This document shows, in pieces, positions 1 to 64,000 of a stretch of DNA of 64,000 nucleotides (positions within the stretch are counted from its first letter, which is position 1; the number at the start of each line of letters is the position of its first letter). Below the pieces are notes generated by a model. That model worked only from the letters and a program-made list of their open reading frames with translations, was not told where the DNA came from and did no database searches. The translations under genes were made by a program, and so were the position numbers. The stretch is taken from contig NZ_JBGUAZ010000001.1 in assembly GCF_041821085.1 (NCBI RefSeq), forward strand, positions 310,001-374,000, in the 5' to 3' direction. This DNA is from Natrinema sp. HArc-T2 (GTDB lineage: Archaea; Halobacteriota; Halobacteria; Halobacteriales; Natrialbaceae).

Positions 1-505
1 ACCCGTGCCACATCACCAGCGTTTTATCTACCCTTGACACAATATGACGAACCGCCCCGAGAATCTGACGCAGTCGATTCCTGCAGGCATCACTGCTCAA
101 TTCGGGGTGACATGCGTACACTCACCCATAGACCTGTAAGCCGGTCCGACACCGGCTTTCTAGGGGTTCGATGCTTACTGCCACGATCAATTTCTAACCA
201 AGCGTTCCCAACAGATTGGGACGATGAGACTCAGCTGCGGCCAGATACCGTGGTTGGTACCGGACAACGACTGGCTGGTCATCTGGAGCGACACGCCAGT
301 CGGACAGCAATCGTGGTCGGCCACGCCGATTCTCGAGGACGCCCAAAACCACCGCTTCGCCCACTCTAAGTCCCGATCTGGCTGGTGTCAAAGCGACTCG
401 AGTTCGATTCGAAGCCGGCTTCCGACAGGCCCCACACAGAATACGCAGAACAGTGTGCTGTGATGGTGGCGATCATCACGTGTGACAACGTCTCCGTAAC
501 CGCGG
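1..505. other. Intergenic left edge, no convincing gene
   Basis: No reading frame here has recognisable domain content or haloarchaeal protein composition; frames of 65 to 111 codons exist on both strands but look random. The only structures I can point to are a hairpin at 138-158 and the promoter of the thiolase gene at the right end. Confidence 0.5.
138..158. terminator. Perfect 8-bp hairpin, possible terminator
   Basis: AAGCCGGT (138-145), a 5-nt loop and ACCGGCTT (151-158) form a perfect stem followed by a short T run. It could end transcription of a gene lying left of the window. Strand and function are inferred only. Confidence 0.3.
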
Positions 506-514
506 ACTATTAAC
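506..514 (+). promoter_or_regulatory. TATA box of the thiolase gene
   Basis: ACTATTAAC is centred about 28 nt before the ATG at 538. This is the spacing expected when a haloarchaeal mRNA begins at, or just before, its start codon, and it supports 538 as the start rather than the in-frame GTG at 532. Confidence 0.5.
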
Positions 515-537
515 GGATCCATCCAGTATGTGTGTAC

Positions 538-1704
538 ATGGCTAACGTGCGTGTCGCAGGAACTGGGTTGACGGCGTTCGGAGCCAGCCCCGAGCGGACC
601 GGACGGGATCTCTTCGCTGAAGCGAGCATCGCGGCCTTCGAGGATAGCGGTGTCCATCGAGACGACGTCGAGGGCGTCCTCTACGGCAACTTCATGGGTG
701 AACTCGCCGAACACCAGGGCCATCAGGGACCGCTGATGGCCGAAGCCGCAGGCGTTCAGGCACCCGCGACGCGGTTCGAGTCCGCGTGTGCCTCGAGCGG
801 CGCTGCGGTCCGCGAAGCGGTCAAACGAATCCGAACCGGTGAAGACGACGTGCTCCTCGTCGGTGGCACAGAGCGGATGACCAACCTCGGCACCGCGGGC
901 GCGACCGAGGCGCTTGCGATCGCCGCAGACGACCTCTGGGAGGTCCGCGCCGGGACGACGTTTCCCGGTGCGTACGCGCTGATGGCTCAGGCCTACTTCG
1001 ACGCGTTCGGCGGCGATCGCGAGGAGCTGGCCCACATCGCGGTCAAGAACCACGACAACGCGCTGCCGAACGAGAACGCCCAGTACCAGCGTGCGATCGA
1101 GGTCGACGACGTCCTCGAGGCTCCGCCGGTCTCGGAGCCGCTCGGTCTCTACGATGCCTGTCCGGTCTCTGATGGCGCGTCCGCGCTCGTGCTCACCAGC
1201 GAGGACTACGCCGCTGAGCACGATCTCGAGGCCCCCGTCGCGATCACGGGCACCGGCCAGGGTGGCGATCGGATGGCGTTGCACGACCGCGACCATCTGG
1301 CGCGCTCGCCGGCCGCCCGCGAGGCTGGCGAAGAGGCCTACGCCGACGCCGGCATCGACGCCGGCGACGTGGAAGTCGCGGAGGTCCACGACTGCTTTAC
1401 GATCGCCGAAGTGCTGGCGCTCGAGGCGCTCGATCTCGAGCCGATCGGTGAGGGGATCTCGGCGGCCCGCGACGGGCGGACGACCGCCGACGGCGAGTTG
1501 CCGGTCAACCTCTCGGGCGGGCTGAAAGCCAAGGGACACCCAGTCGGTGCGACCGGCGCGTCTCAGGTCGCCGAGATGGCGATGCTGCTTGCGGGTACGC
1601 ATCCGAACAGCGACCACGTTGCGGATGCGACGACCGGCGTCACCCACAACGCGGGTGGGACGGTTGCGAGTGCGATGGTGCACGTTCTGGAGGTGGTCGC
1701 GTGA
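538..1704 (+). CDS. Thiolase-family acetyl-CoA acyltransferase
   Basis: Thiolase-superfamily enzyme of 388 residues, a usual length for archaeal acetoacetyl-CoA/SCP-x type thiolases. It would make or cleave beta-ketoacyl-CoA in the cytoplasm. Visible motifs are Cys84 in ESACASSG (acyl-carrying cysteine), HDCF at 284-287, and GLKAKGHPVGATG at 328-340 with the catalytic His334. The ATG at 538 is chosen because a TATA-like box lies 28 nt upstream. A DUF35 OB-fold protein follows, the normal companion of archaeal thiolases. No HMG-CoA synthase is adjacent, so a role in fatty acid or acyl-CoA breakdown is as likely as mevalonate synthesis. The last five codons and the stop are duplicated just downstream (see the repeats at 1687 and 1737). 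Confidence 0.9.
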   Translation: MANVRVAGTGLTAFGASPERTGRDLFAEASIAAFEDSGVHRDDVEGVLYGNFMGELAEHQGHQGPLMAEAAGVQAPATRFESACASSGAAVREAVKRIRTGEDDVLLVGGTERMTNLGTAGATEALAIAADDLWEVRAGTTFPGAYALMAQAYFDAFGGDREELAHIAVKNHDNALPNENAQYQRAIEVDDVLEAPPVSEPLGLYDACPVSDGASALVLTSEDYAAEHDLEAPVAITGTGQGGDRMALHDRDHLARSPAAREAGEEAYADAGIDAGDVEVAEVHDCFTIAEVLALEALDLEPIGEGISAARDGRTTADGELPVNLSGGLKAKGHPVGATGASQVAEMAMLLAGTHPNSDHVADATTGVTHNAGGTVASAMVHVLEVVA

Positions 1705-1706
1705 GC
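1687..1706 (+). repeat. Direct repeat, copy 1 (thiolase stop)
   Basis: CTGGAGGTGGTCGCGTGAGC covers the last thiolase codons and its TGA. It recurs 50 bp downstream with one difference (G to A), where the changed base creates the ATG of the DUF35 gene. Directly seen. Confidence 0.85.
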
Positions 1707-1736
1707 CGAGCGATCGCGATGACGCCAGCGCAGACG

Positions 1737-1756
1737 CTGGAGGTGGTCGCATGAGC
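1737..1756 (+). repeat. Direct repeat, copy 2 (DUF35 start)
   Basis: Second copy of the 20-bp repeat at 1687-1706, differing at one base. A 17-codon frame, GTG at 1701 to TGA at 1752-1754, runs between the two and again ends Leu-Glu-Val-Val-Ala, overlapping the DUF35 ATG as ATGA. Confidence 0.85.
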
Positions 1757-2149
1757 GACATCGATGAAGTCGCAGACGCCGGCTTCGACGAGTGGCTCGA
1801 CGCCGCCGAAACCGGTGACGCCTACTGTCTCGAGTGTGCGAACGGCCACGGCTCACTGCCGCCGCGGCGGGTCTGTCCCGACTGTGGCGCGACCAATCTC
1901 GAGGAGATCGTCCTCCCAGAGACCGGCGAAATCGAGACGTTCACCATCACGCACGTGCCAACGCCGGCGTTCGAGCAGGACGCTCCCTACGCGACGGCCA
2001 TCGCGAACTTCGGTCTCGTGCGGATCACTGGGCAAGTCGTGGGGGTCGATCCCGAGGCAGTCGAGACCGGTCTCGAGGTCGCACTCGAGATCACGGTCTC
2101 TGAGACGACGGGAGAACGTGTGATCGGGTTCCAGCCGGTGTCGCCCTGA
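1751..2149 (+). CDS. DUF35 OB-fold/zinc-ribbon acyl-CoA-binding protein
   Basis: 132-residue protein with an N-terminal rubredoxin-like zinc ribbon (CLEC about residue 27, CPDCG about 44) and a C-terminal OB-fold. In archaea such proteins form complexes with thiolases, and in some cases HMG-CoA synthase, and help channel acyl-CoA; that role is family knowledge. It lies 46 bp behind the thiolase stop, in the same direction. The ATG at 1751 is within the second copy of a 20-bp duplication, and the start is clear because the zinc ribbon begins soon after it. Confidence 0.85.
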   Translation: MSDIDEVADAGFDEWLDAAETGDAYCLECANGHGSLPPRRVCPDCGATNLEEIVLPETGEIETFTITHVPTPAFEQDAPYATAIANFGLVRITGQVVGVDPEAVETGLEVALEITVSETTGERVIGFQPVSP

Positions 2150-2215
2150 CTCGGCGTTCCAGCGGCGCTACACGGGTGCCGGTGGGTATTTCACCGGCGG
2201 GAAACCACCGTCGCT

Positions 2216-2866
2216 ATGAACGTCAGGGCAGCTGTCAGACAGAGCTTCGTCGCGGGGCTGATCCTCATCGCGCCACTCGTGGTGACGCTGTACGTGCTGC
2301 GATTCCTCGTCAACTGGCTGTTACAGTTCGTCAACCCACTCGTCCACGGGACCGGGCTGGCCCAGTATACGGCCAATGTAGAAGTCGTCGCTCAGCTTCT
2401 GGCTGTCGCCATCATCATCACGATGGTCGTCGCCCTCGGGTTTCTCGCCCAACTGAGCGTTGGCAGGCACCTGTTTGGGAACATCGGCCGGCTCGTCAAC
2501 GTGGTGCCACTGGTCAGTACGATATACGGGAGCGTCCGTCAGGTCGCCAACGCGCTCGTCGAGCGACGGACGGCCTACGAGAGCGTCGTTCTCGTCGAAT
2601 ATCCTCGCGAGGATGTCTACATGATCGGCTTCGTCACGGGTGAAAGCCCTCCGGCGGTCACAGACGTGGTAGGACGGAACGTCTACAACGTCTTCATCCC
2701 GAACAGTCCGAACCCGACCGCCGGCAGACTGGTGTTACTGCCCGAGACACAGGTTCATGAAACGGAGATGAGCGTCCGCCGTGGCATGCGCCTCGTGGTC
2801 ACGACTGGAATGGGCGACAACCGAGAGCAGGCATCGCTTCCACCCCTCGAGAACGTCCCGAAGTGA
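2216..2866 (+). CDS. DUF502 family membrane protein
   Basis: 216 residues. Two long hydrophobic segments (about residues 10-38 and 57-78) are followed by a soluble domain of DUF502 type, with a conserved central stretch VPLVSTIYGSVRQV (about 98-111) and PNSPNPTAG (about 161-169). The family is widespread in archaea and bacteria but its role is not established. A small inverted repeat (2179-2197) lies before the ATG. It converges tail to tail with the hydrolase gene, with one base between the stops. Confidence 0.8.
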   Translation: MNVRAAVRQSFVAGLILIAPLVVTLYVLRFLVNWLLQFVNPLVHGTGLAQYTANVEVVAQLLAVAIIITMVVALGFLAQLSVGRHLFGNIGRLVNVVPLVSTIYGSVRQVANALVERRTAYESVVLVEYPREDVYMIGFVTGESPPAVTDVVGRNVYNVFIPNSPNPTAGRLVLLPETQVHETEMSVRRGMRLVVTTGMGDNREQASLPPLENVPK

Positions 2867-2867
2867 G

Positions 2868-3806
2868 CTACTCGCCGGTATCGACGGGCGACAGTTCCGC
2901 ACGCAGATACGCGACGAATTCGTCGGGATGTTCGGCGTGGGGCAACTGCGTCGCGTAGTCGATGACGACCAGCTCCAGATCGGCAGCCTCGGCGAGATCG
3001 CGCCCGTCCCGAAGTGGAACGAGACCCGCATCGCGACCCCAGACGAGCGTCGTCGGTGTCTCGAGGACGGCCAGTTCCGTCGCGAGGTCGAAGTCGGGAT
3101 CGAGGGTGCCCGAAGCGAACGAAGCAGGGGCGTAGCGCGCGCCGGGCTGGTGGGCGCTGTCCCAGGCGTACTGGACCGCCTCGGAGTCGATCCGATCGGT
3201 ATCGTAGTAGCCCTCTCGGTCGTAGAAGTAGCGGATCGAGGGTTTGCTCACGAGCAGGTTATAGAGCGTCGTCCCGACGACCGGCGTCCGCAGCAGGGTT
3301 CGGAGCCACGGTCGGTCGGTTGCCGTCTCGTCGGTTGGACAGATCAACACCAGTTGCTGGAAGTCGGTCTCGTCGGCGGCATCGACCGCGAACGAGCCGG
3401 TCAGCGAGGAGGCGACGACGATCGGCTCCGCCGTCACGTCGCCCGCGAAGTCGCGGATGAACTCGGCATACAGAGACGGCGTGTAGACCAGCGGCGGTCG
3501 CTCGGAGCGGCCAAAGCCCGGCAGATCGACCGCGTAGACGTGATAATCCTCGGCTAACTGTTCGACGATCGGTTCGAACTCGTGACTGCTCGCGCCCGCG
3601 TAGATCCCATGCAACAAGAGCATGTCCGGATCGGTCGGATCGCCGGCGACGGTGTAGGTCGTCTCGATCCCCCGCCAGCGATAGGTGCGTTCGATGCCGA
3701 CCAGCGGGTTCGCGAGGTCACCGGCACGCCGTTTCAGCAGGCGATTCCCGACGATGGCCCCACCGACGGTTCCGAGGGCTGCACCGAGGACTGTTCGGGC
3801 TTTCAT
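2868..3806 (-). CDS. Alpha/beta hydrolase
   Basis: 312 residues when started at the ATG 3806; an in-frame extension to 3866 has no support. The N-terminus has a glycine-rich hydrophobic stretch (about residues 5-20) that could anchor the protein in the membrane. The alpha/beta-hydrolase core shows LLHGIY (oxyanion hole), the lid-side motif VDLPGFGRSE, a nucleophile elbow read as VASSLTGS in place of canonical GxSxG, an acid in WGRDAG, and a late His in LPHAEHP. The substrate cannot be told from sequence. Confidence 0.8.
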   Translation of the reverse strand: MKARTVLGAALGTVGGAIVGNRLLKRRAGDLANPLVGIERTYRWRGIETTYTVAGDPTDPDMLLLHGIYAGASSHEFEPIVEQLAEDYHVYAVDLPGFGRSERPPLVYTPSLYAEFIRDFAGDVTAEPIVVASSLTGSFAVDAADETDFQQLVLICPTDETATDRPWLRTLLRTPVVGTTLYNLLVSKPSIRYFYDREGYYDTDRIDSEAVQYAWDSAHQPGARYAPASFASGTLDPDFDLATELAVLETPTTLVWGRDAGLVPLRDGRDLAEAADLELVVIDYATQLPHAEHPDEFVAYLRAELSPVDTGE

Positions 3807-3916
3807 ACGGGAACGTAGGAAGGCAACGGTCTTAGAAGTCCGGTTCAGAGACAGGTCCTGTTGCAACCGGCACCTCGATCACAACTGCGCCGGTTGTTGC
3901 GGTTCGAACGGCTGGA

Positions 3917-5020
3917 CTACTCGGACCCAGAGTCGTCCGCGTCGGCAGCCAGGTTCTCGACGCAGGCCTCGACGGGTGCGAGCACGTCGGTCGCGATCGA
4001 GTAGGGATCGGTCTCGCCCTGTCGGACGGCTTCGGCGAGGTCGTCGATCCCGCCGCTGTCGGCGAGTTCGTCCTCGAGCAGCGCGTGGACGTCCTCGCGA
4101 AGCAGCGTTCGGATCTCCTCGGCGTAGCGCTGGCGGACCTTCTCGGCGTGCGTGCCGGAGTCGACGAGGTAGGACCGGTGGTTCCCGAGTTCGTCGATGA
4201 AGGTGTCGACGCCGGTGCCTTTCGTGGCGACCGTTTCGACGATCGGCGGGGTCCAGCTGTCAGCGTCGTCCTCGGCACTGTCCTCGTCGGCATCGCCCCA
4301 GCTCGAGCCGTCGTCACCCATCGCACCGACGCCGTGGTGCCCACCGCCGCCGGCGGGGCCGCTTTCCTCGCCGAGGTGGACCATCTCGCGCAGTTCCTGG
4401 ACGGTCCGATCCGCGCCCTCGCGGTCGGCTTTGTTAACGACGAAGATGTCGGCGATCTCGAGGATCCCTGCTTTCAGCGTCTGAATGTCGTCGCCCGAGC
4501 CCGGCGGGACGAGGACGGCGACAGTGTCGGCGGTCCGGACGATGTCGATCTCGTTTTGCCCGGCACCGACGGTCTCAATGATGATCTTGTCCTTGCCGAA
4601 GGCGTCCATCGCCTTGACGGCGTCTGCCGTCGCCGTCGAGAGTCCGCCGAGGGTGCCACGGGCGCTCATCGAGCGGACGAAGACATCCATGTCGCCGACA
4701 GTGGAGGCCATCCGGATGCGGTCACCCAGCACGGCTCCGCCGGTAAACGGCGACGAGGGATCGATCGCGATTACGCCGACCGTCTCGCCGCGCTCGCGGT
4801 AGGCCTCGGCGAGTTTGTCGACCAGCGTCGATTTGCCTGCGCCCGGCGAGCCGGTGATACCGATCACGTCGGCGTTGCCGGTGTGGGCGTACAGCTCCGA
4901 GACGAGGTCGCGATAGCCCGGCGACCGGTTCTCGATCTTCGAGATGACCCGGGCGAGTGCGCGGTGTTCGCCGGCCAGCAGCGCCTCGAGTAACGATTCG
5001 TCGGCTTCGTCCATGGTCAT
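3917..5020 (-). CDS. meaB: Methylmalonyl-CoA mutase-associated GTPase MeaB/ArgK
   Basis: 367-residue P-loop GTPase that protects and reloads the cobalamin cofactor of methylmalonyl-CoA mutase. Motifs: GSPGAGKS (57-64, Walker A), DPSSPFTGGA (88-97), ETVGAGQ (149-155) and NKAD (196-199). The start overlaps the stop of the mutase cobalamin subunit (ATGA), so the two are translationally coupled. Odd: between about residues 219 and 255 sits a Gly/His-rich then Asp/Glu-rich insertion just after NKAD. The family core does not need it; it may be a halophilic linker or a metal-binding loop. Confidence 0.92.
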   Translation of the reverse strand: MTMDEADESLLEALLAGEHRALARVISKIENRSPGYRDLVSELYAHTGNADVIGITGSPGAGKSTLVDKLAEAYRERGETVGVIAIDPSSPFTGGAVLGDRIRMASTVGDMDVFVRSMSARGTLGGLSTATADAVKAMDAFGKDKIIIETVGAGQNEIDIVRTADTVAVLVPPGSGDDIQTLKAGILEIADIFVVNKADREGADRTVQELREMVHLGEESGPAGGGGHHGVGAMGDDGSSWGDADEDSAEDDADSWTPPIVETVATKGTGVDTFIDELGNHRSYLVDSGTHAEKVRQRYAEEIRTLLREDVHALLEDELADSGGIDDLAEAVRQGETDPYSIATDVLAPVEACVENLAADADDSGSE

Positions 5021-5433
5021 CGCTGCGGCGCGTTTTCGCGGACGAACTCGATGGTTTCCTCGATCGAGGTCCCGGGGCCGAAGATCGCCGCGACGCCGTC
5101 GTCTTTGAGCCCCTCGCGGTCCTCGTCAGGGATGACGCCGCCGGCCAGCACGAGCGTGTCGTCTTTGGCACCGTACTCTTCGAGGCCGTCCATGATATTC
5201 GGGACGAGCGTGTCGTGGGCACCCGAGAGAATGGAGATGCCGAGGACGTCGACGTCCTCTTGCACGGCGGCCTGAACGATCTGGTCGGGCGATTTGTGCA
5301 GTCCGGAATAGATGACCTCGAAGCCGGCGTCACGGAACGCGCGTGCGATGACGTGTGCCCCGCGGTCGTGACCGTCGAGGCCGACTTTGGCGACGAGACA
5401 CCGAATCGACTCCGCTTCCTGTTCGCTGCTCAT
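5017..5433 (-). CDS. mcmA2: Methylmalonyl-CoA mutase, cobalamin-binding subunit
   Basis: 138 residues, matching the stand-alone B12-binding small subunit used by archaea. The cobalamin signature DGHDRG (20-25, His as lower axial ligand) is followed by LGISILSGAH and LAGGVIP. With the large subunit, encoded elsewhere, it interconverts methylmalonyl-CoA and succinyl-CoA in propionyl-CoA use. The ATG at 5433 is preceded by a purine-rich GAGGGTGGT and fits the family start; upstream in-frame codons look non-coding. The stop overlaps the meaB start. Confidence 0.9.
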   Translation of the reverse strand: MSSEQEAESIRCLVAKVGLDGHDRGAHVIARAFRDAGFEVIYSGLHKSPDQIVQAAVQEDVDVLGISILSGAHDTLVPNIMDGLEEYGAKDDTLVLAGGVIPDEDREGLKDDGVAAIFGPGTSIEETIEFVRENAPQR

Positions 5434-5653
5434 ACCACCCTCTTTCCGAGCCGACTGTTTGACTTTAACGGAAAATTGTTTCCATCGGCTGGTGCAGCGA
5501 CGGAATTCCGTGGCGGCCACGGTTCGGTGCTCGAGTGGCGGTGACGCCATGACTGTCACATCGCCCAAAACTGGACCGAACCAAAGGCTAAAGAGCGAAA
5601 CGACCGAACATTCCGGTAATGACTATCGTTCGTCTGCTGCGGAGGGATCTATC

Positions 5654-6328
5654 GTGGGTGTCGAGATAAAGGAAACCAGGGTGACCGACGCCGAGTTCGA
5701 GGAGATGAAAGGATTCGTCTTCGAGTATCTTGCAGCCAGCGTCGAGAAGGAAGACGAAGGTGGCCGGATGCGCTGGTACCCGTGGCACTCTGCCGAGTAC
5801 CGCCACAACCACATCCTCAACGTGGTCGAGCTCGCGACGGAAATCGCCGACGGCGAGGGCGCAGACGTCGACGTCACCCGCGTCGCTGCCCTCTTTCACG
5901 ACGTCGCCAAACTCGAGACTGACCAGGAACTCCACGCCGAGGCCGGCGCTCGCGTCGCCCGCGAGTACCTCGAGTCCCACGGCGAATATCCCGACTCGTT
6001 CATCCAGCAGGTGTGTCGCGCGATCGAACACCACTCCTATCAGGGCGACCTGACCGACCTCACACTCGAGACCCAGTGTCTCATCGAGGCCGATCTCCTC
6101 GATAAGGTCGGCGCGAACGGCACTGCGCTCATGCTGTTGCGGATGGGCTACGAGGCTCGGACGCACATGGACAGCGACGAAATGGTCGAACGGGTCTTAG
6201 AGCGTGGCTACGACGCCGCTTCGCGCGTCCAGAGCGAGACCGCAGAGAGCATCGCCCACCAGCGGCTCAAACGCGTCAAGTGGTTCAGCGAGTGGCTCGA
6301 AGACGAGATTGCAGCGCTGGGCGAGTAA
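5654..6328 (+). CDS. HD-domain phosphohydrolase
   Basis: 224 residues from the GTG at 5654, chosen because GGAGG (5641-5645) lies 8 nt upstream; a longer frame to 5387 runs through the divergent promoter region. The HD superfamily metal ligands are visible as HNHILNV, FHDVAK, IEHH and an Asp in EADLLDK. Such proteins hydrolyse nucleotide or other phosphoesters in the cytoplasm; the substrate is unknown. It is divergent from the mutase subunit. Confidence 0.8.
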   Translation: MGVEIKETRVTDAEFEEMKGFVFEYLAASVEKEDEGGRMRWYPWHSAEYRHNHILNVVELATEIADGEGADVDVTRVAALFHDVAKLETDQELHAEAGARVAREYLESHGEYPDSFIQQVCRAIEHHSYQGDLTDLTLETQCLIEADLLDKVGANGTALMLLRMGYEARTHMDSDEMVERVLERGYDAASRVQSETAESIAHQRLKRVKWFSEWLEDEIAALGE

Positions 6329-6500
6329 CCGACCCGTCGAGGGCAGCGCCCGCTCGAAGCGAGGTTTTTCGAAACGTAACTACCCACAGCAGTGACTGGT
6401 GTAACAGGAGATAGGAGCGCGAGCTCGTTATTCGGCATTATGTCTGAAGCTGAATTGGGCAGTTCGGTCACTGCACATGCGTATAGAACACGATAGATCG
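6329..6500. other. AT-rich intergenic stretch
   Basis: Base composition falls clearly from here to about 6840. No gene is supported in this part; a 127-codon minus-strand frame crosses into the HD gene and is rejected. Confidence 0.4.
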
Positions 6501-6502
6501 AG

Positions 6503-6694
6503 TTACGAATTGCTAACAGTTTGAATAAACGAATATACACAAATAGCGATACTAATGTAAAGCAGAGAGGCTGCCCACGTTTTGTCTCCACTCATAATAG
6601 TCACAACAGCAAGAACTGCAAACGCTAAGGCAACGATAGCCGAACGAATCGCGCGAAGATGTGCTGTTATCATCAAATAGTGCTCATCATCCAT
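6503..6694 (-). CDS. Small two-helix membrane protein, unknown
   Basis: 63 residues: a charged start (MDDEHYLM) and two hydrophobic segments (about 17-34 and 42-60) separated by SGDKTW, so a hairpin membrane protein. A strong TATA-like box (6714-6723) is 25 nt upstream of the ATG at 6694, favouring this start over the ATG at 6703 and supporting the gene. It lies in an AT-rich patch unlike its neighbours, which suggests acquired or fast-evolving DNA. I do not recognise a family. Confidence 0.45.
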   Translation of the reverse strand: MDDEHYLMITAHLRAIRSAIVALAFAVLAVVTIMSGDKTWAASLLYISIAICVYSFIQTVSNS

Positions 6695-6713
6695 GCACAA
6701 CATGTAGTATTTC

Positions 6714-6723
6714 TATAATATAT
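6714..6723 (-). promoter_or_regulatory. TATA box of the small membrane gene
   Basis: Read on the minus strand this is an uninterrupted run of alternating A and T, 25 nt before the ATG at 6694, matching the spacing of haloarchaeal leaderless promoters. Confidence 0.45.
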
Positions 6724-6868
6724 GCTTTCTGTTAATAGAGTGTAGAGTTGATTATTACTTCGTTATCTGCTTGGCCTGTACTGAACGTGCGTTTCGCGAG
6801 CGACGCTAAATAAAGAGCCCGTATTACCAACTACTGGTAATCCACCGTCAGCGCGGGCCAGGCCACGG

Positions 6869-7546
6869 TTAGACGAGGTCGAGCCCCATCGCGAGAAAGA
6901 GCACGCCGAAGCCGACGAGGACGACGGCACTGCCCGCAGCGACAATGGGCGCGAAGGCGTCGACGCGCCGACCCGCCGCGACCAGCGCCGCCGGATAGGC
7001 GACGATCCAGCACGCGATGCCGGCGAAAAAGCCGACCAGCAGTGCTGGCGATCCCGTCTGGACGACCAGCGATCCCGCGAGCGCACTCCCAACTGCCGGG
7101 GCGTGTGCGAGGACGTCGAGCGTCCCGGGCTCGAGCAAGCCGACGCCGACGGTGAGCCAGAAGCTGATCTGGTAGGGGTTGGTCAGCGAGAGCGCGAAGG
7201 TCTTGCGAAAGCCCGAGGCCGCGGCTTCGGCGGCGTCGGTAAACGACGTGGCGGCTCTGGCCTCGTCGATCGCGCCGACGGCGAAGTACAACATGAGACC
7301 GCCGCCGGCGACGTACAGCGCGGGCCGAAGCCCCGACAGGCGGTCGATGACGGCGACGACGCCGGCCAGCGTGAGCACGAAGAAGATCGCATCTGCGAGC
7401 ATGGCTCCGAGGCCAGCCCGGAAGCCAGCCGCCCAGCCGCGGACGACGCTCTCCTCGGCGATGATTGCGTTCATCGGCCCCGGAGGTGCCGCCAGCGCGA
7501 GTCCGAAGAGGATGCCAGCCAGTGCTGTAACGATGAGGGAAGTCAC
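6869..7546 (-). CDS. LysE-family transporter (amino acid exporter type)
   Basis: 225 residues with about six hydrophobic segments. The LysE/RhtB signature appears at the N-terminus as AAPPGPMNA, followed by a glycine-spaced stretch ending in ADAIFF. Family members export amino acids or related metabolites across the cytoplasmic membrane; the substrate is unknown. The GTG at 7546 is chosen because the first transmembrane segment begins immediately after it; the frame upstream reads as arginine-rich non-coding sequence. Confidence 0.82.
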   Translation of the reverse strand: MTSLIVTALAGILFGLALAAPPGPMNAIIAEESVVRGWAAGFRAGLGAMLADAIFFVLTLAGVVAVIDRLSGLRPALYVAGGGLMLYFAVGAIDEARAATSFTDAAEAAASGFRKTFALSLTNPYQISFWLTVGVGLLEPGTLDVLAHAPAVGSALAGSLVVQTGSPALLVGFFAGIACWIVAYPAALVAAGRRVDAFAPIVAAGSAVVLVGFGVLFLAMGLDLV

Positions 7547-7746
7547 GCGTCTCGCTCGGCAGTGGGTGATACAGCGCCAAAAGCGCAGCGAACGCCGCGA
7601 CGAATCGGCCCTGCTCGAGCGCGCCCGTTTGGGTACGGGGTCGATTCGACTCACAAACCAGTGACAGCTTAGTTGCTCGCGCCCATCTCGAGACATATGG
7701 AGTACCGTCGGCTCCGATCACGTCTTTTCCGGGTGGTGAGAGCACT

Positions 7747-8358
7747 ATGAGACGCAGGGAAATCGTGGCTGGGCTCGGCAGCGTCGGTGCCCTGGCCGGT
7801 GCAGGTGGGCTGCTCCTCGGGGGCGTTCCCTCGTTCGGAGCCGACAGCGGATCGGACAGCGACGATGGACCGCTTACCGTCGAAACGATCGACGCACGGG
7901 GAAGCGAGGCCGGCACGCTCACCGTTCCAAACGGCGATATCATGGTCCTCGAGTTCTTCGTCACCGGCTGTGGCAACTGTCAGACCCAAATGCCAAAGGT
8001 CGCAGAGGCGTACTCTCGGATCGCTACAGACCATGGCGACGAGGTGACGTTTCTCGGCGTCACCTTCCAATCTCCCGAAACCAAGCCGCCAGCAGAACTC
8101 CGAGAGTGGTGGCGCGCCCACGGCGGCAACTGGCCCGTCGGCTACGACCCGATGGGTGATATCGCGGCCAGCTACGGCTTCTCCAGCTATCCGACGACTA
8201 TCGTTACCGACGCGGACGGTGAGAAACACTGGGGAAAACTCGGCATTACGCAGCCGGACGTGATCGTCGACCACGTCGAATCCGTCCTCGAGACGAGCAG
8301 CGACGGGACGACGAACGCAGCTGCCGACTCCGACGCCGCCGAGTCGGCGTCCGACTGA
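7747..8358 (+). CDS. TlpA-like thioredoxin, Tat-exported
   Basis: 203 residues. The N-terminus carries a twin-arginine signal (RRREIVAG followed by a hydrophobic stretch to about residue 26), then a thioredoxin/TlpA domain with redox Cys75 and Cys78 in CGNC and a cis-proline in SYPTTIV. It should be a membrane-anchored or extracellular thiol-disulfide oxidoreductase, perhaps for cytochrome maturation or disulfide repair. The Asp/Ser-rich C-terminal tail is typical of haloarchaea. It is divergent from the LysE-type gene. Confidence 0.85.
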   Translation: MRRREIVAGLGSVGALAGAGGLLLGGVPSFGADSGSDSDDGPLTVETIDARGSEAGTLTVPNGDIMVLEFFVTGCGNCQTQMPKVAEAYSRIATDHGDEVTFLGVTFQSPETKPPAELREWWRAHGGNWPVGYDPMGDIAASYGFSSYPTTIVTDADGEKHWGKLGITQPDVIVDHVESVLETSSDGTTNAAADSDAAESASD

Positions 8359-8429
8359 ACGATTGTCCATCGCTGTGGCAGTGATCCGTTAGGGTCGGGC
8401 GATCTTGGTCCGCAAGAAGTCGTAAGCGG

Positions 8430-11400
8430 CTACCCTTCTGCTGGTCCGTCTCCGAGCCCAGTAAGGAGGCCAGTGATCGACGCCGTCCACGACGACTGGT
8501 CGGCACCGAACGAAGTGAGTCCGGCTTCGTCTCCCAAACAGAGCTGACCGCTCGCGACGACGAGCGCCGGTTCCGCGCCGACTGTCTCTGGCGTGACCGT
8601 CCACCATCGAGAGCCGTCGGCAGTCGAGAGCGCGTGCAATTTCCCATCGGCGGTCCCCAGACAGACGGTGTCGCCGAGAACGACCGGCCCGCTTCCTGCC
8701 TGTCCGAGTGCGTCTCGCCAGCGTTCGCTTCCGGTACTGGCATCGATCGCATAGAGGCTGCCGTCCTCGCTGGCGACGTAGACGGACCCGTCCGCGACCG
8801 CCGGCGACGCCGAGAGTCGACCGCCAGTATCGAAGCGGAACTGCCGTTCACCGTCAGCGGCAGCCAGCACACACAGCGTGTCGCCACAACTTATCGCGAC
8901 CCTCCCGTCCGCGACCGCCGGCGGGCCGTGGATCGTCCCCTCGAGTTCGAGGTCTGTCTCCCAGCACTGGTCCCCATCGTCGGCTGCGAACGCGACGACG
9001 CGCTCGCTACAGGTGACGTAGATGACGCCATCGGCGACGGCGAGCCCGGCGATTCGATCGTCGACTGGCTCCATCCAGACCGTCTGGCCGGTCTCGGCGT
9101 CGATCGCGGTGAGTGCGTCGCCGCCGACGTAGACCGTTCCGTCGGCGACGATCGGCGGCGTTCGGACCGGCTCGTCCAGTGCGTGTCGCCAGCCGCGCTC
9201 GCCGGTGTCGGCCTCGAACGCCGAGACCACGGCATCGCGGGCGACGTAGACGGTGTCGTCGACGACCGCGGGCGTGGTTTCGATCGCGTCCATCTCGACG
9301 CGCCAGCGTTCGCTGCCGTCTGCGAGCGCCAGCGCGGCCACACCGTTCCCGTCGGCGACGAAGACGGTGTCGCCGACCAGCGCTGGTGGGGCCTCGACGT
9401 CGCCGGCGGTCTCGACGTGCCACTGGGCCGTCGGTCGGGGTCCGAGTGCGTCGCCCGCTGCGACGGCGTTCGTTCCTGCCGGCCCCGCACCCGCCATCGG
9501 CCAGTTGCGACCGTCGTCTTCGTCGTGGTCACGGACGTACTCGAGTCGCTCCGTTGCGGTCGTCGCCGCGCCCGATACCCCGGGAACCGGATCGGCAGTG
9601 AGCGGGCGAACGGCGGGGAGCGCGTCGACGGCATCGATCGCCGTCAGGGTCCGGAGGACGCGGGTCCGAACGCGCCCGTCGGGATCGGTGAGCCGCGGAC
9701 GCAGGTCGGTTGCGAGCCGATCTGCGTCGCCCTCGAGCGTTTCCGTCAGTTCGGCGATGTCGGCCAGTGTAGCCCCAGCCGTCGCACGAACGTCGGCGTC
9801 TGCATCCGACAGCGCCGCACACAGCTCGTCGGTCACCGCGTCGAAGCTGTCGGGATCGTCGGCAGCCATCGACGCCAGCGCTCGCCCGGCGGTGACGCGG
9901 ACGATCGGACTCTCGACGCCGAGGCCGGCTGCGATCTTCGAGATGCCCGTCGGACGCAACTGTGTTGACTCGTCTGCGAGGACCGACAGCGCGAGGACAG
10001 CCAGCCCGGCAGCCCACGGATTGCCCTCGAGTCGCCGCCCCATACCCGAGAGCTGTGTATTGATCTCGTCGGTGTGCGACGGCGTCTCGCCGCTGACGAG
10101 CGAGGCGGCTGCTCGCAGTCGCCCGTCGAAGTCCTCGAGTGTGTCTTTCACCGCTGCACCGTTGTCGTGGCCCGTCACGGCGAGCGTTCCGAGCGCCAGC
10201 GTCGCGTATCCACGGACAGCTTCGTCGTCGGTCTCGAGCAGTTCGACGAGTCGATCACGCGCTGCCGCCGCATCGTCGGGGGCAGCGCCAGCCAGTCGAG
10301 CGATTTCGCCAGCGATCGATCGACGGTCCGCCCCATCCGCGTCGAGTTCGTCGCACAGTCTCGCGGTCACGGGCTGTTCGTCGGTCTCCGCGACAGCCGT
10401 TGTCAGCGCACGCTCGAGCCCGCGTCGCTCGCGACCGTCCGCTGCTCGCAGTCGCCCGGCAAGCGGCGTCGCCGCAGCCGCGATCAGTTCTGGATTCATC
10501 CGGGCGACATCTGCAAGCGCCGTCGCGACAGCAGCCGCGCGCTCGTCGCCAGCCGACAGGACTGCCATGAGCGCCTCGAGCGGCGTCGGCTCAGTCTCGG
10601 CGTCGGATTCGAGGAGCGTTTCGAGCGTCTCGAGTGCCGCGGCACGGACGGTCGGCGCCGGCTCGACGAGCAGGTCACAGACGGCGACGACGGCAGCGTC
10701 GGCTTCGGTACCGGTCTCGAGGCCGAGAACGGACAGTCCCTCGCAGGCAGCGACGCGACGCGGCTCCGCGTCGGCCTCGGTTTCCGCGACGGCAAGCGCG
10801 ACCGTCGGTCGGCAGTCATCCGCTGTGTCGTCAGCAACCGCCGCGAGCGTCCGGCGGGCCGTCTCGCGGACGCTGTGATCGGCATCGTCGAGCGCGTCGA
10901 ACAGTCCCGCCCGCGCCGGGTCGATCGCGTCCGGATCCGTCGTCGCGATCCGCTCGAGGGCCAGCGCCGCGGTGTGGCGGACGTCTGCGTCGTCGTCCAA
11001 CAGCCGCTCGCCGAGTGCGTCGACGGCCACGCGGACCTCGTGAGGCCGCTCGGCGGCGATGGTCACTAGATCGCGGGCGGCCCCGAGCCGGACCGATACG
11101 TGCTCGTGGTCGAGTCGCCGACACAGCGAGCGAACCGCCGGATGGGGAGCCGCCGTCTGCGACATCGCGATCTCGACGAGCCTGCTGGCAGCGTAGCCAC
11201 GGACCCACTCGTCGTCGTCCTCGAGTTGCTCGATCAGTGCGGGGACGTTATCGTCGTCGCCGGGGTCCTCGCGAGCGATCGCGCCGACCGCCGCAGCCGC
11301 TCGGTGGCGGACCGGTTCGTGTGGATCGTCGAGACGGGCGGCGAGTTCGGGAACGACAGACCGGACGGAGGCCGGGTCGGTCGTCGAGACGGCAGCGATA

Positions 11401-12617
11401 GCCCGAACGGTCGCGAGTCGGATGGCTTCGTCTTCGACCGCGAGGGCGCTGGTGAGGTCGGCAACGACGGGAGCGACGGTCTCGGGAGCCACGTCGGCGA
11501 CGGCGGCGATGGTCGTCACGGCGTGGTTTCGAACCGGTTGGTCGTCGCGAGCCACCCGGCGAGCGAGGGTGTCGACGGCAGCAGTGACCGCGTCGGGCTG
11601 GTCGGTCGCGAGCGTCGCCAGCGTCGCAGCCGCGTCGGTCCGAACAGCCTCGTTGTCGTCGTCGAGCCGATCGACGAGCGTGTCGACGGCTGGCACGACC
11701 GCGTCAGGATCGTCCTCGGCGACCGCCCGGAGCGCACCGACGGTTTCCGTTCTCACGGCTGGCTCGTCAGCGAGGGTCGCAGCCAGCGCCTCGATGACTT
11801 CGCTGACCGGTTCGGGACGGGTCGCTGCGATGGCCGCGATCGCCGCCGCGGAATCGACGCGGACCGACTTCTGCTCGTCGGTCAGCCCCGTCGCGAGGGC
11901 GTCGACCGACGATGCAACCGCCGCCGGTCGATCGGTCGCAATCGCACACAGCGCCCGTGTTGTATGCTCGCGGACGGCTGGTTCGTCATCGAGATGGTCG
12001 ACGAGCCGGTCACGGGTCTCGAGGACGGCGTCTGGATCGGCCGCGGCAACAGCCGCGAGAATCGCCGCGGCGTTTTCCCGAACCGAGACGGCGTCGTCGT
12101 CGATCGCCGTCGTGATCTCGTCGGTCACCGGGATGACGGCTTCGGGATCGGTCGCGGCAATCGCAGCGAGCGCATCCGTCACTCGAGTCCGGACGTGTCG
12201 CTCGTCGTCTGTGACGGCAGCTGCGAGAGTCGTCGCCGAGTCTGCAACGACAGTCGGGTCGTCGACTGCAATCGAGGCGACCGCGTCGGCGACGTCCGTT
12301 CGGTTCGGGGTTGGCCCGTCGAGTCGCTCGAGCAGCGCCGGCACGCTCTCCTGTGTCGCTGCCGGGTAGACTGCTGCGACAGCCGACAGCGCCGCGGCTG
12401 CGTGAGATCTGACCGCCGGCTCGTCGGCGAGGCACTCGGTCAACGATGTCACCGCGGATCGGACATCCGCCGGTCGATCGGTCGCCTCCTCGGCCAGTGT
12501 ACGGGCTGCGTACTCCCGCACGTCGGGATCGTCAGCCGTCAGAAACGTCTCGAGTTGGTCGATACCGAGGGTGACTTCGAGCCCCTCTCCGGTCGTGATC
12601 TCATTGTGGTGTGACAT
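8430..12617 (-). CDS. Giant HEAT-repeat protein with C-terminal PQQ-type beta-propeller
   Basis: 1395 residues. The first two thirds or more are roughly two dozen HEAT-like helical repeats of about 37-40 residues with a recurring pattern of Asp-rich turn, VR, then AAxALAxIA. The last 340-350 residues are PQQ/Trp-type propeller blades, recognisable from repeats such as VADGxVYVA, AIDAxTG and ERWR. There is no signal peptide or membrane segment, so it is predicted cytosolic, which is unusual because PQQ-like propellers are mostly exported. It is probably a protein scaffold; I see no catalytic motif and no evidence for bound quinone. It is monocistronic. A TATA-like run (12668-12680) lies about 55 nt upstream of the ATG. 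Confidence 0.85.
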   Translation of the reverse strand: MSHHNEITTGEGLEVTLGIDQLETFLTADDPDVREYAARTLAEEATDRPADVRSAVTSLTECLADEPAVRSHAAAALSAVAAVYPAATQESVPALLERLDGPTPNRTDVADAVASIAVDDPTVVADSATTLAAAVTDDERHVRTRVTDALAAIAATDPEAVIPVTDEITTAIDDDAVSVRENAAAILAAVAAADPDAVLETRDRLVDHLDDEPAVREHTTRALCAIATDRPAAVASSVDALATGLTDEQKSVRVDSAAAIAAIAATRPEPVSEVIEALAATLADEPAVRTETVGALRAVAEDDPDAVVPAVDTLVDRLDDDNEAVRTDAAATLATLATDQPDAVTAAVDTLARRVARDDQPVRNHAVTTIAAVADVAPETVAPVVADLTSALAVEDEAIRLATVRAIAAVSTTDPASVRSVVPELAARLDDPHEPVRHRAAAAVGAIAREDPGDDDNVPALIEQLEDDDEWVRGYAASRLVEIAMSQTAAPHPAVRSLCRRLDHEHVSVRLGAARDLVTIAAERPHEVRVAVDALGERLLDDDADVRHTAALALERIATTDPDAIDPARAGLFDALDDADHSVRETARRTLAAVADDTADDCRPTVALAVAETEADAEPRRVAACEGLSVLGLETGTEADAAVVAVCDLLVEPAPTVRAAALETLETLLESDAETEPTPLEALMAVLSAGDERAAAVATALADVARMNPELIAAAATPLAGRLRAADGRERRGLERALTTAVAETDEQPVTARLCDELDADGADRRSIAGEIARLAGAAPDDAAAARDRLVELLETDDEAVRGYATLALGTLAVTGHDNGAAVKDTLEDFDGRLRAAASLVSGETPSHTDEINTQLSGMGRRLEGNPWAAGLAVLALSVLADESTQLRPTGISKIAAGLGVESPIVRVTAGRALASMAADDPDSFDAVTDELCAALSDADADVRATAGATLADIAELTETLEGDADRLATDLRPRLTDPDGRVRTRVLRTLTAIDAVDALPAVRPLTADPVPGVSGAATTATERLEYVRDHDEDDGRNWPMAGAGPAGTNAVAAGDALGPRPTAQWHVETAGDVEAPPALVGDTVFVADGNGVAALALADGSERWRVEMDAIETTPAVVDDTVYVARDAVVSAFEADTGERGWRHALDEPVRTPPIVADGTVYVGGDALTAIDAETGQTVWMEPVDDRIAGLAVADGVIYVTCSERVVAFAADDGDQCWETDLELEGTIHGPPAVADGRVAISCGDTLCVLAAADGERQFRFDTGGRLSASPAVADGSVYVASEDGSLYAIDASTGSERWRDALGQAGSGPVVLGDTVCLGTADGKLHALSTADGSRWWTVTPETVGAEPALVVASGQLCLGDEAGLTSFGADQSSWTASITGLLTGLGDGPAEG

Positions 12618-12934
12618 AGTCCGTCTCGTGACACGTGCGATCGCGAGCGACGCGATCTGGTCGAGAACGATACGTATAGAGACACACAGTTAATGGTATG
12701 CCCGGCACAGTCAGATCGACACGACGGTCGGCTGTCCCGTCTCGTCAGCCAGTAGTGACTGTCTCGACAATCCGACCAGCGGGTTGTGACGACCACGGGA
12801 ACGATATCCCGCTCGCGGTCCCATCAGGTGCAGGCCGGTTGCACAATGTCACTCACCACGATTGTTCTCATAAGCCGGTTTCACGACCGGACCGATCATG
12901 AGACGCAGCAGTCGACAACGGGGTGCTGAGACGA
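12618..12934. other. Divergent promoter region
   Basis: This stretch separates the HEAT-PQQ gene from the solute-binding protein gene. A TATA-like sequence for the minus-strand gene lies near 12668-12680. A 67-codon plus-strand frame (12698-12901) has no protein-like features and is not annotated. Confidence 0.45.
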
Positions 12935-14530
12935 ATGGACGACAGAACGAGCGAGGGACCGACAGGGCCGACGCGGCGTGACCTGCTCGCTGCGCTCGGC
13001 GGTGCGAGTACGGCGGCGGTGGCGGGCTGTTCGACGACGTTCGGGTCGGAGTCGGGATCGACGCTCCGCGTCGGGACGCTCCGCCCGCCGATTACGCTCG
13101 ACCCACTCACTGCGACGTCGATCGGCTCCGAGCAGGCAATCGGGCGCGTGTTCGATGGGCTCTACGAGTACGGCGAAGGGACCGAAATCGTGCCCGCGAT
13201 CGCTGCCGGCGACCCGCAGATCGAATCCGACGGCCAAACGGTCGTCGTCGAACTCGAGGAGAACGCGCGATTCCAGAACGGTCGCGCGGTAGTCGCCGAC
13301 GATGTGGTCTACTCGTTTACCGCACCGTTCGAGGAGGACGCACCCACAGCGTGGCGGGTGAGCCCGTTCGAGTCGGTCACGGCCGTCGACGAGCGCACGG
13401 TTCGCTTTTCGCTCGCAGACCCGTATCCGGCGCTCGAGGACGCGCTCACCCTCCCGATCGTCCCTCGGCAGGAGCGAGAAGCCGACCGGGAAGCGTTCGC
13501 CACCGACCCAATCGGCGCTGGCTCGTTCGAGGTGGCGTCGTTCAGCGAGGAGAAAAAGGCGACACTGCGCCGCTGGGACGACTACTGGGACGAGCCGACA
13601 CCCGAAATCGATCGGCTCACGATGGCGTACGTCGAGTTCCCGATAACCCAGCTGACGAGCCTCCGGACGAATCGTAATGAGGCGATCGAGCCAGTGTCGC
13701 CGCTGACCGTCGACCACGTCGACGAAGTGACGAACGCGTCGGTGAAACGCAAGCAGGGCTACACCTGGTTTTACTTCGGGTTCAATCTGAACGAGGGGCC
13801 GACGACCGACCGGCGAGTGCGGGAGGCGATCAGCTACTGCATCGACCTCGAGCAAGCTGTCGCCGAGTTCATCGAGCCGGTGGGACAGCGCCAGTACGGC
13901 CCGCTGCCACCGCAGGTCGCCCGCGACTGGAACATGCCGACCGAGGAGTGGGCAGCACTCGCGAATCCGAAAGACACCGACCGGGCCAACCAGCTATTCA
14001 GCGAGACGGGGTTGGTACCCGGACAGATTCGTATCCTGACGTCGATGGACCCGAAACACAAAGAGCTCGGCGAGGCACTGGCCGGCGGCCTGCGGGACGC
14101 CGGTCGCGGCGCGCTCGTCGTCTCGAAACCCGAGTCAGCCTTCCTCGAGACGTACGTCTCCGGCTCCGAGCACGACTACTCGGTGTTCGTCGGCGAGGTC
14201 AGCGGGACGCCCGATCCGGACACACACCTCTATCCGACGTTCCACGAGAACATGGCCGGGGTGACGAACGGGACCTTCTATCGCGAAGACGCGGTTATGG
14301 AGCGGCTCGCAGCGGCTCGCCACACGCGAGAACGCGAGCAGCGACGACGCCGTTATGAGGGGGCGATCACGAGGCTCCTCGAGGATCGGGTCTGTCTGCC
14401 GATCTGCTCGTTCGAGAATAGCTTCGCCGTGGCCCCGGACGTCGAGCAGTTCCGTGTCCATCCGATCGCACAGGTAAACCCGCGGCTCGCAGCAGGAGAG
14501 ACCGTCGTGACGATGGGAGGTGACGCATGA
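12935..14530 (+). CDS. Family 5 extracellular solute-binding lipoprotein (Dpp/Opp type)
   Basis: 531 residues. The N-terminus is a twin-arginine signal (TRRDLLAALGG) with lipobox AVAGC, so the mature protein is lipid-anchored outside the cell. The body matches the peptide/nickel-type SBP family 5, with the typical ITLDPLTATS, VFDGLYEY and FQNGRAVVADDVVYS segments and FYFGFNLN near the middle. Such proteins normally feed an ABC transporter, but no permease or ATPase gene is adjacent. Instead its TGA overlaps the ATG of an APC permease (ATGA at 14527-14530). The ATG at 12935 is chosen over the GTG at 12923 as it gives a compact signal peptide. Confidence 0.87.
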   Translation: MDDRTSEGPTGPTRRDLLAALGGASTAAVAGCSTTFGSESGSTLRVGTLRPPITLDPLTATSIGSEQAIGRVFDGLYEYGEGTEIVPAIAAGDPQIESDGQTVVVELEENARFQNGRAVVADDVVYSFTAPFEEDAPTAWRVSPFESVTAVDERTVRFSLADPYPALEDALTLPIVPRQEREADREAFATDPIGAGSFEVASFSEEKKATLRRWDDYWDEPTPEIDRLTMAYVEFPITQLTSLRTNRNEAIEPVSPLTVDHVDEVTNASVKRKQGYTWFYFGFNLNEGPTTDRRVREAISYCIDLEQAVAEFIEPVGQRQYGPLPPQVARDWNMPTEEWAALANPKDTDRANQLFSETGLVPGQIRILTSMDPKHKELGEALAGGLRDAGRGALVVSKPESAFLETYVSGSEHDYSVFVGEVSGTPDPDTHLYPTFHENMAGVTNGTFYREDAVMERLAAARHTREREQRRRRYEGAITRLLEDRVCLPICSFENSFAVAPDVEQFRVHPIAQVNPRLAAGETVVTMGGDA

Positions 14531-15852
14531 GCGATAACGATGGTGACGGCTTCGGCGTCCCAACGGTCGTCGCGCTCGGCGTGGGTGGTATCGTCGGCGG
14601 CGGCATCTACGCGGCGATTGGTATCGTCGTGGCCGCGGCGGGTATCCTGACGTGGTTCGCCTACTCGCTGGCGACCGTCGTCGTTTTCTGCTGTGCCTAC
14701 TCCTACATCAAGCTCAACGACGTGACCGAGAGAAGCGGCGGGTCGGTTTCGTACATCGAGGAGTTGACGGGGTGATCGACTGTGGCCGGCGTCGTCGGCT
14801 GGACGCTCATTGTCGGCTACATCGGAACGATAGCGATGTACGCCTACGCGTTCGGGATGTACGGCCAGATGCTCATCGGCTACGAATACGTCTGGGGACT
14901 GCCGATCCGCCAGTTCATCTCGGTCGGCATCGTCGCCGCCTTCGTCGGATTGAATCTGCTCGGTGCCGGCTCGTCGGCGGCGGTCGAACGCTATCTCGTC
15001 TTTATCCAAGCGGGAATCATCGCTGCCTTCGGCCTGATCGGCCTGTGGTTCGGTGCGGCGAACTATCAACTACGGCTTGGCTTCGCAGAACTCGGGCTCA
15101 ATCCAATCATCGCCGCTTCGGTCGGCTTCGTCTCGTTTGAGGGCTGGCAACTCCTGTTCTACGATCAGGAACAGTTCGACGATCCCAATGCAACGCTCGC
15201 GAAGGGCGTGTTCATCTCGATCCCGATCGCGGCGGCTATCTACATCCTCGTCGGGTTCGTAATCACGACGCTGTTGCCCGAGGAAGTGATCGCTGCCCAG
15301 CCCGAACCGGCGCTGCTCTATGGCGCGCTCGCGATCTCGAAATGGGCCATGCTCGCGATTGGGATCGCCGGCCTCGTCTCGACGGCGAGTGCGATCAACT
15401 CGACGATGTTTAGCGAGGCGCTGTTCGCGAAGAACCTGATCAGCGACGACATTCTCCCCGACGAGATGGGGGACACGGACGTCGATGCTGCGCCGACACG
15501 GACCGTGCTCGTCATCGGCACCCTGACGGCTGCGTTCACCGCTCTCGGGAGCCTCGAGGCCGTCGTGGAGTTTGCTTCGCTGGCTTTCATCCTCGTCTTC
15601 GGTACGATGAGCGCGCTGGCGCTGACGATCCGCGACGCAGACGATGTCGATGTCAATCCCATCCCACCGCTACTCGGGCTCGTCGGCTCGGCAGCCTTCT
15701 TCGTCATGCTGACGTGGTATCTCTACTCGCAGCTCCCCGCCGTGTTCTGGCTGGTCGTCGTCATCGCGGCGGTCGTGTTCACGGTCGAAGCGCTGTATTT
15801 CAAACGCCAGCGACTCTCCGAAGGCGTTCGTCAGGTGGAAAAGCGGGTCTGA
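14527..15852 (+). pseudogene. APC-superfamily amino acid permease interrupted by in-frame TGA
   Basis: Two reading frames in the same phase (14527-14775 and onward to 15852) together encode about 440 residues of an APC-family permease with around 12 membrane segments. The first half-segment shows GVGGIVGGGIYAAIG, the family signature of helix 1. They are separated only by TGA at 14773-14775; sequence on both sides is intact and continuous (EELTG, stop, STVAGVVGW). CGA to TGA is the simplest single change. A GTG at 14782 could restart translation but would lack helices 1 and 2. The gene may be a young pseudogene, a sequencing error or a readthrough case. It is translationally coupled to the SBP gene; topA ends 2 bp beyond its stop on the other strand. 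Confidence 0.82.
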
Positions 15853-15853
15853 C

Positions 15854-18382
15854 CTACGCCTTTGCCTGCCAGCTTCGGACGCGATCGGCGCTAACGCCGT
15901 CGACGTCCTCGGCGACCGCGTCGGGATCGGCCTCGGTCAGATCAGCGAGATCCTCGATCCCCGCGTCGGCGAGTTTCTCGACGGTCTTAGCACCGATTCC
16001 ATCGAGTGACTCGAGGTCAGAGCCCGACTCGCTCTCGCGGGCCTGGAACTCCTGGTAGTTACAGATCGGACAGCCAAGTTCCCAGGGTTCGTCGCCGCTG
16101 TGGACGACGAGTTCAGGCAGGTCGTGTTCGTCGCAGTGCTCGTCGGTGACCTCGATCTCGCCGCGGCGGGGCAGCGGCAGCGAGTACTCACAGTCGGGAT
16201 AGCGCGTACAGCCGACGAGCCGCGAGCCGCTTTGCAGTGTTTTGATCGCTAACTCGCCGCCTTCTTCGGCGGTTTCACCGCCTTCGTCTCGCGACGACTC
16301 CGTCGTCGCGCTGTCCTCACCGCATTCCGGACAGTCACCGATAATCGGGCCCTCGCCAGCATCTTCGGCCTTACAGAGCGGACAGCCGTGGACGAACGTC
16401 TGCCGACCCGCGAGCATCTTGACCTCGTGTAAGCCGTGCTCGTCACACTCCGATTCCATGATCAGCGGCTTACCCGTCGACGGCAGCGGCAGCGTGAACT
16501 CACAGTCGGGGTAGCCGTCACAGCCGACAAAATACGACCCGTGACGGCTCCGACGGACGAGCAGGTCCTCGCCACATTCTGGACACGGCCCCAGTCGCTT
16601 GTCGTCTTTCAGCGACTTGCGAAGCTGGTCGCCGATCTCGTCGCGTGACTCCGCGAGATTGGCGAAGATCTCCTCGAGCATCTCGCGGGATTCGTCGGTG
16701 ACGTCGTCGAGGGTCGCTTCACCCGAGGCGATGGCGTCCATGTCGGCCTCGAGCTGGGCGGTCATCTCCTCGCTGACGACGCGGTCGGCGTAGTCTTCGG
16801 CGGCCTCGACGACGGCCATCGCGAGCCGGGTCGGGCGCGGCGGATCGCTCTCGACGTAGCCACGATCGTACAGCTTCTCTAAGATGTCGTGGCGGGTCGA
16901 TTTCGTCCCGATCCCCAGGTCTTCCATGGTCTCGATGAGCCGCGACTGGCCGTATCGACGCGGCGGCTGGGTCTCTTTGGCCTCGAGTTCGACATCCGAC
17001 AGCGCCAACTCCTCGCCTTCGTCGACGTCGGGGACGTAGTTCTCGCTCGTGCTGAAATAGGGGTAGACATCGTGGTAACCGGGCTCGACCAGACGCTTGC
17101 CGTTAGCCTTGAGCCGGTAGTCGTCGACCTCAGCGACGACTTTGAGGTGTTCCCAGACCGCGGCGTCGGCGACGGTCGCGAAAAAGCGCCGAACGACGAG
17201 TTCGAAGATCTCCCACTCGTCGTCGGAGATGTCTCCCCGGGCAGGGATCTCGCCAGTTGGATGGATCGGCGGGTGGTCGGTCGTCTCCTCGTCGCCTTCG
17301 GTTGCACTGATCTCGTCGGCCTCGAGCAGCGACTCGGCTGCCTCACCTAACGTATTGTGACCGACGAAGTCGTCGAGCAGTTCCTGGGGATCGAGATCGT
17401 CGGGGTAGACGGTGTTGTCCGTCCGCGGGTAGGTGATGTAGCCGGCGGTGTAGAGGTCCTCGGCGATCGACATCGCGCGCTTGGCCGAGTAGCCGAGCGC
17501 GCTGGCCGCGCGGATGAACTGAGTCGTGTTGAACGGCGTCGGCGGCGTGTCGGTCCGCGTTCGCCGATTGACGTCGACGACCGTCGCGGCACCGCGCTCG
17601 GCAAGCGTTTCGTAGACCTCGTCGGCAACGGCTTCCTCCCAGACGCGTTCGGCCTCGTTGTCGTCCTCGTCGCGGTAGAAGTACTGGGCCTCGAAGGTCG
17701 TGTCATCCTTGGCGAGGTCGGCGAACAGCTCCCAGTAGTCCTCGGGATCGAAGGCCTCGATCTCGCGCTCGCGATCGACGATCAACTTCAGCGTTGGCGA
17801 CTGCACCCGGCCAACCGAAATGAAATCCTCGCCGAGTTGCCCGGCGGACAGCGAGAGAAAGCGCGTGAGCGCGGCCCCCCAGATCAGGTCGATGATCTGG
17901 CGGGCCTCGCCGGCAGCCGCCAGATCGAAATCGAGGTCGTCGGGCTCGTCGAACGCCCCCTGGACCTCGTTTTCCGTGATCGAAGAGAACCGCACCCGGC
18001 GAATGGGGACTTCCTCGTCGACCTCGCGGACGATGTCGTAGGCCTCCTTGCCGATCAGTTCCCCTTCGCGGTCGTAGTCGGTCGCGATCGTCACGCGTTC
18101 GGCGCGACGGGCCAACAGTCGCAGCGTCGCCACGATGTTCTCTTTCGTCGGCGTCTTCTCGACGCTCGCGTCGATCAACTCGACGGGCTCGACGTCTCGC
18201 CAGTCGGAGTACTCCGACGGGAAGTCTACGCCAACGACGTGGCCCGACAGCCCCACGCAGCGCTTGCCGCCCCACTCGTAGACGTTTACTCCGTTCTCGC
18301 GACTCGAGTCGTAGGTCCCCCCGCTCAGAATGTCGGCGATCCGGCGGGCCGCGTTGTCCTTCTCGGTGATTATCAGTTCCAC
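15854..18382 (-). CDS. topA: DNA topoisomerase I (type IA)
   Basis: 842 residues. It relaxes negative supercoils by breaking one DNA strand. The Toprim domain opens the protein (ITEKDNAARR; acidic TDYDREGE at 101-108), the catalytic tyrosine is Tyr318 in GYITYPRTD, and the C-terminus carries several Cys4-type zinc ribbons (CPECGEDL, CPLCK, CPECGED, CPICN) followed by a helix-hairpin-helix ending (LDGIGAKTVEKLADAG). The GTG at 18382 starts directly on the Toprim strand; a longer frame up to 18580 adds arginine/serine-rich sequence that is not protein-like. Confidence 0.95.
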   Translation of the reverse strand: MELIITEKDNAARRIADILSGGTYDSSRENGVNVYEWGGKRCVGLSGHVVGVDFPSEYSDWRDVEPVELIDASVEKTPTKENIVATLRLLARRAERVTIATDYDREGELIGKEAYDIVREVDEEVPIRRVRFSSITENEVQGAFDEPDDLDFDLAAAGEARQIIDLIWGAALTRFLSLSAGQLGEDFISVGRVQSPTLKLIVDREREIEAFDPEDYWELFADLAKDDTTFEAQYFYRDEDDNEAERVWEEAVADEVYETLAERGAATVVDVNRRTRTDTPPTPFNTTQFIRAASALGYSAKRAMSIAEDLYTAGYITYPRTDNTVYPDDLDPQELLDDFVGHNTLGEAAESLLEADEISATEGDEETTDHPPIHPTGEIPARGDISDDEWEIFELVVRRFFATVADAAVWEHLKVVAEVDDYRLKANGKRLVEPGYHDVYPYFSTSENYVPDVDEGEELALSDVELEAKETQPPRRYGQSRLIETMEDLGIGTKSTRHDILEKLYDRGYVESDPPRPTRLAMAVVEAAEDYADRVVSEEMTAQLEADMDAIASGEATLDDVTDESREMLEEIFANLAESRDEIGDQLRKSLKDDKRLGPCPECGEDLLVRRSRHGSYFVGCDGYPDCEFTLPLPSTGKPLIMESECDEHGLHEVKMLAGRQTFVHGCPLCKAEDAGEGPIIGDCPECGEDSATTESSRDEGGETAEEGGELAIKTLQSGSRLVGCTRYPDCEYSLPLPRRGEIEVTDEHCDEHDLPELVVHSGDEPWELGCPICNYQEFQARESESGSDLESLDGIGAKTVEKLADAGIEDLADLTEADPDAVAEDVDGVSADRVRSWQAKA

Positions 18383-18655
18383 CGCAGACCACCTCCGGGC
18401 GCTCGAGCGTCCGGTCGCCGTCGTCGCGGACGAGTATCGGTCATCGTCGCTCGGTACGATTGAGCGTTTGATAACGCTTTCGCCAAAACCGGGCGACAGC
18501 GCGGGTGTGCGTGCGCTACGCGTCGCGTGGGCGCGTGCGTCGAGCATCAATATGACTGAGTTCGACCGTTCCCAATCCAATGAGGTGTGGTACCGACCAT
18601 CTTATTCTCGCTCGAGGTCTACTTCATATCGCGTGTAAACGCGGAGCTACTACTC

Positions 18656-18922
18656 ATGGAAAAAAACGTAGGCGGATTCGATCGTACCTGGCGGCTCGTC
18701 GGCGGCGCACTCCTAGCGATTATCGGTCTGGCCGCGCTGGTCGGTGTCGTTTCGATCGGCACCGTTGTGCCGGCCCTGCTGGTCGTCTTCGGTGTCGTGT
18801 TTTTCGCCACCGGTGTCCTCCAGAAGTGCGTCCTCAACCGGCTGGTGGGACTCGACACCTACCGCGGTGAAGAGGCAGAGACCGACCGGATGGACGAGCT
18901 GTCTGCGGACCGGCCGAGCTAA
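18656..18922 (+). CDS. DUF2892 family small membrane protein
   Basis: 88 residues. The start MEKNVGGFDRTWRLV, two membrane helices and a conserved Cys in GVLQKCVLNRLVG match DUF2892, the membrane module also found at the end of YgaP-type rhodaneses. No catalytic role is known for the stand-alone form. The ATG at 18656 gives exactly the family N-terminus. Confidence 0.8.
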   Translation: MEKNVGGFDRTWRLVGGALLAIIGLAALVGVVSIGTVVPALLVVFGVVFFATGVLQKCVLNRLVGLDTYRGEEAETDRMDELSADRPS

Positions 18923-19023
18923 CCGGCGGCTCGAGCAGTCGATCGGTTGGTATCGACCGACGACAACATATTTGCGTGTCACTCTCACCCGTGAATGGCG
19001 TTCAGAGCAACGGCTACGACAGG

Positions 19024-19052
19024 TTTATTACCACTAGATCATACCACCTAGT
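19024..19052 (+). promoter_or_regulatory. thi4 promoter with candidate ThiR operator
   Basis: A TATA-like TTTATTA (19024-19030) stands about 28 nt before the thi4 ATG. Between it and the ATG, ACTAG (19033-19037) and CTAGT (19048-19052) form an inverted repeat separated by 10 nt, overlapping the expected transcription start, where a bound repressor would block initiation. A ThiR-type regulator is encoded 2 kb away. The repeat is seen; its role is inferred. Confidence 0.45.
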
Positions 19053-19055
19053 TGT

Positions 19056-19985
19056 ATGAGCGAATTCGAGCAGTTCAGTCAGGTCGGTGAAGCAGACGTC
19101 ACGCGTGCGATCGGACAGGAGTGGACCGAGGAGTTCATGGACTTCTCGGACTCGGACGTCATCATCGTCGGCGGCGGCCCCTCGGGGCTGACCGCCGCGA
19201 AGGAACTCTCCGAGCGCGGTGTCCAGACGATGGTCGTCGAGAAGAACAACTACCTCGGCGGCGGCTTCTGGCTCGGCGGTTTCCTGATGAACAAGGTGAC
19301 GGTACGCGATCCCGCCCAACAGATCCTCGAGGACCTCGAGGTGGATTACAAACAAGCCCAAGACAGCGAGGGGCTGTACGTCGCGAACGGGCCCGAGGCC
19401 TGTTCGGGACTCATCAAAGCGGCCTGTGACGCGGGCGCGAAGATGCAGAACATGACCGAATTCACGGATATCGTCATCCGCGAGGACCACAAGGTCTCGG
19501 GGATCGTCATGAACTGGACGCCGGTCCACGCCCTGCCCCGCGAGATCACCTGTGTCGACCCGATCGCGGTCGAGGCCGATCTGGTCATCGACGCGACCGG
19601 CCACGACGCGATGGCCGTCACGAAACTCGACGAGCGCGGCGTCCTCGACGCGCCCGGTATTCAGGACGCCCGCGACCGCGGCCAAGTCATGGATCAGACT
19701 GAAGACGACACCTACGGCGCGCCCGGCCACGACTCCCCCGGCCACGACTCGATGTGGGTCGGCAAGAGCGAGGACGCCGTCGTCGAGCACACCGGCCTCG
19801 TCCACGACGGTCTCATCGCGACCGGGATGGCCACCGCGACGACCTACGGTCTCCCGCGGATGGGCCCGACCTTCGGTGCCATGCTCGTTTCGGGCAAACG
19901 CGCCGCCCAAGTCGCGCTCGACGAACTCGAGGTCGACGCCGAGCCCGTCGAGCTGACCTCACGGGCCGCACCGGCTGACGACTAA
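19056..19985 (+). CDS. thi4: Thiamine thiazole synthase Thi4
   Basis: 309 residues. It makes the ADP-thiazole precursor of thiamine from NAD and glycine. A dinucleotide-binding fold opens with [16 protein letters not shown] (35-50), followed by the [10 protein letters not shown] region. Cys166 in ITCVDP sits where yeast and Haloferax Thi4 carry the sulfur-donating cysteine, so this should be the single-turnover (suicide) type rather than the sulfide-using, His-containing archaeal type. The TATA box is about 28 nt upstream with an inverted repeat in between. The next gene follows after 17 bp in the same direction. Confidence 0.93.
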
Positions 19986-20002
19986 CCACACCCCTCTGCC
20001 CG

Positions 20003-20767
20003 ATGGTCGAACAAGTCATCTGCTATCGCGCCCCGACGACGGTCGCCGACGTCGAGGCGATCGCCGACTGGCTGGACGCGCGGATCGACGCCGACGTGAG
20101 CGTGGGCGATCGCTTCCTCGCGGTCCACCGCACGGACGACCTCGCGGAACGGTTCGCCGAGGCGCGCGTCACCTCGCCGTACGACCGCGGGACGGGCAAC
20201 ACGATGCTCGGGACGATCCGCTACGAGGAACGTGCCCTCGAGCACCCCGAACGCGAGGGAGGGGTCCTCTACGACGGGATCCAGATTCAGCGCGCGCTCA
20301 ATGCCGCGCTCCCCGCCGACGAGCGGGGTCTCGAGACGCTGCACGTCCCGCACCTCGATCGGGCCATCGGGACGTGGGGCGACCACGACGGTCGCTGGCA
20401 CAAGCGCGTGACCGTCCTCGGCCAGCCGGCGCTGGTGTCGGTGCCCGGGCTCTACGAGGCCCCCGCAAAGCCCGACGAATACTACAAGGAAAAGCAGCGC
20501 CACGCCCTGCTGTCGGGCGATACGCCACCGCGGGAAGTCCTCGAGAATCAAGTCGAGGGCGACTTCCTGGTTGAGAACGACCCGCGGACGACCGACGCAC
20601 TGTGTGGGTACGTTCTGGCGGCGTACCACTACCTCGAGACCGGCGAGGCGTTTTGCGACCGCGAAGGCTGTCGGCTGTTCGACGCCCACTACCACGAGGA
20701 CCTGATCGACGCCCAGTTGCGCGAGCCTGCCTTCTGTAGCGAGCACGCACGGCTGTACGCGAAGTAG
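20003..20767 (+). CDS. Conserved archaeal protein with Cys/His cluster, unknown
   Basis: 254 residues. I do not recognise a characterised family; it may belong to one of the archaeal DUF families labelled putative metallopeptidase, but I see no HExxH motif. The C-terminal 60 residues contain FCDREGCRLF, DAHYHEDL and FCSEH, a plausible metal site made of Cys and His. The rest is acidic and soluble without membrane segments. It starts 17 bp behind thi4 on the same strand, so it is probably co-transcribed and could serve thiamine or cofactor metabolism. Confidence 0.7.
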   Translation: MVEQVICYRAPTTVADVEAIADWLDARIDADVSVGDRFLAVHRTDDLAERFAEARVTSPYDRGTGNTMLGTIRYEERALEHPEREGGVLYDGIQIQRALNAALPADERGLETLHVPHLDRAIGTWGDHDGRWHKRVTVLGQPALVSVPGLYEAPAKPDEYYKEKQRHALLSGDTPPREVLENQVEGDFLVENDPRTTDALCGYVLAAYHYLETGEAFCDREGCRLFDAHYHEDLIDAQLREPAFCSEHARLYAK

Positions 20768-20796
20768 GGTGTCTCCGGGGCGTTTCCGGGACCGGT

Positions 20797-20806
20797 GTAT
20801 ATTTTT
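20797..20806 (+). promoter_or_regulatory. TATA box of the thioesterase gene
   Basis: GTATATTTTT, about 30 nt before the ATG at 20833, in an otherwise GC-rich gap; it fits a leaderless or near-leaderless haloarchaeal promoter. Confidence 0.5.
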
Positions 20807-20832
20807 GTTACAGTCGCGTTCGGATCTGCATA

Positions 20833-21243
20833 ATGAGCGAGGAGTTCACCGTCGAGATTCCGGTCCAGTATCGCGACCTCGACCCGCAGGGCCACGTCAA
20901 TAACGCCGTCTACGTAAGCTACCTCGAGACCGCCCGTGTCGACTATCTGGAAGCCATGGCCGATATGGCGGCAGAAGACATCTCGTTCGTCGTCGCGAGC
21001 CTCGAGATCGACTACGAGCGCCCGATTACGAAAGCAGACGATCCGACGGTCGCGCTCTGGATCACTTACCTCGGCGAATCCAGTTGCACGATGGAGTACG
21101 AGATCAGGGTCGACGGGACCGTCACCGCGACTGCCGAAACGACGATGGTCCACGTCGATCCCGAGACGGGTCGGGCGACGCCGCTGCCCGACGAGCTGCG
21201 AGCGCGGATGGAGCCGTCTGAGACCGTCGATCAGTCGTCATAA
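20833..21243 (+). CDS. Acyl-CoA thioesterase, 4HBT hotdog fold
   Basis: 136 residues, standard for a single hotdog-fold thioesterase. The YbgC/4-hydroxybenzoyl-CoA thioesterase signature YRDLDPQGHVNNAVYVSYLE is at about residues 13-32 and includes the catalytic Asp. It hydrolyses acyl-CoA to free acid and CoA; chain length is not predictable. It converges with the methyltransferase gene, 14 bp between ends. Confidence 0.88.
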   Translation: MSEEFTVEIPVQYRDLDPQGHVNNAVYVSYLETARVDYLEAMADMAAEDISFVVASLEIDYERPITKADDPTVALWITYLGESSCTMEYEIRVDGTVTATAETTMVHVDPETGRATPLPDELRARMEPSETVDQSS

Positions 21244-21257
21244 TCGTCGCTGGTTGG

Positions 21258-21944
21258 TCACTCGAGTCGACCGCCGGTCAGTCGGACGACGCCAAAGACG
21301 TGCGTTTCGTCCGCGACGGCGACCGCCCGCTCGCGAAGCCGGGTATGTGCGGCGTCGATCTTTCGCTCGAGCCGTCGGTGCGGATCGTTTTCGTACCGGA
21401 GCTTCGCGGTCGGCGGCGTCGAGAGGACGACGATCGCCCGAAAGACGGCGTTGACCGGCGGGGCATACCATTCGTGACTCGGGGCGGCGTTGGCGAGCAC
21501 GACGGTGCCGTCGGGACCGACGAGGTCACACCAGTCGTCGACCGCACTGCCTGGGTCCGCGAGCATCCCCACGACGAACGTCGCGAGGACGGCATCGATA
21601 TCGCCGTCGACCGCAGTCAGCGCGTCGGCTCCGAGCGGCGGTTGCGTCGCGTCGCCCTGCAGGACGTGGACGTTGTCGTCGTCAGCAGTCGCTGCCCGCG
21701 CTCGCTCGAGGACGGGCCGGGTGAAATCGATCCCGATCACGGTCCCCTCGGGGCCGACCTGTTCGTGAAGGAAGGGAAGGTTCGCCCCCGTGCCACAGCC
21801 CATTTCGACGACGGTATCGCCGGGCTCGAGCCGACAGGCGGCGGCCGCTCGCCGGCGGAGCCGTGCGATTCCGGGCGTTCGGCGTGCGACCAGATCGTAG
21901 AGTCGTGCCCAGCGGCCGTAGAACTCCTGTGATTCCGTCGCCAT
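21258..21944 (-). CDS. Class I SAM-dependent methyltransferase
   Basis: 228 residues. SAM-binding motif I is VVEMGCGTGANL (about 45-56), motif II acid in GTVIGIDFT, then a post-motif LQGDATQPPL. The N-terminal YGRWARLYDLVARR is typical of UbiE/menaquinone-type and related small-molecule methyltransferases. The substrate is not determinable. It lies 9 bp downstream of the HTH-ThiN regulator gene on the same strand, so the two are likely one transcript. Confidence 0.82.
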   Translation of the reverse strand: MATESQEFYGRWARLYDLVARRTPGIARLRRRAAAACRLEPGDTVVEMGCGTGANLPFLHEQVGPEGTVIGIDFTRPVLERARAATADDDNVHVLQGDATQPPLGADALTAVDGDIDAVLATFVVGMLADPGSAVDDWCDLVGPDGTVVLANAAPSHEWYAPPVNAVFRAIVVLSTPPTAKLRYENDPHRRLERKIDAAHTRLRERAVAVADETHVFGVVRLTGGRLE

Positions 21945-21953
21945 TGTGGGTCG

Positions 21954-22853
21954 TCAGACCAGCGATCGGATCGTGTCCGCGACTGACTCCGCGTCGGAGC
22001 CGAGCACGTAGATCAACGGCTCGATCCCCATCCCGCCGGTCTGGTAGAGCACCGTCGCTTCGGGTTCGTCTTCGATCGCCGCGCCGACGCTCGAGGCGAC
22101 GTCGTCGGATTCGTCGAACTCGGCGGCGACGTGGCCCTGTGCGGCCAGTTCGTCGATCAGTTCCGGATCGTAGGTGATGTTGATGCCTGCTGTGACATCG
22201 GCGCCATGGCGACGCGCGGCCAGCAGTACGTTTGCGACGTGTTCAGAGACGCCGAACTCGGGGTCTGCGGGGACGGTGGCCCGCCCTTTCACGTCGAAGA
22301 TCCGACCCGGCACGCCAGCCACGTCGTCGACATCCTCTGCGTCGGGCGTACAGGCGACGAGGTTCGCGCCGACTGCGGGGATGAGCGCAGTAAAGCCACT
22401 CGCCGTCTCGAGGATGCGCAGCCCGCGCCGGAGCGACGAAAGTACCCGCTCGCTCGTCCGCAGGTCGCTTTCGGGATCGTGGACGCGAAAGCTCGCGCCG
22501 TGGTCGGCCAGTTCCGGAACGGCCTCCTCGTGAAGCTGGGCAAGCAGGTCGCCGCCGGCCTCGAGGTCGCGGATCAGGACCTCGAGTTCGATCAGGGCCT
22601 GTACCGGAGAGATCTCCTCGGCGGCCAGGCCGGTCCCGAGTTCCTCGACGAGGGTCTGGACGCGGTCGTCGGTGGCGATGCGATCGTTGACGGTCACGTC
22701 GCCATGAGCGTACTTCGAGACGGCGCTCTGGCTGATCCCGAGGACGTCAGCGACCTCGCTCTGGGTGAAGCCCCGATCGCGCAGATCGCCGGCCAGCAGC
22801 GACCGGACGGTCGGGAGAAACTCGTCTACGACGATTTCTTCGACGAATTGCAT
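21954..22853 (-). CDS. thiR: ThiR-type regulator: HTH plus ThiN domain
   Basis: 299 residues. An N-terminal helix-turn-helix (FTQSEVADVLGISQSAVSKYA, about 29-49) is joined through a helical linker to a C-terminal ThiN (thiamine-phosphate synthase-like) domain, recognisable from HVANVLLAARRHGADVTAG. Family knowledge: archaeal HTH-ThiN proteins (ThiR) sense thiamine phosphate and control thi genes, whereas catalytic ThiN is usually fused to ThiD. thi4 lies 2 kb away and has an inverted repeat at its promoter, which supports the assignment. Whether any catalytic activity remains cannot be told. Confidence 0.82.
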   Translation of the reverse strand: MQFVEEIVVDEFLPTVRSLLAGDLRDRGFTQSEVADVLGISQSAVSKYAHGDVTVNDRIATDDRVQTLVEELGTGLAAEEISPVQALIELEVLIRDLEAGGDLLAQLHEEAVPELADHGASFRVHDPESDLRTSERVLSSLRRGLRILETASGFTALIPAVGANLVACTPDAEDVDDVAGVPGRIFDVKGRATVPADPEFGVSEHVANVLLAARRHGADVTAGINITYDPELIDELAAQGHVAAEFDESDDVASSVGAAIEDEPEATVLYQTGGMGIEPLIYVLGSDAESVADTIRSLV

Positions 22854-22908
22854 TCGTTACTCGCAAGTACGGGCGGCTGACGTGAGAAACTGTTGGTCCG
22901 CCTGGGAG

Positions 22909-23511
22909 CTAGAGTAGCGGGACGAGCAGCGCCGCGAACTCGTAGTCGAAGATGTGGTTGAGCATCGCGTAGGTGACGACGCCGAGGACGAGACTCAGGA
23001 TCCACGCGCCGGCGGCGATCCGCCCGATCTTTGCGTGGGGCGTTTGCCGGAGTTCGGCAGGCGTGTGGCTCAGTCCGAGGACTAGCGCGTAGAGGACGAC
23101 CGGCACCGAGACGATCGAGAGGATGATGTGGATCGCCAGCATGACGAGATAGGCGTAGTAGATGCCCTGCGGGCCGACGAACTCCTTCGTGCCGCCGCCG
23201 CCGACCTTGAGCAGATAGACGACCAGGAACCCGAGGATCAACACGAAGCCGCTGACCATCGCCAGGCGGTGTTTTTCGACCTCACCCTTGCGAATCCAGT
23301 ACCAGCCCAGCGTCAGCACTACCGTCGCGGTCGTGTTGATGACCGCGATCACGTGCGACAGCAGGTTGACCTGTGCGTTCGTCAGGTCGGGATAGATCGG
23401 CACGTCGAGCAGGAACGTTCCGAGTACCAGCGCGTAGCCGACGATCGTCAGGAGGACCGTGACGCCCATCGGCTGCTCCCGGAGACGTCGTCTCGCATCA
23501 GCAGTTGCCAT
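22909..23511 (-). CDS. DUF420 membrane protein (CtaM/YozB-like)
   Basis: 200 residues, about five to six membrane segments with conserved His residues (LLSHVIAVINT and LAIHIILS). DUF420 includes the bacterial CtaM/YozB proteins needed for biogenesis of haem A-type terminal oxidases, so a role in cytochrome oxidase assembly is plausible here. The ATG at 23511 gives a charged N-terminus directly before helix 1; ten upstream in-frame residues look non-coding. Confidence 0.8.
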   Translation of the reverse strand: MATADARRRLREQPMGVTVLLTIVGYALVLGTFLLDVPIYPDLTNAQVNLLSHVIAVINTTATVVLTLGWYWIRKGEVEKHRLAMVSGFVLILGFLVVYLLKVGGGGTKEFVGPQGIYYAYLVMLAIHIILSIVSVPVVLYALVLGLSHTPAELRQTPHAKIGRIAAGAWILSLVLGVVTYAMLNHIFDYEFAALLVPLL

Positions 23512-23729
23512 TATCGGACGTTGGGAGCACCGCCGTATCATGCTTGCTGTTCGCTACGAGACGTAGCAGGGTCGACGGTGCCGTTGCTCTCGAGCCTCGA
23601 GTCGTCGCGGACGACATCGTCACCGACGGAGCTCGCCTCCGTGTCCCCATCCCCGAGTCGTCGGTGATCGACCGCGACCGTCGATGCCGTACTGCCGGTC
23701 GGAGCCGTCTCTTGGCACAACCGGTGGTA

Positions 23730-24023
23730 TCAATCTGCAGGTTCGGTCGACCCCTCGAGCGAGACCACTCCGTCGCATCCGACGGTGACATGATAGTCAC
23801 AGAACGTAAACGAGACCGTTCCGCGTGGTCTGGTCGCACCGTTCGACCGCTCGGCAAAGAGCGCGTCGAGCGCTGCCGGGTCGACGACTGCATGAAGTGA
23901 TTCGTACTGCGGCGGCGCGAGGTCGACCGACTGCACGCCCTCCGCGTCCGCGACTGTTTCGATTACCGCTTGGCTCGGCGGTTTCGTTGACGGTTCATCA
24001 CTGCTATAGCCACCCTCCACCAT
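23730..24023 (-). CDS. HalOD1 output-domain protein
   Basis: 97 residues. The pattern IETVADAEGVQSVDLAPP, then LHAVVDPAALDALF, then GTVSFTFCDYHVTV is that of the halobacterial HalOD1 domain, which occurs alone or attached to response regulators and is thought to be an output module. The ATG at 24023 fits the domain start; a longer minus-strand frame runs on into leuS in a different phase and is spurious. A TATA-like sequence lies near 24050. Confidence 0.75.
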   Translation of the reverse strand: MVEGGYSSDEPSTKPPSQAVIETVADAEGVQSVDLAPPQYESLHAVVDPAALDALFAERSNGATRPRGTVSFTFCDYHVTVGCDGVVSLEGSTEPAD

Positions 24024-24261
24024 CGTATTTGGGCCTTCCAAACCCGATGGAATAAAACTGTCCTTCGCGGATTCGACCGTGTCACCGGTCCTTGAGAGCA
24101 GACTGGCTGCCGTCACGCTGTCCCGGCGTACCCGGATAGCGACGTGCGGATCAACCACCACAGATCGGATCCAGAGCAATCTTAGACACGGTCCCGCCGC
24201 GTCGTCGCCACCCGAACGCGGGCGAAAACACAACGGGGCCGTGAGACACGGCAACCGATCG

Positions 24262-26937
24262 CTACTCGATGTGGATCGCCGGTTTGCCCGGTCGTGCTTT
24301 CGCCGCTCGCTCGTCGTCGGCGTCGGCCCGGCGGACGGTGACGGTCGCCCCGAACTCGTCCGTGACGAGCCAGGTCGCCTGCTCGAGGGTCTCGAGTTCG
24401 CGGGCCGGGGCGAGCAACTGGCCGGACTCCGCGCCGCCGTCGCGGCCAAGCAACTGCCCGACGAACGCGCCGACGGTCTCGCGGTCGGCGGCGACGTCGT
24501 CGGCTGCGAGCACCTGCTCGATGATGGCGTCGGTGTCGCCACCGTCAGCGGCTGCCTCGTCGACCAGTTCGGCGGCTCTGTATTTCCACTCGCGAGCGCA
24601 GACGAGTTCGATCCGGTCGGGTTCGTCGATCGCAGCGACGTCGACGATGTCCCGGACGTCTTCGAGGGTGCGCTCGACCAGTTGGCGCTCGAGCTGGTAG
24701 GCCGAGCGATCGCCTGCAGGCTCGGGCCAGTCGGCTTCGACGACCAAGCCGTCACCCCGGAGTTTGTTCCAGAGTTCTTCCCCGAGGTGGGGGGCCATCG
24801 GGGCGATCAGCGCGGCCAGTGTCAACAGCCCGCGCCGATAGACGTCGTCGTGCGGGCGGTCGTATTCGCGGTAGCGCCGGAGTAGGCGTGCAAGTTCCTG
24901 AATCTCGGTTGCAGCGCGGTGGAACCGGAACCGCTCGTACTCCTCGGTGACGGCGGCGATCGTCCGATCGATCTCCCGGTCGACGTACTCATCGTGATCG
25001 CGGCGTTCGACACGGGTGTCGCCCTCATCGACGAAGTCGGTCGCCATCCCATAGAGCGTCTGCTGGAGGTCGTAGGCCCCGCGGACGTTGTTGGCCGTCC
25101 ACTCGAAATCCTGTTCGGGGTGGGCCGCCGAGAGGACGAACAACCGCGTCGTCTCCGCGCCGTACTCCTGGGGCGCAACGACGTTTCCTTTCGAACTGGA
25201 CATCTTCTCGCCGTCATATAGGACCGTTCCCTGGCTGCGGAGTTCCTCGATCGGCTCGCGGTGCTCGAGCAGTCCCAGATCGGCCAGCGCCTTCGTGAAA
25301 AAGCGGGTATACAGCAGATGGAGAATGGCGTGTTCTTCGCCGCCGACGTAGACGTCGACGGGAAGCCACTCGTTGGCGCGGTCGGTGTCGAACGGCGCGT
25401 CCGCCAGCTCGGGCGAGGGGAATCGCAGGAAGTACCACGAGGAGTCGACGAAGGTGTCCATCGTGTCCGTCTCGCGTTCGGCTGGGGAGCCACAGGCCGG
25501 GCACGTCGTCTGTTTCCACTCCTCAGCGGCGTCGAGTGGGTTCCCCGTGGTCCGGACGAACTCGGGGAGTTCGACCGGAAGGTCCGCTTCGGGCACGAGG
25601 ACCGGCCCGCAGTCGTCACAGTGGACGACCGGAATCGGCGTCCCCCAGTAGCGCTGCCGGGAGATCAGCCAGTCACGCAGCCGGTAGGTGACGTCGTCAA
25701 CGAGTGCGTTGTGGTCGGCGACGAGTCGCTCGCGGGCCGTCTCGCTGTCGAGGCCGTCGTACTCGCCGCTTCCCTCGAGAGTGCCCTCGCCGGTGTAGGG
25801 TCCCGTTTCGTCGTGTTCGCCGTCGTTACCGTCGCCTTCAGGGACGATCACACGCTCGACCGGCAGGTCGTGTGCGAGCGCGAACTCGTGGTCGCGCTCG
25901 TTGTGACCGGGCACGCCCATCACGGCCCCGGTGCCGACGTCTTCTAAGACGTAGCCGGCGACGTAGACGGGGAGGTCATCGCCGGTCAGTGGGTGGGTTG
26001 CCGTCGCGTCGGTTTCGATACCCGAAAAGCCGACTTCGTCGGGGTCCTGTTCGCGGACGGTCTCGACGTACTCGGCGACTGCTGTGTCCTCTTCGGCCAA
26101 CTCCCGCGCCAGATCGTGACCCGGCGAGACTGCGAGAGAAGTCGCGCCGTAGATCGTCTCCGGGCGGGTGCTGAAGACGTCGACGGTGTCGATCCCGTCA
26201 GCATCCGCGTCATCGTGAGACACCTCGAACGTGATCCGCGCACCTTCCTGACGACCGATCCAGTTGCGCTGAATCTCGCGGACGCCGTCGGGCCAGCCCT
26301 CAAGATCGTCGAGCCCCTCGTGGAGCTCCTCGGCGTAGTCGGTGATCGTAAAGAACCACTGGTCGAGTTCCCGGCGACCGACGGGGGTCTCACAGCGCCA
26401 GCAGACCCGGGTGCCGTCACGCTCAGCGACCTGTGCGTCGGCGAGCACCGTCTCGCAGTCGGGACACCAGTTGACCGTTGCCGCCTCGTAGTCGACGAGC
26501 CCGTCTTCGTAGAACTGCTCGAACAGCCACTGGTTCCACCGATAGTAGTCGGGCTCACAGGTGGTGACCTCCCGGGACCAGTCGTAGCCAAAGCCCATCG
26601 TCTCGAGTTCTTCGCGCATGCGTCGGATACACGCCTGCGTCCAGGACTCGGGGTCGGTCTTGCGCTCGAACGCGGCGTTTTCGGCGGGAAGACCGAAGGC
26701 GTCCCAGCCCATCGGGTGGAGGACGTTGTCGCCTTGCATCCGGCGATAGCGCGCGTAGGCGTCCGTAATCGCGTAGTTGCGGATGTGACCCATATGCAGC
26801 GTCCCCGACGTGTAGGGAAACATTCCGAGGACGTAGGTCGGATCCTCGGCGTCGGAATCGAGCGCGTAGACATCGTCACGCTCCCAGACGTACTGCCAGA
26901 ACTCCTGTACCTGCGCGTGATCGTAATGACTCGTCAT
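24262..26937 (-). CDS. leuS: Leucyl-tRNA synthetase, bacterial-type core
   Basis: 891 residues. It charges tRNA-Leu. The class I signatures are HMGH (48-51) and KMSSSKGN (about residue 605). The segment HIRNYAITDAYARYRRMQGDNV and GWDAFGLPAENAA matches the bacterial rather than the archaeal/eukaryotic LeuRS. Zinc-ribbon cysteines (CPDCET with CWRCETP, and CPACGSP) are present, along with the CP1 editing domain (about 220-410). Family knowledge: some haloarchaea of the Natrialbales group carry bacterial-type LeuRS with an adapted C-terminus. Confidence 0.95.
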   Translation of the reverse strand: MTSHYDHAQVQEFWQYVWERDDVYALDSDAEDPTYVLGMFPYTSGTLHMGHIRNYAITDAYARYRRMQGDNVLHPMGWDAFGLPAENAAFERKTDPESWTQACIRRMREELETMGFGYDWSREVTTCEPDYYRWNQWLFEQFYEDGLVDYEAATVNWCPDCETVLADAQVAERDGTRVCWRCETPVGRRELDQWFFTITDYAEELHEGLDDLEGWPDGVREIQRNWIGRQEGARITFEVSHDDADADGIDTVDVFSTRPETIYGATSLAVSPGHDLARELAEEDTAVAEYVETVREQDPDEVGFSGIETDATATHPLTGDDLPVYVAGYVLEDVGTGAVMGVPGHNERDHEFALAHDLPVERVIVPEGDGNDGEHDETGPYTGEGTLEGSGEYDGLDSETARERLVADHNALVDDVTYRLRDWLISRQRYWGTPIPVVHCDDCGPVLVPEADLPVELPEFVRTTGNPLDAAEEWKQTTCPACGSPAERETDTMDTFVDSSWYFLRFPSPELADAPFDTDRANEWLPVDVYVGGEEHAILHLLYTRFFTKALADLGLLEHREPIEELRSQGTVLYDGEKMSSSKGNVVAPQEYGAETTRLFVLSAAHPEQDFEWTANNVRGAYDLQQTLYGMATDFVDEGDTRVERRDHDEYVDREIDRTIAAVTEEYERFRFHRAATEIQELARLLRRYREYDRPHDDVYRRGLLTLAALIAPMAPHLGEELWNKLRGDGLVVEADWPEPAGDRSAYQLERQLVERTLEDVRDIVDVAAIDEPDRIELVCAREWKYRAAELVDEAAADGGDTDAIIEQVLAADDVAADRETVGAFVGQLLGRDGGAESGQLLAPARELETLEQATWLVTDEFGATVTVRRADADDERAAKARPGKPAIHIE

Positions 26938-27262
26938 TATCGGGAGATCCGTTGGGTGTCACTCGGTGGGCCGGCTATATCATTGTTCGGCCGCGGGCGA
27001 CGGTCTTGCCGACCGTCATGGCCGGCGTCGGCTGTGCCGGCTGCCCGCTCGAGCGACCGACCGCCAGCCGACTAAAGCCGTGATACTGTCGGACAAACCG
27101 GATTACACATCGATCGCACTCGAGACGCTGTCGCCAGCGCCGACAGGTGTCGAGACACGACCGAGTGGTCAGTGACCGTTGGCCGACAGGAGAATCCAGT
27201 GCCTATCGAGCTGTGGGTTGAACGTAACAAAGCGGGTGGCCCGTCTCCCATCGACTGTACGA

Positions 27263-27784
27263 ATGTCTCACTCCCGCGACGATGGTCCATCGACGGTCGC
27301 GTTGTTCGTCACCATCGCGACCGTCTTACTCGTGTTCAGCGCGCTCGCGGTCCTGTTCGTCCCGGAACTGACGCCCAACGAGTCGAAGGCGTCCGGGATC
27401 GACTCGGATGGCGTGAACGCGACGAACGACCGCGGGAACGTCGACGAGCCCGACTCGGCGACGGCCACGAGCGACCCGACCGACGACGGCGTCGATAGCG
27501 GTTCGGATGGCGAACCCGGAGCGGATGCCCAGTCAGTCGACAGTGATCGTGAGGACGATGTCGACGTGGACACTGATGACGAGGTCGACGCTGACGACGG
27601 TCGTGACGACGATGTCTTCGACTGGGCGCTCGAGGAGACTGGCATCACCGACGACGCCGATGACACGGAGGACGCAGACGATACAGACGATGCCGACGGC
27701 GCCGACGACCGCGGTCCGCCCGGCGATGCCGGGCCACCCGACGATGCAGGCCCTCCTGACGACTTCGATCCGTTCGACGACTGA
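27263..27784 (+). CDS. Membrane-anchored Asp-rich protein, unknown
   Basis: 173 residues. One N-terminal hydrophobic helix (about 11-33) is followed by an almost purely acidic, low-complexity region rich in Asp, Ser and Thr, ending in repeats of Gly-Pro-Pro-Asp-Asp-Ala type. It probably sits in the membrane with a disordered acidic tail facing outside. The ATG at 27263 is chosen because it puts the helix near the N-terminus. It is not recognised as a family; composition alone makes similarity searches unreliable. Confidence 0.65.
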   Translation: MSHSRDDGPSTVALFVTIATVLLVFSALAVLFVPELTPNESKASGIDSDGVNATNDRGNVDEPDSATATSDPTDDGVDSGSDGEPGADAQSVDSDREDDVDVDTDDEVDADDGRDDDVFDWALEETGITDDADDTEDADDTDDADGADDRGPPGDAGPPDDAGPPDDFDPFDD

Positions 27785-27962
27785 GACGGTTTGCTGTAAC
27801 GATTTACCGGTGTATCGATCCGACGGTTCGTGGGCTGTATCGAAACTGACGGCCAATCGGGGATGAGCCATCTGTTCGGAGCCGCAGAACGTCTGGGATT
27901 CGTGACCCTCTCCGGACGCGACTGACGGGACGCCCTTCACCCATGATAGCATAACACAGCAC

Positions 27963-28940
27963 ATGCCTTCGACTGCACTCGTCACCGGCTGTTCGTCGGG
28001 CATCGGCTACGAAACGGCTCGCGCACTGCTGGCCGATGGCTGGCACGTCTACGCGACCGCGCGAGATCGTGATCGAGACGGGCTCGAGAACCTGGCTGAC
28101 CGCGGTGCCGAGCCCGTCGCGCTCGATCTGACCAAGTCCGCGGACATCGACCGTGTCGTCGCTCGCGTCCGCGACGAAGCTGGCGGCGTCGACTGTCTGG
28201 TCAACAACGCGGGCTACGGCCAGTTCGGGCCGGTCGAAGACGTACCGACGGATTTGCTCGAGCGCCAGTTCGCCGTCCACTGCTTCGGCCCGCATCGACT
28301 CATGCGAGCGGTGCTGCCGGGTATGCGCGAACGCGGTCGTGGCCGGATCATCACCGTCACCAGCGCTGCGGACCGGCTCGCACTGGCCGGGATCGGCGGT
28401 TACAACGCCTCGAAGTGGGCGCTCGCGGGTTTGAGCGATGCGCTTCGACAGGAACTGGTCGGCTCGGACGTCGAGGTCGTCGTCGTTCAGCCCGGACTCG
28501 TCGCGACGCCGTTTTACGATCGCGCTCTGAGTGAACTCGAGGCGGCAGCCACAGCCGCGCGATCGCCGGCCCGGCCCGACGGTGACGCGACGGCAGCGAC
28601 GGACGCCGACGTGACCGTCGTCAGGCCCACGCAGTATACCGACCTCTATCGCGTTCTCCAGCAGGTTCGCGCCGTCGAGGGTGGCGGTCGTCTCATCAAC
28701 GACCCCGAAGACGTCGCCGAAACGATTCTGACAGCCGCGACGGTGCTCGATCCCGAAACCCACTACCGCGTCGGTCCGCTGCCACTGCTTGGCTCGCTGT
28801 ACGGTACGCTCGTGCCGGCAACACTGCGAGACCAGCTCACAAAACTCGGCGTTCGACTAGCCGCGAGCGAACCGGTCTTGGAATTGCTCGAGCGACGGAC
28901 GCCCGATCCTGGGGCTGAGCCGTATCCACCACGACGGTGA
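27963..28940 (+). CDS. Short-chain dehydrogenase/reductase
   Basis: 325 residues; the last 75 or so extend beyond the usual 250-residue SDR core. NAD(P)-binding motif TGCSSGIG (8-15), NNAG (about 83-86), catalytic Ser in TVTSAADR and Tyr/Lys in YNASK (about 151-155) are all present. Arg-rich ATARDRDRDG after the second strand hints at NADP preference. Between the core and the tail there is an Ala/Asp-rich insertion (about 200-220). The substrate is unknown. Confidence 0.88.
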   Translation: MPSTALVTGCSSGIGYETARALLADGWHVYATARDRDRDGLENLADRGAEPVALDLTKSADIDRVVARVRDEAGGVDCLVNNAGYGQFGPVEDVPTDLLERQFAVHCFGPHRLMRAVLPGMRERGRGRIITVTSAADRLALAGIGGYNASKWALAGLSDALRQELVGSDVEVVVVQPGLVATPFYDRALSELEAAATAARSPARPDGDATAATDADVTVVRPTQYTDLYRVLQQVRAVEGGGRLINDPEDVAETILTAATVLDPETHYRVGPLPLLGSLYGTLVPATLRDQLTKLGVRLAASEPVLELLERRTPDPGAEPYPPRR

Positions 28941-28946
28941 GGTGAG

Positions 28947-29402
28947 TTACGTTTGTGCTGCCGTCCCACGTGGGACCTCGCGACCGCCGGTGTAGGCGAC
29001 GTACGCCGACAGTCCTGCGGCGACCAGCCCCGAGAGGACGTTACTCCAGATCAGGCCAGTGGATGCGGCCTCGAGGCCGCTCATCGCGAACTCGCCGCCG
29101 ATGGCCCACTGGGAGATGAAGACCCACAGCGCCAGCAGGGCAGCGAGCGACATTACGCCGGTACTGGTGGCGTAGGCGTTGGTGAGCCGGTAGTAGTTGT
29201 ACCCGGCCAGCAGGAAGATCCCGCCGCCGACCAGCAGGTTGTTCCACAGCATGGACGCCGCCGGTCCGTAGACGAACGGCGAGACGGCGATCCACAGCCC
29301 GATCAGGGAGACGAATCCACTCAGCCATTTCTCCCCGTCCGATCCGCGCTGCCGGGCGGACGATTCACCGCGCATCGGGTCGTTGGTCGTGGACTCGCTC
29401 AT
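28947..29402 (-). CDS. SPW-repeat family membrane protein
   Basis: 151 residues with four membrane segments. It matches the SPW family, in which helices carry Ser-Pro-Phe/Trp motifs; here IAVSPFVYG lies in the second segment. Function is not established. The ATG at 29402 opens a short hydrophilic Ser/Arg-rich leader; upstream in-frame codons look random. It ends 6 bp from the convergent SDR gene. Confidence 0.75.
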   Translation of the reverse strand: MSESTTNDPMRGESSARQRGSDGEKWLSGFVSLIGLWIAVSPFVYGPAASMLWNNLLVGGGIFLLAGYNYYRLTNAYATSTGVMSLAALLALWVFISQWAIGGEFAMSGLEAASTGLIWSNVLSGLVAAGLSAYVAYTGGREVPRGTAAQT

Positions 29403-29717
29403 AGTCGGCGCTACCGCAAGCGCGCTGAAAAAACGTGTCGACCGTTCTAGTCGGGCCGTGAGAACCCGGTTCGGTGACCGTCCCCTCCGTGCTCGCCCAA
29501 TGATCGATGAGGGGCTTCCAAACATGTGTTATACCTCGTCAATCCATGACTGGTGGCAGAGGAGGTGGCCGGGTAATCAGGTTTTAGGTCGGACGGGCTC
29601 CATCGAGAAATCAAATACGATCCACTTGGCATCCAGAGACGACTGGATCGCGGTGTAAACGGCCCTCGGGACGTGGATTCCAATAGACACTTCTACTGCT
29701 TCTCTGTCCCATTATGC
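29403..29717. other. Intergenic region between divergent genes
   Basis: It contains the promoters of the SPW gene and of the small HTH-like gene and is somewhat AT-richer in its right half. I see no gene, repeat or RNA structure of note. Confidence 0.4.
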
Positions 29718-29963
29718 ATGGGCGCTTCGGACCTGTATGATCCGGACCGAATCTCTCCGCTCGCGTGGCGACTGCTCAGAGTCGCAGCCGGATACGACCA
29801 ACGAGCAGTCGAACGGGAGGTGGACGAACTCATGCAGGCACATATCTCGATGCTCGAGAGTGGAAACCGGTCGTTGTCACACGCACGGCGAACGACGCTG
29901 TTGGAACTCTACAGCGCCGAACTCGCCGACGAGCAGGTACGGGCGATCGTCGATCACTTCTAG
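29718..29963 (+). CDS. Small XRE/HTH-like protein, putative
   Basis: 81 residues. WRLLRVAAGYDQRAVEREV, then HISMLESGNRSLS and LLELYSAEL, follow the layout of a Cro/XRE helix-turn-helix (AAG-x-Q-x(3)-E, then S-x-LE-x-G-x-R). The recognition helix is poorly conserved, so this is a resemblance rather than a firm call. The ATG at 29718 gives a haloarchaeal acidic start. It precedes the SLC13 transporter by 58 bp on the same strand, so it could regulate it. Confidence 0.55.
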   Translation: MGASDLYDPDRISPLAWRLLRVAAGYDQRAVEREVDELMQAHISMLESGNRSLSHARRTTLLELYSAELADEQVRAIVDHF

Positions 29964-30021
29964 TGACACGTTCACGAATAGAAGGGCTTAAGAACAATAA
30001 TGATAATTCCCGCCTGTATCA

Positions 30022-31647
30022 ATGATACACGGACTGTTGGGTGGTTTAAACAGACGATTAGTACAATTTCTCCTTGCAGGGATCGGGATGGTGGCGATCG
30101 CAGCGGCACCCACACCGGCCGGCCTCTCGGTCGCGGGCCAGTACGCGATCGCGACGATGTTCTTCGCCGGCTTCCTCTGGGTGACCGGGACGCTTCCACT
30201 TGCGGTCACCGCACTGACGATTCCAGTTTTGCTGACTGGCACCGGTATCTACAACTCCATGGACACCGCACTCGCGGGGTTCGCGGACCACATCGTCTTC
30301 CTGTTCCTCGCGGGCTTTATGCTTGCGAACGGGATTCAGAAGTACGATATCGACCGGCGGATCGCGCTATATACCATCGCCAAGATGGGCAGCTCACCGC
30401 GACGGCTGGTTCTCGCGATCATGATCGTGACCGCCGTGTTGTCGATGTGGGTCTCGAACACCGCAACGGCCGCGATGATGACGCCCATCGCAGTCGGGAT
30501 TCTCACGCAGGTGCTCGATCGCGACGACCTCGCGTCGTCGCAGGAGTCGGCAGCCGACGCCGACGTGGCCGACGCCGACGCGGTCCCCGATGGCGGCGCC
30601 GTCGGCTCGACAGCCGACTTCACGAACATCCAGATCTCGATGTTGCTGGGGACTGCCTACGCAGCGAGCGTCGGCGGTGTCGGGACGATCATCGGCACGC
30701 CGCCGAACGCGATCCTCGTCGGTCAGCTCAACGCTATTCTGGACTACGAGATCGGGTTCGCCGAGTGGTTCCTCGTCGGCTTCCCGGTCGTCGTCGTGAC
30801 GCTCCCGCTGATCTGGTTCCTCCTGACGTACGTGCTCTACCCGCCGGAGATCCCGCAGGTCGATCAGGCGCGCTCGATCGCCCGCGAACAACTCGAGGCG
30901 GAGGGCGACCTCGACCCGCGGGGCAAGCGCGTGGCGATGATCTTCGCCGCGACGGCCGGTCTCTGGATGCTCGGCGGCCTCGGTAAAGTCTTCGAGCCGT
31001 TCCTCTCGAGTGCCTGGATGACGACGCTGTTCGGCGGCGATAAAATGACCGTCCTCGGCGTCGAAGGACATCAGGGCCTGCTCTACTACGTGATGGTCGG
31101 CGTCGCCGCGGTGCCGGCGCTCGTCCTGGCCGACACGATGGAGTGGGACGAACTGGTCGACATCGACTGGGGTACGCTGTTGCTGTTCGGCGGCGGTATC
31201 TCGCTTGCGAACGCGCTGGCGGACACAGGCGCGACGGAGTGGATCGCCGAGACGGTGTTCGGCAACCTCGTCGGCGCACCCATCGTGCTCGTCATCGGGG
31301 CGGTCGTCCTGCTGGTCATCTTCCTGACCGAGATGACGTCGAACTCCGCGACAACCAGCATCATCGTCCCCATCCTGATCAGTCTGGGCAGCGTTTTCTC
31401 GGCGACGCTCGGACTGACCGACTTCTCGACCGCGCTCTTCCTCTCGGTCTCCGGCGCGATTGCCGCGAGCTTCGCGTTCGCACTTCCGGTCGCGACACCG
31501 CCGAACGCCATCGTGTTCGGCAGCGGCTACATCAAACAGCGTCATATGCTCCGGACAGGACTCATCCTGAACGCGATCATGACAGTCATCCTGACGGGAA
31601 TTATCTGGCTGCTGTTTACCTTCGTCTGGCCCCACCTGCTGTGGTGA
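30022..31647 (+). CDS. SLC13/DASS-family sodium-dependent anion transporter
   Basis: 541 residues with about 11-12 hydrophobic segments. The two inverted halves each carry the substrate/sodium motif: SNTATAAMMTP (about 149-159) and SNSATTSIIVP (about 439-449), each followed later by a Pro-Pro-Asn loop (GTPPNAI and ATPPNAI). Family members import dicarboxylates, citrate, sulfate or similar anions with Na+; the substrate is not evident. An acidic insertion (about 168-195) lies between the halves, on the cytoplasmic side. Confidence 0.9.
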   Translation: MIHGLLGGLNRRLVQFLLAGIGMVAIAAAPTPAGLSVAGQYAIATMFFAGFLWVTGTLPLAVTALTIPVLLTGTGIYNSMDTALAGFADHIVFLFLAGFMLANGIQKYDIDRRIALYTIAKMGSSPRRLVLAIMIVTAVLSMWVSNTATAAMMTPIAVGILTQVLDRDDLASSQESAADADVADADAVPDGGAVGSTADFTNIQISMLLGTAYAASVGGVGTIIGTPPNAILVGQLNAILDYEIGFAEWFLVGFPVVVVTLPLIWFLLTYVLYPPEIPQVDQARSIAREQLEAEGDLDPRGKRVAMIFAATAGLWMLGGLGKVFEPFLSSAWMTTLFGGDKMTVLGVEGHQGLLYYVMVGVAAVPALVLADTMEWDELVDIDWGTLLLFGGGISLANALADTGATEWIAETVFGNLVGAPIVLVIGAVVLLVIFLTEMTSNSATTSIIVPILISLGSVFSATLGLTDFSTALFLSVSGAIAASFAFALPVATPPNAIVFGSGYIKQRHMLRTGLILNAIMTVILTGIIWLLFTFVWPHLLW

Positions 31648-31968
31648 GCGACGACTGAGTTTCGCGCAGCCGTTTCCGGTTAGCTCGAGTCGGTCTCGAG
31701 AATCGGCTTGCTTTTCATTTCCTCCGCGGCGGAGCAACTGTCAGCCCCGGTCGGCGCTCGCTTCGGTCGTCGTTGTGAGAACCAGCGGACGGTACGCCAG
31801 TCGATCGCCTCGAGAGACAACAGTACGCTCGGCTGGACCACGAGCGTTCGACCGGACTGGCGGACGCTCAACACCAGACCAGTCAGGGATAGCGACAGCG
31901 GATCGGAACAGTCGGTCAAAGCGATCGCTCCGAACAGCTATTGTGTCGAAATACGCATGGTAACATGT
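31648..31968. other. Intergenic region before halocyanin gene
   Basis: The stretch lies between the transporter stop and the halocyanin start. A 79-codon minus-strand frame (31680-31919) and in-frame codons upstream of the halocyanin ATG show no protein-like pattern. I see no clear terminator or repeat. Confidence 0.4.
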
Positions 31969-32385
31969 ATGAACCGTCGAACAGTCCTCACGGCGACAGG
32001 AGGGATGGCGACGTTGTTCGTAACGGGCTGTCTGGGTGGGAGCGGTCCGGTTGGCGAAGAGACCACCGAGGTGTCGATGGTCGACGAGCAGTTCGATCCG
32101 CGGAACGTCCACGCCGACACGGATGCGACGATCACGTGGACCAACGAGGACGAGACGCGCCATACAGTCACGGCAGCCTCGGACAACTGGGAGAAGGACA
32201 GGGAGGTCCCTGGCGGCGCGGAGACGACCCACACGTTCGGGGAAAGCGGGGTGTACGACGTGTATTGCAGCGTCCACGGCGACGCCGACCTGTCGGGGAT
32301 GAGTATGAAGGTGAGCATCGGTGATGCCGTCATCGAGAATCCACTCGGCGATGGCAGCGACTCTGATGGGGGTGGATACTACTGA
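31969..32385 (+). CDS. Halocyanin-like blue copper lipoprotein
   Basis: 138 residues. A twin-arginine signal (MNRRTVLTATGG) and lipobox VTGC (Cys21) place it lipid-anchored outside the cell. The plastocyanin-fold domain shows type 1 copper ligands His65 (TRHTV), Cys100 and His103 (YCSVH) and Met111. It would carry electrons between membrane respiratory complexes. The third of three nearby ATGs (31957, 31965 out of frame, 31969) is chosen as it gives the canonical Tat N-terminus. The haem A biosynthesis fusion gene lies next door. Confidence 0.87.
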   Translation: MNRRTVLTATGGMATLFVTGCLGGSGPVGEETTEVSMVDEQFDPRNVHADTDATITWTNEDETRHTVTAASDNWEKDREVPGGAETTHTFGESGVYDVYCSVHGDADLSGMSMKVSIGDAVIENPLGDGSDSDGGGYY

Positions 32386-32497
32386 GACTGGGTCCCGACT
32401 TTCTTTCTCGAGTGTCTTCACAACGTAGTGACTCGAGAGCAATCACAAACGAGTGAAGCAGTCTGAAACGCACCCACGAGTGTCGGCACCCGACCGC

Positions 32498-33925
32498 TCA
32501 GAACGCGAGTGCGTCAACGAGGACCGCGACCAGCACGGCACCGAGGAACGCGTTCGAGGCGTGGAACGAGCGAAACGCTGCGGCTTCGGTCTGTTCGAAG
32601 TGGAGACGAACGGCCGCCCAGAGGAAGATGCCCCCGAAGAGGACGACCGTCCCGGCGTACAGCATGCCGAGCTCGGTGATCCAGGTCAGTGCGATCGCAC
32701 TCGCGAGCGTCGCGGCGATGTAGTAGAGGATGTGCTTTCTGGTGACGGTCTCGCCACGGACGACCGGCATCATCGGGAAGCCACCGCGGGCGTAGTCGTC
32801 CTTGTAGGCCAGCGCGAGGTTATAGAAGTGTGCCGGCGTCCAGAGGAAGATCAGTCCCGCGAGTGCGAGCCCCGGCAGGCCGATTTCGTTGGTGACTGCA
32901 GCCCAGCCGATGAGCGCGGGAAGTGCTCCTGCAGCGCCGCCGATGACCGTGTTCTGGACCGTGTTCGGCTTGAGCATCAGCGTGTAGACGACGCTATAAA
33001 ACAGGATCGCGGCGAGACCGAGCGCCGCGGCCAGTCGATTGATGGTCAGGAACAATCCGAGTGACGCGACAGTCAACGCGAGTCCGAACGCGAGTGCGTT
33101 CCGGACCGGAATCAGATCGACCGCGAGCGGTCGTTCTGCTGTGCGGGACATCTGCTGGTCGACGTCGCGCTCGAGGACGTGATTGAACGTCCCGCTCGCG
33201 CCGATCGCGAGGACGCCACCGCCAAGTGTCGCGAGGATGGTCGACAGCTCGAGGTCGGGGCCGGCGGCCAGTGCCATGCCGGCAGCGGCGACCAGACAGA
33301 GCAGCCACATCAGCCGCGGTTTCGTCATGCCGAAGTATGCACGTGCGGTCAGCCGGGCGCGAGCCAGCCGACTCGACGGCAGCGTCCGCTCGGTTGCGGG
33401 TGAGATGTCCTCGTCGAGTTCCTCGAGCGGCGTCGGTGAGTCGATGGCATCGTCGTCGCTGCCGGTCGCGAGCTCGAGATCCCAGGCGAGTGCGAGGACG
33501 ACCGCCGAGAAGATCACGAGCCCGAGTGCGAGGTGGAGTCCGGGAACGATCGCGGCAGGGCCGACCGTCGCGGTGAGGGCGCCAACACCGATCTGGACAA
33601 CGTAGAGGAGGGCGCCGACGGCGAGGACTGAGCTGACGCGACGGGAGGCGTCACCGACGGTTGCGGCAAGCGCCGTCGCGCCGACGAGCAGGCCGACGAC
33701 GAGGGCCGTCAGCCGGTGGGTCCACGCGATTGCGAGTTCGGTCTGGCTCAGCGGGTCGACCGGCGCGTGACAGGTCGGCCACGTCGAACACGACGCGGTC
33801 GCGTTCGTCAGCGAGGTCGTTGCGCCGACGATCAAAAGCAAATAGACGCCCAGCGCGGTCGCTGTGAGCAGTGCTGAAAAGCGTCGCCGCGTACCGATCG
33901 GACGAGGGAACGACTCTGTTGCCAC
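32498..33925 (-). CDS. ctaAB: CtaA-CtaB fusion: haem A synthase plus haem O synthase
   Basis: 475 residues. Residues about 1-155 form a half-size CtaA/COX15 module of four helices, with His residues in WTHRLTAL and PGLHLALGL as haem ligands. After an acidic linker (about 155-190), residues 190-475 form CtaB/COX10, a UbiA-type farnesyltransferase with NHVLERDVDQQM and YKDDYARGGFPM carrying the Asp residues that bind prenyl diphosphate and Mg. Together they would convert haem B to O and O to A for cytochrome oxidase. The fusion order is opposite to pathway order. Half-size CtaA is known in some archaea. Confidence 0.9.
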   Translation of the reverse strand: MATESFPRPIGTRRRFSALLTATALGVYLLLIVGATTSLTNATASCSTWPTCHAPVDPLSQTELAIAWTHRLTALVVGLLVGATALAATVGDASRRVSSVLAVGALLYVVQIGVGALTATVGPAAIVPGLHLALGLVIFSAVVLALAWDLELATGSDDDAIDSPTPLEELDEDISPATERTLPSSRLARARLTARAYFGMTKPRLMWLLCLVAAAGMALAAGPDLELSTILATLGGGVLAIGASGTFNHVLERDVDQQMSRTAERPLAVDLIPVRNALAFGLALTVASLGLFLTINRLAAALGLAAILFYSVVYTLMLKPNTVQNTVIGGAAGALPALIGWAAVTNEIGLPGLALAGLIFLWTPAHFYNLALAYKDDYARGGFPMMPVVRGETVTRKHILYYIAATLASAIALTWITELGMLYAGTVVLFGGIFLWAAVRLHFEQTEAAAFRSFHASNAFLGAVLVAVLVDALAF

Positions 33926-34124
33926 GGCTATTCTCGTCTACATCCTTTGACTCCGCATATTTAGTGCTCTCGCTTTTGCCGCTTTCATCTGATCGCCTCG
34001 TATCCGACCCAGTTTTTGCCGCCTTCTGTCGGCCACCTCGTGTTCCCGCCCGCGAGACGGCCAGCACGCAAGTCGGCTTCGGGGCATCGAACTGGCCGCC
34101 ACGGCCGTCGTCCAACCGCAACAG

Positions 34125-34406
34125 CTACATTCCCATGTCCGCGGCCGCGTCCGGAATCGGGAGGTCATGCGGCGAGACGCTCAGTAGCTCACCGACGTGG
34201 TCGAGTGCCATATCGAACCCGTAGTAGCGCTCGAGTTCGTCGCCCGCAGCTGATGGCCGCACTTTCAACATCGCGTAGCCCTCGCGGTTCTGTGCGACCG
34301 CTGCAGTTTGGCCCGTGTCGCGCTCGAACGTGAGGAGTCGTTCCGTCTCGGTTTCTTCGTAGGTTGCTGTGATGCCGTTTGCATCAGCCGTCCGGTCGTC
34401 AGTCAT
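34125..34406 (-). CDS. Small haloarchaeal conserved protein, unknown
   Basis: 93 residues, acidic, soluble, no cysteines. The body runs ITATYEETETERLLTFERD, TAAVAQNREGYAMLKVR, then ELERYYGFDMALDHVGELL, a pattern of short strands followed by a helix. I do not assign a family. The ATG at 34406 is preferred over 34415. Its composition and codon use match real haloarchaeal genes, and no larger gene overlaps it. Confidence 0.65.
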   Translation of the reverse strand: MTDDRTADANGITATYEETETERLLTFERDTGQTAAVAQNREGYAMLKVRPSAAGDELERYYGFDMALDHVGELLSVSPHDLPIPDAAADMGM

Positions 34407-34561
34407 AGACGCCACTCACGGGGCAACCACCGGGAATCTGTCGGTTCCGGTGTGGTGCTCATGTTAGCCCGGCGAAGCAGCCCGTCGCGTGACCGAACGC
34501 GACCCGGTCACGGCGGAGACACATCGACACCGATTTTTCGGTTGCCTTCGAGGGTCGCCTC

Positions 34562-35467
34562 GTGAGCCGTTCCGAGTCCCAGACGGCCCGTCGACCGCTC
34601 GCGGCGTTCGAGCTGACGCGGACGGTTACGCTCCAGTGGCTCGCCGTCTCTGCGACCGGGTTTTTCGGCTTCGCCTACGGCTTCGGGCACGTGCTCGCGT
34701 GGATTCGTGGCACCTCACTCGAGCCGATCGTGATCGCGCCATCTTCACCGCCGACAGTGCTCGGCTGGCTGGCTGTCTCCGTCGGCCTGCTCGTCTGCGT
34801 GGTCGTCCCCCACGAACTGCTCCACGGCGTGTTCCTGGCGCGCTATGGCGATAACCCCGACTACGGGATCGGCGTCTCCCATTTCGTGCTTCCCTATGCC
34901 TACGCCGGGACCAGCGGCGCGCGCTATACTCGCAATCAGTTGCTCGTCGCCCTGCTCGCCCCGTTCGTGGTGCTGACGGCTGCCGGCGTCGCCGTGATGG
35001 TCGTCGTCCCGACACCGCTGTTGATCGTTCCGCTAGCGGCGAACGCGACCGGGTCGATCGGCGATCTCTGGATGGCCGCCGTCCTCTATCAGTATCCTGC
35101 CAACGTTCGCGTGGGCGACCCACCCGGTGACGTTCGCGGCTTCGGTATCTACGGCGCGCGCGGCCAGACACTGAGCCGACGGCCGGGCATGCCACTGCTC
35201 GCCCGGTTTCTGGCCGGTGGCGTCGGTACCCTCGCCATGCTCGGACTCTACGCCTTGGGTGCCGTGCTATTCTCGCTTGCCGTTGGCACTGGCGACGTCG
35301 TTCTCGGCGATCCAGGGTCGGGATGGCTGCTGTTTCGCCACTATCGTCTTCCCGACGGCACCGCGCTGCTCGAGGTCGGCGATCGGGCGCTGCTCACAGT
35401 CGCCGTCCTCGGTGGGCTCGCGTGGACGATCGTCACGATCGTCTACCGCCAGCTCGCGGCGGAGTAA
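34562..35467 (+). CDS. DUF3267-type membrane metalloprotease-like protein
   Basis: 301 residues with about six membrane segments. HELLH in a hydrophobic context (PHELLHGVF, about residues 83-91) is the zinc-binding HExxH motif of DUF3267 / zincin-like membrane peptidases, and GSIGDLW (about 165-171) supplies an Asp where a third ligand is expected. It would be an intramembrane or membrane-embedded peptidase; the target is unknown. The start is the GTG at 34562. A PadR-like regulator follows 41 bp later on the same strand. Confidence 0.78.
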   Translation: MSRSESQTARRPLAAFELTRTVTLQWLAVSATGFFGFAYGFGHVLAWIRGTSLEPIVIAPSSPPTVLGWLAVSVGLLVCVVVPHELLHGVFLARYGDNPDYGIGVSHFVLPYAYAGTSGARYTRNQLLVALLAPFVVLTAAGVAVMVVVPTPLLIVPLAANATGSIGDLWMAAVLYQYPANVRVGDPPGDVRGFGIYGARGQTLSRRPGMPLLARFLAGGVGTLAMLGLYALGAVLFSLAVGTGDVVLGDPGSGWLLFRHYRLPDGTALLEVGDRALLTVAVLGGLAWTIVTIVYRQLAAE

Positions 35468-35508
35468 GAAACCGTAACGCTCGACTCCTACTGCGCTGAA
35501 CCCGCAGT

Positions 35509-35793
35509 ATGACCAAGTGGCTCCGGAGCGGTCGCCGCCGAGACATCTGCTTCTTGCTCGCGGCGGCCGACGACGGCGAACTGCGCGGCCAGCAACTGAA
35601 ATCACGCCTCGAGTCTCACTACGACGACCGACTCGAGCCCAAGTCGTTCTACGGCTCGCTGTCGGCGCTGGTCGAGGCGGGCTTCGTCGAGAAGCGAACC
35701 GAGGGACTTCACGACGTGTACGCACTGACCGAGCCCGGCGCACAGCGCGTGCGCGACCACTACACGTGGGTTCGGGACTGCCTCGAAGAATAG
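35509..35793 (+). CDS. PadR-like winged-helix regulator
   Basis: 94 residues, a bare winged helix-turn-helix domain. The pattern RDICFLLAAADDGELRGQQL, KSFYGSLSALVEAGFVEK and DVYALTEPGAQRV matches PadR/PhoU-type wHTH transcription factors with a wing ending in YxLTexG. There is no ligand-binding domain, so it probably acts as a dimer. It is on the same strand as the upstream membrane peptidase-like gene and converges with the acyl-CoA dehydrogenase. Confidence 0.75.
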   Translation: MTKWLRSGRRRDICFLLAAADDGELRGQQLKSRLESHYDDRLEPKSFYGSLSALVEAGFVEKRTEGLHDVYALTEPGAQRVRDHYTWVRDCLEE

Positions 35794-35811
35794 AGCTGTG
35801 TCGGGCGGTCG

Positions 35812-36957
35812 CTACTGCTCGAGCAGTTGGTCGCCGATCGTGTTCCGGAGCACTTCGCTGGTGCCCTCGTAGATCTCGTTGAGTTTGGCGTCGCGGTAGA
35901 ACCGCTGGGCGGCGAAGTCCTTTGTGTAGCCGTAGCCGCCGTGGATCTGGATGCCCTCGTTTGCGACCTCGCGGCTCACTTCGGAGGCGTAGAGTTTGGC
36001 CTGTGAGGCGTCCTTGATGTAGTTCTCACCGCGGATCTTCTTGTCGGCGGCCTTGTGCATGAGCAGTTTGGCGGCCTGAATCTTCGTGTCCATGTCCGCG
36101 AGCTTGTGTTTGATCGACTGGAACTCGCCGATTGGCTGGCCGAACTGCTCGCGCTCGGTGGCGTAGTCCCGTGCTTCCTCGAAGGCCGCGCGGGCGATGC
36201 CGACACCGCGGGCGGCGATCGTGATTCGGCCACCGTTGAGGGTCTTCAGGGCGTGAACGAAGCCTTCACCCTCGTCGCCGAGCCGTCGGTCCTCGGGGAT
36301 ACGGAGGTCGTCAAAGCGGAGTTCGGCGGTCGGACAGCCCTTGTCGCCGAGTTTCTCCTCGGTGCCTTCGACGATGAAGCCGTCGTCTTCCTCGGGGCGG
36401 ACGATGAACGACGAGATGCCCTTGTTACCTGCGTCGGGGTCGGTCTTCGCGAACACGGTGACCGTGTCGGCCACCGAGCCGTTCGAGATCCAGAGCTTGC
36501 CGCCGTTTACCACGTACTCGTCGCCGTCTTTCTCGGCGGTCGTATCCATGGCGGGGACGTCGCTGCCCGCACCCGCTTCCGAGAGCGCGAACGCACCGAT
36601 GTCGTCGCCGGCTGCAAGCGGCGTCAGGTACTCCTCTTTCTGGTCGTCGTCGCCGAACTCGTAGAGCATGTTCCCTGCAAGCGAGGTGTGAGCAGCGACG
36701 ATCGTTCCGAGTCCGCCCGAGCCACGGGAGATCTCCTCGAGCCCGATCGCGTAGGAGTGATAGTCGAGGCCGGCACCGCCGTACTCCTCGGGGAACGGCA
36801 TCCCCATCAGGCCTAGCTTGGCCATCTCGTCGATGAGGTCAGACGGGAACTCGTCGTCGTGGTCGATCTCGTCGGCGACGGGGACGATCTCCTCATCGAC
36901 GAACTCCGATACCATATCCCGAATCTGCTGCTGTTCGGGGGAGAGTGCAAAGTCCAT
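35812..36957 (-). CDS. Acyl-CoA dehydrogenase
   Basis: 381 residues, standard length. It inserts the alpha-beta double bond into acyl-CoA, passing electrons through FAD to ETF. FAD/substrate-binding features are FALSEAGAGSD and WISNGSVADT; the catalytic base is Glu364 in IYEGTSEV, the short/medium-chain position; IHGGYGYTKD is near the C-terminus. A TATA-like AACAATAAAG (about 36983-36992) lies about 30 nt before the ATG. It follows an acyl-CoA ligase gene on the same strand, after 149 bp, forming a fatty acid activation/oxidation neighbourhood. Confidence 0.93.
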   Translation of the reverse strand: MDFALSPEQQQIRDMVSEFVDEEIVPVADEIDHDDEFPSDLIDEMAKLGLMGMPFPEEYGGAGLDYHSYAIGLEEISRGSGGLGTIVAAHTSLAGNMLYEFGDDDQKEEYLTPLAAGDDIGAFALSEAGAGSDVPAMDTTAEKDGDEYVVNGGKLWISNGSVADTVTVFAKTDPDAGNKGISSFIVRPEEDDGFIVEGTEEKLGDKGCPTAELRFDDLRIPEDRRLGDEGEGFVHALKTLNGGRITIAARGVGIARAAFEEARDYATEREQFGQPIGEFQSIKHKLADMDTKIQAAKLLMHKAADKKIRGENYIKDASQAKLYASEVSREVANEGIQIHGGYGYTKDFAAQRFYRDAKLNEIYEGTSEVLRNTIGDQLLEQ

Positions 36958-37106
36958 ACGTGCCGGTTCGTCTTCTCGGCTCTTTATTGTTCGCTATTTC
37001 GTCTATCGTATTGCCCAGACTGTGTTCTGCTTAGTAGTGTTAGGAACGAGTGCGAAGCGAGTCAACATCGCTGTGTCCAGACGGTAGGTGAGCGACGTGT
37101 CTGGGA

Positions 37107-38759
37107 TCAGTCGCGATCCGGGGCAGCCTCGTCCGGAACCTGTCCCTCGACGAGCGACTGGTCGGCGTACTCCTCGCGGATGTCCTTCTTGGAGAACTTG
37201 CCCGTCGCCGTCTTCGGCACTTGCTTGATGAATTCGATCTCGTCGGGCAGCCACCATTTGGGGTACTCCTCGGCAAGCATGTCGTCGATTTCGTCGGGCA
37301 ACGACTCGCGGTCTGCATCCTCGCCAGGGACGACGAACGCAACTGGCCGCTCTTGCCAGCGCTCGTGTGGGACGCCGACGACGGCTGCCTCGGCGACGTC
37401 GTCGTGGGCCATGATCGCGTTCTCGAGTTCGACCGAGGAGATCCACTCGCCGCCGGATTTGATCACGTCTTTTTCGCGGTCGACGATCTGGATGTAGCCG
37501 TCCTCGTCGACGGTGACGACGTCGCCAGTCTTGAGCCAGCCGTCTTCGAAGTCCGTCTCGTTCGCTTCGGGCCGTTTGAAATACTCCGTCGTCACCCATG
37601 GCCCGCGAATCCACAGCTCGCCGAACGCCTCGCCGTTCCAGGCGATTTCCTCGCCGTCGTCGCCGATCACTTTGAACTCGAGGCCGGGAGCCATCAGCCC
37701 CTGTTTACTGCGCTTGTCGATCTGGGTGTCATAGTCCGCATCCTGTAGGTCGGCTTTGAGATGAGAGACCGATCCGATCGGGGCCGTTTCGGTCATCCCC
37801 CATGCGTGAAGGACCTCGACACCCTGCTCGTCGAACCACTCGATCATCGCTTTCGGCGCCGCCGAGCCGCCGACGATGACGGTCTCGAGCGCCGAGAGAT
37901 CGACCTCGTTTTCCGAACAATAGTCCATCAACCCGAGCCAGACGGTCGGGACGCCGGCGCTGATCGTCACGCCCTCGTCTTCGATGAGGCCGGCGAGGTC
38001 CGCGGGTTCGGGTGATGGGCCAGGGAAGACCTGCTTGGCACCGCCTGCGGTCGCCGTAAACGGCATCCCCCAGGCGTTGACGTGGAACATCGGGACGACG
38101 GGCATGACGACGTCGTCGTCTGCCATCGGGATCCCCTGTGGCGTCTGGGAGGCCATCGTGTGGCTCCAGAGCATCTGCTGGGTGTATTCGACGCCTTTCG
38201 GGTTGCCGGTCGTCCCCGAGGTGTAACACATCCCTGCCGGCTGATCCTCGTCGACATCGGGCCAGTCGTAGTCTGACTCGTGGTCCTCGATGAACAGCTC
38301 GTAGGGCGTCGCCTCGAGGTCGTCTGATTCCTCGCTGCCCATAACGACGAAGTCGACGCCGTCGAACTCGTCGTCGGCGTCGGCGACCGCGCCCGCGAGC
38401 TTCGGGGCGAACGATGGGTCGACGAAAATGAGCTGATCGTCGGCGTTGTCGACGATGTACTGGATGTGTGCGTCGGGGAGTAACGGATTGATCGTGTGAA
38501 GTTGTGCGCCCATCGATGGCACGGCGAAGTAGGTCTCGAAGTGCCGCGAGTGATTCCAGCAGAACGTGGCGACCCGATCGCCCGATTCGATACCGACCGC
38601 CTCGAGCGCGTTCGCGAGTTGGCACGTCCGTGCTTCGTACTCGCTGTAGGTGTATCGCTGGAGTCCGTCGTGATTGCGGGAAACGATCTCCGTGTCAGGA
38701 TACAGGTTTGTTGCACGCCACAAAAACGGTCGCAGTGTTTGACTTGTTCCGCCTGGCAT
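37107..38759 (-). CDS. Long-chain fatty acid-CoA ligase (AMP-forming)
   Basis: 550 residues, ANL superfamily. It activates a carboxylic acid to acyl-AMP and then acyl-CoA. P-loop YTSGTTGNPKGV (about 179-190), MFHVNAWGMPF, GMTETAPIG, the GELWIRGPW motif, KTGDVV, the hinge DREKDVIKSGGEWIS and the late catalytic Lys in TATGKFSKK are all intact. The pattern fits medium/long-chain acyl-CoA synthetases. The acyl-CoA dehydrogenase gene follows on the same strand. Confidence 0.93.
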   Translation of the reverse strand: MPGGTSQTLRPFLWRATNLYPDTEIVSRNHDGLQRYTYSEYEARTCQLANALEAVGIESGDRVATFCWNHSRHFETYFAVPSMGAQLHTINPLLPDAHIQYIVDNADDQLIFVDPSFAPKLAGAVADADDEFDGVDFVVMGSEESDDLEATPYELFIEDHESDYDWPDVDEDQPAGMCYTSGTTGNPKGVEYTQQMLWSHTMASQTPQGIPMADDDVVMPVVPMFHVNAWGMPFTATAGGAKQVFPGPSPEPADLAGLIEDEGVTISAGVPTVWLGLMDYCSENEVDLSALETVIVGGSAAPKAMIEWFDEQGVEVLHAWGMTETAPIGSVSHLKADLQDADYDTQIDKRSKQGLMAPGLEFKVIGDDGEEIAWNGEAFGELWIRGPWVTTEYFKRPEANETDFEDGWLKTGDVVTVDEDGYIQIVDREKDVIKSGGEWISSVELENAIMAHDDVAEAAVVGVPHERWQERPVAFVVPGEDADRESLPDEIDDMLAEEYPKWWLPDEIEFIKQVPKTATGKFSKKDIREEYADQSLVEGQVPDEAAPDRD

Positions 38760-39110
38760 CAGTGTCTATGTCATATGTTCAAACACCGCATTACTCTTTT
38801 TATCGAGTGGATAACACTTCGTAGGCCGTTCCTGTCGTCGTGGCGTGGGTCGCGAACGTCACTGCTATCGGAACAATTGAACGGTTTGACACATCGGGCG
38901 CACGACGGCTGTGCGATCAGGTGTGCAGTGACTGGCAGTGGCTACGATAGTTCCGTCGCCGACGGCCAGTTTTGGGCAAGCGCCGGCACTCCGTACAGTG
39001 CAGGCGAGAGGCGGGCTCATACACCGGATTCGTGTCAGTCTGCGTTCGATCGGAAGATCACGCCGCGACCGCGGTGTTTTTCCGGATGGTCACCAAACTA
39101 ACGTGAGTAG
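38760..39110. other. Divergent promoter region
   Basis: The left part next to the ligase start is AT-rich (an AT run near 38795-38805). Frames on the plus strand crossing this region start inside the ligase gene and are shadows. No gene or repeat is supported. Confidence 0.4.
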
Positions 39111-40157
39111 ATGACCACGGGCCAGCCCGAACCACCCACCGATGGCGACCTCGAGTGGTGTTACGATGCGGTTCATGGCGTTTCGCGAACCTTTTCGATC
39201 ACGATCGATCGGCTCGAGGAGCCGATGGCGAGACATATCTGTCTCGGATATCTCTTATGCAGAATTGCGGATACGATCGAGGATGCGGGACACATCCCAC
39301 CGGAGACCCAGACCGAACTGCTCTCGACGTACGACGAGTTGCTCGATCCCGATGCCGAGCAGTCGGTCGCGGCGTTCATGGACGACGTCGAACCCTGGAT
39401 CCCCGACGAGCGCACCGATGACTGGGACGTCGTCGCCGAGACGCCGCGCGTGCTGCGGACGTTCGAGTCGCTCGACGAGAAGCCCCGCGAGATCATGCGC
39501 GAACCGGTCCGGGAACTCGTCGACGGGATGGCGATGTTTACCGACCGCTACGCCAACGAGGGCGGCCTACGTCTGCAGACGATCGAGGAACTCGAGGAGT
39601 ACTGCTGGTACGCCGCCGGCACCGTCGGCACCCTGATCACCGGCCTGGTCGCCCGGGGCAGCTCACAGGAGCGTGCCGAGGAGATGCGCGAAAACGCCCG
39701 CTCGTTTGCTCTCCTGTTGCAACTGGTCAACATCGCGAAAGACGTCGACGACGACTACCACGAGGAGAACAACGTGTATCTCCCCGCCGAATGGCTCGCG
39801 GCGGAGGACGTCGACGTCGAGGCCGTCACCGACGAAGCCCACCAGGGCGGTGTCACGAACGTCATCAAGCGCGTGACGGGCCGCGCCGAACGCTACCTCG
39901 ACGACGCCCAGCGCTATCTCGAGATCGTCCCCGAACAGCACGGCAACCGCCTCTCGGCGTGGGCGATCCCCTATCTGCTGGCGGTCGGTACGCTCCGGGA
40001 GCTACGCGAACGTCCCGAGGACGTCGTCCGCGAGGGTGACGTCAAGGTCTCTCGCGCCGAGGTGTACGAACTGCTCCAGCAGTTCGAGGACGGCGTCTCC
40101 CGATCGCGCCTCGACGAGCTTCGCGCGGAGATGTCGGAACAGCCACTTCATCAGTGA
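39111..40157 (+). CDS. Squalene/phytoene synthase family enzyme, likely squalene synthase
   Basis: 348 residues. It joins two prenyl diphosphates head to head. First aspartate motif DTIED (54-58), FSIT substrate entry, YCWYAAGTVG and second aspartate motif NIAKDVDDDY (about 210-219) followed by NVYLPAEWL. The YCWYAAGTVG and following segments fit squalene synthase slightly better than phytoene synthase; haloarchaea make both squalenes and C50 carotenoids, so the product should be treated as open. Confidence 0.87.
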   Translation: MTTGQPEPPTDGDLEWCYDAVHGVSRTFSITIDRLEEPMARHICLGYLLCRIADTIEDAGHIPPETQTELLSTYDELLDPDAEQSVAAFMDDVEPWIPDERTDDWDVVAETPRVLRTFESLDEKPREIMREPVRELVDGMAMFTDRYANEGGLRLQTIEELEEYCWYAAGTVGTLITGLVARGSSQERAEEMRENARSFALLLQLVNIAKDVDDDYHEENNVYLPAEWLAAEDVDVEAVTDEAHQGGVTNVIKRVTGRAERYLDDAQRYLEIVPEQHGNRLSAWAIPYLLAVGTLRELRERPEDVVREGDVKVSRAEVYELLQQFEDGVSRSRLDELRAEMSEQPLHQ

Positions 40158-40277
40158 GCCGCCGCCGAGACAGTGCGGGCAGCAGTGCCGGTTGAGTGGC
40201 ACATCGCTCGAGAGCCGCTGCTGGCGCAGTTCGTCGCTCTTGGAACCGTGGGTTCCAGTTCGTCGCCGCGGTTTCAC

Positions 40278-40290
40278 AAAATATATACTA
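40278..40290 (+). promoter_or_regulatory. TATA-like run upstream of HTTM gene
   Basis: AAAATATATACTA is the strongest AT run in this gap. It sits about 140 nt before the HTTM start, so the transcript would have a long leader; a 15-codon frame (ATG 40290 to TGA 40335) lies inside that leader. The role is inferred. Confidence 0.35.
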
Positions 40291-40429
40291 TGTACCTAAT
40301 GAGTGGTCGAAAACAGCTAGCGGGTTCGATCACATGACGAGAGCAGTTCGCAACGTATGATACGGACTACTGTCAGTGGGTGCCGATGGGATCCGGCTGC
40401 CCTGCAGGTGCACCGGTACAGCAGAGCGT

Positions 40430-42043
40430 ATGAGTGACGCCGGTTCGCCCATACCCGGCGTCAGCCGCGCTCGTGAACGCGTCCACACTGCGCTTACGCG
40501 GCGCGTCGGAATCGATGCACGCGCGCTGGCTGCGTTCCGTCTCGTCCTCGGCAGTCTCCTGCTGTTCGATGTTCTCCACCGCTCGCAATACCTCGAGACG
40601 TTCTATACCGACGGCGGCGTGTTGCCGCGTTCGCTGCTCGTCGAGCAATACGCACCCGGGAAATACTCGATTCATGCACTGTCGGGGGAGCCGTGGCTTC
40701 AGGTCGTTCTGTTCGGGTGTGCTGCTGTTTCCGCCACAGCACTGCTCGTCGGGTACCGAACGAGGATCGCGACGGTCTGCTCGGTGGTGCTGCTCTTCTC
40801 GGTTCACTTTCGGAACCCGTTCGTCCTGAACGGGGCCGATAGGCTCCTCCGCGAACTGCTGCTGCTAGGAGTGTTTCTCCCGCTCGGGAATCGCTGGGCG
40901 ATCGACACACTCGATGAATCTAGCGGATACTCCGACCTCGAGCGCGACGACGAATCCGCGGTCCGATCCGGCAGCGACGTCCGGATTACGACGCCAGCGA
41001 CTGCGGCGATCCTCGTTCACGTCGTCGTCATGTTCGTCAATAACGCCGTTCTCAAAGCCACGGGTGACACCTGGCACAGCGGTGAGGCACTCGGGTATGC
41101 TCTCCGACTGGATCATCTGACTATCCTACTCGGTGATGCCGTCGTGAACTACCCGCTCGTGCTCACGACCGGCACCTACGTCTGGACGGGGCTGGTGACC
41201 GGCGCGCCGCTATTGCTCTTGCTCGCTGGTCGTCTCCGGATCGCGTACGTCTCGGCATTCATCGCCGCGGTCACCGGGCTGGCGCTCTCGATGGCCGTCG
41301 GCCTCTTTCCGGTCGTCTTGGCCGGTGCGTTCCTCCTGTTTCTCCCACCGCGGGTATGGGACACTCTCGAGCACATCATTAGCATTGCAGTCGATCGGGT
41401 TGGTGTGCTCGAGCGCGGTAGAGCGGCGATCCGAGGCGCAGCCAGTCGTATGGGTCGATCTTCTACCGGCGGGTCGGTGTCCTCACTCTCATTCTCACTC
41501 TCACCACCGACCCGCCGTCGAGCACGGCAGTGCTGGTCGCTCGTCCTCGTCTGCGTGCTGGCGATCGTCGTCCTGTGGAGTGGTGTGCTGCTCGGTGAAG
41601 CGCACGCTATCGAACCAGTCGACTCGACGGTGCCCGATGACTACCAGTGGACGATGTTCGCACCGAACCCGAGCTCAAGCTACGGCTGGTACGTGGTCGC
41701 CGGACACGTCGACGGCGGGGAGGACATCGACGTGCTTCGCGGAGCGACCCTCCGGACTGATCGACCGCCGGATGCATCCGATGCGTTCCCCGGCTTCCGC
41801 TGGCGAAAGTATCTGAATTCGCTGTTCGACAGCGACGTGCGGGCCGAGCGATTCGCTACCGCCATGTGCGAGCACTCGACCGCACACGCCGACACGTCCA
41901 TCACGAACGTCACCGTGACCTACACCGAGCAACCGATCGCACTCGAGGGAGCGACGCCGCCCCCAGAGACAGTCACAGTGGTCGAACAGTCGTGTTCACG
42001 CGACCGGAACGCTGAACTACAGACGACTGCAACCAGCAAGTGA
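40430..42043 (+). CDS. HTTM-domain membrane protein (gamma-carboxylase-like)
   Basis: 537 residues with multiple helices. The N-terminal part (ALAAFRLVLGSLLLFDVL, FYTDGGVLPRSLL, SVHFRNPFVLNGADRLLRELL) is the HTTM domain related to vitamin K-dependent gamma-carboxylase. A Ser/Thr-rich linker (about 350-385) leads to an extracellular C-terminal part. The actual reaction of microbial HTTM proteins is unknown. It is followed after 3 bp by a DCC-family thioredoxin-like gene, a pairing seen repeatedly in prokaryotes and suggesting one redox system. The ATG at 40430 removes 18 upstream residues that look non-coding. Confidence 0.82.
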   Translation: MSDAGSPIPGVSRARERVHTALTRRVGIDARALAAFRLVLGSLLLFDVLHRSQYLETFYTDGGVLPRSLLVEQYAPGKYSIHALSGEPWLQVVLFGCAAVSATALLVGYRTRIATVCSVVLLFSVHFRNPFVLNGADRLLRELLLLGVFLPLGNRWAIDTLDESSGYSDLERDDESAVRSGSDVRITTPATAAILVHVVVMFVNNAVLKATGDTWHSGEALGYALRLDHLTILLGDAVVNYPLVLTTGTYVWTGLVTGAPLLLLLAGRLRIAYVSAFIAAVTGLALSMAVGLFPVVLAGAFLLFLPPRVWDTLEHIISIAVDRVGVLERGRAAIRGAASRMGRSSTGGSVSSLSFSLSPPTRRRARQCWSLVLVCVLAIVVLWSGVLLGEAHAIEPVDSTVPDDYQWTMFAPNPSSSYGWYVVAGHVDGGEDIDVLRGATLRTDRPPDASDAFPGFRWRKYLNSLFDSDVRAERFATAMCEHSTAHADTSITNVTVTYTEQPIALEGATPPPETVTVVEQSCSRDRNAELQTTATSK

Positions 42044-42046
42044 CCA

Positions 42047-42469
42047 ATGAGCGATGCGAACCCGGACGACAACCCGGTCGTCCTCTTCGACGGCGTCTGC
42101 AACCTCTGTAACGGGTTCGTCCAGTTTATCCTCCCACGGGACACGGACGGGCGCTTCCGCTTTGCATCCCTCCAGTCCGACGTCGGCCAGGAACTGTTGG
42201 CTGACCACGGCCTCCCGACGGACGAACTCGAGTCGGTGGTCCTCATCGAGGGTGACGACTGCTACACGAAGTCAGATGCAGTCATCCGCATCGCGAGGCT
42301 CCTCGGCGGTGTCTATACCCTGCTCGGCCCGTTTCGATTCCTGCCGCGTCAGCTCCGTGACTGGGCGTACGACTTCGTCGCCGCCCGCCGCTACCGCTGG
42401 TTCGGGAAGAAAGACCAGTGTACGATGCCACCGAGCGACGTCAGCGTTGGTGAGCGGTTTCTCGAGTGA
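42047..42469 (+). CDS. DCC-family thiol-disulfide oxidoreductase-like protein
   Basis: 140 residues. The defining DCC motif, Asp-x-x-Cys-x-x-Cys, is seen as FDGVCNLCN (about residues 14-22), followed by the conserved FASLQS and DAVIRIARLLGG segments. It is predicted to be cytoplasmic, thioredoxin-fold. It is co-transcribed with the HTTM gene (3 bp gap). A large hairpin lies shortly after its stop. Confidence 0.88.
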   Translation: MSDANPDDNPVVLFDGVCNLCNGFVQFILPRDTDGRFRFASLQSDVGQELLADHGLPTDELESVVLIEGDDCYTKSDAVIRIARLLGGVYTLLGPFRFLPRQLRDWAYDFVAARRYRWFGKKDQCTMPPSDVSVGERFLE

Positions 42470-42489
42470 CGACGTGCTGATAGGGTCTG

Positions 42490-42551
42490 CTATCACTGGT
42501 TACTGGCGCACCCGCATGACGGGTCGCGGGTGCGCCGGCACTGACTGATAG
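42490..42551. terminator. Long palindromic stem between convergent genes
   Basis: GGCGCACCCGC (42505-42515) and GCGGGTGCGCC (42526-42536) form a perfect 11-bp stem with a 10-nt loop, enclosed by CTATCA (42490-42495) and TGATAG (42546-42551). It lies between the DCC gene and the convergent membrane-protein gene. It may act as a bidirectional terminator or RNA structure; no T run follows on either side. Confidence 0.4.
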
Positions 42552-42636
42552 GTGTCCGTATGAGCGGCGAGTGTGTGGCCAGACTGTCGACTCGGAGTCG
42601 ATCAGTGGCGCTCGATCGGTCGATTTTCGAGTCGTC

Positions 42637-43950
42637 CTACCGACAGTATCGGTCGTCGAGTGCGAGGTGCCGTCCCAGCAGCGCGAGCGGATAGCCGAAC
42701 ATGGCGACGCAGACAGCCCACGGCAGGAACAGCAGACTGAACAGGGCCATCCCGTACCCGGACACCGGATGCGGGGAGGTGACCGCGATCGCGGCGATCG
42801 GTGTGAGCGCAGCGACTGCGATGAGCGCGATTGGCGTGCGCCCACGGGCGAACGCATGACCGATCGGCAAACAGAGTGCGGTCGCCAGTCCGAGGCAGAA
42901 CGGGTACGCGTCCATTGGCGGGCCGACGAGCAGCAGGGACACCGCTGCTGTGGTGATCGCCGCGAGCACCGACAGCCCGGCCAGCCCACGGGTCCCGAGT
43001 CGGCCACCGAGACGACATCCTGCGCTCCCCAGGAGGGCGTAGCCGACTCCGAGCGAAGTTAGTGCGACGGCATCCGGTGCGATGCCAGTTCCGGTCGAAA
43101 TTGCGCCGACAACGAGGAATCCACCCGCACCGATCACACCGATGGCTACGATCACCTGCTCGAGCGTCGCCGCATCGACGGTAGTATACCCTCGTTCGGT
43201 GCGACCAATCACGATTCCGACGATCGCGATAGACACTGCAGGGACGACCCCGCCGCGAACCCCGTGTGCGAGCGCCGTCGGACCGGTTTCGAGGCCGATC
43301 GTGGCGTAGCCTCTCACGGTATCGAGGATGCCGCCGCTGCCGTAGGTGATGTACGTCTGATCGTCGAAATCGCTGTCCCATTCGTTCCCGTTCTCGGTCG
43401 TCCACGTCGCCGCATTGCCGTCGACCGTGGCAGCAGGAATGGTGTTCGTGATTGCGGTCCCCTCGGGTGTGTGTATCGTCAATCGGTCGGCCACGAGCTG
43501 GTAGTGTGTCGGCGACGTGCCGGTCGCGAAGTACTCGATGATCCAGGTGTCGCCGACGCCGCGTCTGGCGACGTCTTCGACCGTGTAGTTCACGACGACG
43601 GTATCACCCTCGAGCGTCGTCTCGACGGCCCGAACGTCGCCGTCGGCAACGTGGTATCGCGCCCAGGCATCGTCGACTGCAGCCTCGAGCGCGGTCACGT
43701 TGGTTCGATATCGGTTGGCGACCGAGGTGGTGACGGGAACGCGGGCGTGCCACCGCGAATCGCCGGTCTCGTTGACGTACACGTCAAGCGTTCCATGACC
43801 AGTCGCACCGTCAATTTGGGCATCGTTCGCAACGCCGGGGCCACAGACGCCACAGAGCTGCGACGGTGGTGGCGCACCGGCAACGGCGGGAACGCCGGCC
43901 AAGCCAACGCTGACACAACAGAGGGCGATGACGAGATGGGCAGCTCGCAT
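42637..43950 (-). CDS. Exported-domain plus multi-pass membrane protein, unknown
   Basis: 437 residues. A Sec-type signal peptide (to about residue 25, AGVPAVAG) is followed by an extracellular domain of about 180 residues rich in Thr/Val/Asp and containing QLCGVCGPGV, then about seven to eight membrane helices from residue 215 to near the C-terminus. I do not recognise a characterised family. The Cys pair near the mature N-terminus could be a disulfide or metal site. It converges with the DCC gene. Confidence 0.7.
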   Translation of the reverse strand: MRAAHLVIALCCVSVGLAGVPAVAGAPPPSQLCGVCGPGVANDAQIDGATGHGTLDVYVNETGDSRWHARVPVTTSVANRYRTNVTALEAAVDDAWARYHVADGDVRAVETTLEGDTVVVNYTVEDVARRGVGDTWIIEYFATGTSPTHYQLVADRLTIHTPEGTAITNTIPAATVDGNAATWTTENGNEWDSDFDDQTYITYGSGGILDTVRGYATIGLETGPTALAHGVRGGVVPAVSIAIVGIVIGRTERGYTTVDAATLEQVIVAIGVIGAGGFLVVGAISTGTGIAPDAVALTSLGVGYALLGSAGCRLGGRLGTRGLAGLSVLAAITTAAVSLLLVGPPMDAYPFCLGLATALCLPIGHAFARGRTPIALIAVAALTPIAAIAVTSPHPVSGYGMALFSLLFLPWAVCVAMFGYPLALLGRHLALDDRYCR

Positions 43951-44075
43951 TATCTCGACCTTTGAGTGTCAGTGCTAAATAACATACCTGTCCGAAGCGG
44001 TCTTTTTCCTGCGATTGGCCGCTCGACAGCTGAGGACAAGTTTCAAGACGAGACAGTGTGAGCTATGGATGACTG

Positions 44076-44819
44076 GTGAACCGCGTGAGCAAGAAACACG
44101 TCGTACCTGACTCGAGTGAGGGAGCAAGCGAGAGTGAGGCCGGCGGGTCCCGCGTCGTCGATATCGGTATTACCGTCGATGTCGGGACCAGCAGCGAAAG
44201 CGAGGACGCAGCTGATATCGAACTCGCGTTCGACGAGGACGACCTCCTCGAAGCGACCGAGTCCGGAGCAGAGACCGCTATCGGGACTGAACCGGTGTCT
44301 GAATCCGGGCTGGACTCCGGGGAACGCGACGCACTCGAGGACGCCGGGATCGACCCCGAGGCGGTCCTCGAGCGGGAGTGTTCGTACTGCCGATTGCGTG
44401 ATGAAGGCGTCCCTGAACCGATCGCGGACGCGCTCCGAAGACGGTTGTCGCTGCCGTGGTCGTTCGAGACCGACGGCGATCTCGATCGGCGCTCGACGGC
44501 GGTTCGCGGGCTCGGCGAGGCCGAACGTGAGTGGATCGAGGTCAGCGGAGACGAGACCTGGCAGGCCTTCGAGTACGACCGCTCTGAGCCGATTTCGGTC
44601 GGCCGGGAGCGACCCACGGAGCGACCGTATCCGAAACCGACGCCGGTGACGGCGGTGACGGGTGTCGGTCCCGCCGACGCCGACACGCTGGCCGAGGCCG
44701 GCATCCGCTCTGCCGAACGGCTGGCGACGATCGACGCGATGACCGTCGCCGATCTCCTCGAGCTCAACGTATTGCACGTCCGGATGTGGCGACACAACGC
44801 CCGGGAACTGCTCGACTGA
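44076..44819 (+). CDS. Acidic protein with C-terminal helix-hairpin-helix
   Basis: 247 residues (GTG start at 44076; GTG 44085 is an alternative). The first 75 residues are acidic and Ser-rich, probably disordered. CSYCRLRDEGV (about 101-111) is a small conserved element. The last 55 residues (VTAVTGVGPADADTLAEAG, then LLELNVLHVRMWRHNAREL) form a helix-hairpin-helix pair like that ending topoisomerase I in this window. DNA binding is therefore plausible; the process is unknown. Confidence 0.7.
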   Translation: MNRVSKKHVVPDSSEGASESEAGGSRVVDIGITVDVGTSSESEDAADIELAFDEDDLLEATESGAETAIGTEPVSESGLDSGERDALEDAGIDPEAVLERECSYCRLRDEGVPEPIADALRRRLSLPWSFETDGDLDRRSTAVRGLGEAEREWIEVSGDETWQAFEYDRSEPISVGRERPTERPYPKPTPVTAVTGVGPADADTLAEAGIRSAERLATIDAMTVADLLELNVLHVRMWRHNARELLD

Positions 44820-44930
44820 TATCACGGGTCCGTTCCGTCCAACCGAGGAGCCCGAAACGGCGACAGCCCGCCGCTGCGACAGCTACTAACTACGTTCGTA
44901 CTCAAGCTTTGAAGGGCCGGATCATCAGAG

Positions 44931-44938
44931 ATTTATAG
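44931..44938 (+). promoter_or_regulatory. TATA box of the aldolase-FBPase operon
   Basis: ATTTATAG is centred 27 nt before the ATG at 44962, a textbook haloarchaeal leaderless spacing. Confidence 0.55.
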
Positions 44939-44961
44939 CGGCCTGTTGGACCGTCTAACAG

Positions 44962-45756
44962 ATGATTCCGATCGACGACTCTCCGATCGTTCGCGACGGT
45001 AAGTCACTGATTCTGGCGATGGACCACGGACTCGAGCACGGCCCAGTCGACTTCGAGGATGTGCCGGAGAAACTCGACCCGTCGACGGTTTTCGAGACGG
45101 CAACTCACGACGCCGTCACCGCGATGGCGGTCCAGAAGGGGATCGCGGAGGGATACTACCCTAGCTACGAGGACGACGTAAACCTGCTGTTGAAGCTAAA
45201 CGGCACGTCGAACCTCTGGATGGGCGAGCCCGACTCGGCGGTCAACTGCTCGGTCGACTACGCCGCTGAACTGGGTGCCGATGCGCTCGGCTTTACTGTC
45301 TACGGCGGCTCGAACAACGAGATCGAGATGGTCGAGGAGTTCCGCGACGCCCAGGAGAAGGGCCGCGAGTACGACCTCCCGATGGTCATGTGGTCGTACC
45401 CGCGCGGACAGGGCCTGAAAAACGACACCAAGCCCTCGACGATCTCCTATGCGACCCGGCTAGCGCTCGAGCTGGGTGCCGACATCGCGAAGGTCAAATA
45501 CCCCGGTAGCAAGGACGCGATGGCCCACGCCGTCCAGTGTGCCGGCGACATGAAAGTCGTCATGTCCGGCGGCTCCAAAACGTCGGACTACGAGTTCCTC
45601 TCGACCGTCGAGGCCGTCATCGACGCCGGTGCGAAGGGTCTCGCCGTTGGCCGCAACGTCTGGCAGCGCGAGGACCCCACTCGGCTGCTTGACGCACTCG
45701 AGCAGGTCATCTACGAGGAGAAAACCGCCGACGCTGCACTCGAGGCGACCGAATAG
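44962..45756 (+). CDS. Class I fructose-bisphosphate aldolase (archaeal DhnA type)
   Basis: 264 residues, the archaeal class I (DhnA/FbaB) length. It interconverts fructose 1,6-bisphosphate with dihydroxyacetone phosphate and glyceraldehyde 3-phosphate through a Schiff base. The segment AMDHGLEHGP (19-28) is the family N-terminal signature, and AKVKYPGS (176-183) carries the Schiff-base lysine. SYPRGQG and LAVGRNVWQ complete the phosphate-binding barrel ends. The fructose bisphosphatase gene begins 2 bp after the stop, so the two are one operon acting in gluconeogenesis. Confidence 0.92.
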   Translation: MIPIDDSPIVRDGKSLILAMDHGLEHGPVDFEDVPEKLDPSTVFETATHDAVTAMAVQKGIAEGYYPSYEDDVNLLLKLNGTSNLWMGEPDSAVNCSVDYAAELGADALGFTVYGGSNNEIEMVEEFRDAQEKGREYDLPMVMWSYPRGQGLKNDTKPSTISYATRLALELGADIAKVKYPGSKDAMAHAVQCAGDMKVVMSGGSKTSDYEFLSTVEAVIDAGAKGLAVGRNVWQREDPTRLLDALEQVIYEEKTADAALEATE

Positions 45757-45758
45757 GA

Positions 45759-46628
45759 ATGACGGTCTCGGACCCAGTCGTCGAGAAGATCGTCTCGACG
45801 ATCGGTCGCTCGGCGACCGAGATCCGGCAGGGATTGATCGGTCGGCGCGGCACGGTCGACGAGGAAAACCCAAGCGGCGAGACCCAGGCCGAAGCCGACG
45901 TCTGGGCCGACGAGCTACTCGGCGATCGGCTGGCCGAACTCGAGGGCGTCGGGCAGTACGCCAGCGAGGAACGGGCCGACGTCATCGACTGTGGCGGCAA
46001 TCCCGACGAGTCGGGTGCCTACGCCGTGGCGGTCGATCCGCTGGATGGCTCCTCGAACCTCAAATCGAACAACACGATGGGGACGATCTTCGGCGTCTAC
46101 GACGCCGCGGTGCCTGCTCGCGGTGACACGCTCGTGGCCGCCGGCTTCGTCCTCTACGGGCCGATCACGACGATGGTGATCGCGACCGATGAGACCGTCG
46201 CCGAGTACGAACTCTCCGGCGGCGAGCGCACGCTCGTCGACCGCGATCTCACGCTGCCCGACGAGCCGGTCGTCTACGGCTTCGGCGGTCGCGTCCCCGA
46301 CTGGCCCGACGACTTCCGCGCACACGCCCGCGAGATTGAATCCGAACTCAAACTCCGGTATGGCGGTGCGCTCATCGGCGACGTCAATCAGGTGCTGACC
46401 TACGGTGGGACATTCGGCTACCCTGCTCTCGAGTCCCGGCCCGAAGGCAAACTTCGGCTGCAGTTCGAGGGGAACCCGATCGGCTACGTCGTCGAGCAGG
46501 CCGGCGGGCGCTCTTCGGATGGGATCCAGTCGCTGCTGACCGTCGAGCCTGACGGCCTCCACGATCGGACGCCGGTCCACGTCGGCAACGCCGAGCTGAT
46601 CGACCGGCTCGAGGACGCACTCGCGTAG
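45759..46628 (+). CDS. fbp: Class 1 fructose-1,6-bisphosphatase
   Basis: 289 residues. It removes the 1-phosphate of fructose 1,6-bisphosphate, the committed gluconeogenic step. The metal-binding signature AVDPLDGSSN of the FBPase/IMPase superfamily and an acid pair in SEERADV are visible; LKLRYGGALIGDVNQVLTYGG and LEFE-like EGNPIGYVVEQAGG are FBPase class 1 features rather than inositol monophosphatase. It is co-transcribed with the aldolase. Confidence 0.9.
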   Translation: MTVSDPVVEKIVSTIGRSATEIRQGLIGRRGTVDEENPSGETQAEADVWADELLGDRLAELEGVGQYASEERADVIDCGGNPDESGAYAVAVDPLDGSSNLKSNNTMGTIFGVYDAAVPARGDTLVAAGFVLYGPITTMVIATDETVAEYELSGGERTLVDRDLTLPDEPVVYGFGGRVPDWPDDFRAHAREIESELKLRYGGALIGDVNQVLTYGGTFGYPALESRPEGKLRLQFEGNPIGYVVEQAGGRSSDGIQSLLTVEPDGLHDRTPVHVGNAELIDRLEDALA

Positions 46629-46644
46629 GCGACGACGCCGTTTT

Positions 46645-46881
46645 TCACCAGTCTCTGGTCCAGCTTGGGGTAACAGCGACGTAGAGGCCGACGCCGACCA
46701 GCAAGAGCCCGTAAAACGTCCAGCGTGGCCAACCCGTCTCGAGGAACAACAGCGTCAGAAACAGGACCCACAGTGAAATGACGAGGACGTCACCGAGCAG
46801 TCGGAGGGTGGTGCTCGTGACGGCGCTGAACGTGTGTCGAGTACGGTCGCGTCGTGAACGACGGGAGGGATCGTTACTCAT
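46645..46881 (-). CDS. Small two-helix membrane protein, unknown
   Basis: 78 residues. A basic, Ser/Arg-rich start (about 25 residues) is followed by two hydrophobic helices (about 27-46 and 51-69) with conserved-looking TGWPRW between them. The ATG at 46881 is preferred over a longer frame that runs into the protease gene. No family assigned. Confidence 0.55.
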   Translation of the reverse strand: MSNDPSRRSRRDRTRHTFSAVTSTTLRLLGDVLVISLWVLFLTLLFLETGWPRWTFYGLLLVGVGLYVAVTPSWTRDW

Positions 46882-46904
46882 GTGATTGCGAGGGTGGCCA
46901 GTGA

Positions 46905-48077
46905 TCAGAAGTGATAGCCATGTTGTGCAGTCAGTCGATAGGCACCGACGCCCCAGACGTAGCTCTGGCCGGGCCACCACGTCCGGGCGTTGTTAAAGCC
47001 CGCGACGAGCACGTCGTCGTCATCGCCCTCGGGGTCGCGGTGATAGCTCACGGAGCCGCTGTCGCCGTCCGTGAGATCCATCTCGCCGCCCCAGCGAATC
47101 TGTCCACGGCGACAGAACTCGTCGGTAAAGCAGGTCACCGCGTCGATACCCTGGATCTTGCCGGTCGTGTGCCCGGTCAGTGCGCCGACCTTCTCGAGTT
47201 CTGCGCCCTGGGCGACGAGGGTAGCGAGCCCGAACTTGGTGAACTGGCCGCGAACGCGAGGTCGTGACGGTGCGTCGATGCGGCTCGCGGGTTCGATCTC
47301 GCTGGTGGGTTCGATCGCCGCGACGTCTTCGACGGGGTGGTAGTGGGCGACGGTCCCCACTTCGACTGTGTCACGGTCCTCGCGCGGCAGCAACAGTGTC
47401 CCATCGGTTGCGTCGTGATCGTCGATAAACGCATGTTCGGCCGTCACGAAGAAGCGTCGCTTCCCATCAGGGTGATACAGCGCTGGGCCGAGCGTCGCCA
47501 TGCTTGAGGGGGTTTCACAGGCGACGCCGCTTGGAACCCGTTCGTTCACGAGCGCATCGACGAGCTGAGGGGATCGGTGCTCCGGACTGTTCTGGATCTC
47601 GTCGACGTCGATAATCGTCTCTGCGTTGAGATCGATACCGTCTGTGAGTTCGTCGACCATTTCGGGGATGGTGTGACCGTCGCTCGAGAGCCCGACGGAG
47701 ACGCTGGCGGTTCCGCTGTCGAAATCGTCGGGAACGACCGCGCTGCCGAGATAGCCCGTAAAGCCGAGCCGGGCCAGGTGCTCGTTTACCTCGACGGCCT
47801 GCTGGACGGCGGCGTACCACTCGGCAGGGACCGTTTGCGTCCGTTCCCGGATCGACCACGGATCGGCAGGGTCGTCCCTGACGAGCGCGGTGACGACGGG
47901 GACCTCGTCGTCGTCAGCTGCGAGAAAGTCGTCGACACCGAGCCAGGCGGCCATTCCGGCGGCGTAGCCACCGCTGACGAGCGTTCGCAGGAACGCACGT
48001 CGGTCCATGCCCTGCTCAAGCCGTTCTCGAAGCGTCGCGAGTCGGTGGGCTGAGTGCTCGGTCTCTGTCTCCGCCAT
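46905..48077 (-). CDS. Tat-exported chymotrypsin-fold serine protease-like protein
   Basis: 390 residues. After 23 charged residues comes a twin-arginine motif and hydrophobic stretch (DRRAFLRTLVSGG, about 25-46). The catalytic triad of the chymotrypsin fold is readable in the right order: His215 in VTAEHAF, Asp251 in EDVAAIEP and Ser340 in DGDSGS. Two Cys (316 and 322) may form a disulfide. It would be an extracellular endopeptidase. Haloarchaeal secreted proteases are mostly subtilisin-like, which makes this type notable. About 190 residues between the signal and the His are of unknown fold. Translation may begin at Met24 instead. Confidence 0.78.
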   Translation of the reverse strand: MAETETEHSAHRLATLRERLEQGMDRRAFLRTLVSGGYAAGMAAWLGVDDFLAADDDEVPVVTALVRDDPADPWSIRERTQTVPAEWYAAVQQAVEVNEHLARLGFTGYLGSAVVPDDFDSGTASVSVGLSSDGHTIPEMVDELTDGIDLNAETIIDVDEIQNSPEHRSPQLVDALVNERVPSGVACETPSSMATLGPALYHPDGKRRFFVTAEHAFIDDHDATDGTLLLPREDRDTVEVGTVAHYHPVEDVAAIEPTSEIEPASRIDAPSRPRVRGQFTKFGLATLVAQGAELEKVGALTGHTTGKIQGIDAVTCFTDEFCRRGQIRWGGEMDLTDGDSGSVSYHRDPEGDDDDVLVAGFNNARTWWPGQSYVWGVGAYRLTAQHGYHF

Positions 48078-48308
48078 GTCGAACTCCGGCCATCGCCGGC
48101 TCCCGTTTCGCCACTGTCTCCCGCCACGAAACGGCGTCGGTAACCGTCGAAAGGAACGTCGAAATCGACAAAAGGGGTTCTGCCTGCAGGTGCCGCAGGT
48201 GCACAGGTTCGATCGGTAGCACCCCGTTTCGAGTTGCTAGACGTGCTTACTGCTATCTGCCGTCGCGCTACGCCTGCCATAACAATACCTCGCGTGATGG
48301 AATCGGCG

Positions 48309-48345
48309 CGTGCTCCCAGTGGCACGACGCCGGTTCGATTCCGGT
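48309..48345 (+). other. Tandem hairpins with tRNA T-arm-like sequence
   Basis: CGTGC (48309-48313) pairs with GCACG (48322-48326), and GCCGG with CCGGT around the loop TTCGATT (48329-48345). The second hairpin is a near-perfect tRNA T-arm. I cannot find a matching acceptor strand or D-arm upstream, so this is not an intact tRNA. It could be a fragment, a leader structure for the gene at 48355, or chance. Confidence 0.4.
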
Positions 48346-48354
48346 GGGGAGGCT

Positions 48355-48705
48355 ATGAGCTCCGAGGGAGCGGTTCCGTGGCGCCTCCTGCCGGGAGACA
48401 TCTCGTCCGGTGGTCTCGAGCGCCTGCTCTGGGTGGTCGTCGCGGTTGCCCTGATCGCAGACGTCGTGACGACGTTCGTCGGTCTCCAGCTCGGACTTTC
48501 CGAGTCGAACCCGGCAGCACGTGGGGCGATCGAGGGGCACGGAGTGGCCGGTATGCTCGCCCTGAAGGCGTTTGCAATCTCCGTCGGTCTCGTCTGTCGG
48601 CTCCTCCTCGAGCGCCCGTATCGCCCGATCGTTCCGGTCGGACTCGCGGTCCCGTGGCTGGTGGCTGCGACCCTGAACACCTACATGATCTCGGTCGTCC
48701 TCTAA
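48355..48705 (+). CDS. DUF5658-like membrane protein
   Basis: 116 residues with three hydrophobic segments. ERLLWVVVAVALIADVVTT, then GLQLGLSESNPAARG and LALKAFAISV, match the layout of DUF5658 (helix with Asp-x-x-x-Thr, then G-x-E-x-NP, then a Lys in the next helix). The ATG at 48355 is preceded by GGGGAGG (48346-48352), a strong ribosome binding site that decides the start. Confidence 0.72.
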   Translation: MSSEGAVPWRLLPGDISSGGLERLLWVVVAVALIADVVTTFVGLQLGLSESNPAARGAIEGHGVAGMLALKAFAISVGLVCRLLLERPYRPIVPVGLAVPWLVAATLNTYMISVVL

Positions 48706-48717
48706 TTCTGAACTCGA

Positions 48718-48909
48718 TCACGAGTTCCGCTCGAGGGTCCGTCGCCAGTCCCGAACCTCGGCGAGCACCGCTTCCCACTGCTCTCCCCGGCCAGGGATTT
48801 CGTCGCCAGCCAGGCGCTCGCGTTCGGTCTCGAGTCGCTCGCCGCGTTCTCCGCCCTCAGTCCAGAGACTCGCGTCGAGTCCGAACGGGTGTCGGTGGCG
48901 GTTCGACAT
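48718..48909 (-). CDS. Small hydrophilic protein, unknown
   Basis: 63 residues, charged and helical (RHRHPFGLDASLWTEGGERG, then a Glu/Arg-rich helix). No domain recognised. It is kept because its composition is haloarchaeal and it fills the gap between two well-supported genes; the ATG at 48909 is preferred over 48957. Confidence 0.45.
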   Translation of the reverse strand: MSNRHRHPFGLDASLWTEGGERGERLETERERLAGDEIPGRGEQWEAVLAEVRDWRRTLERNS

Positions 48910-49018
48910 CGTCACGACGAACTGTGTCGTACGCGGGACTGCCCATGTCGACGCCACGATCCGTCACGATCGATCGTTTCGCACAACCCCTATTCCGCTC
49001 GAGTCGCTAGTGACGACA

Positions 49019-49219
49019 ATGGCAACGCAACCGACTCACGACGACTCGCTGCCCCCACCTGAAGCACACAAGACGGTCCTCTTCTGTCCGGAGTGTGGTC
49101 ACCGGAGTCCGATCACTGGCGACTGGGATGTCACGACGACCAGCACCGAGCGGTTGCTGGTCTGTACTGGCTGTGGGGCTGTCGTCGACCGGCGATCAGA
49201 GTCACTCGAGACCGCGTAA
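49019..49219 (+). CDS. Small zinc-ribbon protein
   Basis: 66 residues. Two Cys pairs (CPECGH about residue 23 and CTGCGAVVDRR about 50) are separated by 24 residues, forming one zinc ribbon. Such small haloarchaeal ribbons are common, and roles in nucleic acid or protein binding are usually proposed without proof. The ATG at 49019 is preferred over the GTG at 49010. Confidence 0.7.
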   Translation: MATQPTHDDSLPPPEAHKTVLFCPECGHRSPITGDWDVTTTSTERLLVCTGCGAVVDRRSESLETA

Positions 49220-49320
49220 AGAGCGCCGGCACACCCAAGCCGTAAGCCGAATCATGTACAGCGTGGCCGCTCCTGGCCCGCATAGTGTTCGTCCCTGTCG
49301 ATCGACCAGTCTCGCGAGCA

Positions 49321-49347
49321 CCCACACCCCTCGTTCAGAGTGAAACG
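49321..49347 (-). repeat. Origin recognition box (ORB), distal copy
   Basis: On the minus strand the segment contains TTTCACTCTGAACGAGGGGT and a short G-rich end. It matches the boxes upstream of orc1 but lies beyond the orc1 stop codon, in the same orientation as the copy at 50910. Confidence 0.75.
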
Positions 49348-49395
49348 CGTTTCGAGCGAGCGGGGGGTCGCAGCTCACGTCGGCGCCTCGATAGT

Positions 49396-50682
49396 TTACG
49401 CAAAGGAATCGAGGTCGAGATCCCGGTTCGTCGCCGACGGGCTGGTTTCGTGAAGTTGGTCGTACGTCGGGAGTTCCTCGAGCGAGGAATCGCGGCGGAC
49501 GGCCTTGACGATGTGTTTCGGATCGGTGACGAGCCGATGTAAGAGATAACTGCCCTGTGATCGCCCGCCGCCGGTCTTTTCGGACTCGATGACGCCGAGA
49601 AACGCCTGTTCTTTGAGCTGGCGGTAGAGTCCGTTCTCGGTGATCGGATCGTTAGCAACGAGTTCGCAGATCCCGACGTAGCGTTCGTAGATCTCCCGCG
49701 TCTTGTACGTCTCTCGCCCGCCGGTAATGATGCGGCTCGCGAGCGCGTAGAGGGCGAGTTTCGCGTGGACGGTCGCCCCGCTGGTAAGTTCCTCGATGCG
49801 GTTGATCTCGGCGACCTCCTGTGCTTGCTGGATGTGGGATTCCGAGACGGTCTCGCTGCCGGTCCGCCGTGCGAGTTCGCCGGCCTCTTTGAGGATCTCG
49901 ATCGCCTTCCGGGCGTCTCCGTGTTTCTTGGCTGCGAGCGCTGCACAGAGTTCGATCGTCCCACCCTCGAGGACATCGGGCTGGAACGCGTCCTCGCGGT
50001 TGCGCATGATCTCGCGGAGTTGGGAGGCGTCGTAGGGATGGAAGAACAGTTCTCGATGGCCGAAGCTACTGTCGATCCGTTCGTCGAGGGTTTCCCGATA
50101 CTGGACTTTGTTACTGATTCCGATGACGCCGATGTAGGTGTCTGTCTTCTGTGCCTCCCGCGCACGCGAAAGCTGCATGAGAATGTTGCTGTTGTCCAGC
50201 TTGTCGATCTCGTCCAAAATAACGATGACCGCGTCGAAGCAATCCTCGAGAATGCCCCAGATGTGCTGGTAATACTCCATCGTCCCGACGCCCCGTAGTG
50301 GGATATTCTGTTGATAGCCGGTCTGCTCTTTCAAACTGAGCGCCAACTGTCGTGTCGCGCGGGTTTCAGTGTTCGCTTCCGAACAGTCGACGTAGAGAAC
50401 GGCACAGTCGATCTCGTTGCTTCGGGCGGCGTCCTGGGCTCGAGTCGCGACGTGTCGGGAGATGAGACTCTTACCGGTCCCGGTCTTTCCGTAGATCATC
50501 ACGTTGTTCGGTGGATCACCGCGCGTGATCGCGCCGACCTCAGCCGCGACGGATTGGATCTCGTCGTCACGTCCGACGATGCGATCTTCGTCCGGAACGT
50601 GACCGACGTGGAGGAGTTCTTTCCGATTAAAGATAGGATCGTGAGATCGGAAAAGTGGGTCCCCACTGGTCTGCTCAGCCAT
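49396..50682 (-). CDS. orc1: Orc1/Cdc6 replication initiator
   Basis: 428 residues. This AAA+ ATPase binds origin recognition boxes and recruits the MCM helicase. Walker A GKTGTGKS (65-72), Walker B VIVILDEID, sensor 1 GVIGISN, an arginine finger region LDERIDSSF and sensor 2 GDARKAIE are followed by a C-terminal winged-helix domain (about 310-420). A TATA-like box (50705-50713) is 27 nt before the ATG. Inverted ORB repeats and an AT-rich region lie immediately upstream, so this initiator probably serves its own adjacent origin. Confidence 0.95.
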   Translation of the reverse strand: MAEQTSGDPLFRSHDPIFNRKELLHVGHVPDEDRIVGRDDEIQSVAAEVGAITRGDPPNNVMIYGKTGTGKSLISRHVATRAQDAARSNEIDCAVLYVDCSEANTETRATRQLALSLKEQTGYQQNIPLRGVGTMEYYQHIWGILEDCFDAVIVILDEIDKLDNSNILMQLSRAREAQKTDTYIGVIGISNKVQYRETLDERIDSSFGHRELFFHPYDASQLREIMRNREDAFQPDVLEGGTIELCAALAAKKHGDARKAIEILKEAGELARRTGSETVSESHIQQAQEVAEINRIEELTSGATVHAKLALYALASRIITGGRETYKTREIYERYVGICELVANDPITENGLYRQLKEQAFLGVIESEKTGGGRSQGSYLLHRLVTDPKHIVKAVRRDSSLEELPTYDQLHETSPSATNRDLDLDSFA

Positions 50683-50704
50683 AGTTTCGTTCTGGAAGAC
50701 GGTA

Positions 50705-50713
50705 TGTATAAAT
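50705..50713 (-). promoter_or_regulatory. TATA box of orc1
   Basis: On the minus strand ATTTATAC is centred 27 nt upstream of the orc1 ATG at 50682. Confidence 0.5.
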
Positions 50714-50909
50714 CTATGGAAGGTAGTTCAGACTGATAAATGCAGGGTAGCGTTTCTGAAGCCGACGTTTATCGACTTCCTGAGTGATCAACTCCTCGAC
50801 CGAATGCAGACTGAACACTGGCACTCCCCGACACGGCACTCACGTACGTTCCCGCGGAACTCTCGGTCGACCATCCCGCTGGAGTCACTACAGATCGTCT
50901 CGTTCCGAC

Positions 50910-50936
50910 CCACCCACCCCTCGTTCAGACTGAAAC
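50910..50936 (-). repeat. Origin recognition box (ORB)
   Basis: On the minus strand: TTTCAGTCTGAACGAGGGGT followed by a GGGTGG end. It differs from the distal copy at one base within the core. Confidence 0.8.
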
Positions 50937-51308
50937 TGACGTATCCGTAGTAAGTTCGCCTCGACGATTAGAACTCGCAATGGGTCTGCCTACCGGAACT
51001 CGAGGCCGAGTGACGACGAATACGGTCGCTAACTGCCGAATGGGGACAGTAGCTATGCGTTGAGGTCGACCCCTGTGCCGTGACTGGCCCCTGTCTCACG
51101 AGAAGGGGCCACAATACAATGTGTTAACTTCTCATAGCTATAGTTTCGAGTATACCACTATCTATATACTAGTATTGAATGTTATGTTATAGGCAATAAT
51201 TTAGTAATCCCTAGCGGATCTCGAACCGATAACGAATATCTCCGATAAAGAGGATAATTCGCCCGAATACAGCCGAGCTGGTTACAGAGCCAATCCGCAT
51301 TCACTACC

Positions 51309-51338
51309 GTTTTCACTCTGAACAGGGGGTGGGGGTCC
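51309..51338 (+). repeat. Origin recognition box (ORB) with G-string
   Basis: TTTTCACTCTGAACAGGGGG followed by TGGGGGTCC. This copy has the longest G-rich extension. Confidence 0.8.
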
Positions 51339-51424
51339 TCTCAGCTTCCGTGTCCGACCGACCCGGCATCGATCGAATTGACGCCTAACTCAGCGTGACC
51401 GTCGACTGTCACAACAGGAATTGT

Positions 51425-51449
51425 CGTTCACTCTGAATGAGGGGTGTGA
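51425..51449 (+). repeat. Origin recognition box (ORB)
   Basis: GTTCACTCTGAATGAGGGGT, the same core in plus orientation, with one substitution in the AAC element. Confidence 0.78.
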
Positions 51450-51514
51450 CCAACCGACATGTCGGAGCTGGCGTGGTACATGCCGAACGCGACCGCTATC
51501 ACCGGCTCGATTCG

Positions 51515-51540
51515 CCTTTCACTCTGAGAGAGGGGGGTCC
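51515..51540 (+). repeat. Origin recognition box (ORB)
   Basis: TTTCACTCTGAGAGAGGGGG with GTCC following; plus orientation and the most degenerate centre of the set. Confidence 0.75.
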
Positions 51541-51754
51541 GTCACCGAGCACACTCGTCCTCACTGTCTGCTAACCGAATCACTCTTACAGCAGTAGCTA
51601 TCCGAATAGCCGCTAAAAGCCGACTTAGTCGTCCCAAATAGTTCGGTAACTGAAGTGATCGACCGCACGTGTCGGCGATGTCGTTCTCCTAATATTTAAT
51701 TCTCTTTCAATTCCTTATATTGTCTTTTATGCACTATGAGGTGCATTCGTCACG

Positions 51755-51762
51755 TTTATTTT
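51755..51762 (+). promoter_or_regulatory. TATA box of glutamate dehydrogenase
   Basis: TTTATTTT is centred 27-28 nt before the ATG at 51786 and decides between this start and the in-frame ATG at 51720. Confidence 0.55.
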
Positions 51763-51785
51763 GGTTACCTCGGAAGCTACTGTCA

Positions 51786-53042
51786 ATGTCAGACGAAGCC
51801 AACCCGTTCGAAAGTCTGCAAGCGCAGATCGACGAGGCTGCAGAGTACCTCGACATCGGTGATGACGTGATCGAGCGACTCAAACACCCCGAGCGCGTTC
51901 TCGAGACGAACCTGACGATCGAACTCGACAACGGCGATCTCGAGCGCTTCAAGGCGTTCCGTTCGCAGTTCAACGGCGACCGTGGTCCCTACAAGGGCGG
52001 CATCCGCTATCACCCGAACGTTTCCCGTGACGAGGTCAAGGCGCTGTCCGGCTGGATGACCTACAAGACGTCGATCGTCGACATCCCACTCGGCGGCGGC
52101 AAGGGTGGCATCATCATCGATCCTGCCGAGTACTCCGAGGCGGAACTCGAGCGACTCACTCGTGCGTTTGCGAAGGAACTGACGCCGATGATCGGCGAGG
52201 ACCGCGACGTCCCCGCGCCTGACGTGAACACGGGCCAGCGGGAGATGAACTGGATCAAAGACACCTACGAGACCATCGAGAACACGACCGAGCCCGGCGT
52301 CATCACGGGGAAGGCGCTCGATTCGGGCGGCAGCGAGGGTCGCGTCGAAGCAACCGGTCGCTCGACGGTCATCGCTGCACGCGAGGCCTTCGACTACCTC
52401 GACAAGGACCTCGAGGGTGCGACCGTCGCCGTGCAGGGCTACGGGAACGCGGGTTGGATCGCAGCCAAGCTGATCGACGAGATGGGCGCGACCGTCGTCG
52501 CCGCCAGTGACTCGAGCGGTGGCATCTACAACCCCGACGGCTTCGACCCCGTCGCGGCGAAAGACCACAAAAACGAGACCGGCAGCGTCGTCGGCTTCGC
52601 GGAGAGCGAAGAGGAGATCACCAACGAGGACGTGCTCACGCTCGACGTCGACCTGCTGATTCCCGCTGCACTCGAGAACGCGATCGACGCCGACCTCGCC
52701 GAAGACGTCAAAGCCGACGTCATCTCGGAGGCCGCAAACGGGCCGCTGACGCCAGCCGCCGACGAGGTCCTCGAGGACAAGGACGTCTTCGTCATCCCGG
52801 ACATCCTCGCGAACGCGGGCGGTGTCACCGTCTCGTACTTCGAGTGGGTCCAGAACCGCCAGCGCTTTGCCTGGTCCGAAGAGCGCGTCAACGAGGAACT
52901 CGAGGGAGTTATCGTCGACGCCTTCGACGCACTGGTCGAGACCTACGAGGAACACGACCTCGACAACCCACGGACCGCTACGTACGTCGTCGCGATCCAG
53001 CGCGTCGCCGACGCCTTCGAGGAAGCCGGCACCTGGCCCTGA
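51786..53042 (+). CDS. gdhA: Glutamate dehydrogenase
   Basis: 418 residues, the usual hexameric GDH length. It interconverts glutamate with 2-oxoglutarate and ammonia. Substrate-binding [11 protein letters not shown], the catalytic lysine region PLGGGKGGI, and the Rossmann motif [11 protein letters not shown] are visible; the adenine-ribose pocket acid follows in AASDSSGG. Coenzyme preference is not clear from this. The ATG at 51786 is chosen because a TATA box lies 27 nt upstream and the family N-terminus begins there. Confidence 0.94.
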
Positions 53043-53159
53043 ATCCAGACTCGCTGGTCGCTGCCTGACTCGAACAGTGTACCCACCGATCTTTTTCGGC
53101 GTCGTAGACAGTTTCCGTTCCAACAAACACTTAGTACCTGACGGGACAGTTGTAGAGAG

Positions 53160-53951
53160 ATGAACCGACGAACCGTTCTTGCAGGGCTCGGCGCTGTCGG
53201 CCTCGCGGGGCTGTCAGGCTGTCTGGGACTGGTTGGATTAGACGAACATAAGTCGTCACCCGCGGGCGTCGAGGCCGCTGTTCGCGAGGAGACGGGCTAC
53301 GAACAGACCGGCATTGAACCGCTTTCCGTCGAGCGGGAGGTCGGCCCAACCAACGAGATTGTCACCGTCACCAATTACATGACCACTCACGAGAAGGCAG
53401 TGGACATGGGGCAACTCGGCAGGCAACGCGGTGCCGTCTTCAACGTCCTGACGACCCCGCAGGTCTCGATTCTCGGTCGTGAACTCAATCCCATCGAGGA
53501 GATGTCGACACAGGAACTCGTCGACCTCGTCAGGCAGAACTACGATGGGATCGCGAATATCGAGCACAAAGACGACACCGATGTCACGATCCTCGACCAG
53601 TCGACGACCCAGTCGCGGTTTACCGCTGACGCGGAGTTCGACGGACACGACCTCCCCGTCAACGTTCACATCACCGAAGCCGTCGAGGCTGACACGGACC
53701 TGCTCGTGACCATCGGCGTCTATCCCGAGTACGTCCAGCGACTCGAGGAACCGAACGTCACATCCCTCACGGAGGCGGTGACGACCGCTGTCGACGAGGA
53801 CGCCTCGAGCGACGGCTCCAATTCCACCACGAGCAATAACGAGAGCAGCACCGATTCGACGAGCATCGACAAAATCGACAACGAGACGAGTCTTGACGGA
53901 ATCGACACCGAGACGCTCACAACGAAAAGCGTCGACGACCTCCTCGGCTAA
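53160..53951 (+). CDS. Tat lipoprotein, DUF6517-like
   Basis: 263 residues. The twin-arginine signal (MNRRTVLAGLGAVG) and lipobox LSGC place it lipid-anchored outside. The mature domain (AAVREETGYEQTGIEPLSVER, then ISILGRELNPIE-like VSILGRELNPIE and QNYDGIANI) resembles a haloarchaeal lipoprotein family I associate with DUF6517, not certain. The C-terminal 50 residues are Ser/Thr/Asn/Asp-rich, like an O-glycosylated spacer. Function unknown. Confidence 0.72.
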   Translation: MNRRTVLAGLGAVGLAGLSGCLGLVGLDEHKSSPAGVEAAVREETGYEQTGIEPLSVEREVGPTNEIVTVTNYMTTHEKAVDMGQLGRQRGAVFNVLTTPQVSILGRELNPIEEMSTQELVDLVRQNYDGIANIEHKDDTDVTILDQSTTQSRFTADAEFDGHDLPVNVHITEAVEADTDLLVTIGVYPEYVQRLEEPNVTSLTEAVTTAVDEDASSDGSNSTTSNNESSTDSTSIDKIDNETSLDGIDTETLTTKSVDDLLG

Positions 53952-53969
53952 TTCCGCTGTTCTCCTTTT

Positions 53970-55106
53970 CTATCGCCAGCCGTCGTCTTCATCGTCTTCG
54001 TCGTCCCAGCCACTCGAGTCACCCCAGCCGGTGTCATCGGCTCGGTCGCTCGAGTCGGTGTCGTCTCGGTCCCGGGACTCGTCGTGTCCCCAGAGATCGT
54101 CGCTGTCGTTCTGTCCGCGATCGTCCCCGTCAGAGCCATCGCGTTCCGTGTTCCAGTTCTCACCTGACCTGTCGGTTCGGTCGGGGCCGCCGCCCCGAAC
54201 CGTCGCTCGCTGGTCGGGAATCAGATCGAGGTCTGCGTCCGTGTCGCCAAGCACCAACAGCGCGTAGTATCGGAGGTAGATAACGATCGGAACCTGGAGC
54301 AACAGCGCAGACAGGATCATGACCGGGAGGCCGAGGACGAGCACGACCAATCCAATAAACGGGATGATGAGGAGGATAATAAAGGGGATCAGCAAGAGCA
54401 CGAACAGAATGCCAATCGCAACCGAAAACACCAACTGGAGTACCCAGACGAGCAGCAGGTAGACGACGTACTCGGTCCAATGTGCGGTCAGTGTCGGCCA
54501 GAACCGTTTCCAGGCAGCGACGACGCCGAGTTCGTGCTCAAGCATCGTCGGCGCGACGAAGACTGTGGTGAGTCGATCGACGATGGCGAAGGCAAGTCCG
54601 ATCGGAATCGCGAGCAGAGCCAACCCGGCGATCAGTCCCAGCGAGACCGATCCCGATGTCCAGAAGACGATTGCGACCACAGGGAGTCCGAACAGCACGA
54701 GACCGAGGAGCCCCAGTGCGACGCGGAAGCCGAAAAGTCGGACACCGTGGCCGACGTTGCGTGACGTATATTTACGAACGTGGACCTCACTCGAGCGCAG
54801 TGACTCGAGCAGCGTGAACTCGAACAGCGAACTCAGAAAGAGAAAGCCCAGTCCGATAGCGAGGACGACGACTGCGAGTACGATAATCACCGGCAATAAT
54901 TCGCCGACGTCGACACCAGTTCTGGGATCAGGTCCTGTTTCTGGCGCCGGGCCGCTGAATCCACTGCCGCCGAAGTACGTCGGCGTGCTGACTCCGCCGA
55001 CGAAAAAGACGATGAGCGCTAACTTGAGCCACATCCAAGGACGGATCGGTGTCAGAAACGCACGAGTCACGTCGATCGCGTCACTCAGATCATCGATCGC
55101 AAACAT
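53970..55106 (-). CDS. Multi-pass membrane protein with acidic tail
   Basis: 378 residues. About six to seven hydrophobic segments (residues 25-290) include long Ile/Leu/Val-rich helices; the last 75 residues are an Asp/Arg/Gly-rich hydrophilic tail ending in DDEDDGW. The AWKRFWPTL segment before a helix pair is reminiscent of haloarchaeal glycerophosphoryl-diester membrane-domain-like proteins, but I do not assign a family. It is divergent from the kinase-like gene. Confidence 0.7.
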   Translation of the reverse strand: MFAIDDLSDAIDVTRAFLTPIRPWMWLKLALIVFFVGGVSTPTYFGGSGFSGPAPETGPDPRTGVDVGELLPVIIVLAVVVLAIGLGFLFLSSLFEFTLLESLRSSEVHVRKYTSRNVGHGVRLFGFRVALGLLGLVLFGLPVVAIVFWTSGSVSLGLIAGLALLAIPIGLAFAIVDRLTTVFVAPTMLEHELGVVAAWKRFWPTLTAHWTEYVVYLLLVWVLQLVFSVAIGILFVLLLIPFIILLIIPFIGLVVLVLGLPVMILSALLLQVPIVIYLRYYALLVLGDTDADLDLIPDQRATVRGGGPDRTDRSGENWNTERDGSDGDDRGQNDSDDLWGHDESRDRDDTDSSDRADDTGWGDSSGWDDEDDEDDGWR

Positions 55107-55281
55107 CGGTGGTGGCTATGGTTCCTCGAGTGATAATACTGTTGCGTAGATAACAACTGCTGACCCGAATCGTGTTTCTCCTGCGAGCGCACGCGCGCGC
55201 GACACTCATCATCGAGCGACTCGAGCAACACGGTGACGCGACCTCGCAAAAGTTAACGCCGGCGGCCCCTGTCGTGGATGT

Positions 55282-56091
55282 ATGGACATCCGCCGGCTCG
55301 CGCGGGGAACCGTCGAGTGGAGCCGCATCGAGCGCGTCGTCCGGACGCTGGCGGACCGCTACGACCGCGAGTGCGTTCGCGTCGAGTTTCTCGAGGCCGA
55401 CAACTGGCTCTCGACGCCGTGTGTGATCGACGACGAGTGGTTCGTCAAGATCGTCTCCAGGCAGAACGCGCTGGTGCATGCCGTGTTGACGACCGGCAGG
55501 AACGTCGGCGCGTTCTCCTCGGGCACCGAAGGGTTTTTCGACCGATTCGACACGCCTCGCGAGATGGTCGAACACGAGTACGAAGCGACCGAGCGGATGC
55601 GCGAGATCGGCGCTAACGCGCCACAACCGATTGACGCCTTCGAGGTCAACGGACTGGGTGTGCTCGTCCTCGAGTATCTCCCCGAATTCGAATCGCTCGA
55701 CGATGTCTCCGATGCCGTCGTCGCCGACCGGGCATCGGAGCTGTTCGAGATGCTAGCGAGTCTCCATGAACACGGGCTCGCTCACGGTGACCTGCGTGCC
55801 GAAAACATCCTGCTCAGTGACGGCGAGTTCTATTTCATCGATGCGACCAGCGTTCACGACGATCGCGCCGACGAGACGACGGCGTACGATCTGGCCTGTG
55901 CACTGGCCGTCCTCGAGCCCCGAATCGGTCCGCGTAAGGCCGTTGACGCGGCGACGATGGCCTACGATCCCTCGACGCTGCTCTCGGCGCGAGCGTTTCT
56001 CGATTTCGTCCGGCTGCGTCCCGACCACGAGTTCGACTCGACGACGCTACGTAGCGAACTCGAGAAGGCCGCTGACCTCGGCGGTGGATAA
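55282..56091 (+). CDS. RIO/Bud32-like protein kinase fold protein
   Basis: 269 residues. The kinase core is recognisable: catalytic loop HGDLRAENILL (about 169-179; HxDxxxxN) and metal-binding FIDAT (about 187-191) in place of DFG, the pattern of RIO, Bud32 and LPS-core kinases. A Lys in EWFVKIVS (about 55-58) and a Glu in EHEYEATERM complete the ATP site. The target may be protein or a small molecule; no neighbouring gene reveals it. Confidence 0.8.
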   Translation: MDIRRLARGTVEWSRIERVVRTLADRYDRECVRVEFLEADNWLSTPCVIDDEWFVKIVSRQNALVHAVLTTGRNVGAFSSGTEGFFDRFDTPREMVEHEYEATERMREIGANAPQPIDAFEVNGLGVLVLEYLPEFESLDDVSDAVVADRASELFEMLASLHEHGLAHGDLRAENILLSDGEFYFIDATSVHDDRADETTAYDLACALAVLEPRIGPRKAVDAATMAYDPSTLLSARAFLDFVRLRPDHEFDSTTLRSELEKAADLGGG

Positions 56092-56309
56092 GCGTCGTTC
56101 AGATGGTCTCGGAGACGACTGTTGCGCTCGTGGTCGAACCGACTGCTCGTCACTGGGCACCGACGGCGATGGTCGGATTCGCCCATCAGTCTACCGGGTC
56201 GCCAGCGTGAGTCCACGAAGCGATGCACACGACACCGCGAATTCGGCATGCAACTCGGCATATGTGAACGACCATCAGGATTTTCACCGCGCACGCCGTT
56301 CCCTCTGGT

Positions 56310-57842
56310 ATGAGCCAGCAAGCCACCGAACAGGCACACGGACACTACATCGGCGGTGAGTGGACTACTGGGGACGGACACCCGTTCGAGAGCGAAAACC
56401 CTGCGACCGGCGAGACGCTGGCGACCTTCCAGCGCGGGACCGAGGCCGATGTCGACGCGGCACTCGAGGCCGCTGAGTCGGCTTTCCCGGAGTGGCGTGA
56501 TCTGTCGTATATCGACCGTGCAGAGTATCTCTGGGAAATCTATCACGAGTTGCGCGATCGCCACGAGGAACTGGGCGAGACCGTCAGCAAGGAGTGCGGC
56601 AAGGAGATTTCGGAGGGAAAAGCCGACGTAACCGAGGCCTGGCACATGGTCGAGTGGGCAGCGGGGAACGCACGCCACCCTCACGGAGACGTCGTTCCGT
56701 CGGAGGTTGCGGGCAAAGACTCCTACATGCGGCGCAAACCGCGGGGCGTCGTCGGCTGTATCACGCCGTGGAACTTCCCGGTCGCGATCCCCTTCTGGCA
56801 CATGGCCATCGCGCTGGTCGAGGGCAACACCGTCGTCTGGAAACCCGCCGAACAGACGCCGTGGTGTGGCCAGATCATCGCCGAGATGTTCGAAGACGCA
56901 GGGATTCCCGACGGCGTCTTCAACATGGTCCAGGGCTTCGGCGATGCCGGCGCAGCCATCACCGACGACGAGCGCGTCGACACCGTCCTCTTTACCGGCT
57001 CGGCCGAGGTCGGCCACGAGATCGGTGACAAGGTCGGCGGCGAACCCGGCAAGCTTGCGGCCTGTGAGATGGGCGGCAAGAACGGGATCGTAATCACAGA
57101 GGAGGCCGACATGGACACCGCGGTCCACGCGGCGATCATGTCCTCGTTCAAGACCACCGGCCAGCGCTGTGTCTCGAGCGAGCGCCTGATCGTCCACGAG
57201 GACGTCTACGACGAGTTTAAAGCTCGGTTCGTCGACGTCGCCGAGAATGTCGCGGTCGGCGATCCGCTCGCGGAAGACACATTCATGGGACCGGCGATCG
57301 AGGCCGACCACGTCGAGAAGATCCGGAGCTACAACGACCTCGCACGTGAGGAGGGTGCAAACGTTCTCGTCGACCGCTTCGAACTCGCGGACAGCGAGAT
57401 TCCCGACGGCCACGAGGGCGGCCACTGGGTCGGTCCGTTCGTCTACGAGATCGACTACGAGCCCGACCTGCGCTGTCTCAACGAGGAGTGTTTCGGTCCC
57501 CACGTCGCCTTACTCGAGTACTCAGGTGACATCGAACACGCGGTCGAGATGCACAACGTAACCCCCTACGGACTGGCGGGCGCGATAATCTCGGAGGACT
57601 ACCGCCAGCTCAACTACTTCCGAGATCACGCCGAGGTGGGACTCGCCTACGCGAACCTGCCGTGTATCGGCGCGGAGGTCCAACTGCCCTTCGGCGGCGT
57701 CAAGAAGTCCGGCAACGGGTATCCCAGTGCGCGTGAGGCCATCGAAGCCGTCACCGAGCGCACCGCCTGGACGATGAACAACGCCGACGAGATCGAGATG
57801 GCTCAGGGGCTGTCGGCCGACATCAAGACCTCTGAGGACTAA
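56310..57842 (+). CDS. NAD(P)-dependent aldehyde dehydrogenase
   Basis: 510 residues, standard ALDH length. Oxidises an aldehyde to the carboxylate. N-terminal IGGEW and ENPATGE, PWNFPVAIPFW, WKPAEQTPWCG (NAD-binding Lys), FTGSAEVG, catalytic Glu in ACEMGGKNG and catalytic Cys in GQRCVSSERL (about residue 290) are all intact, with ECFGPHVAL and LPFGGVKKSG at the C-terminus. Similarity is general to the semialdehyde/succinate-semialdehyde clan; substrate open. Confidence 0.93.
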   Translation: MSQQATEQAHGHYIGGEWTTGDGHPFESENPATGETLATFQRGTEADVDAALEAAESAFPEWRDLSYIDRAEYLWEIYHELRDRHEELGETVSKECGKEISEGKADVTEAWHMVEWAAGNARHPHGDVVPSEVAGKDSYMRRKPRGVVGCITPWNFPVAIPFWHMAIALVEGNTVVWKPAEQTPWCGQIIAEMFEDAGIPDGVFNMVQGFGDAGAAITDDERVDTVLFTGSAEVGHEIGDKVGGEPGKLAACEMGGKNGIVITEEADMDTAVHAAIMSSFKTTGQRCVSSERLIVHEDVYDEFKARFVDVAENVAVGDPLAEDTFMGPAIEADHVEKIRSYNDLAREEGANVLVDRFELADSEIPDGHEGGHWVGPFVYEIDYEPDLRCLNEECFGPHVALLEYSGDIEHAVEMHNVTPYGLAGAIISEDYRQLNYFRDHAEVGLAYANLPCIGAEVQLPFGGVKKSGNGYPSAREAIEAVTERTAWTMNNADEIEMAQGLSADIKTSED

Positions 57843-58077
57843 CGAGAGGAGGGAACCCTCGAGGCGAGACCGTCGGAGAGAGCCGCCGGGATCCATTCGC
57901 CGCTGGTATTCTGGGCAGCGACGAGCCATTCAAGACGTGCGTAGCGCTGTTTTCTCGTCCTTAGCGGAGTCAGCACCGACACGGCAACGACTCCCATCCT
58001 ATCAACGGTCTGGTCCCCTCTCAGTTCTCACCGGCAAACGAACCGCTTATCCGACGATTCATGGAAGGGGTCAGTAC

Positions 58078-59268
58078 ATGAAGGCAGTCGTCCTCGCTGC
58101 AGGCCAGGGTACGCGCATGCGACCGCTCTCCGAATCGATTCCGAAACCCATGCTGCCGGTCGCCGACCGACCGCTCGCGGCCCACACTGTCGACGCGGCG
58201 ATTGACGCCGGTGCCGACGAAGTGGTGCTGGTGATCGGCTACGAAGCCGAGACCGTTCGAGAATACTTCGGCGCTGACTACCGCGGCGTCCCGATCTCGT
58301 ATGCCGTTCAGGAAGAACAGGCTGGGACGGCCGACGCCGTCAACGCTGCCCGCGACCATCTCGAGGGCTCCTTCGCCGTCCTCAACGGTGACAACCTCTA
58401 CGATCAGGCTGCGATCGACCGGCTGTTCGACGCCTGTCCAGCTGTCTGTGCGATCGAAGTCACCGATCCGAGCAACTATGGCGTTCTCAGCACCGACTCC
58501 GGGCGGAACGGCTCCGTAACGGGGATCGTCGAGAAACCCGCCGATCCGCCGACGAACCTCGCCAACGCGGGGGCCTACGCCTTCCCGGCTGAAGCCCGCG
58601 AGTGGCTCGAGGTGCCCGAAAGCGAGCGCGGCGAACACGAGATCACCGATGTCGTCGCTCGCGTGATCGACGAATACGACGTCACGCCTGTCACCCTCGA
58701 GCGGTGGCTCGACGTCGGTCGTCCCTGGGAACTGCTGGAGGCAAACGAGTGGAAACTCGCCGACCTCGAGCGGCGCGTAGACGGCAATGTCAGCGAGGAC
58801 GCACGGCTCGAGGGTGCGGTCGTCGTCGAGGAGGGCGCGACGGTCGAACCGGGCGTCGTGATCGAAGGCCCGGCGCTGATTCGTGAGGGAGCGGAAATCG
58901 GACCGAACGCCTACGTGCGTGGCGCGACGCTGATCGAAGCCGACGCCGAAGTCGGCCACGCCGTCGAGATCAAAAACAGCGTCATCTCGCAGGGGGCGTC
59001 GGTCAGTCACCTCTCCTACGTTGGCGACAGCGTCCTCGGGCGGAACGTCAACTTCGGCGCGGGGACGAACGTGGCGAACTTGCGCCACGACGACGACGAC
59101 ATTCGGTTTACGGTCAAAGGCGACCGTGTCCCGACCGATCGGCGGAAGTTCGGCGTTGTCGCTGGCGACGGGGTCAAAACCGGCATCAATACGAGCCTCA
59201 CACCTGGCCTGAAGCTCACGACTGGCGCGACGACGATGCCCGGCGAGACCGTCGAGCGGGACCGGTAG
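58078..59268 (+). CDS. Bifunctional sugar-1-phosphate nucleotidylyltransferase/acetyltransferase
   Basis: 396 residues. The N-terminal nucleotidyltransferase opens with LAAGQGTRMRP and PKPMLPVADRP and shows LNGDNLYD for the metal site. From about residue 245 a left-handed beta-helix of hexapeptide repeats begins (ARLEGAVVVEEGATVEPG), with the C-terminal VKTGINTSLTPG typical of archaeal GlmU-like enzymes making UDP-GlcNAc or dTDP-glucose-type donors. A ribosome binding site GGAAGGGG precedes the ATG at 58078; 47 upstream in-frame codons are rejected. Confidence 0.88.
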   Translation: MKAVVLAAGQGTRMRPLSESIPKPMLPVADRPLAAHTVDAAIDAGADEVVLVIGYEAETVREYFGADYRGVPISYAVQEEQAGTADAVNAARDHLEGSFAVLNGDNLYDQAAIDRLFDACPAVCAIEVTDPSNYGVLSTDSGRNGSVTGIVEKPADPPTNLANAGAYAFPAEAREWLEVPESERGEHEITDVVARVIDEYDVTPVTLERWLDVGRPWELLEANEWKLADLERRVDGNVSEDARLEGAVVVEEGATVEPGVVIEGPALIREGAEIGPNAYVRGATLIEADAEVGHAVEIKNSVISQGASVSHLSYVGDSVLGRNVNFGAGTNVANLRHDDDDIRFTVKGDRVPTDRRKFGVVAGDGVKTGINTSLTPGLKLTTGATTMPGETVERDR

Positions 59269-59416
59269 CGATAGGAGTCGCTGACGGTCACGGCGCACTC
59301 GATCGCCCGATTGCCCTCCGGCGGAGTCTCACTCGTTTCGATGGTGTCTCTCCTGCTGACGACCGATCGAGGTAGTACGGAGCGACCTGACCGAACGCCG
59401 TTGCGTGTAAACAATC

Positions 59417-59425
59417 TTTTATAAT
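59417..59425 (+). promoter_or_regulatory. TATA box of the membrane gene at 59448
   Basis: TTTTATAAT is centred 27 nt before the ATG at 59448. Confidence 0.55.
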
Positions 59426-59447
59426 CTAGAGGTAGCATCCATCATAC

Positions 59448-60206
59448 ATGTCGACGGCAACGGTTCGTGGAACGATCAGGGGAATGGGGCAACGAGCGAA
59501 TCCGGCGTTCGCGGCGGCTGTGATACTGCTGCCGCTGGCTGCACTCGGCTACGCGGTGACGGTCGCGACGGTCCAACAGCACACGTACGTCCACGTAATG
59601 GCGGGTGTCCTCTGGACTGGGATCGATCTCTTCATGGGGGCCGTCCTCGGGCCGGTCATCGGTGGTCTGGATGACGAACAGAGTTCGGCGGTGTTTCAGC
59701 GGCTCACGCCGAAGACGGCGTTTCTCCTGCCGTCGCTTGCGTTCGTGACGATCGCTGGCGGCATCACGCTGGCCCAGCGGATCGGCATCTTCCCACATGC
59801 CGAGTCGTGGCTGGCGCTGTTTACCGCGGTGAACGTGATCCCGATCCTGCTGTTGCTGGGCTGGCGGCTCGAGGTGTGGGACGATCTGCGCTGGCAGGTT
59901 CCCTTCGCCCTCGCGACGGTCGGCTCGCTGGCCTGGGTCGCGCTCACGATCGACGAGTTCGCGATGACCGAGCCCACGGTCGCCGTCGCGCTCGCTCTTG
60001 TCACGATCCTCTCGGTTCAAGGGTTCGGCTTCCTGCTGCCCGGCGAACTTCGGATGTACCGGGAGATGCGTTCGGTCGACCCCGATCCGTCGATCATCGC
60101 CGCAATCGGCAAGCAAAACGCGATGCTCGGCGGCGTGCAGGGACTCTTCCAGTTGCTCTTGATTCTCGATATGGTCTATCTCCGCTACGGTGGCTTCCCG
60201 TTTTAG
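59448..60206 (+). CDS. Integral membrane protein, CopD/DUF2269-like layout
   Basis: 252 residues and about seven hydrophobic segments. HTYVHVMAGVLWTGIDLFMG (about 45-64) resembles the first helix of CopD/DUF2269-type proteins, in which a His near the start of the helix may bind haem or copper, and AIGKQNAMLGGVQGLFQ lies before the last helix. The similarity is suggestive only. It is the sole gene of its transcript. Confidence 0.65.
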   Translation: MSTATVRGTIRGMGQRANPAFAAAVILLPLAALGYAVTVATVQQHTYVHVMAGVLWTGIDLFMGAVLGPVIGGLDDEQSSAVFQRLTPKTAFLLPSLAFVTIAGGITLAQRIGIFPHAESWLALFTAVNVIPILLLLGWRLEVWDDLRWQVPFALATVGSLAWVALTIDEFAMTEPTVAVALALVTILSVQGFGFLLPGELRMYREMRSVDPDPSIIAAIGKQNAMLGGVQGLFQLLLILDMVYLRYGGFPF

Positions 60207-60269
60207 GATGTGAACGAAGAGGCGAAAGGTGGACGCGGAGAGGGGGTGCGGAAGACGAGGAGACGGGTG

Positions 60270-60296
60270 TGCGCTCGGTCCCGGGTACCGAGCGCA
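60270..60296. terminator. Perfect 10-bp hairpin after the membrane gene
   Basis: TGCGCTCGGT (60270-60279) and ACCGAGCGCA (60287-60296) enclose a 7-nt loop. It lies 64 bp after the stop of the plus-strand gene, between convergent genes. No T run follows. Confidence 0.45.
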
Positions 60297-60380
60297 TGCG
60301 ACGGGCCGGAGCGACGCGCAGTGCCGGTTTCGACGTGAAAAGCGTCTGTGCCGGCGTCCGTACCGAAGGCGTGCCCAACC

Positions 60381-60419
60381 AAAAAGTCAGCGGTCGAGCG
60401 CTCACGCTCGAGGGCTGAC
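60381..60419 (-). terminator. Hairpin with T-run behind the nitrilase gene
   Basis: On the minus strand a 15-nt stem with one two-base bulge (arms 60405-60419 and 60386-60400, loop 60401-60404) is followed directly by TTTTT (60385-60381). It lies 32 bp after the nitrilase stop and has the form of an intrinsic terminator. Confidence 0.55.
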
Positions 60420-60451
60420 CGATGGCAACCGCAAGCGAAGCCGTCTCCGGG

Positions 60452-61297
60452 CTACAGGCGCCGATCCCGAAGTGCTGGGAACTCCGCGCGGACGTCGGCG
60501 ACCGTATCCGGCTCGACGGTGGCCGTCACCAGCGTTGGCCCGTCGCCGCTCGAGGCCAGCGAGATGCCCCACGGGTCGTAGACGGTCGACCGGCCAAGCA
60601 ACGTGGCATCCTCGAACTCGCCGGCCCCGTTGATCGTCGCGACGTAACACTGATTTTCGATCGCGCGCGCCTGCGAGAGCGTCTGCCAGTGTTCGATGCG
60701 GGGGTAGGGCCACGCACTCGGGACGAGTATCAGTTCGGCACCGGCATCGACCAGTCGCCGGTAGAGTTCCGGGAATCGGAGATCGTAACACGTCGTCACG
60801 CCGACGGTCACACCGCCGATCGTCGCCGTCTCGAGTCGCTCGCCGGGGACGAGTAGCTCGGATTCCGCGGACTCGTAGCCGAAGAGGTGGTGTTTCCGGT
60901 AGACGAGTCGGCGCGTGCCGTCGGCGTCGAACAACACTGCGGTGTTCGCCAGTCCCTCGTCGGCGGGCGTCTCGACGGTGTCGGTCGCCGCCAGGTCTTC
61001 GACGATGGTCCCCGCGAGGACGGCGATCCCGTGGTCGGTTGCCGCGTTCTGCAGCCGGGAAAACGTCTCGCCGGCGATCGGTTCGGCGTGGCGCGTATAG
61101 AGGTCAAATGCGAAGTAGCCCACGTTGAACAGTTCCGGCAGAGCGACCAGGTCCACACCGCGAGCGGCAGCCTGTTCGACCGCCTCGAGTGCACGATCGA
61201 CGTTCGCCTCGACGTTGCCGGCCTCGATCTCGAGCTGTGCGAGCGCGATCGTAAGGGTGTCGTCAGCTTCCTCGCTGGCAGCGTTGGGGGAAGTCAT
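60452..61297 (-). CDS. Nitrilase-family carbon-nitrogen hydrolase
   Basis: 281 residues. It cleaves non-peptide C-N bonds. The Glu-Lys-Cys triad is complete: Glu55 in LPELFNVG, Lys135 in YRKHHLFG and Cys170 in TTCYDLRFPE. The FGYES and SAWPYPRIEHW segments fit the omega-amidase/N-carbamoyl amidohydrolase branch, substrate open. The ATG at 61297 is preferred over 61318. An intrinsic-terminator-like hairpin follows. Confidence 0.9.
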   Translation of the reverse strand: MTSPNAASEEADDTLTIALAQLEIEAGNVEANVDRALEAVEQAAARGVDLVALPELFNVGYFAFDLYTRHAEPIAGETFSRLQNAATDHGIAVLAGTIVEDLAATDTVETPADEGLANTAVLFDADGTRRLVYRKHHLFGYESAESELLVPGERLETATIGGVTVGVTTCYDLRFPELYRRLVDAGAELILVPSAWPYPRIEHWQTLSQARAIENQCYVATINGAGEFEDATLLGRSTVYDPWGISLASSGDGPTLVTATVEPDTVADVRAEFPALRDRRL

Positions 61298-61324
61298 TGT
61301 CACACTGTGTCGTTCCAATCATCG

Positions 61325-61759
61325 TTACTGTGTCGTCTGGAGGTCCCGCTCGAGTGCGCGCCGGAGGTTCTCGAGTTCCGAATCGAGGTTGCGCTTGAAG
61401 AACTTCTCGACGCCGGGGAGTTTGCCGTCGACGACGAAGTGATTCTCGAGCCGGGACCCGGCATCGGTTTCAACGATCGTGTGTTCGCCAGTGACGCGCA
61501 TCACTTTCGATTTGCCGACGAACTTGACGTACTCCGGCGGTCGTCGCGTGACGTCTTCGGTGTCGACCCTGACAGTTTTACGAATGAGTGGGATTGGCAG
61601 CGACACCTGCCAGGTGACGCGTCGTCCCTCCTGATCCTCGACTGTGTACGTTTCGACGACGCTGATGGCTCGCGCTCTGTTCGCCGGATCGGCGATGAAC
61701 TCCCAGACGCGTTCGGGCGACGCCGCGACGTCGAACGACCGATCGACACGGACAGTCAT
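61325..61759 (-). CDS. SRPBCC (START-like) family protein
   Basis: 144 residues. VDRSFDVAASPERVWEFIAD at the N-terminus and the late helix VEKFFKRNLDSELENLRRALE are hallmarks of the SRPBCC/polyketide-cyclase fold, which binds hydrophobic ligands in a deep pocket. CoxG-like and lipid-transfer members share this shape. It lies 27 bp upstream of the nitrilase gene on the same strand, so the two may be co-transcribed. Confidence 0.82.
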   Translation of the reverse strand: MTVRVDRSFDVAASPERVWEFIADPANRARAISVVETYTVEDQEGRRVTWQVSLPIPLIRKTVRVDTEDVTRRPPEYVKFVGKSKVMRVTGEHTIVETDAGSRLENHFVVDGKLPGVEKFFKRNLDSELENLRRALERDLQTTQ

Positions 61760-61866
61760 GCCCGTACGTGTGGGGTAGACGGATAAAAATCCGTGGACCG
61801 GCGGGTGACCGACTACCGATGGTGACAGCCGACATCGGGGATGGTCCGTGAACAGTGTCGAGATGC

Positions 61867-62091
61867 TCAGCTAATGGTGACTCGCCAGGTCGTCGACCGA
61901 GCACGTCCCCACTTCTCGATGTCGACGTCGTCGGTTTTCTCCGCGAGATGTGGCAGCCGAGCGCCTACTTGCTTCGACGAGAGTCCAATCGCGTCCGCGA
62001 TGTTTTTGGCTCGGAAGTATTGCTCGCCGCGGGCGGCGCTCTCGCGGAGGTACGAGATGATTCGCCGCTCTTCGTCGGAGTAGTCGTTCAT
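61867..62091 (-). CDS. Small winged-helix haloarchaeal protein
   Basis: 74 residues. EERRIISYLRESAARGEQYFRAKNIADAIGLSSKQVGARL is a clear winged helix-turn-helix, followed by a wing with RSTTWRVT. It resembles a conserved haloarchaeal family of about 75 residues; I think of DUF7123, but cannot verify this. Probably DNA-binding. Confidence 0.75.
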   Translation of the reverse strand: MNDYSDEERRIISYLRESAARGEQYFRAKNIADAIGLSSKQVGARLPHLAEKTDDVDIEKWGRARSTTWRVTIS

Positions 62092-62199
62092 CGTCCGTAC
62101 ACGTTACTAGGTGTTCGTCGGTCTTAACTCTTAACGGCGGGAACGGCATGGAGCCAGCGCTGAGCGCCGTTCGACCCGGCAGCGGGCCCTCTCGAGTCG

Positions 62200-62379
62200 T
62201 TAGGAGGAGAGGTGGATGCCGACGACCGCCAGCGAGCTAAAGAGAACGGCCCCAGCGAATCCCCAGGCAGCCGTCACGTCCGGTGCACCAACGAGCATGA
62301 CCAGTGCGCCGATCACTGCGAGTGCGCCCAGTGCGAGCCCCAGTCCGATACCCTTGTCCGTCTCGGTTTGCGTAGCCAT
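62200..62379 (-). CDS. Small two-helix membrane protein
   Basis: 59 residues. After 10 hydrophilic residues (MATQTETDKG) come two hydrophobic helices (about 11-27 and 36-56) with GAPDVTAAWG between. The ATG at 62379 is preferred over 62418. No function known. Confidence 0.65.
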   Translation of the reverse strand: MATQTETDKGIGLGLALGALAVIGALVMLVGAPDVTAAWGFAGAVLFSSLAVVGIHLSS

Positions 62380-62499
62380 GCTCGGGCGTTGTGTGTGGGG
62401 TCTCTTAACTTCACTCATTGCTGAGCGGTTCCGGGGCCGCTCTCACCGATGACGCCACACGGCGTCGACTGGTCGTTGGACGCTCACCTGCCGAACCGA

Positions 62500-63531
62500 T
62501 TACTTGATCGTGGTGTGTTCGGATTCCTCGTTGAGCGCGAGGTTCGCCGCAATCTCGGCGTTTCGCATCGCGTACTGGGCGGTTTGCTGGAGGCTGACGA
62601 GCACTTCCCGGACGCGAAGCAGATCCCTGTTTTGCATCTCGGGGAGTTCGTCGAGGATTTCCTGTTCTCGGCTGGCGATATCGTGGAACAGCGTCCGGAC
62701 CTCGTTGGATTTGTTGTAATCGCGTTCGACAGCTGCTTCGACGGCCAGCGACGTGATTTCGTCGACCATCTCGTTGAGCTCGCGGATCTCACGCATCACC
62801 GAACTGTCGACGTTTAGCGTGTGGCCCTCGGTTTCCATGACGATGTCGCCGATATCTTCGGCGTTGTCTGCCGTCAGCTCGAGGTTCTTCGCGATCGAGC
62901 GGTAGCCGATCAGCGGGAAGCCGCTGTTTAAGCCAACCGCCCGCGCGAGGTTCGGGTTCTGGTAGGCCGTAAAGATCAGGCGCAACAGGAGCACGAAGAT
63001 CTTGTTCGCCTGTCGTTCCCGGTTCAGGGCGCGCTGGGCAAGATCGGGGTTGCCGTGAGCCAGCGCCTTGATCGACTCGCCGCGCATCGTCTGCCCCGTT
63101 CGCTCTAAGCGCTCGAGCAGATTGTCGAGCGTGAAGTCTTCGGGATCGACCGAACAGCGAATCGAGATGCTCTCGGGGGTTTCCTCGATGACGCCAAGCC
63201 CCATAAGCTGCGTTTCGGCCTGATAGACTGCATTGATGTGATCCGACTCGAGCGCGCCGTCTTCACGCTCGATGCGGATGATCCGCCGTCCGAGGACGTA
63301 CTGAGCGACGATCGCACGCTCGACGGCGGCGGCGTCTAGCTCGTCGGTGTGGATGATCGCTTCCGTCTCCTCCGTGCTCGCAGACTCGGGCATCACGGTC
63401 AGAGTACCCTTGCCGCTGGTCCGCAACGACACCTCGTCACCCTTCTCGACGTCGTGTTCGGACGCCCACTCCGCGGGAAGGGTCATTGCGAGTGTCGACG
63501 GGCCGAGTCGTTGCACTTTCCGCGTTTCCAT
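62500..63531 (-). CDS. AbrB-PhoU domain phosphate-uptake regulator
   Basis: 343 residues. An N-terminal AbrB/SpoVT-like swapped-hairpin domain (METRKVQRLGPSTLAMTLP, residues 1-47) is followed by PhoU helical bundles (about 80-335). The archaeal combination is thought to regulate phosphate uptake genes or other functions, with the AbrB part binding DNA. No pst transporter lies within the window. Two TATATGGT repeats stand upstream and may be operator sites. Confidence 0.87.
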   Translation of the reverse strand: METRKVQRLGPSTLAMTLPAEWASEHDVEKGDEVSLRTSGKGTLTVMPESASTEETEAIIHTDELDAAAVERAIVAQYVLGRRIIRIEREDGALESDHINAVYQAETQLMGLGVIEETPESISIRCSVDPEDFTLDNLLERLERTGQTMRGESIKALAHGNPDLAQRALNRERQANKIFVLLLRLIFTAYQNPNLARAVGLNSGFPLIGYRSIAKNLELTADNAEDIGDIVMETEGHTLNVDSSVMREIRELNEMVDEITSLAVEAAVERDYNKSNEVRTLFHDIASREQEILDELPEMQNRDLLRVREVLVSLQQTAQYAMRNAEIAANLALNEESEHTTIK

Positions 63532-63567
63532 AGCACACCGTAGGGGTGACCCGACCTTAATCTTGAC

Positions 63568-63604
63568 TATATGGTCATTATCTCGAGTGCGATCGTTATA
63601 TGGT
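63568..63604. promoter_or_regulatory. Paired TATATGGT sites upstream of AbrB-PhoU gene
   Basis: TATATGGT occurs at 63568-63575 and 63597-63604, 29 bp apart, just behind a TATA-like sequence (about 63556-63563 on the minus strand) at the right distance from the ATG at 63531. Repeats at this location suggest regulator binding, possibly by the AbrB domain itself. Confidence 0.35.
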
Positions 63605-63687
63605 TGTGACTGATGGCTGTTACGGAGACTCCCTTAAATTATTCGACCCGTCCTCCGTCGTAACGTCCAGTACTCGGCGCTCCGGCG

Positions 63688-64000
63688 TCAGGTAACGGGC
63701 AGCATTCGCGTGGTGAACCGCCCGGTTCGTACCTGCTGCCAGCCCCGGAGGTGGTCGTCGAGGTCCTCGTCGTCGGTGTCTACGTGCAGCGAGTCGATCC
63801 CGTCGAGTTTCTCGTCCGCGGCGACGACGGCGATATCGTCTGCCTGCCGGATCACCGGCGGTGAGATCTGGTGGTTCCCGCGACCGAAGAGAAAGCCCTG
63901 CCCGCCGATCGGTGAGACGACGATCGTCACTGGCTCCGTGATGACATCGAGGAGATCTGCCTCCGCGGCATCACGGGCGAGTACCGTTCCCTCGCGCCCG
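63688..64000 (-). CDS. ATP-NAD kinase family protein, C-terminal part
   Basis: The gene is cut by the window's right edge; 103 codons are visible and the frame is open to the last base. VSPIGGQGFLFGRGNHQIS, then VIRQADDIAVVAADEKLDGI, then VDTDDEDLDDHLRGWQQVRTG match the C-terminal half of archaeal ATP-NAD kinase/AcoX-like proteins, in which GGQGFLFGRGN forms part of the nucleotide site. A GTG at 63930 is not the real start because the family pattern continues upstream. Confidence 0.75.
   Translation of the reverse strand, partial: GREGTVLARDAAEADLLDVITEPVTIVVSPIGGQGFLFGRGNHQISPPVIRQADDIAVVAADEKLDGIDSLHVDTDDEDLDDHLRGWQQVRTGRFTTRMLPVT

Follow-up and report, generated by a model that had tools for sequence, protein, structure and literature searches.

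Large scaffolds that join a solenoid to a propeller are best known from the signalling and coat complexes of eukaryotes. Vps15 (p150), the scaffold of PI3KC3, contains HEAT repeats, a disordered linker of 180 residues and a C-terminal WD40 propeller (PMC4281882). Raptor, a component of mTORC1, has an armadillo solenoid followed by a WD40 propeller and recruits substrates and partners (PMC7464330). HEAT and propeller repeats have also been described among the scaffolding parts of MoxR-vWA ternary systems, with propellers fused to the vWA component (PMC7159879, Kaur et al.), and a MoxR-vWA module is reported from all genomes of the hypha-forming haloarchaea (PMC10067837). The Halo_adaptin ESCRT proteins are haloarchaeal multi-domain proteins with WD40/PQQ-like propellers and have been proposed to bind cargo; they carry the propeller at the N-terminus together with IG-like domains and are encoded in Vps4/ESCRT loci (PMC10936438).

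The window analysed here, 64,000 nucleotides of Natrinema sp. HArc-T2, contains the gene of a protein consisting of a HEAT array and a PQQ-type propeller (HEAT-PQQ protein, Table 1). In our models, its HEAT repeats, disordered linker and C-terminal propeller come in the same order as described for Vps15 (PMC4281882), but the N-terminal kinase domain of Vps15 has no counterpart (Pfam returned no match to Pkinase), the propeller is of the PQQ type and not of the WD40 type, and Vps15 is eukaryotic; the likeness is one of layout only. Since the kinase domain that defines Vps15 is missing, the HEAT-PQQ protein was not classed as Vps15; by analogy, it would work most like the HEAT-linker-propeller part of that protein. 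Raptor likewise places a C-terminal propeller after a solenoid block, but differs in its WD40 propeller and its N-terminal caspase-like domain, which the Pfam scan did not find in the HEAT-PQQ protein, where the HEAT array already begins around residue 19-31. Unlike in the Halo_adaptin proteins, the propeller is C-terminal, and no IG-like domain was found by Pfam or in the model.

The first-pass annotation had stated that no characterised protein with this architecture was known. This was too broad, as Vps15 and Raptor both combine an alpha-solenoid with a following propeller. For the exact combination, HEAT repeats with a PQQ/BamB-type propeller and without a kinase or caspase-like head, Pfam, NCBIfam and PADLOC contain no family covering the whole protein, and none was found in the literature searched.

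The gene and its domains

The reading frame of 1395 residues that the first-pass annotation had placed at 8430-12617, without giving a strand, was retained and lies on the minus strand. Full-length orthologues across many genomes and dN/dS values of 0.30 and 0.34 against two close orthologues place it beyond a chance open reading frame; it is a real, conserved, uncharacterised haloarchaeal protein gene, and ratios of about 0.3 indicate that it is under purifying selection. The encoded protein is acidic (D+E 18%, K+R 8%). The 120 bp located 5' of the start codon contain a TATA-like sequence and are nearly identical in the alignment of the three closest orthologues; both the leader conservation and the TATA-like sequence are consistent with the gene having its own promoter. 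The gene had been proposed to stand alone in its transcript, and both of its neighbours in the window are indeed on the opposite strand. As the TlpA-like gene is convergent and the solute-binding protein gene divergent, the HEAT-PQQ gene is probably transcribed alone.

Table 1. Features of the HEAT-PQQ locus and their positions in the window.
Feature	Residues	Position	Strand	Basis or remark
TlpA/AhpC-type thioredoxin-like gene		7747..8358	(+)	
HEAT-PQQ protein gene, 1395 aa	1-1395	8430..12617	(-)	ATG at 12617, stop 8430-8432; Pfam, orthologues
Short C-terminal helix in conserved tail	1377-1387	8457..8489	(-)	27-orthologue alignment; low-confidence model helix
PQQ/BamB-type beta-propeller, eight-bladed	1063-1371	8505..9431	(-)	PF13360, model, fold matches
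Linker, solenoid to propeller	1032-1056	9450..9524	(-)	variable; low model confidence
Alpha-solenoid, HEAT/ARM-type, ~27 helix pairs	19-1031	9525..12563	(-)	Pfam, models, fold match
Conserved patch, late HEAT array	838-888	9954..10106	(-)	SLVSGETPS..DEI..QLSG...PWAAGLAVLALSVLADES
N-terminal cap, most conserved stretch	1-118	12264..12617	(-)	column entropy, model
Conserved 5' leader and promoter-like region		12618..12740	(-)	CCATTAACTG, TATACGTA; alignment of three close orthologues
Solute-binding protein family 5 gene		12923-14530	(+)	PF00496
APC-like permease gene		14782-15852	(+)	assigned by reading only
topA (DNA topoisomerase I)		15854..18382	(-)	named by reading

The TlpA/AhpC-type gene in the first row is the convergent neighbour downstream of the HEAT-PQQ gene.

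The Pfam matches of the protein were all well over cut-off (HEAT_2 3e-38, HEAT_EZ 1e-32, PQQ_2 (PF13360) 1.2e-62). It was modelled with AlphaFold from 27 orthologues in two parts, residues 1-520 and residues 500-1395. The first is helical throughout, with 13 helix pairs from residue 31 and a mean pLDDT of 90. The second (pLDDT 86) adds about 14 helix pairs up to residue 1031 and has a pTM of 0.61, which leaves the relative placement of the solenoid and the propeller uncertain. The propeller is modelled with eight four-stranded blades, and the first strand (1063-1068) completes the last blade. This was the structure prediction that the first-pass annotation had proposed for counting repeats and blades: its estimate of about two dozen HEAT repeats is right or slightly low against about 27 modelled pairs, and its C-terminal PQQ-type propeller is borne out by the PQQ_2 match and the eight blades. 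No catalytic domain was found in the Pfam, NCBIfam and PADLOC scans.

The N-terminal cap contains the motif EVT[LV]GIDxLExFL and the first HEAT repeats, and its column entropy is about 0.75-1.1 bits versus a typical 1.3. The 25 residues of the linker have a pLDDT of about 31-44 and entropies among the highest of the protein; the linker is predicted to be disordered and flexible. The C-terminal tail, SSWxxSI(S/T)GLhTxhG, can be made out in almost every orthologue in the alignment of 27, and together with its helix is a candidate docking or membrane-contact peptide.

Among known structures, the N-terminal solenoid model is similar to ARM proteins, namely Vac8, beta-catenin and importin-alpha, with Z scores of 25-27 and an rmsd of mostly 4-7 A. 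The propeller model is similar to Rv3035, YxaL, tetrathionate hydrolase and BamB, with Z scores of 33-39 and about 2-2.6 A over some 310-327 residues; fold matches to the propeller also came from Foldseek. However, modelled matches of this kind are those of generic folds and not evidence of function or binding. No single chain with both modules appeared in the structure-match lists, the second of which was filled by propeller matches. BamB/YfgL and YxaL share the eight-bladed PQQ_2-type propeller (Z 33-38), but a HEAT array is missing from both: BamB is a stand-alone outer-membrane lipoprotein and YxaL a plant growth-promoting factor of Bacillus velezensis.

The N-terminus, MSHHNEITTGEGLEVTLGIDQLETFL, was read by eye, as were those of the orthologues, and contained neither a hydrophobic stretch nor a twin arginine, in agreement with the earlier statement that an export signal is absent. 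The protein is thus apparently cytosolic, as judged solely from the lack of any signal to be seen. For the same reason, the possibility of a PQQ protein exported to the surface was set aside, and a BamB function for want of a visible lipoprotein signal.

Distribution and conservation of the family

A single-protein query matched nothing, its peptide patterns being unconserved, and the orthologues were searched for with an alignment query. They were found in 35 of the 121 sampled Natrialbaceae genomes, in 7 of 29 genera (E < 1e-60), a few of them partial. The full-length ones (41-82% identity) come from Natrinema, Haloterrigena sp. H1, Natronolimnohabitans, Natronosalvus and other Natrialbaceae genera, and the alignment with 26 orthologues is collinear over the full length, with the HEAT array, the propeller and the C-terminal tail all kept. 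No full-length match outside Natrialbaceae was found in the 293 Halobacteriales genomes searched, although the long-model searches scored only a few candidates per genome and absence elsewhere is not proof. Nor were relatives found in viral contigs. The other matches in the same genome each cover one module or a piece of one, mostly PQQ propellers, and include a HEAT protein of 391 aa. The HEAT-PQQ proteins are a lineage-restricted family of their own.

A relative in another genome (G053) aligns across the whole HEAT part, stops at the junction and, having no propeller, ends in DDSWFARLSPWRVLDSIRE. By eye, this end resembles the tail of the full-length family.

The 30-residue blocks with the lowest entropy are 31-60, 1261-1290 and 871-900, and the highest values occur around the linker and in some blades. 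Conservation thus peaks in the N-terminal cap, in residues 841-900 and in one region of the propeller. The gene is evolving far more quickly than topA: against the nearest relative, its identity is 82% and that of topA 97%. The gene tree broadly tracks genera, and its presence and absence on the topA tree amount to four changes in 27 rows; inheritance looks mostly vertical with frequent loss. Relatives without the gene have clean empty sites in a neighbourhood that is otherwise kept: at one (L084) TlpA and SBP5 follow each other about 405 bp apart, and at another (L086) topA is directly followed by TlpA. Being cleanly absent from close relatives, the gene, as far as these genomes tell, is not essential.

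The scaffold reading and its rivals

We favour, at about an even chance, the reading of the HEAT-PQQ protein as a cytosolic two-module scaffold (adaptor). Partner proteins or peptides of one set would bind to the solenoid groove and the N-terminal cap, the linker would let the propeller swing, and the propeller rim with the C-terminal tail would engage a further partner or a membrane surface, the whole protein forming a bridge between them. The architecture is seen both in Pfam and in the models; conservation is patchy and low in the linker, and its peaks in the cap, in residues 841-900 and in the propeller fit a partner-binding scaffold. The solenoid matches peptide-binding ARM proteins and the propeller matches BamB, a subunit of a complex. 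A role in organising a large complex is plausible. Against the scaffold stands the fact that topA is the sole conserved neighbour of the gene.

It is rather unlikely that the protein is part of a haloarchaeal modular repertoire of MoxR ATPases, vWA proteins and Ser/Thr kinases, acting in complex remodelling or conflict with partners encoded elsewhere. The junction profile (last HEAT repeats and first blades) revealed one clear extra fusion, a remote protein from another haloarchaeal family, in genome G018 (L094:4203-10037:-), whose gene is 127 bp upstream of MoxR-type AAA and CoxE-like vWA genes on the same strand. The MoxR-type gene has an AAA_5 match, and its bpMoxR match is weak and under cut-off. 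Nearby are a second HEAT-like protein (1490 aa) and a vWA-like ORF, read from the sequence, and further on another PF07726 match. The G018 protein also has a HEAT array and then a PQQ propeller, and in the late HEAT array and the propeller it shares 30% identity with the window protein, in 498 alignment columns that span the junction, but it is 1821-1945 aa long, ends at the propeller without the conserved tail and, unlike the window protein, adjoins MoxR and vWA genes. For the propellers of the two, shared ancestry was neither supported nor rejected (AU p 0.547).

On plasmids of Halomicrobium sp. LC1Hm, Halorubrum sp. BOL3-1 and Natribaculum luteum, MoxR and vWA genes stand side by side with that of a protein of about 1490-1530 aa. 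The Halomicrobium protein is annotated as HEAT, its Halorubrum counterpart aligns with it, and that of Natribaculum can be aligned to the HEAT array of the G018 protein (26% over 1191 aa). HEAT-kinase and PQQ-kinase fusions also occur in haloarchaea, the HEAT-kinases on Halomicrobium and Halarchaeum plasmids. These and the AfsK-type proteins share HEAT or PQQ modules with the HEAT-PQQ protein, but contain a protein kinase domain that it does not have; the model of AfsK-type quinoprotein kinases, NF053615, gave 91 bits against a cut-off of 1300. From its N-terminus onward, the HEAT array can be aligned to the HEAT-kinase of Halarchaeum (E 1e-36, 28% over 631 aa), with E > 0.4 for shuffled and reversed controls, but a rotated control still aligns (E 3e-26), so that much of the likeness is repeat pattern. 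Such MoxR-vWA genes beside giant HEAT proteins and such kinase fusions point to a modular complex-building repertoire, of which one literature search found no account.

None of the genes identified next to the HEAT-PQQ gene encodes a MoxR, vWA or kinase protein in the loci examined, where neighbouring ORFs were clustered and in part annotated, and to that extent the adjacent MoxR AAA and vWA genes of the ternary systems (PMC7159879) are missing. The G018 MoxR and vWA proteins had no tblastn match in the window, the single PF07726 match of its genome is on another contig, and the HEAT-PQQ gene occupies a stable chromosomal place outside plasmid islands.

That the protein is a DNA-topology or chromosome factor tied to topoisomerase I, in the manner of a condensin-like HEAT accessory, we consider distinctly improbable. 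Across the genera examined, most orthologous loci have topA directly upstream on the same strand while the other flanks vary, and the Pfam condensin and PDS5 HEAT models score on the protein. However, these scores are generic to HEAT repeats, and the condensin, PDS5 and adaptin matches were all discounted as such. The genes are about 140-410 bp apart, and the HEAT-PQQ gene has its own conserved leader in close orthologues; in the lineage of the window, the solute-binding protein and permease pair (12923..15852) is inserted between them, and in another genome (G104) topA is 26 kb away. Moreover, each of the 23 genomes searched for topA has it, and most of them have no HEAT-PQQ gene.

Least likely among these readings, and very improbable, is that the propeller binds PQQ as an enzyme or sensor domain. 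The propeller family (PF13360/PF01011) and a similarity to quinoprotein models speak for it, but the model of PQQ-dependent alcohol dehydrogenases, TIGR03075, gave 55.1 bits against a cut-off of 480.05, and the structural neighbours include BamB and YxaL besides the enzyme tetrathionate hydrolase.

A quinoprotein enzyme was set aside, as the scores are far under the cut-offs. The BamB model TIGR03300 also stayed under its cut-off (180.6 versus 285.2 bits). Among NCBIfam models, only DVU0298_fam (an equivalog_domain model) reached its own cut-off, matching ten stretches, which we read as HEAT-type repeats. A defence gene was considered but not adopted: the match to the PADLOC OloA profile, which has no PADLOC cut-off here, is partial, with 45.8 bits and a best stretch of 145 of 596 positions in the HEAT repeats only.

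What the scaffold would mean for haloarchaea

The scaffold reading can be carried further, to a haloarchaeal counterpart of scaffolds like Vps15 and Raptor, one that would form complexes with MoxR-vWA remodelling machines or with Ser/Thr kinases from other loci; in this specific form we hold it to be quite unlikely. If true, it would mean that the scaffold layout of Vps15 and Raptor came about in archaea too, to serve complexes of signalling or conflict. Present in culturable Natrinema and relatives and cleanly absent from sister species, the HEAT-PQQ protein would be a tractable case for the study of scaffold function in archaea.

Interrupted topA and a HEAT-only relative

The DNA topoisomerase I gene topA was interrupted in two Natrinema relatives, G008 and G003. 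The G003 topA is split in a similar way; the domain matches given here are those of the G008 insert. A family scan of the G008 insert returned a LAGLIDADG match and an intein-splicing match scoring slightly below the cut-off; this in-frame insert is an apparent intein. In another compared genome, G053, the C-terminal end of the HEAT-only protein resembled, by eye, the tail of the full-length HEAT-PQQ family.

Features at the compared loci (local coordinates)
Feature	Locus	Strand	Remarks
topA insert, G008	L160:1820-3409		530 aa, in-frame
HEAT-only relative without propeller, G053	L162:3923-7162	-	
Eco57I-type restriction-modification methylase	L083:13554-17552	-	1333 aa, PF07669
MoxR-vWA with large protein	L156, L158, L159, L094/L134 (G018)		large protein of ~1490-1945 aa

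Neighbouring genes and plasmid islands

Two Natrinema genomes (L083; same cluster in L056) carried the Eco57I-type methylase close to their HEAT-PQQ gene. Haloarchaeal MoxR-vWA genes adjoined a gene for a HEAT or other large protein, an arrangement for which no description was found in the literature searched. Ser/Thr kinases were abundant in Halomicrobium and Halarchaeum plasmid islands (L155, L021, L022) and included HEAT-kinase fusions and one PQQ-matching kinase; L155 and L022 additionally held cpn60-family and restriction-endonuclease genes.

Follow-up and report, generated by a model that had tools for sequence, protein, structure and literature searches.

A candidate secondary replication origin beside an orc1/cdc6 gene, conserved in Natrialbaceae

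Background

The closest described systems are the haloarchaeal origins that lie next to an orc/cdc6 gene, as covered by the Wu 2012 survey (PMC3528665), and in particular oriC2-cdc6E of H. hispanica (PMC3936714). As the excerpts of both papers describe them, these origins have ORBs with G-strings and an adjacent initiator gene, an AT-rich core amid inverted ORBs, boxes that are specific to the Orc family, and ORBs beyond the gene. The Natrinema locus analyzed here shares all of these traits. Unlike the published examples, it has its own box type (TTCASTCTGAAC) and its own Orc family, and it carries box cores in the orc promoter, which are not described for haloarchaeal orc-adjacent origins in the same excerpts. 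The kind of origin is already known, and this Orc/origin family may already be in the list of the 2012 survey, which by its excerpts covers Haloterrigena turkmenica and Natrialba magadii.

Functional data are available for several of these relatives. In H. hispanica, excerpts of PMC3936714 report that ORB G-strings are essential at oriC1, that every origin depends on its own adjacent cdc6, and that the ORBs past cdc6E restrain oriC2, probably via titration. The published view, in excerpts of PMC3528665, is that Orc family and ORB type pair up. Some predicted origins of like build are inactive in the wild type, both in H. hispanica and in Haloferax mediterranei (PMC3528665 and PMC4595724, excerpts). 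Under the same genus name as the present organism, the ARS regions of Natrinema sp. J7 are likewise orc-adjacent and have ORBs; they replicate plasmids, and in some of them ORBs flank the gene on either side (PMC5350488).

Layout of the locus

The window, meaning the whole 64-kb stretch of DNA that was analyzed, corresponds to positions 310001-374000 of contig C1 (852 kb) in a 3.73-Mb genome of 32 contigs. A preliminary description had proposed a haloarchaeal orc-linked origin here, with five boxes around an AT-rich core. An origin of this layout with inverted ORBs is still the best reading, as the layout, the linkage of boxes to initiator and the unstable core are each conserved or exceptional. 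More fully, we interpret the locus as an orc1/cdc6-linked chromosomal origin of the haloarchaeal type, secondary (not oriC1), conserved in Natrialbaceae and equipped with its own Orc1; it is a candidate whose firing is predicted, and we put the probability of this reading at roughly 0.88. The features are collected in Table 1.

Table 1. Features of the candidate origin and its flanking genes (window coordinates)
Feature	Position	Strand	Details
ORB past orc1 stop codon, TTTCACTCTGAACGAGGGGTG, candidate titration site	49325..49345	-	downstream box in 35/35 Natrialbaceae loci
orc1/cdc6 initiator gene, 428 aa	49396..50682	-	TIGR02928 E 6.5e-115; PF22703 and PF09079 above cut-off
Candidate origin intergenic region, orc1 to gdh, 1103 bp	50683..51785		sequence; layout kept in 30/30 orthologous regions
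TATA-like element of orc1, TTTATA, -30 to -25	50707..50712	-	putative promoter use
Box core without G-string, TATCAGTCTGAAC	50726..50738	-	directly upstream of orc promoter; TATCAGTCTG exact in 35/35 loci
Second box core, no full G-string, TTCAGTCTGCA	50805..50815	-	about -132; 29/35 loci
ORB, left arm, TTTCAGTCTGAACGAGGGGTG	50915..50935	-	95% invariant, 5 closest sequences
Candidate DNA unwinding element	51113..51212		least stable 100 bp of 852-kb contig, nearest-neighbour energy
ORB, right arm 1, TTTCACTCTGAACAGGGGGTG	51311..51331	+	95% invariant, 5 closest sequences
ORB, right arm 2, TTCACTCTGAATGAGGGGTG	51427..51446	+	70% invariant, 5 closest sequences
ORB, right arm 3, TTTCACTCTGAGAGAGGGGGG, core divergent past CTGA	51517..51537	+	90% invariant, 5 closest sequences
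Glutamate dehydrogenase gene (gdh) flanking origin	51786..53042	+	PF00208 E 7.6e-80

The Orc1/Cdc6 gene that had been noticed beside the boxes is intact and directly adjacent to the candidate origin. Its product has an AAA+ ATPase domain with Walker A (GKTGTGKS) and Walker B (LDEID) motifs, a Cdc6 lid and a C-terminal winged helix. The closest named relatives by Orc, at 98% identity, are Natrinema hispanicum, N. limicola and Haloterrigena sp. H1. The nearest solved structures are those of A. pernix Orc1 (2v1u) and S. solfataricus Orc1-1 (2qby), with an alignment that spans most of the length. Both were reportedly solved with origin DNA, with the dyad occupied by the winged helix and the G-string by the ISM (PMC9738581, excerpt).

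The box type is TTTCA[C/G]TCTGAAC-GAGGGGTG, with five copies around orc1/cdc6. All five lie where the preliminary description had placed them: a minus-strand left box in the half of the intergenic region nearest to orc1, three plus-strand boxes to the right, and a further minus-strand box past orc1. Two points differ from that description: the third right-hand box (CTGAGAGAGGGGG) departs from the CTGAAC core, and its inventory missed the two minus-strand cores without a G-string in the intergenic region. With at most one mismatch allowed, TTCASTCTGAANNNNGGGG matches five times in the window, against 0.01 expected, and none of 100 shuffles reached five; in the 3.73-Mb genome it matches at the same five sites only, and the reversed-pattern control matches nowhere. 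At least two G-string ORBs in inverted orientation flank the AT-rich element.

That element, also claimed beforehand, sits in the gap that separates the left box from the first right box and includes the least stable 50 bp of contig C1 (51158-51207); at the 150-bp scale the core ranks as the third spot on the contig, both by nearest-neighbour duplex energy. Several of the contig's least stable spots are found in a stretch of low GC content (0.57-0.61) at window positions of about 5001-7000 and C1 positions of about 290000-318000, which is possibly acquired DNA. An Rfam scan of 48000-53500 found no structured RNA.

Conservation among orthologous loci

Orthologous loci were collected from Natrialbaceae-type genera (35 loci, about 86-98% Orc identity) and from Halegenticoccus, Halobellus and Halogeometricum (three loci, 75-76%). 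All 38 (Orc identity at least 75%) have at least three G-ended boxes. The intergenic region was compared in 30 cases, the window and one duplicate pair included, and L073 and L076-L080 (gdh absent from the locus or too far away) as well as L081, L082 and L103 left aside. In every one of the 30, the longest box-free gap is bounded by a minus and then a plus box, facing inwards, and the AT maximum falls within the largest box gap in 23 and outside it in 7. The identical loci L057 and L058 are both counted in the 38-locus and 30-region tallies, as they are in the box-code and first 10-mer tallies given below.

Among the five closest sequences, 87.5% of the bases in boxes are invariant versus 48.5% of the rest (permutation p 0.0017), which indicates that the boxes are under constraint. 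The box past the orc stop codon recurs in all 35 Natrialbaceae loci; 33 have it no more than 400 bp from the stop, and in L061 and L074 the distance is greater.

Some of these genomes show peculiarities of their own. The chromosome (L057) and plasmid (L058) records of Natronorubrum bangense share an identical 13-kb stretch carrying the origin, which is either a large duplication or an assembly fault. Genome G117 of the family survey, with two copies of the orthologue and 13% contamination, probably corresponds to this species' genome. Loci of Natronorubrum, Natrialba and Natronococcus (L057, L061, L065, L071, L075) have a second gdh beyond orc, 47-51% identical, so that the origin there lies between two gdh genes; none was seen in the Natrinema loci examined.

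Box types and the other origins of the genome

The pairing of boxes and initiators can be read from the two bases that follow the CTCTG core, tallied with a more relaxed box definition than that used for the count of at least three boxes. In boxes next to the orthologues this place reads AA in 171 of 189 cases; in those next to Orc relatives of 46-54% identity it reads GA in 81 of 92, typically as CTCTGGAC or CTCTTGAC, and two of the 18 loci of these relatives are without a box. ORB type tracks Orc family, and the linkage of presence and absence agrees. Within the genome, other orc loci have repeated G-ended boxes of their own (L002, CTCACTCGG; L005, CACATCGATAG; L007, CGGAAGCAGT), and their differences fit one box type per initiator; the search for such repeats found none at 8 of 12 orc loci, the oriC1 locus on contig C2 among them.

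The universal oriC1 (orc1/cdc6A) resembles this locus in general architecture but differs in its boxes, its orc and its location on contig C2. There, boxes of the forms TCGAGTGGAAAC-AGAGGGG (and similar) and TCSAGTGGAAAC..GAGGGG lie beside another orc frame, of 614 codons. They are of the oriC1 type, whose consensus is TCCASTGGAA; cores of this type match at the C2 orc and have zero matches at the present locus. An oriC1-family Orc would be at least 80% similar in all haloarchaea, and the orthologue of the present Orc was found at E<=1e-180 in 22 of 243 genomes sampled across the order, all of the window's own family. Universal oriC1 was rejected as an identity for the locus on both grounds.

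In the oriC1-type Orc itself (C2:431150-432691, L011/L013), an acidic insert of about 150 aa separates the two Walker motifs, A and B. An intein was considered and rejected; the insert is an acidic linker.

The primers of the Natrinema J7 ARS clones have no match at the orc1/gdh locus or its relatives, and one of them was searched across the 29 genus genomes. A forward primer of ARS-4 matches with one mismatch beside another orc (L006, contig C4:8839-9957). ARS-4 of strain J7 thus resembles the L006 locus, not the orc1/gdh locus, and another origin of this genome probably has a relative that replicates experimentally.

Presence and loss

The orc gene is present in 19 of the 29 genus genomes, and all 19 have the boxes. 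Natrinema species with the locus include N. pallidum and N. altunense. By hand count, 87 of the 95 pattern matches in the orc-bearing genomes are at the locus, whereas the 10 orc-less genomes have four matches, one of them a relic, and no array; reversed-pattern controls gave four matches in total across the 29. Every genome has gdh. In the 10 orc-less genomes other genes are found upstream of it, and in eight the neighbours further out (DUF5658 and others) are recognizably the same. Two of the orc-less genomes, which are sisters, have remnants: G043 (L182) retains 192 bp of the C-terminal part of orc, at 78% DNA identity, next to a degenerate box, and G009 (L176) has kept two isolated boxes. 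Replacement of one origin by another at this site was considered for G043 and rejected, the match being the C-terminal orc relic.

An aligned gdh tree, rooted with origin-bearing genera, requires at least three changes; it is a tree of a single gene with several weak forks. These comparisons indicate that the origin has been lost at least three times within the genus. In the family, the orthologue was found in 59 of 125 genomes and 12 of 29 genera, the other 66 genomes being without it at the cut-off used. Because orc is absent from these and from 10 of the 29 genus genomes, the origin is dispensable, and the survey, relics and tree together point to an old secondary origin of Natrialbaceae that has been lost repeatedly.

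Strand composition and gene direction

The preliminary description had suggested GC skew as a check, with a turning point expected here, although such a turn does not define origins of this kind. GC skew along C1 has no minimum at the locus, and strand-corrected skew at fourfold sites leans the wrong way. The oriC1 of the same genome has no GC-skew turn either, so the criterion is powerless in this genome.

AT skew, in contrast, switches here. The fraction of contig positions that switch as strongly is 0 at 50 kb (377 positions) and 0.003 at 100 kb (327 positions), but it rises to 0.16 at 20 kb (407 positions) and 0.112 at 150 kb (277 positions). Within 50 kb, 60% of the genes on the left point leftward and 81% of those on the right point rightward, and the AT-skew switch is ascribed to this orientation. 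Since oriC1 shows no AT-skew switch, little weight is given to the one seen here; the divergence of AT skew and gene direction from the locus is weak support for an origin.

Box cores in the orc1 promoter

The 10-mer TATCAGTCTG stands at -56 or -55 from the orc ATG in all 35 orthologous loci, a count that is the same in the first locus set and in the set with the window added and the duplicate L058 dropped; in the latter set the box core is placed at -54 in 35 of 35. The TATA-like hexamer begins at -31 to -29 in 35 of 35, and conserved columns run from TATCAGTCTG into it. A few of the 29 cores at about -132 retain a G-run. In a composition shuffle, the core with one mismatch is expected 0.005 times per 160-bp stretch. 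In the sister Orc family (46-54% identical), an imperfect box of that family's own type is found in 16 of 18 loci at a nearly constant distance, about 101-116 bp ahead of the match start.

Origin function at H. hispanica oriC1 requires the G-strings (PMC3936714, excerpts), so the promoter cores are more likely regulatory. Their fixed positions upstream of TATA suggest, at about even odds, that Orc1 of this family controls its gene by way of ORB cores without a G-string, and the box at a nearly constant distance in the sister family suggests that such an autoregulatory circuit may be general. The proposed cores would be the haloarchaeal counterpart of the DnaA boxes in the dnaA promoter. Searches of open-licence literature turned up no title or abstract that describes autoregulation by haloarchaeal initiators.

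Alternative explanations

Literature searches turned up neither marker-frequency nor binding data for this locus, and the wording of the preliminary description, "active or potentially active", is supported and marks the limit of what sequence allows. The locus could be an intact but dormant origin, silent in the wild type and firing only when the main origins are absent. Dormant origins of the same build are known in Haloferax mediterranei (excerpts of PMC4595724), and the three or more losses within the genus would fit. However, the dormant origin of H. mediterranei is rare and of variable context according to the same excerpts, whereas the origin here occurs in 59 of 125 family genomes, its gene context is conserved like that of the active H. 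mediterranei origins, and its boxes are constrained. Dormancy is the less likely reading but a serious alternative.

Far less probable is that the Orc acts chiefly in regulation, as a DNA-binding protein, or in titration, with the boxes as its regulatory sites and no origin here. In Sulfolobus islandicus, an Orc1 paralogue has a regulatory role and binds the promoter of its own gene (PMC9738581, in excerpt), and the cores at fixed places in the orc promoter could be taken in this sense. The full boxes point inwards at the contig's least stable 100 bp, however, and the genome has no further boxes elsewhere for such a protein to regulate. Recent integration of a mobile or plasmid origin is the least credible reading: later-acquired origins are common among haloarchaea (excerpts of PMC3528665) and the identical 13-kb stretch of Natronorubrum bangense is also on a plasmid record, but the origin occupies the same site with the same gene neighbours in several genera, and its absence within the genus is derived, with relics left behind.

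A model for initiation and its implications

In a conserved secondary origin with its own initiator, Orc1-ATP would bind the ORBs with its winged helix on the TTCASTCTGAA dyad and its AAA+/ISM region on the G-string. The two inward-facing ORB arms would orient Orc1 towards the core, which would melt; MCM would then be loaded and forks would depart both ways. The downstream ORB and the promoter half-boxes would limit free Orc1 or its synthesis. By analogy with H. hispanica oriC2, the single downstream ORB may restrain the origin, more weakly; oriC2 has 11 such ORBs versus one here (PMC3936714, excerpts).

The locus represents a further origin family, well delimited and clear in its box code, and the promoter half-boxes make autoregulation of a haloarchaeal initiator directly testable. 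The genus also provides a natural experiment, in which the origin persists in 19 of 29 genomes and is gone from the other 10, after at least three losses and with relics in two. This contrast among sister species opens the purpose of a secondary archaeal origin to comparison.
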